A stretch of DNA of 23,784 nucleotides from a virus. The notes beneath the pieces are model-generated. The model searched no databases and had not been told where the DNA came from. It saw only the letters and a program-made list of their open reading frames with translations. The first letter of the stretch is position 1. Each line of letters starts with the position of its first letter. The stretch is from positions 118 through 23,901 of the IMG/VR virus record IMGVR_UViG_3300000101_000173; one strand, written 5' to 3'. Position numbers and translations under genes: made by a program. Shown piece after piece: positions 1 to 23,784 of this stretch.

Positions 1-261
1 GCACTTAAAAAACTAGATCAAGAAATTCAAGAATTTGATGGGATTACTAAACGTTGGGTAGCCGACGCAAGAAGCGGATCATGGCTTTCTTCTAATGTAC
101 GTCCTTTGACACTCGCATTTTTAACAGTTGCTTTTGTTATTGGTTGGGGTTACCAATTAGAAAATTTAGAAATAGTCAAAAATTTATTACAAATAGTTTT
201 TATGGGCTACTTCGGAAGTCGTGGATTCGAAAAAGTAATGGGAAATAATAAACATAAATAA
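1..261 (+). CDS. GTA-type 3TM holin (5' end missing)
   Basis: The frame is open from base 1 to a TAA ending at 261, giving 86 residues of a protein whose start lies outside the window. The visible part carries a segment resembling SWLSxNVRPLT followed by a hydrophobic helix (about residues 36-50). A second hydrophobic stretch follows near residues 62-73, and the tail is short and basic. This arrangement matches the family 'holin of 3TMs, for gene-transfer release'. Such holins form lesions in the inner membrane at the end of the lytic cycle. The gene sits one base upstream of the phosphoesterase start, so the two are probably co-transcribed. The assignment rests on motif memory and hydrophobicity only. 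A different small membrane protein of the lysis module is the main alternative. Confidence 0.7.
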   Translation, partial: ALKKLDQEIQEFDGITKRWVADARSGSWLSSNVRPLTLAFLTVAFVIGWGYQLENLEIVKNLLQIVFMGYFGSRGFEKVMGNNKHK

Positions 262-262
262 A

Positions 263-1327
263 ATGAGCATTCAAATTAGACCAAGACTACCTGAAAAACT
301 CACACCGTATTTACAACGGATCAAGCAGTTATCAGAAGAAGATTTAAAATTATTATTTGGAGATAATCACGAAGTTTTAAAAAGTGAAGCTGAACGTTTG
401 GGAGTTCCCGTTAAAGATGTCAAACACTATTGGCATAAATCAAAACATATTTCAATGTTTGTTAAAAATGCGGGAAAAAGTTATAGCCAAGTTTTTGATG
501 AGTTAAAAGAAGAATTAAAAGAATATGCTCCTAATTATCCCAAGTTAGAAAGGACTAAATCAAAAAATGGTCATTTGCTTGTTATCGATCCGGCAGACAT
601 TCACATTGGTAAACTTGCAACAGCATTTGAAACAGGAGATGAATATAACATGGATATAGCAGTTCAACGAGTTTACGAGGGCGTTCAAGGAATCATTAAT
701 AAAACAGCATCGTTTGATATTGAACAAATTCTTTTTATTGGTGGAAATGACATTTTGCACACTGATAATGCTAGAAGAACAACCACGTCTGGAACGCCAC
801 AAGATACAGATGGTCAATGGTACGAAAATTATTTGGTTGCAAAACAAGTCATTGTTGAGGTTTTAGAAAAATTAATCACGGTGGCGGACGTTCATTACAT
901 TCATTGTCCATCAAATCATGATTATGTTTCAGGGTTCTTTTTGTCGGATGTAATTAAAACGTGGTTTCATAAAAATGAAAATATAACGTTTGATTGTTCT
1001 ATTGCTCATAGAAAATATTACTCATGGCATAACAATCTTATTGGGGCAACTCATGGCGATGGTGCGAAACAAAACGATCTTCCTTTATTAATGGCAGAAG
1101 AACAACCGCTAGAATGGTCTAAAACAACCCATAGACATATTTATACGCATCACGTACACCATAAGACATCAAAAGACATTGGAAAAGTAAATATTGAATC
1201 ATTACGATCTCCATCTGGATCAGATTCGTGGCATGATCGAAATGGTTATAGATCAATAAAAGCCATTGAGGGGTTTTTGCATGATAAAGAATATGGACAA
1301 ATTGCAAGAATTACCCACGTTTTTTAA
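263..1327 (+). CDS. Calcineurin-like metallophosphoesterase
   Basis: This 354-residue protein has the motif order of a calcineurin-like phosphoesterase: D-x-H at D112/H114, GGND at 160-163, NHD at 218-220, HGD at 264-266 and a His cluster at H296/H297/H299. These are the residues that bind two metal ions in the family. The first 100 residues are basic and helical, with a possible DNA-binding helix-turn-helix around 22-62 (LSEEDLKLLFG...LGVPVKDVKHYW). Members of this architecture are common in phages near lysis or packaging genes. Their substrate is usually unknown, and a nuclease or phosphatase acting on nucleic acid is plausible. The ATG follows the holin stop by one base. A hairpin and T-run after the stop probably end this transcript. 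Confidence 0.8.
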   Translation: MSIQIRPRLPEKLTPYLQRIKQLSEEDLKLLFGDNHEVLKSEAERLGVPVKDVKHYWHKSKHISMFVKNAGKSYSQVFDELKEELKEYAPNYPKLERTKSKNGHLLVIDPADIHIGKLATAFETGDEYNMDIAVQRVYEGVQGIINKTASFDIEQILFIGGNDILHTDNARRTTTSGTPQDTDGQWYENYLVAKQVIVEVLEKLITVADVHYIHCPSNHDYVSGFFLSDVIKTWFHKNENITFDCSIAHRKYYSWHNNLIGATHGDGAKQNDLPLLMAEEQPLEWSKTTHRHIYTHHVHHKTSKDIGKVNIESLRSPSGSDSWHDRNGYRSIKAIEGFLHDKEYGQIARITHVF

Positions 1328-1333
1328 ATACTC

Positions 1334-1360
1334 ACCTTTTAAAAAGGTACAGGGTTTTTT
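1334..1360 (+). terminator. Weak intrinsic terminator after phosphoesterase
   Basis: ACCTTTT (1334-1340) and AAAAGGT (1342-1348) form a short hairpin just after the phosphoesterase stop. A run of six T follows at 1355-1360. The stem is AT-rich and the T-run is six bases away, so termination may be inefficient. It lies where the left-hand late transcript would have to end before the attachment site. Confidence 0.4.
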
Positions 1361-1378
1361 ACTTAACTTTTGCTATTA

Positions 1379-1398
1379 AATCCACATAGCAATCCACA
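1379..1398. repeat. Left 20-bp direct repeat, arm-type site candidate
   Basis: AATCCACATAGCAATCCACA occurs here and again, identically, at 1564-1583. Each copy contains AATCCACA twice with a 12-bp period, roughly one helical turn. That would let two integrase N-terminal domains bind side by side. Confidence 0.75.
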
Positions 1399-1410
1399 TT
1401 TAAAATAAAA

Positions 1411-1447
1411 ATTCCGTAAAGTGTTATAAATAAACGCCTTACGGAAT
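1411..1447 (-). terminator. Hairpin terminator for a tRNA restored by integration
   Basis: ATTCCGTAA (1411-1419) and TTACGGAAT (1439-1447) pair perfectly. After an A-C mismatch, GTGTT (1421-1425) and AACGC (1433-1437) extend the stem with one G-U pair, leaving a 7-nt loop. Read on the minus strand, the stem is followed by TTTTTATTTT (1410 down to 1401), the T-rich tail of an intrinsic terminator. It lies directly downstream of the tRNA-like 3' end on that strand. Confidence 0.6.
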
Positions 1448-1451
1448 ATAG

Positions 1452-1475
1452 TTGCGGAGAGACAGGGATTCGTAC
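1452..1475 (-). other. attP core resembling the 3' end of a tRNA-Ser gene
   Basis: On the minus strand this reads as the end of a tRNA: part of a T-loop (CGAAT), T-stem strand CCCTG, acceptor strand TCTCTCC and a G before CAA. An acceptor strand TCTCTCC followed by discriminator G is typical of bacterial tRNA-Ser, whose 5' end is GGAGAGA. Only about 20 nt match, and the T-loop already departs from GTTCGAAT (GTACGAAT here). It is therefore a fragment used for site recognition and not a tRNA gene. The tRNA identity is inferred. Confidence 0.6.
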
Positions 1476-1525
1476 TAATTGTTAATCATTGTTGTTTATT
1501 GTTAATTGTTACACTATCGCTAGTG

Positions 1526-1542
1526 CAATATAACTATTATTA
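1526..1542 (+). repeat. 17-bp repeat shared with the early promoter region (copy 1)
   Basis: CAATATAACTATTATTA is identical to 3506-3522. It contains a small dyad, AATA-taac-TATT. It lies 43 bp upstream of the integrase ATG. The other copy lies 30 bp upstream of the first early gene. A shared operator for the regulator encoded between them is one explanation. Confidence 0.6.
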
Positions 1543-1563
1543 ACATATATTTACAGTAATTAC

Positions 1564-1583
1564 AATCCACATAGCAATCCACA
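1564..1583. repeat. Right 20-bp direct repeat, arm-type site candidate
   Basis: This is an exact copy of 1379-1398. It ends two bases before the integrase ATG at 1586, so integrase bound here would cover its own translation start region and could dampen its own expression. Confidence 0.75.
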
Positions 1584-1585
1584 CA

Positions 1586-2779
1586 ATGTTTTTTTTATCT
1601 CATCCAAAACGTAATAATGCCCAAATCAGAATACATATATACGTTCCACTTGTAAAATCTCCTTATAAATATAACACTAAAAGAAACATAAATCCAAATG
1701 ATTGGGATTTCAAAAAAGGTAGACCCAAAAGTTTTCGTGGCGAAAATGGAAAACGAAATAGAAATTTAAATATTTTATTAAATGAGTATGTTAGAGCAAT
1801 AGAAAAAATCAAGGATTTATATGGGCAATCACTCACAAAAGAATTATTAAAGACCAAATTAGATGAATATTTCCACGTAGTTGTTAAAATTGAAGATAAT
1901 ACAATTCAATATCATTGGAATAAATACATCAATGAAATTAAGGTTTCAGGGAAAAACGATATTCAATCAATAAAACATTATCATAGAATTTATAATAAAT
2001 TGATTCATTTTCGAGGGAAACAAAAAACAGAATTAAAAGATTTGAACGATGACTTTTTTATTCAATTCATTGTGTTTTTAAGGAATGAATATAATTTAAA
2101 TGATAATACCTTGCATCGGAATTTAAACTATTTCAAAACGTTTTTAAATTGGTGTATCAAAAAAGGATTTGAAGTTCCTAAAGACTTTAAAAACATAAAC
2201 GTTCAACCTTATGAAACGGATGATATTGCGTTAACTGAAGCGGATTTAGATACCCTAGCAGGGCTTGAACTTGATGGTAAATTAGAATTGACACGGGATT
2301 TATTTCTGATCGGTTGTTATAGCGGTCAACGATATTCAGATTATAGCGTTTTTGAAAAAGATGACATTCAAGGAGACATGATAATCAAACGAGCTGAAAA
2401 AACAGAAACAAATTCATTTATTCCATTACATCCCAAGCTGATCAAGATATTGGATAAATACGATTGGGAGATTAAAACAACATCAAGTCAAAAATTCAAT
2501 CAACATATTCAAAGTGTTTGTAAAATGGCGGGTTTTAATGAAATTATAAAAAATACTATATATAAAGGATCACAAAAAGAGGTAATAAAAAAGGAACGTT
2601 GGGAAATGATCGGTTCACATACTGCGCGGCGTACGTTTATAACCATAGCAGCAGAGAAAATGATGCCAGATCATATAATAATGGCAATAACCGGCATTCG
2701 TGATCCTAAAACGTTGAATAAATACAAGAAAGTAAACAAGCAATCAATTAAAGATTCTGCTTTTAATGTTTTTTCTTAA
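1586..2779 (+). CDS. int: Tyrosine recombinase (phage integrase)
   Basis: This 397-residue protein has the three-part layout of Bacteroidota phage integrases: an N-terminal arm-DNA-binding domain (about 1-95), a core-binding helical domain (about 105-205) and a catalytic domain (about 215-397). Visible catalytic residues are R249 (SGQRYSDYS), K271-region beta-hairpin lysines, H345 and R348 (SHTARRTF), and the nucleophile Y380 (LNKYKK). The usual second His/Trp (TGH) is replaced by Ile at 371 (ITGIRDPKT), an uncommon but tolerated change in the family. The enzyme would integrate and excise the phage at the attachment site just upstream. The ATG at 1586 is followed by TTTTTTTT and lies against the right arm-site repeat. 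The 3' end overlaps the convergent regulator gene by 17 bp. Confidence 0.92.
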   Translation: MFFLSHPKRNNAQIRIHIYVPLVKSPYKYNTKRNINPNDWDFKKGRPKSFRGENGKRNRNLNILLNEYVRAIEKIKDLYGQSLTKELLKTKLDEYFHVVVKIEDNTIQYHWNKYINEIKVSGKNDIQSIKHYHRIYNKLIHFRGKQKTELKDLNDDFFIQFIVFLRNEYNLNDNTLHRNLNYFKTFLNWCIKKGFEVPKDFKNINVQPYETDDIALTEADLDTLAGLELDGKLELTRDLFLIGCYSGQRYSDYSVFEKDDIQGDMIIKRAEKTETNSFIPLHPKLIKILDKYDWEIKTTSSQKFNQHIQSVCKMAGFNEIIKNTIYKGSQKEVIKKERWEMIGSHTARRTFITIAAEKMMPDHIIMAITGIRDPKTLNKYKKVNKQSIKDSAFNVFS

Positions 2780-3377
2780 TTGTTTGATGTTTTCCTAATT
2801 CTTCTTTAGGTGGCAATATTGTATTAATAAACGTTTGAACTTGTCCATGATTTTCTTCGCTATCTTTCATGTGATTAGCTAATTGTTCTCTAACACCATT
2901 CCAAGCATGAGTAGTTTTTATAATCGCTAAAACGTCTTGATGTAAGTCAAGCATTTGTTGACGTGCTTTATTATTTGATTCTTCTAATTGATTTAATTTT
3001 TGAAAAAAATGATTAGTCATCGTTGCTTGATTTAAAGCAGCATCTTTCATCTCATTTTTCATTTCAATTATCGCTTTGGTGTTATCCATCAATTGTTCAT
3101 TATTTAAATTATTATTTGAATTTTCTTCACTTTTTGACACTTCATTAGTAATATGCCCATTTAATATATACGGAATATCTAGCGTATTAAAACGCTCTTT
3201 GATTTTCCTTAGCAATTTAGGGCTTGGCTTGTGTCCTTCTTTAAATATTTTGTACAACGTCCTCCTACTTGATTCCATTCCACACTCTTTGGCTATTTCA
3301 GGAATTGATAAGCCCGTTTTGTTTAAAAACTCAATTAATCTTTCGTTTGAGTTCGCATTTTTTCCATTTAAAGACAT
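2763..3377 (-). CDS. XRE-type HTH regulator with coiled coil (lysogeny repressor candidate)
   Basis: The 204-residue product starts with a helix-turn-helix domain (about 11-75; LSIPEIAKECGMESSRRTLYK covers the helices), followed by a polar, Asn-rich linker (80-100). A heptad-rich coiled coil (about 98-156) comes next, then a charged tail ending KKKH. There is no LexA/CI-type S24 peptidase domain, so RecA-triggered self-cleavage is not expected. The coiled coil probably drives oligomerisation. It is the only leftward gene in the window and sits between integrase and the early operon, the usual place of a phage repressor. Its upstream region holds a dyad (3407-3418) that could be its own operator. 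A helper for integration or partition is the alternative. Confidence 0.7.
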   Translation of the reverse strand: MSLNGKNANSNERLIEFLNKTGLSIPEIAKECGMESSRRTLYKIFKEGHKPSPKLLRKIKERFNTLDIPYILNGHITNEVSKSEENSNNNLNNEQLMDNTKAIIEMKNEMKDAALNQATMTNHFFQKLNQLEESNNKARQQMLDLHQDVLAIIKTTHAWNGVREQLANHMKDSEENHGQVQTFINTILPPKEELGKHQTIKKKH

Positions 3378-3406
3378 TTTATTACAAATTAATTATCCAT
3401 TTTAAC

Positions 3407-3418
3407 GACTTGAAAGTC
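3407..3418. promoter_or_regulatory. Dyad operator candidate upstream of the regulator
   Basis: GACTT-GA-AAGTC is an inverted repeat with 5-bp arms, 30 bp upstream of the regulator start. On the minus strand it overlaps a TTGAC word that could serve as an upstream promoter element. Binding there would give autoregulation. The evidence is positional only. Confidence 0.35.
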
Positions 3419-3457
3419 AATCTTTTACGAAATAGTTTAGAATAAAAATGCTCTTTT

Positions 3458-3490
3458 TTGTCACAAAGTGCATTTTATTGTATATATTCG
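3458..3490 (+). promoter_or_regulatory. Candidate early rightward promoter
   Basis: TTG (3458-3460) and TATATTCG (3483-3490) are 22 bp apart. This fits the Bacteroidota consensus TTG-N17-23-TAnnTTTG with one mismatch in the -7 element. A small dyad CAC-AAA-GTG (3462-3470) lies in the spacer. The promoter would drive the operon starting at 3553. Confidence 0.4.
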
Positions 3491-3505
3491 TACTATTAAT
3501 AACAA

Positions 3506-3522
3506 CAATATAACTATTATTA
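3506..3522 (+). repeat. 17-bp repeat shared with the attP/integrase region (copy 2)
   Basis: CAATATAACTATTATTA is identical to 1526-1542. The word ATTCGTACTA also occurs upstream of both copies (3486-3495 and 1468-1477), in the same order and orientation. Here the repeat would be in the initially transcribed leader of the early operon. Confidence 0.6.
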
Positions 3523-3552
3523 CACTAATTAACTAAATATTAACCAATTAAA

Positions 3553-3888
3553 ATGGAAACACTAAAAAAAATAGATGAACGTACATGGGAAAACCCATAC
3601 AAAGTTAAAGATGACGTACAGGAATGGATTATGGATGTAGCCGAAGACATTAGCAATAGTAAGTGCGAGTACGTCTATGACCAAATTTGTGAAATAGTTG
3701 ATTCTAGCGAATACGTGATTTACAATTACCAAGCTAAAAGAGTTACGGAAGTTTACGAAATAGACCCTTTCTCTCAAAGTGAAGTAACGGGCGAAAATTA
3801 CAAATCATTTAACGAAATGGCATACGAAGTTCTTCAAGATATGTTAACTGAATATATATTAAATAATTACCCTAAAATAGATTTTTAA
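3553..3888 (+). CDS. Hypothetical early phage protein
   Basis: The 111-residue acidic protein is the first gene of the rightward operon. I recognise no domain. It is rich in Asp, Glu and Tyr, has no membrane segment and no Cys pairs that suggest metal binding, and is predicted largely helical. The ATG follows the A-rich leader ACCAATTAAA, which recurs before the DnaA-like gene at 5545. One base separates it from the next gene. As the first early gene it may be an anti-repressor or host-takeover factor, but nothing in the sequence shows this. Confidence 0.7.
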   Translation: METLKKIDERTWENPYKVKDDVQEWIMDVAEDISNSKCEYVYDQICEIVDSSEYVIYNYQAKRVTEVYEIDPFSQSEVTGENYKSFNEMAYEVLQDMLTEYILNNYPKIDF

Positions 3889-3889
3889 A

Positions 3890-4174
3890 ATGACAAAACA
3901 ACAAAGAATTAAAGAACTAGAAAAAGAATTTAACCTAACTCCTTTTGATGTTTTAGAAGCAAAATTAGATAAACATATTAAAAATATTAAAAAATTAAAT
4001 ATTCAAATCAACCCAAAAAATACCCTTTATAATTTATCTGAAGCTTCAAAGATTTTAGGCTTTTCACGTCAAACATTAAGAACCATAATTAATAATGGAG
4101 AATTAAGAATTAAAACCATTAACAATAGACCTTATGTACCACATTCAGAAATTGAACGCTTAAATAAATTTTAA
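3890..4174 (+). CDS. Excisionase-like HTH protein
   Basis: The 94-residue product ends in a MerR/excisionase-type winged helix domain (about 46-93). Its pattern is LSEASKILGFSRQTLRTIINNGELRIKTINNRPYVPHSEIERL: a helix-turn-helix followed by a short wing and a final helix. The N-terminal 45 residues are Lys-rich and helical. Proteins of this fold bend DNA at attachment sites (Xis) or control early transcription. Its place in the early operon near integrase and attP favours an excisionase or directionality factor. A replication-linked DNA-binding protein is also possible. Confidence 0.7.
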   Translation: MTKQQRIKELEKEFNLTPFDVLEAKLDKHIKNIKKLNIQINPKNTLYNLSEASKILGFSRQTLRTIINNGELRIKTINNRPYVPHSEIERLNKF

Positions 4175-4175
4175 T

Positions 4176-4334
4176 ATGAATTACGATCCAGAAAACGAAT
4201 TAACAAAAGAAGAATTAAACATTTTAAACGAAGAAGAATTAATGAATTATCTGGCTCAAATGAAGAAATATTTTGCCTATGAAATTTCTCAATTACTAAT
4301 AACAAATAATGAAATAGATCAATCAATTAAATAA
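4176..4334 (+). CDS. Small acidic hypothetical protein, 52 aa
   Basis: An ATG one base after the previous stop opens a 52-codon frame that begins MNYDPENELTKEELN and ends DQSIK. It is strongly acidic and helical. No other frame covers this interval, and codon use resembles the neighbours (GAA, TTA, AAT). The gap to the next gene is 17 bp. Tight packing supports it as a real gene, but no function can be read. Confidence 0.6.
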   Translation: MNYDPENELTKEELNILNEEELMNYLAQMKKYFAYEISQLLITNNEIDQSIK

Positions 4335-4351
4335 TTAAAATTAAACACACA

Positions 4352-4897
4352 ATGAACACAGAACAAAGATTATCAAATTTAAAATCCACAAACATTAAAG
4401 GCAAGCCCTATGTAATGGTAGATCAAAGGCTTTCACATTTAGCACGATATTCAAATTATGATGTGAAAATCAAAAAAGTCAAATACTATAACGATATAAA
4501 AACATGGGTTGTTCAAATCTCTTTAAAAGTTCAATGGAATAGCAACGAATTTTACAACACCTATGAAGGCGTAGCACAAGAAGTAATTGGAGAGGGCATG
4601 ATCAATAAAACATCAGCACTTGAAAATTGTTATACATCGGCATTAGGTAAAGCTTGTGCAAGTGCAGGAGTCGGTTTACAACATGGAACTGCCTCGGGAG
4701 ATGAGGTATTAAAGGCACAAGCAAATAGCGATCGCATAGACGCGGGATTCAATTCAATACTTGAGCGTTTAGATGATTGGAAAAAGAAATATCCGGAATG
4801 GACAACATTTATAAATAAAGCTCAAAAAGAATTTAATTTATCTAATGATCAGGTAGATCAACTTTCAAAATTATGGGCAATTAAAAAAGCATCATAA
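4352..4897 (+). CDS. Putative ssDNA-annealing (ERF/Sak-like) recombination protein
   Basis: The 181-residue protein contains KTSALENCYTSALGKACASA (about 86-105), preceded by a beta-rich stretch with WVVQISLKVQW and YEGVAQEVIG. This TSALENxxTSALGRA-type pattern recurs in phage single-strand annealing proteins of the ERF/Rad52-like superfamily and in related phage replication proteins. The last 50 residues form a helical Lys-rich tail with no acidic SSB-type end. Its place before replication genes, with an OB-fold SSB later in the operon, fits a recombination role. The identification rests on that motif and context, so it is moderate. Confidence 0.5.
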   Translation: MNTEQRLSNLKSTNIKGKPYVMVDQRLSHLARYSNYDVKIKKVKYYNDIKTWVVQISLKVQWNSNEFYNTYEGVAQEVIGEGMINKTSALENCYTSALGKACASAGVGLQHGTASGDEVLKAQANSDRIDAGFNSILERLDDWKKKYPEWTTFINKAQKEFNLSNDQVDQLSKLWAIKKAS

Positions 4898-5484
4898 TGG
4901 GTAGAGTTGTAGAATTATTTAATGATCAAATGCAAAAATGGTCAAGAATGGATGGATTTAACGAACAAGAAATTTTTACACAAGAAGAAGAAATGGAACA
5001 CACTAATAAATTAATGACAATTAGCACAACTAAAATGAAAACAAAGCTTTTCATCGAAAAAATTCAAGAAGAAGTAATAGATGGAATTATCGATCCATTA
5101 ACTGCTTATGTAACACTCCATGACATTAAAACAAAACTTGAAAACGTTACAAAAAACATAAAAGATTTAGCCATTGAAGAATCTTCTAAGTATGGGAAAA
5201 CTTTTGATTATCACGGTTATACTGTAACAAATAAAGATGGTGCTAAAAGATTCGATTATACAAATGTTCCTGAAATAGCAGAACTAGAAAAACAATTAAA
5301 AGAACGCAAAGAATTTTATAAAAAAGCAAAGTTATCAGCAGACGCGGGTGGTTGGTCTGATATTGAAACATTGCCAGATGGCACAACGCGTGAAGTGTTT
5401 CAAGATTCTAATAATGAATTGCTTGTTGCTCCAATTATTAAATATGGATCGGCAAGTATTACAATAACAAACCTAAATAAATAA
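4897..5484 (+). CDS. Hypothetical phage protein with coiled coil
   Basis: The start overlaps the previous stop as TAATG. The 195-residue product has an acidic N-terminus (1-40) and a helical, probably coiled middle (45-100, KTKLENVTKNIKDLAIEESSKYG). A short beta segment with a GYTVT core follows, then a charged helix (about 128-150) and a hydrophobic end (IIKYGSASITI). Similar proteins occur in the replication/recombination region of Bacteroidota phages, and I do not know their activity. Tight coupling to the annealing candidate suggests a joint role. Confidence 0.65.
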   Translation: MGRVVELFNDQMQKWSRMDGFNEQEIFTQEEEMEHTNKLMTISTTKMKTKLFIEKIQEEVIDGIIDPLTAYVTLHDIKTKLENVTKNIKDLAIEESSKYGKTFDYHGYTVTNKDGAKRFDYTNVPEIAELEKQLKERKEFYKKAKLSADAGGWSDIETLPDGTTREVFQDSNNELLVAPIIKYGSASITITNLNK

Positions 5485-5490
5485 TCAAAT

Positions 5491-5528
5491 AAAGGGGGTG
5501 GATCAAGTGGCATTGAATATCCCCCTTT
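5491..5528 (+). ncRNA. GC-rich stem-loop whose loop is complementary to the 9101-9114 leader
   Basis: AAAGGGGG (5491-5498) and CCCCCTTT (5521-5528) form an 8-bp perfect stem in an otherwise AT-rich gap, closing a 22-nt loop. Loop bases 5499-5512 (TGGATCAAGTGGCA) are the exact reverse complement of 9101-9114 in the leader of the next operon. The stem is followed by only TTTAAAA, so it may be a weak terminator or processing site. A regulatory RNA role is inferred; the structure and the match are seen directly. Confidence 0.5.
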
Positions 5529-5544
5529 AAAAACACCAATTAAA

Positions 5545-6066
5545 ATGGCAAAAGCAAAGATAAATAAACGTTTGAAAATCGAAATGGATATTAATTTAAA
5601 ACGTATTCAATTAGAGTTAAATGATATGTTTGGCATAGATATTATGGAAAAAAATAGGGGTATTGATTACGTTACAGCAAGAGAATATTTTGTTAGATAT
5701 GTAAGCGGTAGATTTGAAAGATACTCCACATCTCAAATAGGCGCGTACATGAATAAAGATCACGCGACAATTTTACACGCTAGAAAAAAATTTGAAGATC
5801 ATTCTTTCATAGATGAATCTTATAGAGAAAAAGCTCATCATATTTTTCTAAAACTTGATTTGATAATGAATCAAGAATTAACAATGCAACCGATCAAGGA
5901 TCAGATTATCAATTACGTTCGACAATTAGACGCTTTAGCCGTTAAACAATTATGGGATTTATTATTAGATGATACACCTAATTTGATTGATTTAATGCAG
6001 CAAATTAATTCTGATTATTACGGTGTTTTAAGAACAGAAGAACCCATAAATCAAATTTCAAAATAG
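5545..6066 (+). CDS. DnaA domain IV-like DNA-binding protein
   Basis: Residues 45-90 match the DNA-binding domain IV of DnaA. An open helix region AREYFVRYVSGRFERYSTSQIGAYMNK leads into the signature KDHATILHARKK (71-82), equivalent to the DHTTVLHA-type motif that contacts DnaA boxes. There is no AAA+ ATPase domain, and at 173 residues the protein is far shorter than DnaA. The C-terminal 80 residues are helical and of unknown role. Such DnaA-C-like proteins occur in flavobacterial phage replication modules. It may mark the phage origin or compete with host DnaA. It is followed by the DUF1376-like replication protein. Confidence 0.75.
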   Translation: MAKAKINKRLKIEMDINLKRIQLELNDMFGIDIMEKNRGIDYVTAREYFVRYVSGRFERYSTSQIGAYMNKDHATILHARKKFEDHSFIDESYREKAHHIFLKLDLIMNQELTMQPIKDQIINYVRQLDALAVKQLWDLLLDDTPNLIDLMQQINSDYYGVLRTEEPINQISK

Positions 6067-6123
6067 CGTTCGACCCCGAAATCAAACGCAGTCAACGGGC
6101 GTTGTTTTTAAACCTTTCAACGC
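6066..6123 (+). promoter_or_regulatory. Four alternating complementary segments, attenuator-like
   Basis: GCGTT (6066-6070), AACGC (6085-6089), GCGTT (6099-6103) and AACGC (6119-6123) follow one another. Segments 1:2 and 3:4 can pair, or 2:3 can pair, so the hairpins exclude each other. The 3:4 stem is longest (GGCGTTG 6098-6104 with CAACGCC 6118-6124). The 2:3 hairpin is followed by GTTTTTAAA. The layout resembles an attenuator between two replication genes. It could also be an origin-type repeat. Confidence 0.35.
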
Positions 6124-6145
6124 CTAATGACATAAATTAAAACAA

Positions 6146-6862
6146 ATGAGCAAAGACCCAGCATTTTTAATGTATTCAAATGATTTTTTAACGGGAGTAG
6201 CTGAATTAACAATGGAAGAACGTGGTCAATTTATAACGTTGTTGTGTTTACAACATCAAAAAGGGGCAGTTTCAGAGAAATTAATGCGATTGCAATGCCA
6301 TGGTATTCCGAGCGCAGACGTTTTAAATAAGTTTCGCATAGATAAAAACGGAAATTATTTTAATGAACGTGTTGAATCAGAACGAGAAAAACGAAAAAAA
6401 CATTCAGAAAAACAACGAGCAAACGCAATGGCACGTTGGGATAAAAAGAAAAATAATAACAATAAAACTTCATTAAATAAACATACCAATGGCAATGCCA
6501 TGGCAATGCCTTTAGAAGATGTAAATGTAAATGAAAATGAAATTGATATTGAAGTTATAAATGAAATAGAAATTTATCCAACGTTTGAAGATTTTTGGAA
6601 TTTATATGATAAAAAATCAGGTAATAAAAACATCATAAAAAAGAAGTTTAACAAATTACCTCAAAAGATAAAAAATAAAATAATGGATTATTTACCTGAA
6701 TACATCGAATCCACTCCAAATAAAACATATCGAAAAAACCCACAAACATTTTTAAATAACAAAGGTTGGGAAGATGAAATAATTAACAATGGAAATACAA
6801 AGAACAACACGGAGCCAAATTACGGAAGACTTGAATCAATCCTCAATTCTTCAAATTTCTAA
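6146..6862 (+). CDS. DUF1376-like phage replication protein
   Basis: The N-terminal 95 residues (PAFLMYSNDFLTGVAELTMEERGQFITLL) match the DUF1376-type winged helix region found at the start of many phage replication initiators. A low-complexity, Asn/Lys-rich linker follows (about 95-145), with MAMP and NVNVNEN repeats. The C-terminal 90 residues carry a replisome-type pattern, FWNLYDKK...LPEYIES...YRKNPQTFLNNKGW, seen in phage replication proteins that cooperate with helicases. The end overlaps, in another frame, the open frame of the next gene only upstream of that gene's likely ATG at 6879. Role: initiation or helicase loading during phage replication, inferred from the family. Confidence 0.75.
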   Translation: MSKDPAFLMYSNDFLTGVAELTMEERGQFITLLCLQHQKGAVSEKLMRLQCHGIPSADVLNKFRIDKNGNYFNERVESEREKRKKHSEKQRANAMARWDKKKNNNNKTSLNKHTNGNAMAMPLEDVNVNENEIDIEVINEIEIYPTFEDFWNLYDKKSGNKNIIKKKFNKLPQKIKNKIMDYLPEYIESTPNKTYRKNPQTFLNNKGWEDEIINNGNTKNNTEPNYGRLESILNSSNF

Positions 6863-6878
6863 TCCTAAATTGACTTTA

Positions 6879-7307
6879 ATGAATTCTGCAATTACAACAA
6901 TAGCCGACGTACTTAAACAAAAAGGTCATCCATCAATAGCAAAGATGTCTAGAGAGTATTCAAAGCCTAAAATGCAGCTAATTATTATTAAATGGTTAAT
7001 GGAAGTAAATAAACTACTGAATTTAAAAAAACCCATGAGCGAAGATCAAATTGTTATGGGTGCTTCTTACATCATGGAAGATTATAAAAATTTAAATGTA
7101 GCTGATTTAACCGTTTTCTTTAAAAGATTATTAAAGGGAAAATATGGGCAATTTTATGAATCGTTTTCAATTCACAAATTATGCTCGGCTCTTGATATGT
7201 ACGTTGATGATCGGCTTGAAATAGCGATTGAGCGATCACAATCAAAACACAATAAATTTATTTCAGATGATCCAACAGCTGAAAGAACATCAAAACGAAG
7301 ATCATGA
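6879..7307 (+). CDS. Small replication-module protein, possible helicase loader partner
   Basis: I place the start at the ATG at 6879 (MNSAITTIADVLKQ), 16 bp after the previous stop. The frame itself is open from 6789, but that part would overlap the DUF1376-like gene. The product has 142 residues, is helical and basic, and contains MGASYIMEDYKNLNVADLTVFFKRLLKGKYGQFYE, a pattern I associate with a family of small proteins in Bacteroidota phages and plasmids near replication genes. The C-terminus is charged (ERTSKRRS). The stop overlaps the next ATG (ATGA). The exact function is not known. Confidence 0.65.
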   Translation: MNSAITTIADVLKQKGHPSIAKMSREYSKPKMQLIIIKWLMEVNKLLNLKKPMSEDQIVMGASYIMEDYKNLNVADLTVFFKRLLKGKYGQFYESFSIHKLCSALDMYVDDRLEIAIERSQSKHNKFISDDPTAERTSKRRS

Positions 7308-7462
7308 CAAAAGAAAAAAACACTTGCGGATTTTGTGGGCGTGAAAACCCCGTAGACAATTTTAATTGCGAACACGAAGATTGTGGCGCACCGATGGATT
7401 TAAACATTGAGTATTTATCTAATTGGGAAGGTCTCCCAACAATAACACACAAAAAAAAATAA
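7304..7462 (+). CDS. 52-aa zinc-ribbon protein
   Basis: An ATGA overlap with the previous gene opens a 52-codon frame. It holds two Cys pairs, CGFC (8-11) and CEHEDC (22-27), which form a CxxC-x10-CxxxxC zinc-ribbon-like knuckle. The rest is short and polar, ending HKKK. Such mini zinc ribbons are often nucleic-acid-binding or regulatory proteins in phage early operons. It fills the gap exactly and ends 5 bp before the cupin ATG, which supports it as real. Confidence 0.65.
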   Translation: MTKEKNTCGFCGRENPVDNFNCEHEDCGAPMDLNIEYLSNWEGLPTITHKKK

Positions 7463-7467
7463 ATCAA

Positions 7468-7812
7468 ATGAAAACAGGAAAAGTTTGGGGTACGACTGAA
7501 ATGATCCATAAAAATGGTGTCCTAGAATTTCATAGAATAGAATTCGATAAAGGCGCGAAATGCTCGGAGCATGAGCATAAAAACAAATGGAATGGGTTTT
7601 TTGTTGAAGCTGGTCAAATGCTGGTCAGATCATGGAAAGCCGATCAAAGCCTTATTGATGAAACAATTTTATATGCTGGCGAATTTACCATGGTAAAGCC
7701 GGGAGAATTTCATCAATTTGAAGGATTAGAATCTGGAGTTGCATTCGAGATTTATTGGGCAGAGTTTAGTCATGAAGATATTAATAGAAGGACATCAGGA
7801 ACAGCATCATGA
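7468..7812 (+). CDS. Small cupin-domain protein
   Basis: I choose the ATG at 7468 (MKTGKVWGTTEMI) because it directly follows the zinc-ribbon stop. The frame is open upstream, but that part overlaps the preceding gene. The 114-residue product is a single cupin barrel. Motif 1 is H32-x-H34 (SEHEHKNKWNGFFVEAGQ) and motif 2 is PGEFHQFEGLESGVAFEIYW with its metal-binding His. Small cupins of this kind often act as sugar-phosphate or nucleotide-sugar isomerases or epimerases, or as sugar sensors. It overlaps the cytidylyltransferase gene by 4 bp (ATGA), so the two are probably translated together and may act in one small pathway. The reaction cannot be read from sequence. Confidence 0.75.
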   Translation: MKTGKVWGTTEMIHKNGVLEFHRIEFDKGAKCSEHEHKNKWNGFFVEAGQMLVRSWKADQSLIDETILYAGEFTMVKPGEFHQFEGLESGVAFEIYWAEFSHEDINRRTSGTAS

Positions 7813-8450
7813 AAATTTGTTTCGTAATACCGGCTAGAATAGACAGTACTAGAATACCTAAAAAAATGCTTTTAGATATTGATGGAAAGGCATTGATTAG
7901 ACACGTCTTTGATAATGTTAAATCTTGGGGATATGATACTAAAGTACTAACAGATTCTAAAGAAATTTATAATCAATTACCTAATGAAGATGTAATAATG
8001 ACAGGCGAGCATGAAAATGGTACAGCTAGAATTGCATCATTAAATTGGGATAATTATGATTATATAGTCAACATTCAAGGAGACATGATCGATATTAGTT
8101 TTGATGTGATTAGCGATCTATTTGAAAAGATTGAAGAACAAAACGTTTGGACATTTTATACAGAAGGAGCAGAACCGGATGATGTAAAACTTATACATGA
8201 TTTAGGTAATGCTAAATGGTTTACCAGACATCCTATCGGATATGGAGATAGACACCTCGGAATCTATGCTTACACACCGTTTGTTTTAAAACTATACAAA
8301 TTTATGGAAAACAAATATCCTTCAGAAAACTTGGAGCAAAACAGGATTTTAAATTATGAAGATATTGGAGTAATTAAAACACAATACAATGGAATTGAAA
8401 TCAACACTCAATTTGATCTTTGGCAATTAAGAAAACAAAAACTAACATAA
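7809..8450 (+). CDS. KdsB-like CMP-sugar cytidylyltransferase
   Basis: The 213-residue protein follows the KdsB family along its length. IPARIDSTRIPKKMLLDIDG (7-26) carries R10 and K19 at the positions known from E. coli KdsB, HENGTARIAS (68-77) matches HQSGTERLAE, VNIQGD has the metal-binding Asp at 92, HLGIYAY is at 149-155 and NLEQNRILN at 174-182. KdsB activates Kdo with CTP to CMP-Kdo for lipopolysaccharide. This copy is about 35 residues shorter than the bacterial enzyme. The C-terminal VDTPEDL is INTQFDL here, so the second metal Asp is Asn199. A changed sugar or reduced activity is therefore possible. It pairs with the cupin in the early operon. It may serve surface glycan change, virion glycosylation with the glycosyltransferase at 17115, or DNA modification. 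Confidence 0.8.
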   Translation: MKICFVIPARIDSTRIPKKMLLDIDGKALIRHVFDNVKSWGYDTKVLTDSKEIYNQLPNEDVIMTGEHENGTARIASLNWDNYDYIVNIQGDMIDISFDVISDLFEKIEEQNVWTFYTEGAEPDDVKLIHDLGNAKWFTRHPIGYGDRHLGIYAYTPFVLKLYKFMENKYPSENLEQNRILNYEDIGVIKTQYNGIEINTQFDLWQLRKQKLT

Positions 8451-8455
8451 ACAAA

Positions 8456-8593
8456 ATGAAAGAAAAAATGATAGAAAGAAAAGATTTACCCTTTGACTTT
8501 TGGAATCATAGCCTAAATCCGATAACAGGTTTTCACGTTGGAAGGTATCAACAACCATTTAGACCAATGAAAGAACAAGTAATAATTAAATAA
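8456..8593 (+). CDS. 45-aa hypothetical protein
   Basis: An ATG five bases after the cytidylyltransferase stop opens 45 codons (MKEKMIERKDLPFDFWNHS...), ending 9 bp before the SSB-like gene. The product is aromatic-rich (FDFWNH, GFHVGRYQQPFRP) and basic. No other frame explains the interval, and spacing fits the operon. No family is recognised. Confidence 0.5.
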   Translation: MKEKMIERKDLPFDFWNHSLNPITGFHVGRYQQPFRPMKEQVIIK

Positions 8594-8602
8594 ATAGAAA
8601 AA

Positions 8603-8956
8603 ATGATAATCAAACAAAACGCACAAATAGTAAAAATTAATGCAACCGAAGAAAAAGGTGCTAAAAATTTTAAAGTTAGAAAAGTTGTTTTCACATGGAC
8701 AGAAAATAATTACCCAAATTATTTAACGGTTGATGTTTTAGGAGACAAGGCGGATAACTTTGTTAATTATAACGAGAATGAAGACGTAATAATTGACTTT
8801 GCAGTCGGTGGGCGCAAATGGGATTCTCCCGAAGGAACAAAATATTTTAATCAAGTTACATTAATCGGAATAGAAAAACATTTATCCGATCATCAAAAAG
8901 AAGTCAAAGCAAATTTAGACGCTTTGTTACCTCCTGAAACGGATTTACCATTTTAA
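8603..8956 (+). CDS. SSB-like OB-fold protein (DUF3127 type)
   Basis: The 117-residue protein has the beta-rich pattern of a DUF3127/OB-fold domain: KNFKVRKVVFTWTENNYPNYLTVDVLGDKADNF, then DVIIDFAVGGRKWDSPEGTKYFNQVTLIGIEK (about 62-92). The tail is acidic and ends PPETDLPF, like the DDIPF tip by which bacterial SSB recruits partners. It probably coats single-stranded DNA during phage replication and recombination, together with the annealing candidate at 4352. It is the last gene before the strong terminator at 8988-9021. The family assignment is good; ssDNA binding is inferred from fold and tail. Confidence 0.8.
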   Translation: MIIKQNAQIVKINATEEKGAKNFKVRKVVFTWTENNYPNYLTVDVLGDKADNFVNYNENEDVIIDFAVGGRKWDSPEGTKYFNQVTLIGIEKHLSDHQKEVKANLDALLPPETDLPF

Positions 8957-8987
8957 AGTAGTTTTTTTCATAGTTAGTTTTTTGATT

Positions 8988-9021
8988 AAAACCTCGTTCC
9001 TAGCGGTTCGGGGTTTTTTTT
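8988..9021 (+). terminator. Intrinsic terminator ending the early operon
   Basis: AAAACCTCG (8988-8996) pairs with CGGGGTTTT (9009-9017), with one T-G wobble and a 12-nt loop. A run of eight T covers 9014-9021. It is the clearest intrinsic terminator in the window and separates the early operon from the NinG/late operon. Confidence 0.85.
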
Positions 9022-9070
9022 GTGAATAAGTTTATCACTTTAGGCATAACTACCGTTAAAACTCACTAAA

Positions 9071-9097
9071 AGTATATACACGCATATACTACCTTTA
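9071..9097 (+). promoter_or_regulatory. Activator-type promoter candidate for the middle/late operon
   Basis: AGTATAT (9071-9077) and ATATACT (9084-9090) form a perfect 7-bp inverted repeat with a 6-bp spacer. It abuts TACCTTTA (9090-9097), one base off the Bacteroidota -7 element TAnnTTTG. No TTG is present 17-23 bp upstream; the dyad occupies that space instead. This suggests a promoter that needs an activator or an alternative sigma factor. It lies between a strong terminator and the NinG gene, where a new start is required. Confidence 0.45.
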
Positions 9098-9100
9098 TAG

Positions 9101-9114
9101 TGCCACTTGATCCA
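9101..9114 (+). promoter_or_regulatory. Leader element complementary to the 5499-5512 loop
   Basis: TGCCACTTGATCCA is the exact reverse complement of 5499-5512. It lies at or just after the expected transcription start and 15 nt upstream of the NinG ATG. Both copies are in plus-strand transcripts, so the RNAs could pair. Confidence 0.5.
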
Positions 9115-9128
9115 TGTAAAATATTATT

Positions 9129-9530
9129 ATGGATTATCAAAAATATAAAACAAAAACCCTTAGCCAATTAAAGGCAACTGCGGTTAGACACTTCCACAAA
9201 TTCATTCGTGAACGCGATAAAGATTTGCCATGTGTTTCATGTGGAAAATACACTACACTTCAAGCCGGACATTTTTACAGCGCGGGAAACTTTCCCGAAA
9301 CAAGATTTTCAGAACGCAACGTCCATGGACAATGTAAAAAATGCAATTATTATTTATCAGGCAATTTAATTCCATATCAAGATGAGTTAATAAATAGAAT
9401 CGGAAACGATCGTTTTGAAATATTGCAAAACACAATAGCAATGAGCAAACGAACAGGATTCAAATGGGATAGATTTTATTTGATTGAGATAATTGAAAAA
9501 TATAAAAAATTTAATCGATTAAATAAATGA
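9129..9530 (+). CDS. ninG: NinG/Rap-like recombination protein
   Basis: The 133-residue protein shows the NinG family pattern: an N-terminal helix region with AVRHFHKFIRERD, the zinc knuckle CVSCG (C35, C38) plus AGHFYSAG (H48), RFSERNVHGQCKKCNYYLSGN (C69, C72), and a basic C-terminal helix. NinG (Rap) of lambdoid phages is a structure-specific endonuclease acting on recombination intermediates, with an HNH-like metal site. Length is somewhat below that of lambda NinG (about 200), as is common in Bacteroidota phages. It is the first gene after the terminator at 9021. The stop overlaps the sigma-like gene (ATGA). Confidence 0.88.
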   Translation: MDYQKYKTKTLSQLKATAVRHFHKFIRERDKDLPCVSCGKYTTLQAGHFYSAGNFPETRFSERNVHGQCKKCNYYLSGNLIPYQDELINRIGNDRFEILQNTIAMSKRTGFKWDRFYLIEIIEKYKKFNRLNK

Positions 9531-10042
9531 CCCCTAATCAAAAAATAGAAGCCTTAGCGCGTAAACATCAAAAATGGTTAACCTATTGTAATCAATATTT
9601 AAATCAAGCCAATTCAATGTACGCTGAAGATGTTGTACAATCAGCTTATTTACAATTGCTACAAATATTTCATAAGGATAATGATAAAGAAGTTAACGAT
9701 TCATATTTCTATTTAATGTTGAGGTCTATAATGTTTAACGATTCAAAGCATTCAATTCAAACGGATGTTTTAACATATTCATTACAAGTTAATGAAAACA
9801 TTACTCCAAATGAGGTTGAAAAAACCAAACCAGATTACGTTGAAATGAAACCGCAGATTGATAGAGTTGTAAATACGTTTTATGAATTTGACAAATTACT
9901 TTTTAATGCTTACAGATACGAATTTAAATCAATTAGACAATTAAGTAAAGACACCAAATTGGGACATACAACAGTTTTTGAAACAGTTAAACGATGTAAA
10001 CAAAAGATTAACCGAAAATTAAAACACAAATATTATGAGTAA
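9527..10042 (+). CDS. Sigma-70-like factor, putative phage late-gene regulator
   Basis: The 171-residue protein has the two-domain layout of a small ECF-type sigma factor. A region-2-like helical domain (about 10-75) contains YAEDVVQSAYLQLLQIF. A region-4-like helix-turn-helix (about 115-163) reads FKSIRQLSKDTKLGHTTVFETVKRCKQKI. The linker (85-110) is polar. Region 2 lacks some of the strongly conserved aromatic residues of cellular sigma factors, so promoter melting may differ. It could direct RNA polymerase to phage late promoters, fitting the missing TTG element at 9071-9097. It overlaps both neighbours by a few bases. A sigma-like transcription activator is the main alternative. Confidence 0.7.
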   Translation: MTPNQKIEALARKHQKWLTYCNQYLNQANSMYAEDVVQSAYLQLLQIFHKDNDKEVNDSYFYLMLRSIMFNDSKHSIQTDVLTYSLQVNENITPNEVEKTKPDYVEMKPQIDRVVNTFYEFDKLLFNAYRYEFKSIRQLSKDTKLGHTTVFETVKRCKQKINRKLKHKYYE

Positions 10043-10454
10043 AAAAAGAAAAAAGAAAAAAATAGAAGGTCTGGGAGATGTTGTCGCGGGGTTTACTGAA
10101 TTTTTCGGAATCGATAAAGCAACCAAATTCATATTTGATGCAATGGGTAAAGATTGCGGTTGTGATGCACGGCGTGAAGCTTGGAATAAAAAATATCCAC
10201 GTGTAAATAAACCTGAATGTTTAACAAAGGATGAGTTTGAATTTTTGGATGTGTTTTTTAATACTCCACCATATACAAAAAATGGATTAATAGATTCAGT
10301 TAAACACCAAGCACCACTTCGTTTAATTTACAATCGCGTTTACAGATTAAAAACTGAATCAAGCGGTTGCGGATCATGTGTTGTTACCATGATAAAAGAA
10401 GTCAAAAAAGTTTACAATCAATATAAAACGGATAATAATGAAACAGCAAGTTAA
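10035..10454 (+). CDS. Cys-rich hypothetical phage protein
   Basis: The 139-residue protein starts with a very basic segment (KKRKKKKIEG) and a short hydrophobic helix (GLGDVVAGFTEFFGI). It then carries two Cys clusters, CGC at 41-43 and CGSC at 112-115, that could bind a metal together. Similar proteins lie upstream of terminase genes in Bacteroidota phages, and no function is known to me. The start overlaps the sigma-like gene by 8 bp, and the end overlaps the ParB-like gene by 17 bp. Confidence 0.65.
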   Translation: MSKKRKKKKIEGLGDVVAGFTEFFGIDKATKFIFDAMGKDCGCDARREAWNKKYPRVNKPECLTKDEFEFLDVFFNTPPYTKNGLIDSVKHQAPLRLIYNRVYRLKTESSGCGSCVVTMIKEVKKVYNQYKTDNNETAS

Positions 10455-10953
10455 ACCAAAATTAATAAATCCGAATCCTGATAATCCTAGGTTCATTCGA
10501 GATGCAAAGTATCAAGAATTAAAAGAATCAATGGCAACGTTTCCTAAGATGCAAGAATTTAAACCCATCGTAGTAGATGAAAACATGATGGTACTAGCGG
10601 GAAATATGCGCCTAAAGGTCGCTAAGGAGCTGAAATGGGAAACAGTTTGGATAGATGATTTATCAGGATGGACAGAAGAAGAAAAACGGGAGTTTATTAT
10701 TCGAGATAATACCCACGCAGGAGAATGGGATATGGATGACCTTGCTAATAAATATTCAGTTGATGAGTTAAAAGGATTCGGATTAGAATTGCCCGGATTA
10801 TACAATGAATTATCCGATGAGGTTGTACAGGAAAGAGAGGAACTATTTGGAGAGGAATGGTTTGTTAATGTTGAATGTGTTTCAGAAAAAGAAGCAAACG
10901 TATTATTCACAGAATTAAAAGAACGTGGTTTAATTGTTAAAATAGTTAGATGA
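10438..10953 (+). CDS. ParB/Srx-fold (ParB N-terminal domain) protein
   Basis: Residues 1-100 match phage ParB-like domains: LINPNPDNPRFIRDAKYQELKESM, then FPKMQEFKPIVVDENMMVLAGNMRLKVAKEL (the GNMR motif at 55-58), then a Trp-rich stretch with IRDNTHAGEWDMDDLA. The C-terminal 70 residues are acidic and of unknown fold. Phage ParB-like proteins without a helix-turn-helix are linked to DNA modification, nuclease or regulatory functions rather than partition, and the family binds or hydrolyses nucleotides (CTP in true ParB). The gene overlaps the ABC-GNAT gene by 4 bp (ATGATGG), which suggests that the two products work together. Confidence 0.8.
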   Translation: MKQQVKPKLINPNPDNPRFIRDAKYQELKESMATFPKMQEFKPIVVDENMMVLAGNMRLKVAKELKWETVWIDDLSGWTEEEKREFIIRDNTHAGEWDMDDLANKYSVDELKGFGLELPGLYNELSDEVVQEREELFGEEWFVNVECVSEKEANVLFTELKERGLIVKIVR

Positions 10954-12110
10954 TGGAAATTCCAAAAACAATTGATATTACATTAAAATCAGAAGTTAGC
11001 ACAGATTTTAGATGTCAAGTAGCCGCGAACGCCTTAGACATTGATGTAAAAAAGAAATCAATCCACCATTTAAAAATTGAAAATATAAATATTCCTGATC
11101 AATGGAATATAGGATTAGTTTATGGAAATTCAGGTAGCGGGAAAACAACATCAATAATTCAATTATTTGGAGAGGATGTTTTTGATATTAATATAGACCC
11201 CGAATTACCGATATTAAATCAATTGCCATCAGATTTAACCTATGATGAGTGCGCGAGTTTATTAAACGGCATGGGTTTAAATTCTGTACCATGTTGGATT
11301 CGACCATTTAAAACACTTTCAAACGGACAACAAGCAAGAGCAGAAGCGGTGATGCTTATGACCCAAGACAAAGAAATGGTTTTTATTGATGAGTGGACAT
11401 CGGTGGTTGATCGAACAGTTGCAAAAGCAATGAGTTTATGTTTACATAAATACGCAAAACGAAATAATAAACGCGTGGTCATATTATCATGCCATCAAGA
11501 CATAATAGAATGGCTCAAGCCTGATTGGGCGATAGATTGCAACGTTCAAAAATTTATGCTTCCCAAGTCGGATGATTTTTTTTTTAAAAAACGCGAACAA
11601 CTCAAATTTGAAGTCAAAGAAATCGATTCAAAGTCATGGAAGTACTTCAGCAAATATCATTATTTAAGTGAAAACCTCCCAGCGGGTAAATTACATTTAT
11701 ATGGGTTATTTCATAACAATAATCAAATAGGGTTTAATTGTTTTGCTAATTACGTTCCGCATAAACAAAACACAATTAAAATATGGCATTTCAATAGAAC
11801 GGTAATACATCCGGATTATAATGGTTTAGGACTTGGTATTAGATTGGTTAATACATCGGCTAAATTATTCTCTGAAAAAGGGTTTTATAAAATCATGGGC
11901 AAATTTGCTTCCATTCCAATGTTTAAATCAATGAAAAAAAATGATCAATGGACTTATTTAGGAAACATGAGGACACAGGGAAGAATTATTGGAAGAGGAA
12001 AAAATAGTGGTAAAATGGCAAGAACAACAGGATTTAGAGAAAAAGGTTCAAATTCATTCTTATTTGAATACAAACAACAACGAGACAACAGCGAGGAAAA
12101 TGGCAAATGA
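10950..12110 (+). CDS. ABC ATPase fused to a Mom-like GNAT domain
   Basis: This 386-residue fusion starts with an ABC-type ATPase (about 45-205): Walker A GNSGSGKTT (59-67), signature LSNGQQAR (123-130), Walker B MVFIDEWTSVVD (143-154) and switch His182 (SCHQD). There are no membrane segments, so it is not a transporter. A GNAT acyltransferase domain follows (about 217-345) with KYHYLSENLPAGKLHLYGLF and a CoA-loop-like NGLGLG (291-296). The YHYL plus LxLYGLF pattern resembles Mom of phage Mu, a GNAT-fold protein that modifies adenine. With the ParB-like protein it may form a DNA-modification complex that protects phage DNA. The ABC part could scan or clamp DNA. A T10 run (11576-11585) lies exactly between the domains. 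Confidence 0.75.
   Translation: MMEIPKTIDITLKSEVSTDFRCQVAANALDIDVKKKSIHHLKIENINIPDQWNIGLVYGNSGSGKTTSIIQLFGEDVFDINIDPELPILNQLPSDLTYDECASLLNGMGLNSVPCWIRPFKTLSNGQQARAEAVMLMTQDKEMVFIDEWTSVVDRTVAKAMSLCLHKYAKRNNKRVVILSCHQDIIEWLKPDWAIDCNVQKFMLPKSDDFFFKKREQLKFEVKEIDSKSWKYFSKYHYLSENLPAGKLHLYGLFHNNNQIGFNCFANYVPHKQNTIKIWHFNRTVIHPDYNGLGLGIRLVNTSAKLFSEKGFYKIMGKFASIPMFKSMKKNDQWTYLGNMRTQGRIIGRGKNSGKMARTTGFREKGSNSFLFEYKQQRDNSEENGK
11576..11585 (+). other. T10 run at the ABC/GNAT domain boundary
   Basis: Ten T followed by six A encode FFFKK between the two domains. A -1 slip on the run would meet TAA at 11585-11587 at once and release the ABC domain alone. Slippage is inferred from the run; only the run and the stop are seen. 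Confidence 0.35.
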
Positions 12111-12471
12111 TGAAAATTTAAAGAATTGGGAAAAAGGCGTTTCAGGTAATCCAAAAGGCAGACCAAAGGGATCAAAAAATAGATCATCGATAGTTAAGAA
12201 TTGGATGGAAGCTGAACAAAAATTAAAAAACCCGATCAGCGGAGAATTAGAAATGCTATCTCAAGAAGATGCAGGAACATTAGCATTAATTCATAAGATG
12301 AGGCAAGGAGATGTTTCAGCATATCGCGCCTTAATGGATTCGTTATATGGAGCAGTTAGACAAACAATGGAATTAAGTCAAGCAGAACAACCAATTTTTA
12401 AACAACTAGACATAGATGTTATTTCGAACAACGGCACAGAAGAAGATAGCGAAACTACGGAAACGCGTTAG
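12100..12471 (+). CDS. terS: Terminase small subunit candidate
   Basis: I choose the ATG at 12100 (MANDENLKNWEKGVSGNPKGRPKGSKN), which overlaps the ABC-GNAT stop. The frame is open from 11989, but that would overlap the upstream gene by 120 bp. The 123-residue product carries the GNPKGRPKGSKN motif, typical of DUF5681-like small packaging proteins, then a helical region with AGTLALIHKMRQGDVSAYRALMDSLYG. Small terminase binds the packaging start site and loads the large subunit. Its 3' end overlaps the large-subunit gene by 56 bp. The assignment relies on motif and position. Confidence 0.75.
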   Translation: MANDENLKNWEKGVSGNPKGRPKGSKNRSSIVKNWMEAEQKLKNPISGELEMLSQEDAGTLALIHKMRQGDVSAYRALMDSLYGAVRQTMELSQAEQPIFKQLDIDVISNNGTEEDSETTETR

Positions 12472-13576
12472 GATCGTCCAAGGGGGTACATCTTCTTCAA
12501 AGACGTTTTCCATATTGCCTTTACTTATTGACTACGCTACACGCGTTCCTAATAGTGAAATAAGCGTTGTATCTGAATCCGTTCCACATTTGAAACGTGG
12601 TGTTATTCGAGATTTTAAAAAGATCATGCAATGGACTAATAATTGGAGGGAAGAAAACTACAACCGTTCTTCAATGACTTTTAATTTTAATAACGGAAGT
12701 TTCATTGAATTTTTTAGTGCTGATAATCCATCTAAATTACGCGGTGCTCGACGCCACATTTTATTTATAAATGAGTGTAATAATATTCCAGATGGATTTG
12801 AAGCATATCAACAATTAGCAATTCGAACCTCAAAATTTATTTATTTAGATTATAACCCAACGGGAGAATTTTGGGTTAATACAGAATTAGAAAATCAATC
12901 AGACGCGCAAAAGGTTGTATTAACATACAAAGACAATGAAGCCGCACCCGAATCAGCAGTTCAAGAAATATTAAAAGCCAAAGCAAAGGCGGAAACAGGA
13001 AACAAGTTTTGGATTAATTGGTTCAGAGTTTACGGTCTTGGATTACAAGGTCGATTAATGGGAGCGGTTTATGAAAATTGGGAATTAGGAAATTATCAAA
13101 CAGTTGGTAAAACGGTATTAGGTCAAGACTTTGGATTTTCTAATGATCCATCAACGTTATTAAAAACAAACATTGACAAAAAAAACAAAATCATTTATGT
13201 CCAAGAGTGTTTTTATCTAACAAAATTAACAGCATCTCAATTAGGAGAATTAAATGTTAAACACGCAAACAAAGATTTAATTATAGCTGATTCAGCTGAC
13301 CCTAGATTGATTAACTCACTTAAACAATACTGTAACATAGTTCCAGCAATTAAAGGGCAAGGATCGATTGTATATGGGATCGCCATGATTCAAGATTACA
13401 AATTAATAATTGATCCAGATAGTGAAAATTTAATTCACGAATTACAAAACTATGTTTGGCTTGAAAAGAAATCACAAACACCAATATCAAAATACGATCA
13501 TTTATTAGACGCGCTTAGATATGCCGTTTCATATCAATTAGAAAATCCAAATTCAGGCGAATATGCTATTTGGTAA
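12416..13576 (+). CDS. terL: Terminase large subunit
   Basis: The 386-residue protein has all terminase hallmarks. Walker A is GGTSSSKT (23-30), a Q-motif-like IVQ precedes it, and Walker B ILFINE with the catalytic Glu is at 115-120. Coupling motif DYNPTG is at 145-150. The C-terminal RNase H-like nuclease shows QDFGFSNDPS (D238), IADSADP (D292, D295) and KYDHLLDALRYAV (D361, D365). It cuts concatemers and drives DNA into the prohead. The start lies inside the small-subunit gene, in another frame. No ATG exists between this start and Walker A, so the overlap is likely real. A 42-bp gap follows before the tail genes. Confidence 0.93.
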   Translation: MLFRTTAQKKIAKLRKRVRIVQGGTSSSKTFSILPLLIDYATRVPNSEISVVSESVPHLKRGVIRDFKKIMQWTNNWREENYNRSSMTFNFNNGSFIEFFSADNPSKLRGARRHILFINECNNIPDGFEAYQQLAIRTSKFIYLDYNPTGEFWVNTELENQSDAQKVVLTYKDNEAAPESAVQEILKAKAKAETGNKFWINWFRVYGLGLQGRLMGAVYENWELGNYQTVGKTVLGQDFGFSNDPSTLLKTNIDKKNKIIYVQECFYLTKLTASQLGELNVKHANKDLIIADSADPRLINSLKQYCNIVPAIKGQGSIVYGIAMIQDYKLIIDPDSENLIHELQNYVWLEKKSQTPISKYDHLLDALRYAVSYQLENPNSGEYAIW

Positions 13577-13618
13577 AAATTAGTACATAACACTTTAAAA
13601 AAATATTGTTTTATATAT

Positions 13619-14278
13619 ATGGAAATTCAAATAATGCTTCCCGAATCACTTAATGAAATTTCATTAGGTCAGTTTATGAAATATGTACCCGTAACAAAAG
13701 ACATCACGGATGAGGTATTTCTTATGGAAAAGACTGTTGAATTATTATGTGATGTCCATTTAGATGTGGTAAGAAAATTAAGCTATTCTAATGTGACTGA
13801 AATTGTATCTCAATTGAATGAGGTCATGAATTTAAAACCTGAATTTCAATCAACGTTTTTTATGAATGGTATTCAATATGGTTTTATACCGGACATTCAA
13901 GACATAACATTTGGAGAATATATCGATTTAGATACTTTCTTAACTGATGAAGATAATTTGAATAAAGCCATGGCGGTTTTATATAGACCCATTAAATCAA
14001 AAGTTGGAGATAGTTATTCAATTGAAGATTACGATCCATCCACAGAAAAACAAATGAAACAAATGCCAATGGGAGTTGCTCTTGGGTCTGTTTTTTTTTT
14101 CATGAATTTAAACAAGGAATTGTTAGCCAATACGATGGACTATTTAACCAAGGAAGCGGAGAAGCTGACACAACATCAAGTTCAGGATTTGCAGAATCAT
14201 GGGGTTGGTATCAATCGCTCTATTCAGCAAGTCAAGGAGATGTTACCAAGTTTGACGCAGTTACAAAATTACCGTTAA
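13619..14278 (+). CDS. Tail assembly chaperone, short (zero-frame) form
   Basis: The 219-residue product has a central region FIPDIQDITFGEYIDLDTFLTDEDNLNKAMAVLYRPI (89-125) that I associate with Bacteroidota phage tail assembly chaperones. A C-terminal helical part follows (162-219, with NGVGINxSIQQVKEMLPSLTQLQN-like spacing). Chaperones of this class coat the tape measure before the tail tube assembles. At residues 158-161 (VFFF) the gene contains a T10 run, after which an overlapping -1 frame of 85 codons encodes another conserved-looking end. The zero frame in the overlap uses more G-ending codons (CAG, AAG, CTG) than elsewhere, as expected when two frames are read. It lies directly after TerL. 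Confidence 0.65.
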   Translation: MEIQIMLPESLNEISLGQFMKYVPVTKDITDEVFLMEKTVELLCDVHLDVVRKLSYSNVTEIVSQLNEVMNLKPEFQSTFFMNGIQYGFIPDIQDITFGEYIDLDTFLTDEDNLNKAMAVLYRPIKSKVGDSYSIEDYDPSTEKQMKQMPMGVALGSVFFFMNLNKELLANTMDYLTKEAEKLTQHQVQDLQNHGVGINRSIQQVKEMLPSLTQLQNYR

Positions 14279-14355
14279 CGCAAATTTTAACATGGTTGTT
14301 ATTTGAAAAACAAAAAAATGAAATTGAACGAACAAGGATTAAACAAAGAAATTAA
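13619..14355 (+). CDS. Tail assembly chaperone, frameshifted long form
   Basis: A -1 slip on the T10 run at 14091-14100 joins the first 160 residues to an 85-codon frame from 14098 to the TAA at 14353-14355, giving about 245 residues. That frame reads without a stop through HEFKQGIVSQYDGLF and then GFAESWGWYQSLYSASQGDV, TKFDAVTKLPLTQILTWLLF and EKQKNEIERTR. This pattern (WGWY...L...GD..KFDEVT.LP...LT.L...K.K.E.E) is what I expect for the C-terminal extension of frameshifted tail chaperones. The frame has no ATG after the stop at about 14013-14015, so it cannot be an ordinary separate gene. It is analogous to gpG/gpGT of lambda. A homopolymer sequencing or assembly error is the main alternative. 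Confidence 0.6.
14091..14100 (+). promoter_or_regulatory. T10 slippery sequence for -1 frameshifting
   Basis: Ten T in the context tctG-T10-Catg are read GTT TTT TTT TTC in the zero frame. tRNA-Phe or RNA polymerase could slip here and reach the -1 frame that runs to 14355. No strong downstream pseudoknot was identified by eye. Confidence 0.6.
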
Positions 14356-14614
14356 AGCGATATCAGATATTTTTGATAATGGTTGCTTGGATGAAGATGA
14401 ACAAATAACCATTTCAAAAGGATTTGACTTTGCTATTATTGGAGTTAGTGCATCAAAGCCTAGACAAGTAATTTATGATTATTACAAATGCGTTGAGGTT
14501 GTTATGAAGATTCCCGGAGCAGAAGTGGATTTAGATACAGCAATGGATATGGTTGATGATTTAACTCAAATGGACGCGGGAGATCAAACGCCAATTTTCA
14601 TAAAAAGAATATAA
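14318..14614 (+). CDS. Hypothetical tail-module protein
   Basis: The start is placed at the ATG at 14318 (MKLNEQGLNKEIKAI), which overlaps the end of the frameshifted chaperone. A TTG lies 15 bases upstream in frame but is less likely. The product has 98 residues and is acidic. It has a helical N-terminus with a CLDEDEQITISKGFDF segment and a C-terminus rich in Asp and Met (DLDTAMDMVDDLTQMDAGD). I recognise no domain. Its place between chaperone and tail completion genes suggests a virion or assembly role. Confidence 0.6.
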   Translation: MKLNEQGLNKEIKAISDIFDNGCLDEDEQITISKGFDFAIIGVSASKPRQVIYDYYKCVEVVMKIPGAEVDLDTAMDMVDDLTQMDAGDQTPIFIKRI

Positions 14615-14615
14615 C

Positions 14616-15011
14616 ATGAATACATTTTACAAAGCTGTTTCAGATATACAAAAGATTTTAATTGATGAACCCATGATTGCCAAGGTAACTTATGGAGAAA
14701 TTGATGACACTCTTGTTAATTCAAATGGAGTATTTCCATTGGCTCATTTAATGACAGGAAACGTATCAATACAGGATCGAGTTGTTTTAATGAGCATTAC
14801 AGTTATTTTGATGGATGTTTTAAATACAGATGAATCAAATGAACAAGATGTTTTAAATACTCAATTAAACATTGCATCAAGATTAGACGCGGTTTTAAAA
14901 AGGAACACGCTTTACCGTAATGATTACGAATTACAAGGACAATTAGAATGTGAACCATTCACGGAACGTTTTGATGATATACTGCCGGATATACTGTTTC
15001 ATTTCAAATAG
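14616..15011 (+). CDS. Putative tail completion/neck protein
   Basis: The 131-residue protein contains MTGNVSIQDRVVLMSITVILMDVLN (47-71), a helix-rich stretch, and ends with a pattern like RLDAVLKRNTLYRNDYELQGQLECEPFTERFDDILPDILFHF. Proteins with this ending lie in the neck or tail-completion block of Bacteroidota phages, where tail terminator proteins are short alpha/beta domains. One base separates it from the previous gene. Virion location is inferred from context and a family resemblance recalled from memory. Confidence 0.5.
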   Translation: MNTFYKAVSDIQKILIDEPMIAKVTYGEIDDTLVNSNGVFPLAHLMTGNVSIQDRVVLMSITVILMDVLNTDESNEQDVLNTQLNIASRLDAVLKRNTLYRNDYELQGQLECEPFTERFDDILPDILFHFK

Positions 15012-15033
15012 CAATTAAAAATTCAATGACATC

Positions 15034-15174
15034 ATGTTAGATTGGGAATTAGTAATTGGATTTTACCCAGGCGTTTTGCTTGGTGCAAGATCATATCCAC
15101 AAGGTAAAATTACAGATCATGTGATTTATATACCATTTATTGAATTGTGTTTAACTGTTTACAACAACGAGTAA
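15034..15174 (+). CDS. 46-aa conserved small protein
   Basis: The ATG at 15034 opens 46 codons: MLDWELVIGFYPGVLLGARS... and ...YIPFIELCLTVYNNE. The protein is hydrophobic with two short strands or helices, and may touch the membrane or lie in a virion interface. The stop overlaps the next ATG (TAATG), typical of this genome. Similar tiny proteins (G-x-LxGxRxY...YLP) sit at this place in other flavobacterial phages, as far as I recall. Confidence 0.6.
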   Translation: MLDWELVIGFYPGVLLGARSYPQGKITDHVIYIPFIELCLTVYNNE

Positions 15175-15743
15175 TGGATATAAAGAAGTTTAACGGCGTT
15201 TTAAAGTCTTTTGCACGTAATGTAGTTAAAGATGCAAAAAAGACCGCTAAAAAGAAGGAATGGGCGTTAGCTAATAAATTAAAATACAAAGTTGAAACGG
15301 GTAAAAATTCATTTACAATACAATTTACACCCGGATATGCTAAATGGGTTGATGAAGGAGTTAGCGGAGTTGATAATAAAATAGCGGGAGCTCCCAATTC
15401 ATTTAAACGAAAAGGTGGAAAAGGTTCTTTTAAAGGAATGCCACCAAGTTCAGCAATGGATAAATGGAATGTCAAACGCGGGATTAAAATTCGTGATGAG
15501 GCAACGGGTAGATTTTTACCTCGTAAATCAGCAAATTTCGCGATTGCGGTTAGTGTTTGGAAAAAAGGAATTAAACGATCATTATTTTTTACAAAGCCAT
15601 TTAAAAAATATTATAAAACGTTACCGACTGAATTATTGGATGCGTTTGATTTAGAAGTTCAAGAACTATTAAAACATACTTTCATAGATGGTATTAATGA
15701 AGATTATAAAAAAGCAGCTAAACGCGCTGATAAATTTAATTAA
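15174..15743 (+). CDS. HK97 gp10-like neck/tail completion protein
   Basis: I choose the ATG at 15174, overlapping the previous stop, over an upstream TTG. The 189-residue, very basic product carries YAKWVDEGVSG (about 58-68), GGKGSFKGMPP (about 85-95) and FFTKPFKKYYKTLP (about 146-159). These match the HK97-gp10-like family pattern (YAxxVExG followed by a Pro-rich loop and FLxPA-like end). Such proteins join the tail tube to the head connector. It lies before the fibre gene and after two other completion candidates. The assignment is by motif and position. Confidence 0.6.
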   Translation: MDIKKFNGVLKSFARNVVKDAKKTAKKKEWALANKLKYKVETGKNSFTIQFTPGYAKWVDEGVSGVDNKIAGAPNSFKRKGGKGSFKGMPPSSAMDKWNVKRGIKIRDEATGRFLPRKSANFAIAVSVWKKGIKRSLFFTKPFKKYYKTLPTELLDAFDLEVQELLKHTFIDGINEDYKKAAKRADKFN

Positions 15744-15747
15744 AATT

Positions 15748-17109
15748 ATGAGTAGAAAAATAAATGTAAGAAGCCCCTTTTATCTATTTATAGATGATTC
15801 AGGATTAAACGATGGTTCAACAACCACCACGTCAACAACAGAAGCAACCACAACCACAACCACAACGGTTGCATCTGGAACAACTTTTGGTTGTCCAACT
15901 TTAACAGGCGGTGGAATAGCACAAAATGGAAATATAACAGACCCAACACCATCAGCGGGAACAATCGTTGGAAAATCAGAATCATATCAAGGAGCATTAA
16001 TCACATCTATAACTGCTAATCATAATACATACAATGTAAATAAAACGTTGTATTTCAAAATACTTGTTCCAACCAATTCTAATTATACAAATTCAGGCGG
16101 TTACATTTGGTGCTCTAAACAATTTCCGCAACAAACAACAACACAAGCAACGACTACGCAAAGTGGCGGAGGTTTACCAATTTATACGTGTAATATCGCG
16201 AGTTTATCAGGAGGATCAGCATCAGCAAATGGATCGGTTACTTATCCAAGTGTAACAGGAGGACAAATTGTAGGGTTTTCGTTAACAGATCAAGGAACGA
16301 TTATACAAAATTTATCATCTAATACAGGTTCATCTGATTCAAATAAAGCGTTATGGTGGAAGATTCTACCAAATTCTAATTATAGTAATCAAGGTCAGGC
16401 GGTTTGGTGTCAGCATACCATTGTACAATCATATACAACAACAACACAGGCAACAACATCATTAAGTCCATATAATTATTATTTCATTCGTGGTTGTTCA
16501 GGAACAAATTACTCAAATCATGATATGGTAATTAGAACGTCTTCCACGTTGACAATAGACAATGTAGGAAGTTCAGGTAGTTATTCAACATTATCAATTT
16601 ATGGTTCTTGTTGGTATGCTTATAATTTAGCAACCGCTTCTCAATATACATCAAACGCGGGAAGTTTAAATTCTTCAACATACACCGGAACAATAACTCA
16701 AAATTCAAATTGTCCAACGTGTACAGGATCAGCAAACACTACACAAGGAACCACGCAACAACAACAATATTCTGAATTTTATTTATCAGCAGGTAGAAAT
16801 TCATTATCTGATTTTTGTAATACTTCTACTTCAGTTCAAAACATTGTAAGCGTTACAGGTTTAAATAGAACATATTCAACGGCATTAAATCAATATGTTT
16901 ATACGATTAACAATGGTAATGCCACAATCTTTAATGGATCAAATAAATGGTTTTTAGTTTATAATTCTCCAATGAATTTTTCGGGATTGGGATCATTTAA
17001 TTATTGGGAGATAACCCCACAAGGATATATTGTTTCTTCCGGTATTTATTCTGCGTGTTCATCAACAACGAGTAGTGGCGGCGGTGGTCAAATTGGAAAC
17101 GAATATTAA
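15748..17109 (+). CDS. Thr-rich modular fibre or surface display protein
   Basis: The start is the ATG at 15748 (MSRKINVRSPFYLFIDD). This VRSPFY-type opening recurs in flavobacterial phage structural proteins. The 453 residues form four beta-rich, Cys-containing modules joined by Thr-rich linkers at 24-46 (a run of Thr with few breaks), 128-141, 227-239 and 326-341. Modules 1 (47-125) and 2 (145-225) are clear repeats: GG...A.NG, QG..I, NK.L.(F/W)KIL, NSNY.N.G and a final WC. Module 3 (241-325) ends NCPTC, and module 4 (341-437) ends YSAC. A Gly-rich tail follows. The Thr linkers could carry O-glycans, and the next gene is a glycosyltransferase. Role: probably an adhesin or fibre on the virion. 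Confidence 0.6.
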   Translation: MSRKINVRSPFYLFIDDSGLNDGSTTTTSTTEATTTTTTTVASGTTFGCPTLTGGGIAQNGNITDPTPSAGTIVGKSESYQGALITSITANHNTYNVNKTLYFKILVPTNSNYTNSGGYIWCSKQFPQQTTTQATTTQSGGGLPIYTCNIASLSGGSASANGSVTYPSVTGGQIVGFSLTDQGTIIQNLSSNTGSSDSNKALWWKILPNSNYSNQGQAVWCQHTIVQSYTTTTQATTSLSPYNYYFIRGCSGTNYSNHDMVIRTSSTLTIDNVGSSGSYSTLSIYGSCWYAYNLATASQYTSNAGSLNSSTYTGTITQNSNCPTCTGSANTTQGTTQQQQYSEFYLSAGRNSLSDFCNTSTSVQNIVSVTGLNRTYSTALNQYVYTINNGNATIFNGSNKWFLVYNSPMNFSGLGSFNYWEITPQGYIVSSGIYSACSSTTSSGGGGQIGNEY

Positions 17110-17114
17110 TTGAA

Positions 17115-18038
17115 ATGAAATATATATTAGCACAACCATCCATTAAATATTACACGTGGCAATTAGACGTGGCGATCAGATCATTACTAAATAACAAAGT
17201 AATGCCAAATGATATTCATGTTGTTTCATCGCTTGATAATGGTTTAAAAGATGAGGGATTTAATACGCTTGAAAAAATGTTTAGTGGTGTTCAATTTGAT
17301 TATTATCATGATAACAGAACCGATAAAAGTTATCCTCCATCTACGCGTTTACATTTATTAAAAAAACATTGGCGTAAATATCCTGAATTAGAAAAAGAAC
17401 AGATTTTTTTAATGGATTGCGATGCTTGTTTAATCGAACCATTAAAAGTAAATAATTACAAAAAAGATAAATGGTATTTAAGCGATGCTAAATCCTATAT
17501 CTCCTATGATTATTTAATTTCAAAAGATATTCGATTTGTTGAGGCGTTCTCTAAAATTGTTGGTATTGATGTTGAATTAATTAAAGATAATGAAAAAGTT
17601 TCAGGTGGTGTCCAATATGTAATGAATGGATTAACTGAAGCATTTTGGGAAAAGGTTGAAAACGATAGTAATAAAATATACAATGCGGGAGTTGAACTCA
17701 ATGAACAGATTTTAAATTCTGATCCTGATTTCCATACACTACAAATATGGTGCGCCGATATATGGTCAATTTTATATAACGCATGGTTTTTTAAACATGA
17801 AACAATTATTTGTGATGACTTAGATTTTGCATGGCCTACGTGTCCAAAAGAATCGATTAAAACAAAACGAATTTTTCACAATGCGGGAGTAATGCCAGAA
17901 CATGAAGATTTATTTCAAAAATCAGATTACGTTCTAAAAACACCTTACAAAGAAAAATTAAACATTAACCCCGAATTAGCAGGATCATGGTATTGGGCTA
18001 AAATACAAGAGACCGCAAAACAAACAATATTAGAATAA
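17115..18038 (+). CDS. GT-A type glycosyltransferase
   Basis: The 307-residue protein has the layout of a GT-A glycosyltransferase. An N-terminal nucleotide-binding half is followed by LMDCDACL (99-106), whose D101-x-D103 is the DxD motif that holds the metal and nucleotide sugar. Next come GGVQYVMNGL and CADIWSILYNAWFF (acceptor side), then a conserved-looking IFHNAGV. There is no signal peptide or membrane segment, so it acts in the cytoplasm. It is wedged between a fibre and baseplate-like genes, so its acceptor is probably a virion protein. Alternatives are host surface glycan or DNA as acceptor. Donor and linkage cannot be read. Confidence 0.7.
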   Translation: MKYILAQPSIKYYTWQLDVAIRSLLNNKVMPNDIHVVSSLDNGLKDEGFNTLEKMFSGVQFDYYHDNRTDKSYPPSTRLHLLKKHWRKYPELEKEQIFLMDCDACLIEPLKVNNYKKDKWYLSDAKSYISYDYLISKDIRFVEAFSKIVGIDVELIKDNEKVSGGVQYVMNGLTEAFWEKVENDSNKIYNAGVELNEQILNSDPDFHTLQIWCADIWSILYNAWFFKHETIICDDLDFAWPTCPKESIKTKRIFHNAGVMPEHEDLFQKSDYVLKTPYKEKLNINPELAGSWYWAKIQETAKQTILE

Positions 18039-18039
18039 G

Positions 18040-19041
18040 ATGGCAATACATTCAAAAGCTAGAATCAACATTTATGTTTATCAAGGCACAATAGGGAGTT
18101 ATACAACAAATGATTTACGATATAATTTAACAAAAGATAGATTACCAAATCAAGAGGATATTGTAATTGAAGTAGGGGAATTAATACGCGATTATCTTGA
18201 TAACGGATTCGATGGAACTAATTTTTCTCCTGTTACAAGGTGGGTAACTATTCGTTGTGAAATTTACGATGCTAGTGGAAACGTATTGGATGGATCTCCA
18301 AAAGAATATAATTATTTAGCCGTTGATGGTTATGGGTTTTTTGAGGAAGGCATAAATCCCGAATTAGATCGCCACGTTTTATTGTCGGATAATATTATGT
18401 ACGTTCCTGAAGGTCAAAGCGCACAAATACCCGTTTTCGCAGAATCTCAATCTTATGTTACTTATTATGGCGCATCAGGACAAAACGTAGGCAACAAACA
18501 AGTTAGCGACAATGGAAACACTAATCAAAAGATTCAGTACATCACAGCACCGTTAAATGCCACTAAAATTGTTTTTGATGGTATTAACGGGAGTAGAGTT
18601 ATTGACGTCAATTATGTATGTGAAAACATATACAATCCAATTCAATTAACTTTTATTAATCGTTATGGTGCTCATCAACAAATTTGGATGTTTAAAAAGA
18701 ATAACCGATCAATGACAATAACGGATGAAACATTTAATCATAATATTATTAGCGTTCCAAATAAAAACTATTCGATTAATCAAGGACAAAAACAAAGATT
18801 TAACGTCAATTCAAAAACACGAGTTGAGGTTAATACAGGATTTGTAAGTGAAGATTTTAATGATACAATCGAACAATTATTATTGGCTGAAAAAGTTTGG
18901 ATGAAAGAAGGCGCAAATGTTATTCCTGTAATTCCATTAGATAAATCGATGGAATATAAAACGGATATAAATGACAAAGTCAACATTAATTACAAATTCA
19001 AATTTGAACACGGATTTGACAAAATAAACTTAGTCCGATAA
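18040..19041 (+). CDS. Putative baseplate or tail structural protein
   Basis: The 333-residue protein is beta-rich with many Asn, Tyr and Gly and no signal peptide. The segment NPIQLTFINRYGAHQQIWMFKKNNRSMTI (about 198-226) recalls a family of Bacteroidota phage structural proteins with an NRxGAxQxxWxFK core. The start overlaps nothing; one base separates it from the glycosyltransferase, and it abuts the next gene directly. By position between fibre and tape measure it is likely part of the tail tip or baseplate. The exact role is unknown. Confidence 0.55.
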   Translation: MAIHSKARINIYVYQGTIGSYTTNDLRYNLTKDRLPNQEDIVIEVGELIRDYLDNGFDGTNFSPVTRWVTIRCEIYDASGNVLDGSPKEYNYLAVDGYGFFEEGINPELDRHVLLSDNIMYVPEGQSAQIPVFAESQSYVTYYGASGQNVGNKQVSDNGNTNQKIQYITAPLNATKIVFDGINGSRVIDVNYVCENIYNPIQLTFINRYGAHQQIWMFKKNNRSMTITDETFNHNIISVPNKNYSINQGQKQRFNVNSKTRVEVNTGFVSEDFNDTIEQLLLAEKVWMKEGANVIPVIPLDKSMEYKTDINDKVNINYKFKFEHGFDKINLVR

Positions 19042-21252
19042 ATGAAACAACTTCAATTATATATAGAAAATAAAAGGGTTGAATTATTTCAAGATGAATC
19101 CATTACATTAACAGAAACGATTCAAAACGTTCGCGATGTTGGCAAGGTGTTTACGCCATTTAGTAAATCATTCACTTGTCCAGCGACAAAAGAAAACAAC
19201 AAAATATTTAAACATTTTTACAATTTTAATTTAATTGATTCCATTGATACCCGTAAAAAAATTGATGCTCATGTTGATTTAAACTATTCACGTTTTCACA
19301 AAGGCAAAGTAAAATTTGATGGTGTTAAAATGAAAAATAATAAGCCGTACGCTTATAAATTGACATTTTACGGAAACACGGTAACGTTAAAAGATAGAAT
19401 TGCAAACGATAAATTAGACGCGCTTGATTGGTTAGATGAATTTACATTGAATTATAATCAATCTGAAATTTTTACAGGATTACAACAAGGAATCGATTTA
19501 ACGGTAGATAATATTAATTATGACAAAGTGTTTGTTATTCCCTTAATAACCCATAAGGATCGTTTATTTTACGATTCAACGCATACTAGTACAGACAATG
19601 GAAACCTTCATTGGGATAGTAATTCAGGTGGTGTTGATTGGCAACAATTTAAACCATCGTTGAGGTTAGATATTATTATAAAGGCTATTGAAAAGCAATA
19701 TAATCTTAATTTTTCAGATGATTTTTTTAACGAAAACAATCCGGCATACTATGATTTATACATTTGGATGCACCGAAAAAAAGGTCAAATAAATGAAAGT
19801 TTATCTGGCATAGATGTATATAGCAAAAGAATAATCCCAACTCCAGAATCGTGGGGAATGTTAACACTGACAACTTCAGGATTTTCATTTTATAACATCA
19901 CGTCTACTCCATCTTATAATTATAATTATGCAAATAATGGTTATCAAAATATTACAGCTCCTACTACGGGAGTTTATGAGTATAATTTTACATTAACATT
20001 AGAGACAACGTCAACAGAAAAATATAAAGTTATATGGAAGCGCAACGGATCAATAATCCATGCTAGTGATGACATTGAAGGAAATTATAGGGATACTAAA
20101 TTTTTAACAGAAAATGGTAATTATTCCTTTATTGTTCAAACGAGTTCTTCAATGGCGTTTCAAAGCGGTTCAATGACTTTTATTGCTGATACATATTTTG
20201 GACCTGTAATTAGAAAAACATTTCAATTAAACGGTTTTTCAATTTCTCCAAACTTTTTATTTAATTCTAATTTACAATTACCTGAAATATCAGTAATGGA
20301 TTTGCTATCAGGATTATTCAAAATGTTTAATCTGATTTGCTATTTAGATTATGAAGGAACGGTGGTTGTAAAAACATTAGATTCTTGGTACGATAGTTCA
20401 AATAAAATTTATGATATAACAAGCGCGATTGATACAACGGAAAGCACTATTGATACTGCGTTACCATATCGCGAAATCATTTTTGATTTTAAAGGCAAAG
20501 ATTCATTTTTTGCTAAATCCCATAACGGGTTATTCAATGCGCAACATGGAGTTGAAGAATTTAGAGCGGGAGCTGAAAAATTAAGTGGTCGTGATTATAA
20601 AATACAATTACCATTTGAACACCATAAATATGAGCGTTTAATTAATATAACTGCACAACAAACAACATCAATTCAATGGGGTTGGTCGGTTGATGACAAT
20701 CAAGAATCTATATTGGGAAAACCTTTATTATTTTATCCGCAACATATTGTTGATGGTACACCAATTAGCGTACGTTCAACAAGTGGCGTTAGAACTTCAG
20801 TTGATTCCTATTTCATTCCATCAAACAGTCTTTATTTAAATGAGGATCAACCATCAGATAATTTAAATTTTAGAATTGAATTAAATGAATACACTAACAC
20901 GGAATTTAATGATACGTTGTTTAATAAATATTACAAAAAATATATTACAGCGACGTTTGATCCACGTAGACGTTTAAGCAAATTCAAAGCAAAGTTACCC
21001 ATGAGTTTTTTACTCAATTATACTTTGAATGATCGCGTTATTGTTTTCAATAATATGTACCGAATTAATTCAATAACAACCAATTTCTCAACTCAAATTT
21101 CAAACATTGAATTGATAAACATTTCAGAAGAATTAGGATCAATAAACAATTTAATTACTGTTTATGTTTCAATGGATTCAGAACAAGGGCAAATTGACAA
21201 TTCAAATTACACTATAGACACGGGATCGTTCCATTATTCAGAAGACTTATGA
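19042..21252 (+). CDS. Large tail tip/baseplate protein
   Basis: The 736-residue protein starts directly after the previous stop. Its opening (LQLYIENKRVELFQDESITLTETIQNVRDVGKVFTPFSKSFTCPATKENNKIFKHFYNF) resembles the start of tail-associated structural proteins in Bacteroidota phages with an FTxSFxxPATxxNNxxF core. A tail-tip or Tal-like middle (RLDIIIKAIEKQYNLNFSDDFF) follows. A beta-sandwich-like Tyr/Thr-rich insert lies at about 285-385, then LLSGLFKMFNLICYLDYEGTVVVKTLDSWYDSS. It probably sits at the distal tail end. A final segment (IDNSNYTIDTGSFHYSEDL) is small and acidic. Confidence 0.6.
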   Translation: MKQLQLYIENKRVELFQDESITLTETIQNVRDVGKVFTPFSKSFTCPATKENNKIFKHFYNFNLIDSIDTRKKIDAHVDLNYSRFHKGKVKFDGVKMKNNKPYAYKLTFYGNTVTLKDRIANDKLDALDWLDEFTLNYNQSEIFTGLQQGIDLTVDNINYDKVFVIPLITHKDRLFYDSTHTSTDNGNLHWDSNSGGVDWQQFKPSLRLDIIIKAIEKQYNLNFSDDFFNENNPAYYDLYIWMHRKKGQINESLSGIDVYSKRIIPTPESWGMLTLTTSGFSFYNITSTPSYNYNYANNGYQNITAPTTGVYEYNFTLTLETTSTEKYKVIWKRNGSIIHASDDIEGNYRDTKFLTENGNYSFIVQTSSSMAFQSGSMTFIADTYFGPVIRKTFQLNGFSISPNFLFNSNLQLPEISVMDLLSGLFKMFNLICYLDYEGTVVVKTLDSWYDSSNKIYDITSAIDTTESTIDTALPYREIIFDFKGKDSFFAKSHNGLFNAQHGVEEFRAGAEKLSGRDYKIQLPFEHHKYERLINITAQQTTSIQWGWSVDDNQESILGKPLLFYPQHIVDGTPISVRSTSGVRTSVDSYFIPSNSLYLNEDQPSDNLNFRIELNEYTNTEFNDTLFNKYYKKYITATFDPRRRLSKFKAKLPMSFLLNYTLNDRVIVFNNMYRINSITTNFSTQISNIELINISEELGSINNLITVYVSMDSEQGQIDNSNYTIDTGSFHYSEDL

Positions 21253-21386
21253 TAAAACAAACAATTGAATTATTAAAAATAGCAAGTGAAGAAAATTGGA
21301 AAGGAGATTCAATAGACATTGCGCTTGGTAAAAATAAGATTTTAAAAAACATCACGGATTTTAGAAAATACATTAAAAGAAGATGA
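21249..21386 (+). CDS. 45-aa hypothetical protein before the tape measure
   Basis: ATGA overlaps join it to the gene before (21249-21252) and after (21383-21386). The 45-codon product (MIKQTIELLKIASEENWKG...) is helical and ends in basic KYIKRR. The tight coupling on both sides supports translation. It may be a small assembly factor for the tail, but nothing in the sequence names it. Confidence 0.55.
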   Translation: MIKQTIELLKIASEENWKGDSIDIALGKNKILKNITDFRKYIKRR

Positions 21387-23260
21387 GCAAAGAATATATA
21401 GCCAAAATTGATTTTCAGGTTTCTGAAGCGGTAAAAAACATTAAAGGTTTGCAGGGTGCATTGGAAGAAATGCAGGATCAAAATGCTGATGTAATAAAAG
21501 CTAATCAAAAATTACAACAGCAATTAACAAAAGATGCAAAGAAAACCCAATCCACTTTTAAAAAGTTAGGAACTTTTTTAAAGGGTTTAACCATATTTAC
21601 AATTGTTGCTAAGGCGGTTGGGAAATTAACCGAAGTAATGAGTTCTAACCAAGTGATTGCAGATAAATTAGCGGTTGTTTCAGGAACAGTTGGTTCGGTT
21701 ATTACACAAGTAGCTACAGCTTTTGCAGACGCCGGGGCTGCAATTTCTGAAACTACAAATGGTTTCGAGGCTAGTAAAAAAGTAATTGGCGGTTTAATTA
21801 CTTTAGGAATAACCCCATTAAAATTAGGTTTCTACGGAATAATGTTAGGGGTCAAAAAAGCGCAATTAGTTTGGGAAGAATCATTTTTAGGAAATGGAGA
21901 TCCCGCAACTATTAAAAGGCTTAATTCTGAAATAGCAGAAACTAAGGCGGTATTAAATGAAGTTGGATCAGAAGCCGTAGACGCTGCAGGAACTATTTAT
22001 GATAATGCCTCACAAATGGCAAGCGAAATGGGCGACGTTGTAACTATAGCAAGCGATCAAATATCTAAAATCAACATTGAAGCAACGGCAGCTAATCAAG
22101 ATAAATTAATTCAATTAAGGAATGATGCGCGTTTGGCTATTGCTGAAAATGATAAACTTCAATTTCAATACCAACGACAAGCTGAACAACAACGTCAAAT
22201 TCGTGATAATGTCCAATTATCAATAACAGATAGAATAAAAGCTAATGATGAGTTAGGGCGCGTTTTAGAAGAACAATCTAAATTACAAGAAGAAAACGCT
22301 TTAAAAAGATTAGAACAAGCCACATTTGAATTGTCTTTAAATAAAGATAATATTGATTTACAAGAAGCTAAAATTGAAGCAGAAAAGAATTTAGCCGACG
22401 TACGGGAAAACATTGAAGGTTTTAGATCAGAACAATTAGTTAATGAACAAGGATTAGAACTCGAAGCCATTGATTTAATTAACGCTAAAAAAGATTCTGA
22501 ATCTGCAAGAGAATTACAACGATTAGAATTTGAAGCGAATCAAGAAATAGATGCCTTAGCACGTTTAGAAAAATTACGTGAAAATTTAAACGAAGAAGAA
22601 TTAATTGAAATCGAACGTTTAACAAATCAAATAAATCGCTATAAAGTCGGCACTCAAGCTCGACAAGATGCAGAAGAACAATTATTAGATTTTCAAACAA
22701 ATATAGCTCAACAAAAACAAACATTAGATGGGCAAATAACTAAACAAGAACAAACAAACGAAAAAGCAAAACAAAAATTTACTCTTGATATTGCTAAACA
22801 AACGTTTGGAAATCTTGCCACGATATTAGGCGAAGAATCAGCGGCAGGTAAGGCGGCGGCGGTCGCGGCAACAACCATTGCAACTTATGAATCAGCGACT
22901 CAATCTTATAAATCGATGGCGGGAATACCCGTTGTGGGTCCTGTATTGGGTGGAATTGCGGCGGCAGCGGCAGTTGTTTCAGGGATTAAAACAGTTCAAG
23001 GAATAATTAACACGCCTAAGCCAAACATTCCGGGTGCAAAGTCATCAGGCGGATCATATTCTCAACCGCGTCAATCATCCGTAGCCAGTGCGCCATCCGT
23101 TCCTCCATCATTTAATGTGGTTGGCGCTAGTGCTACGTCCCAATTAGCAGAAACAATAGCCAATTCAGAAAAGAAACCACAACGCGCTTACGTTGTTTCT
23201 GGCGATGTTACAAGCGCACAATCAATGGAACGTCAAACAATAGAAGAAGCATCAATTTAA
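21383..23260 (+). CDS. Tape measure protein
   Basis: The 625-residue protein has the expected layout: a helical N-terminus (1-60), hydrophobic segments at about 62-80 and 95-120 and again at 134-160, a long Gln/Glu-rich coiled coil (about 235-470), and an Ala/Gly-rich hydrophobic part (489-545; GGIAAAAAVVSGIKTVQGI). A disordered Ser/Pro-rich tail completes it. In siphoviruses the tape measure sets tail length at roughly 0.15 nm per residue, so about 94 nm would be expected here. It also helps DNA ejection through the membrane. Position after the tail-tip genes is unlike the usual order in which it precedes them. Confidence 0.75.
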   Translation: MSKEYIAKIDFQVSEAVKNIKGLQGALEEMQDQNADVIKANQKLQQQLTKDAKKTQSTFKKLGTFLKGLTIFTIVAKAVGKLTEVMSSNQVIADKLAVVSGTVGSVITQVATAFADAGAAISETTNGFEASKKVIGGLITLGITPLKLGFYGIMLGVKKAQLVWEESFLGNGDPATIKRLNSEIAETKAVLNEVGSEAVDAAGTIYDNASQMASEMGDVVTIASDQISKINIEATAANQDKLIQLRNDARLAIAENDKLQFQYQRQAEQQRQIRDNVQLSITDRIKANDELGRVLEEQSKLQEENALKRLEQATFELSLNKDNIDLQEAKIEAEKNLADVRENIEGFRSEQLVNEQGLELEAIDLINAKKDSESARELQRLEFEANQEIDALARLEKLRENLNEEELIEIERLTNQINRYKVGTQARQDAEEQLLDFQTNIAQQKQTLDGQITKQEQTNEKAKQKFTLDIAKQTFGNLATILGEESAAGKAAAVAATTIATYESATQSYKSMAGIPVVGPVLGGIAAAAAVVSGIKTVQGIINTPKPNIPGAKSSGGSYSQPRQSSVASAPSVPPSFNVVGASATSQLAETIANSEKKPQRAYVVSGDVTSAQSMERQTIEEASI

Positions 23261-23271
23261 AATAAATAAAA

Positions 23272-23784
23272 ATGGAAATAATTGAATTAATTATCGATGA
23301 GGAAAATAACGAATTTGCAGGAGTTGAAGCCATTAGCGTGGTCGATAATCCGGCTACTGAGGAATTGTTTATCGCATTAAACGAACAAAAGAAAATCGAA
23401 CTTGCCGAAGTAAACAAAGACAAAAGAATTTTAATGGGTTGCGCTCTTGTTCCAAACAAGCCTATTTATAGAATTGACCCAAAAACAGAAAAAGAATTTT
23501 ACGTTTACTTCTCTTCCAAAACAGTACGCAAAGCCTCAGAAATCTTTTTTAAAAGATCGAACCAAGCAAACGCAACATTAGAGCATGATGTTGAATTAAA
23601 TGGAATGACTGTAATTGAATCATGGATTGTTGAAGATCCTAAAATGGATAAATCAAATTTATATGGTTTAAACGCTCCCAAAGGTGCATGGATGATTTCC
23701 ATGAAAGTAGATGATTTAGAAATTTGGGAAGATTATTGCAAAAATGGAAAAGTACGTGGTTTTTCTATTGAGGGATTTTTTGCG
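23272..23784 (+). CDS. XkdF-like prohead serine protease (3' end missing)
   Basis: The ATG at 23272 starts 171 codons that run to the window end. The start GVEAISVVDNPATEELFIAL, then CALVPNKPIYRID, is the pattern of XkdF/Peptidase_S78_2-type proteins. The likely catalytic His is H105 (ATLEHDVEL) and the Ser S165 (VRGFSIEGFF). This family cleaves scaffold and capsid precursors inside the prohead. It opens the head module, so portal, scaffold and capsid genes probably follow outside the window. It is preceded by an A-rich leader, 11 bp after the tape measure stop. Confidence 0.85.
   Translation, partial: MEIIELIIDEENNEFAGVEAISVVDNPATEELFIALNEQKKIELAEVNKDKRILMGCALVPNKPIYRIDPKTEKEFYVYFSSKTVRKASEIFFKRSNQANATLEHDVELNGMTVIESWIVEDPKMDKSNLYGLNAPKGAWMISMKVDDLEIWEDYCKNGKVRGFSIEGFFA

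Follow-up and report, generated by a model that had tools for sequence, protein, structure and literature searches.

A possible toehold-switch-like RNA link between the early replication operon and the late ninG operon of uncultured phages

The stretch of phage DNA analyzed here (23,784 nt, referred to as the window) contains a hairpin in its early operon whose loop is complementary to the 5' end of the leader of the late ninG operon, and pairing of the two elements as RNA is well supported by sequence comparison across related phages. The best explanation, to which we assign a probability of roughly 0.77, is a natural toehold-switch-like riboregulator in which the early hairpin would free the ninG start codon and activate late translation. 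The shift from early to late expression in phages is generally ascribed to protein regulators such as sigma factors, antiterminators, and polymerases. Here, the replication genes and the late operon would be connected by RNA only; this link is visible across many uncultured phages, and its co-evolution is direct evidence of contact. If the reading is correct, these phages carry a natural counterpart of a synthetic-biology device; it would comprise over 20 trigger/target variants found in nature and would work in bacteria without Shine-Dalgarno initiation. The phages of this group probably infect Bacteroidota, judging from promoter type and gene relatedness, as all members are uncultured. The relevant features of the window are as follows.

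4897-5484, plus strand: early-operon open reading frame (ORF) 5' of the hairpin
5490-5529, plus strand: putative early-operon trigger hairpin (stem 5490-5498/5521-5529, loop 5499-5520)
5499-5512, plus strand: candidate trigger, the part of the loop with complementarity to the ninG leader (sequence match, family comparison)
5545-6066, plus strand: gene for a DnaA-C-like (helix-turn-helix) protein, just 3' of the hairpin (Pfam, NCBIfam)
6146-6862, plus strand: replication initiation/primosomal-type gene (phrog_9327, E 1.5e-17)
8603-8956, plus strand: SSB-like (DUF3127) gene, the last of the early operon (phrog_4932, E 1e-14; PF11325, E 1e-14)
8990-9021, plus strand: terminator-like hairpin and U-tract at the boundary between early operon and ninG promoter (read from the sequence)
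9090-9097, plus strand: Bacteroidetes-type -7 element TACCTTTA (7/8 match to TAnnTTTG)
9101-9114, plus strand: loop-complementary leader segment (sequence match), of which 9101-9107 is the toehold, predicted to be single-stranded at the start of the mRNA
9108-9136, plus strand: predicted start-codon hairpin (5' arm TGATCCAT, 9108-9115; 3' arm ATGGATTA, 9129-9136)
9129-9530, plus strand: ninG (Holliday-junction/Rap-type endonuclease), first gene of its operon (PF05766, E 6e-34)
9527-10042, plus strand: ECF-sigma-like gene, second in the ninG operon (TIGR02937, E 1.3e-7)

Over 14 nt, the loop segment TGGATCAAGTGGCA (5499-5512) matches the reverse complement of 9101-9114 without a mismatch, as an earlier sequence-only reading of this DNA had reported, and both elements are read on the plus strand, 3.6 kb apart. 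These are the only two sites for the word at up to three mismatches within the window and at up to one mismatch within the 23.9-kb record. The hairpin stem (TAAAGGGGG, 5490-5498; CCCCCTTTA, 5521-5529) has 9 bp, including 5 G-C pairs, where the sequence-only reading had counted 8 bp with G5/C5; its 22-nt loop stands. Within the loop, an inner stem (TCAA, 5503-5506; TTGA, 5513-5516) presents an apical GUGGCA. In nearly all members of the family a hairpin occupies the same intercistronic place, 15-40 nt 5' of the start of the DnaA-C-like gene, with differing stem sequences, while that of L099 has a weak AT-rich stem only. The stems are followed by zero to two U residues in 23 of 23 representatives, with no consistent U-tract, and an intrinsic terminator or terminator-derived small RNA was therefore rejected. 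The hairpins of L020 and L011 have U-rich 3' stem arms.

Among the neighboring genes, the ORF 5' of the hairpin has no significant Pfam or NCBIfam match, and the gene order around it and the hairpin is common to L007, L017, and L023. The product of the gene 3' of the hairpin, which varies strongly between phages, matches Pfam Bac_DnaA_C (E 2e-6) and NCBIfam DnaA (E 1.8e-7), both below cut-off. At the other end of the pair, the position of the -7 box predicts a transcription start at approximately 9102, using the consensus and spacing of PMC6847099, which agrees with the earlier placement of the leader site at the expected start. Terminator-like sequences are also found 5' of the ninG leaders in many relatives. 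The leader match ends 14 nt 5' of the ninG ATG, and the AUG lies within the 3' arm of the predicted start-codon hairpin. The ECF-sigma-like match and its counterparts in L007 (8.8e-8) and L023 (1.6e-8) are all below the curated cut-off.

Comparison with relatives demonstrates that the complementarity of the two elements is maintained while their sequences change together. Uncultured phages supplied 28 distinct hairpin/leader pairs for the comparison (23 representatives), and in all 28 the hairpin 5' of the DnaA-C-like gene has a loop with complementarity to the beginning of the ninG-operon leader. Pairing words differ widely between phages, with each keeping its own match, and the same relation is observed in more distant phages with very different words. 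Mean predicted pairing energy was -24.6 kcal/mol for own loop-leader pairs compared to -12.2 kcal/mol for non-own pairs, and the own-pair total (permutation z of -11.2) was reached in none of 200,000 permutations. Loops were delimited by hand for these comparisons; a gene-blind scan, which matched every hairpin loop with every ORF leader and avoids hand delimiting, gave this pair the top rank in 19 of 23 loci. Among first-round loci of this ninG class that are complete upstream, L016 excepted, the loop preceding the DnaA-C-like gene is the leader's best partner across 2-9 kb. Hairpin and leader are jointly absent in L016, L025, and L026.

The kinds of change observed point to RNA. Single-base differences comprised 14 of the G.U wobble type and 1 of the A.C type (p ~0.001), a bias that argues for pairing between plus-strand RNAs and against DNA sites bound by a protein. 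Compensated transversions separate the tree sisters L129 and L131 (CGGAC/GTCCG to CCGAC/GTCGG) and the tree sisters L073 and L082 (GACCA/TGGTC to GAGCA/TGCTC), and compensated changes are also found between the sisters L098/L126, L095/L099, and L019/L020. The sequence-only reading had proposed looking for compensatory changes in relatives; the far stronger pairing of own than of shuffled pairs, the wobble bias, and the sister compensations bear out its model of a trans-acting RNA, which the co-varying pairs strongly support. None of the relatives compared retained both elements with complementarity lost, the pattern that it had named as speaking against its proposal.

The direction and mechanism of regulation are suggested by a feature that the earlier reading had missed, an anti-start stem whose 5' arm lies inside the complementary segment. 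The AUG is paired with an upstream arm overlapping that segment in 18-19 of 23 predicted leader structures, and is adjacent to such a stem in most others. The predicted probability that the AUG is unpaired averages 0.15 in ninG leaders (70% below 0.1), compared to 0.65 (3% below 0.1) for 359 starts of other ORFs in these loci (p 2e-11). When the complementary segment is occupied, mean predicted accessibility rises from 0.15 to 0.77, and in the window it rises from 0.02 to 0.73. In addition, the partners in the start-codon stem co-vary at positions -1, -2, -4, and -5 and in codon 2. The prediction varies among phages: the AUG is just outside the stem in L020, L007, and L011 (unpaired probability of 0.64-0.76 already without trigger), and predicted opening is modest in L019 and L023 (0.33 and 0.49). 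Loop pairing overlaps the 5' arm of the stem to a varying extent, which is small in L095, L135, and L143, and in L135, L143, and L136 it reaches only the outer pairs of the stem.

According to the proposed switch, the ninG mRNA would start at approximately 9102, and its short leader would pair the AUG with the anti-start arm (9108-9115), keeping translation off. Early (replication) operon transcripts would carry the hairpin, whose loop segment would first pair with the toehold, the unpaired start of the late mRNA, and then displace the anti-start arm (9108-9114), freeing the AUG, such that late translation would begin only after early mRNA accumulates. Activation as the sign of regulation is predicted from thermodynamics, and the trigger may be either a small RNA released by processing or the early polycistronic mRNA as such. 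The downstream gene is presumably turned on with ninG, and since it is ECF-sigma-like, the switch may also gate late transcription. A broader statement, which we consider slightly better than an even bet, is that widespread phages time their early-to-late shift by an mRNA-to-mRNA toehold switch in which an intercistronic hairpin of the replication mRNA, not a dedicated small RNA, strand-displaces a late start-codon hairpin, that the late products include a sigma-like factor, and that the word pairs have diversified into many partly orthogonal variants.

There are several alternative explanations for these observations. The same RNA-RNA pairing could be repressive, with the early hairpin blocking ninG translation or triggering decay until early RNA declines. 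The duplex would end approximately 5-18 nt 5' of the AUG, within or close to the footprint of the 30S subunit, near enough to hinder 30S unless the duplex is cleaved (e.g., by RNase III) or tolerated; furthermore, repression is the effect of known phage antisense RNAs such as sar (P22) and OOP and aQ (lambda) (PMC12197685). However, repression leaves unexplained a co-varying, AUG-hiding stem whose 5' arm is the very segment taken by the loop, and both leader states would be off; we therefore regard it as unlikely. Considerably less probable is the reverse direction, in which late leader RNA would bind the early hairpin and shut off or cleave the early replication operon. The intercistronic position of the hairpin shortly before the DnaA-C-like start would suit such an effect, and the duplex could be an RNase III site, but the co-varying start-codon stem sits in the late leader and not at the early gene. 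An effect of this kind could also act in addition to activation of ninG.

The other model of the sequence-only reading, two inverted DNA sites for one phage regulator, is disfavored by the compensations and by the strand-specific 14:1 wobble bias. The adjacent DnaA-C-like protein would be a candidate for a regulator with which the sites drift, as its gene follows the hairpin and is highly variable, and the sites would lie in that gene's own leader and at the late promoter. In contrast, the hairpin context and AUG stem are conserved, the relative orientation is fixed, and the record holds no further copies, which makes this model very improbable. Least credible is a chance match in an AT-rich genome. 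The earlier estimate of approximately 1 in 100,000 for such a match was too strong, as the window contains 12 maximal inverted matches of at least 14 nt compared to a Markov null mean of 6.1, and match length by itself is not rare here. What gives the match meaning is the short, non-coding nature of both elements and, more than anything, the persistence of complementarity in relatives with different words; the 28 pairs and the permutation test led to the rejection of chance.

Further searches found neither a described system matching the pairing nor an Rfam family, with no match at family gathering score in the six sources scanned. A direct DNA search of phage records for cultured relatives gave no match, and the pair was absent in the regions examined of Riemerella phage RAP44 and Olleya phage Harreka_1. 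A match in Flavobacterium phage Fpv5 (-28.4) has both places inside annotated coding regions and was taken as chance. A first scan of bacterial genomes gave no match, and a second identified one close contig (L190), binned as SAR86, with a Bacteroidetes-type promoter and its upstream part missing. With the window's DnaA-like protein as query no relatives were found, while those of single relatives recovered mostly near copies, with the pair kept where both ends are present. Remote ninG families (L106, L116, L152-L155, L170, and others) have no such leader.

Several known systems share parts of this arrangement. DsrA and RprA act on rpoS as trans RNAs that pair with an inhibitory leader arm and free the translation start, as is predicted here, but they are host-encoded and Hfq-dependent and act on long leaders by pairing far upstream of the AUG. 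In IS10, the loop of the stable RNA-OUT stem-loop likewise pairs with the 5' end of its target mRNA, RNA-IN; however, RNA-OUT is a cis-encoded antisense RNA that represses, whereas the two phage RNAs are encoded at separate loci and their pairing is predicted to activate. An RNA-OUT-like cis antisense was rejected here, as both elements are on the plus strand 3.6 kb apart. IsrK of the Gifsy-1 prophage activates translation of a phage gene by pairing with mRNA and making a ribosome-binding site available, and feeds a phage regulator (PMC4825925). It is thus also a phage-encoded RNA activating another phage gene, the effect predicted here. Compared to the present system, IsrK is an sRNA of an enterobacterial prophage, shares a transcript with the operon it targets, and acts via a short upstream ORF (PMC4825925); its genes and layout are unrelated, and it has no 5'-end toehold. 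An activator of the IsrK type (isrK-orf45-anrP locus) was rejected given the different genes and phage type and the lack of an Rfam match of any kind. The RNAs sar of P22 and OOP and aQ of lambda also control phage mRNA at developmental switches, but are encoded opposite or overlapping their targets and are repressive (PMC12197685). Synthetic toehold switches share a single-stranded 5' toehold followed by a hairpin sequestering the start codon, and a trans RNA complementary to the toehold and 5' arm that opens it by strand displacement, as predicted here; in silico, the phage start codon is sequestered without trigger, and the trigger is complementary to the toehold and part of the 5' arm. Unlike those devices, the phage system is natural and lacks a Shine-Dalgarno sequence, its trigger is shorter (approximately 11-16 nt) and held in the loop of a stable hairpin, and its duplex lies nearer the AUG.

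The word TGGATCAAGTGGCA lies at 5499-5512 and takes up most of the loop of an early-operon hairpin (stem 5490-5498/5521-5529), and its exact reverse complement lies at 9101-9114, stopping 14 nt short of the ninG ATG (9129). The exact complementarity noted in the sequence-only reading was borne out, and these are the only two sites in the window when up to 3 mismatches are allowed, and in the 23.9-kb virus record when up to 1 is allowed. That reading had also called a 14-nt match between two such short intergenic elements very unlikely by chance, an estimate that proved too strong: the window contains 12 inverted matches of 14 nt or more versus about 6 expected, so a bare match of this kind is not rare, and its significance had to rest on relatives. 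The two elements are arranged as follows.

4352, plus strand: phrog_11717 family gene
4897-5484, plus strand: ORF of unknown function, 5' of the hairpin
5545, plus strand: DnaA-C-like gene, 3' of the hairpin
6146, plus strand: replication-initiation/primosomal gene
8603, plus strand: SSB-like gene
8990-9021, plus strand: terminator-like hairpin, followed by promoter, leader and ninG
9090-9097, plus strand: -7 box TACCTTTA of the ninG promoter
9108-9115 with 9129-9136, plus strand: start-codon stem, arm TGATCCAT with ATGGATTA, the 3' arm containing the ninG AUG
9129, plus strand: ninG
9527-10042, plus strand: ECF-sigma-like gene, second in the ninG operon (also in the related phage loci L007 and L023)
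12416, plus strand: gene related to phage large terminases, farther downstream

Given the -7 box and the promoter spacing of F. johnsoniae (PMC6847099), transcription of the ninG operon is predicted to start at about 9102, which would make the complementary segment the 5' end of the late mRNA; a perfect TATCTTTG box occupies the equivalent position in L013 and L014. A perfect inverted repeat, GTATAT-ACACGC-ATATAC (9072-9089), abuts the -7 box on its upstream side and is a possible operator or late-promoter element; it is not evident in the upstream sequences of relatives. A start-stop ATGTAA (9113-9118) upstream of the ninG start overlaps the end of the complementary segment. In L013, an extra ORF (about 5163-5552) separates the switch leader from ninG, so the leader is a property of the operon start and not of ninG itself; L015 is similar in appearance. 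The ECF-sigma-like protein (NCBIfam TIGR02937, E 1e-7 to 2e-8 in three members, under the curated cut-off) is a candidate phage late sigma factor. Elsewhere in the window, the replication operon carries an unusual cargo gene of the CTP_transf_3 cytidylyltransferase family (7809-8450, E 1e-21), a long Thr/Ser-rich protein with threonine runs lies in the structural region (15688-17109), and an integrase-like ORF (identified by eye) adjoins a divergently oriented gene for an HTH repressor-like protein (phrog_8, E 2e-6) at 1586-2779 and 2763-3377 (minus strand), which suggests a temperate phage.

Relatives of ninG were gathered from viral contigs, and the 50-nt leader of each upstream-complete locus of the window's ninG class was compared with its upstream DNA. 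At all of these loci except L016, the leader paired best with the hairpin loop directly 5' of the DnaA-C-like gene, with energies of -25 to -36 kcal/mol where the background averaged about -9; more distant ninG relatives show the same loop-leader relation with other words. The joint absence of both elements in L016 (where the hairpin is missing and the leader is very short) and in L025/L026 fits loop-leader pairing. In a positional test, with the DnaA-C-like gene located by iterated HMM, the 120 nt 5' of that gene were compared with the 50 nt 5' of ninG, yielding 28 distinct pairs (L088 and L013 placed manually). Pairs from one phage surpassed mixed pairs both for whole upstream regions (z -10.5) and for loops only (z -11.2; 0 of 200,000 permutations, 23 representatives); a phage's own pair was not invariably top-ranked because related phages have similar words in common. 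When every G/C-stem hairpin loop was scanned against every ORF leader, blind to gene identity, the pair ranked first in 19 of 23 loci, second at equal energy in L011, and third in L135 and L088, with no G/C hairpin found in L099. Two further observations concern contig assignment. The ninG of L190, a contig assigned by binning to a SAR86 genome, belongs to this group and has the leader and a Bacteroidetes-type promoter; L190 is possibly a mis-binned phage contig. L209, which has the hairpin side, and L004, which has the leader side, come from one metagenome; judged by eye they agree over about 16 nt, and they are possibly two pieces of related phages.

The sequence-only reading had left open whether the two elements are pairing RNAs or a pair of DNA sites for a protein, the latter predicting both kinds of transition equally. 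Counted in the best 13-nt frame with scoring neutral to wobble, 14 of the differences leave G.U in plus-strand RNA, 13 are transversions and a single one is of the A.C kind; the 14 versus 1 runs against protein sites (p about 0.001, indicative given that several wobbles lie at the frame's edge and the phages are not independent). The compensatory changes that would be expected of RNA contact were found between sisters on the ninG tree, as compensated transversions in L129/L131 (loop CTAATCGGAC / leader GTCCGATTAG versus CTAATCCGAC / GTCGGATTAG), L073/L082 (GATGACCAAGC / GCTTGGTCATC versus GATGAGCAAGC / GCTTGCTCATC) and likewise L098/L126. Judged from these substitutions, loop and leader very probably pair as RNAs, and paired DNA sites for a protein are disfavoured.

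The loop-complementary segment is overlapped by the 5' arm of the start-codon stem. The predicted probability that the AUG is unpaired averages 0.15 in 23 ninG leaders (70% below 0.1), compared with 0.65 for 359 other ORF starts of the same loci (3% below 0.1; p 2e-11) and 0.47 for shuffled leaders. The AUG is base-paired in 18-19 of the 23 predicted structures, and the stem abuts it in L007, L011 and L020. Stem partners co-vary at -1, -2, -4, -5 and codon 2 (ATCCAT/ATGGAT in the window, GCCCAT/ATGGGC in L141, TAGCCAT/ATGGCTA in L135, CATCAC/GTGATG in L082). Making the complementary segment unavailable raises the predicted mean to 0.77, with weaker opening in L019 (0.33) and L023 (0.49). The early loop often contains a small inner stem displaying about six nucleotides (GUGGCA in the window), which match the extreme 5' end of the leader and are a plausible first contact.

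This anatomy fits a model of toehold-mediated opening, in which the unbound leader would conceal the AUG and keep translation off until the early hairpin loop bound the leader's 5' toehold, invaded the anti-start arm and released the AUG; given the operon order, such a switch would connect early to late expression. With 0-2 U after its stem, the early hairpin is not a standard terminator, and the early mRNA itself may therefore act as the trigger. The main rival is that the identical pairing represses instead of activating, since the predicted duplex ends 5-18 nt 5' of the AUG and could itself impede the ribosome. For toehold-mediated opening, one speculative escape would be cleavage of the duplex to leave a short open leader resembling the very short one of L016.

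No match was found in Rfam, and no comparable early-to-late trigger is listed in the consulted passages of a review on small RNAs in phages (PMC12197685). A literature search for toehold switches in nature, which covered few subscription journals, turned up engineered examples, so an earlier description may exist. Trans-acting antisense RNAs that activate translation are a known kind; among phages, the closest case found is IsrK of Gifsy-1, which switches on translation of a phage operon through pairing close to the ribosome-binding site (PMC4825925). This RNA family, the point in the phage cycle at which it would act, and the variants that co-evolve within it appear to be new.
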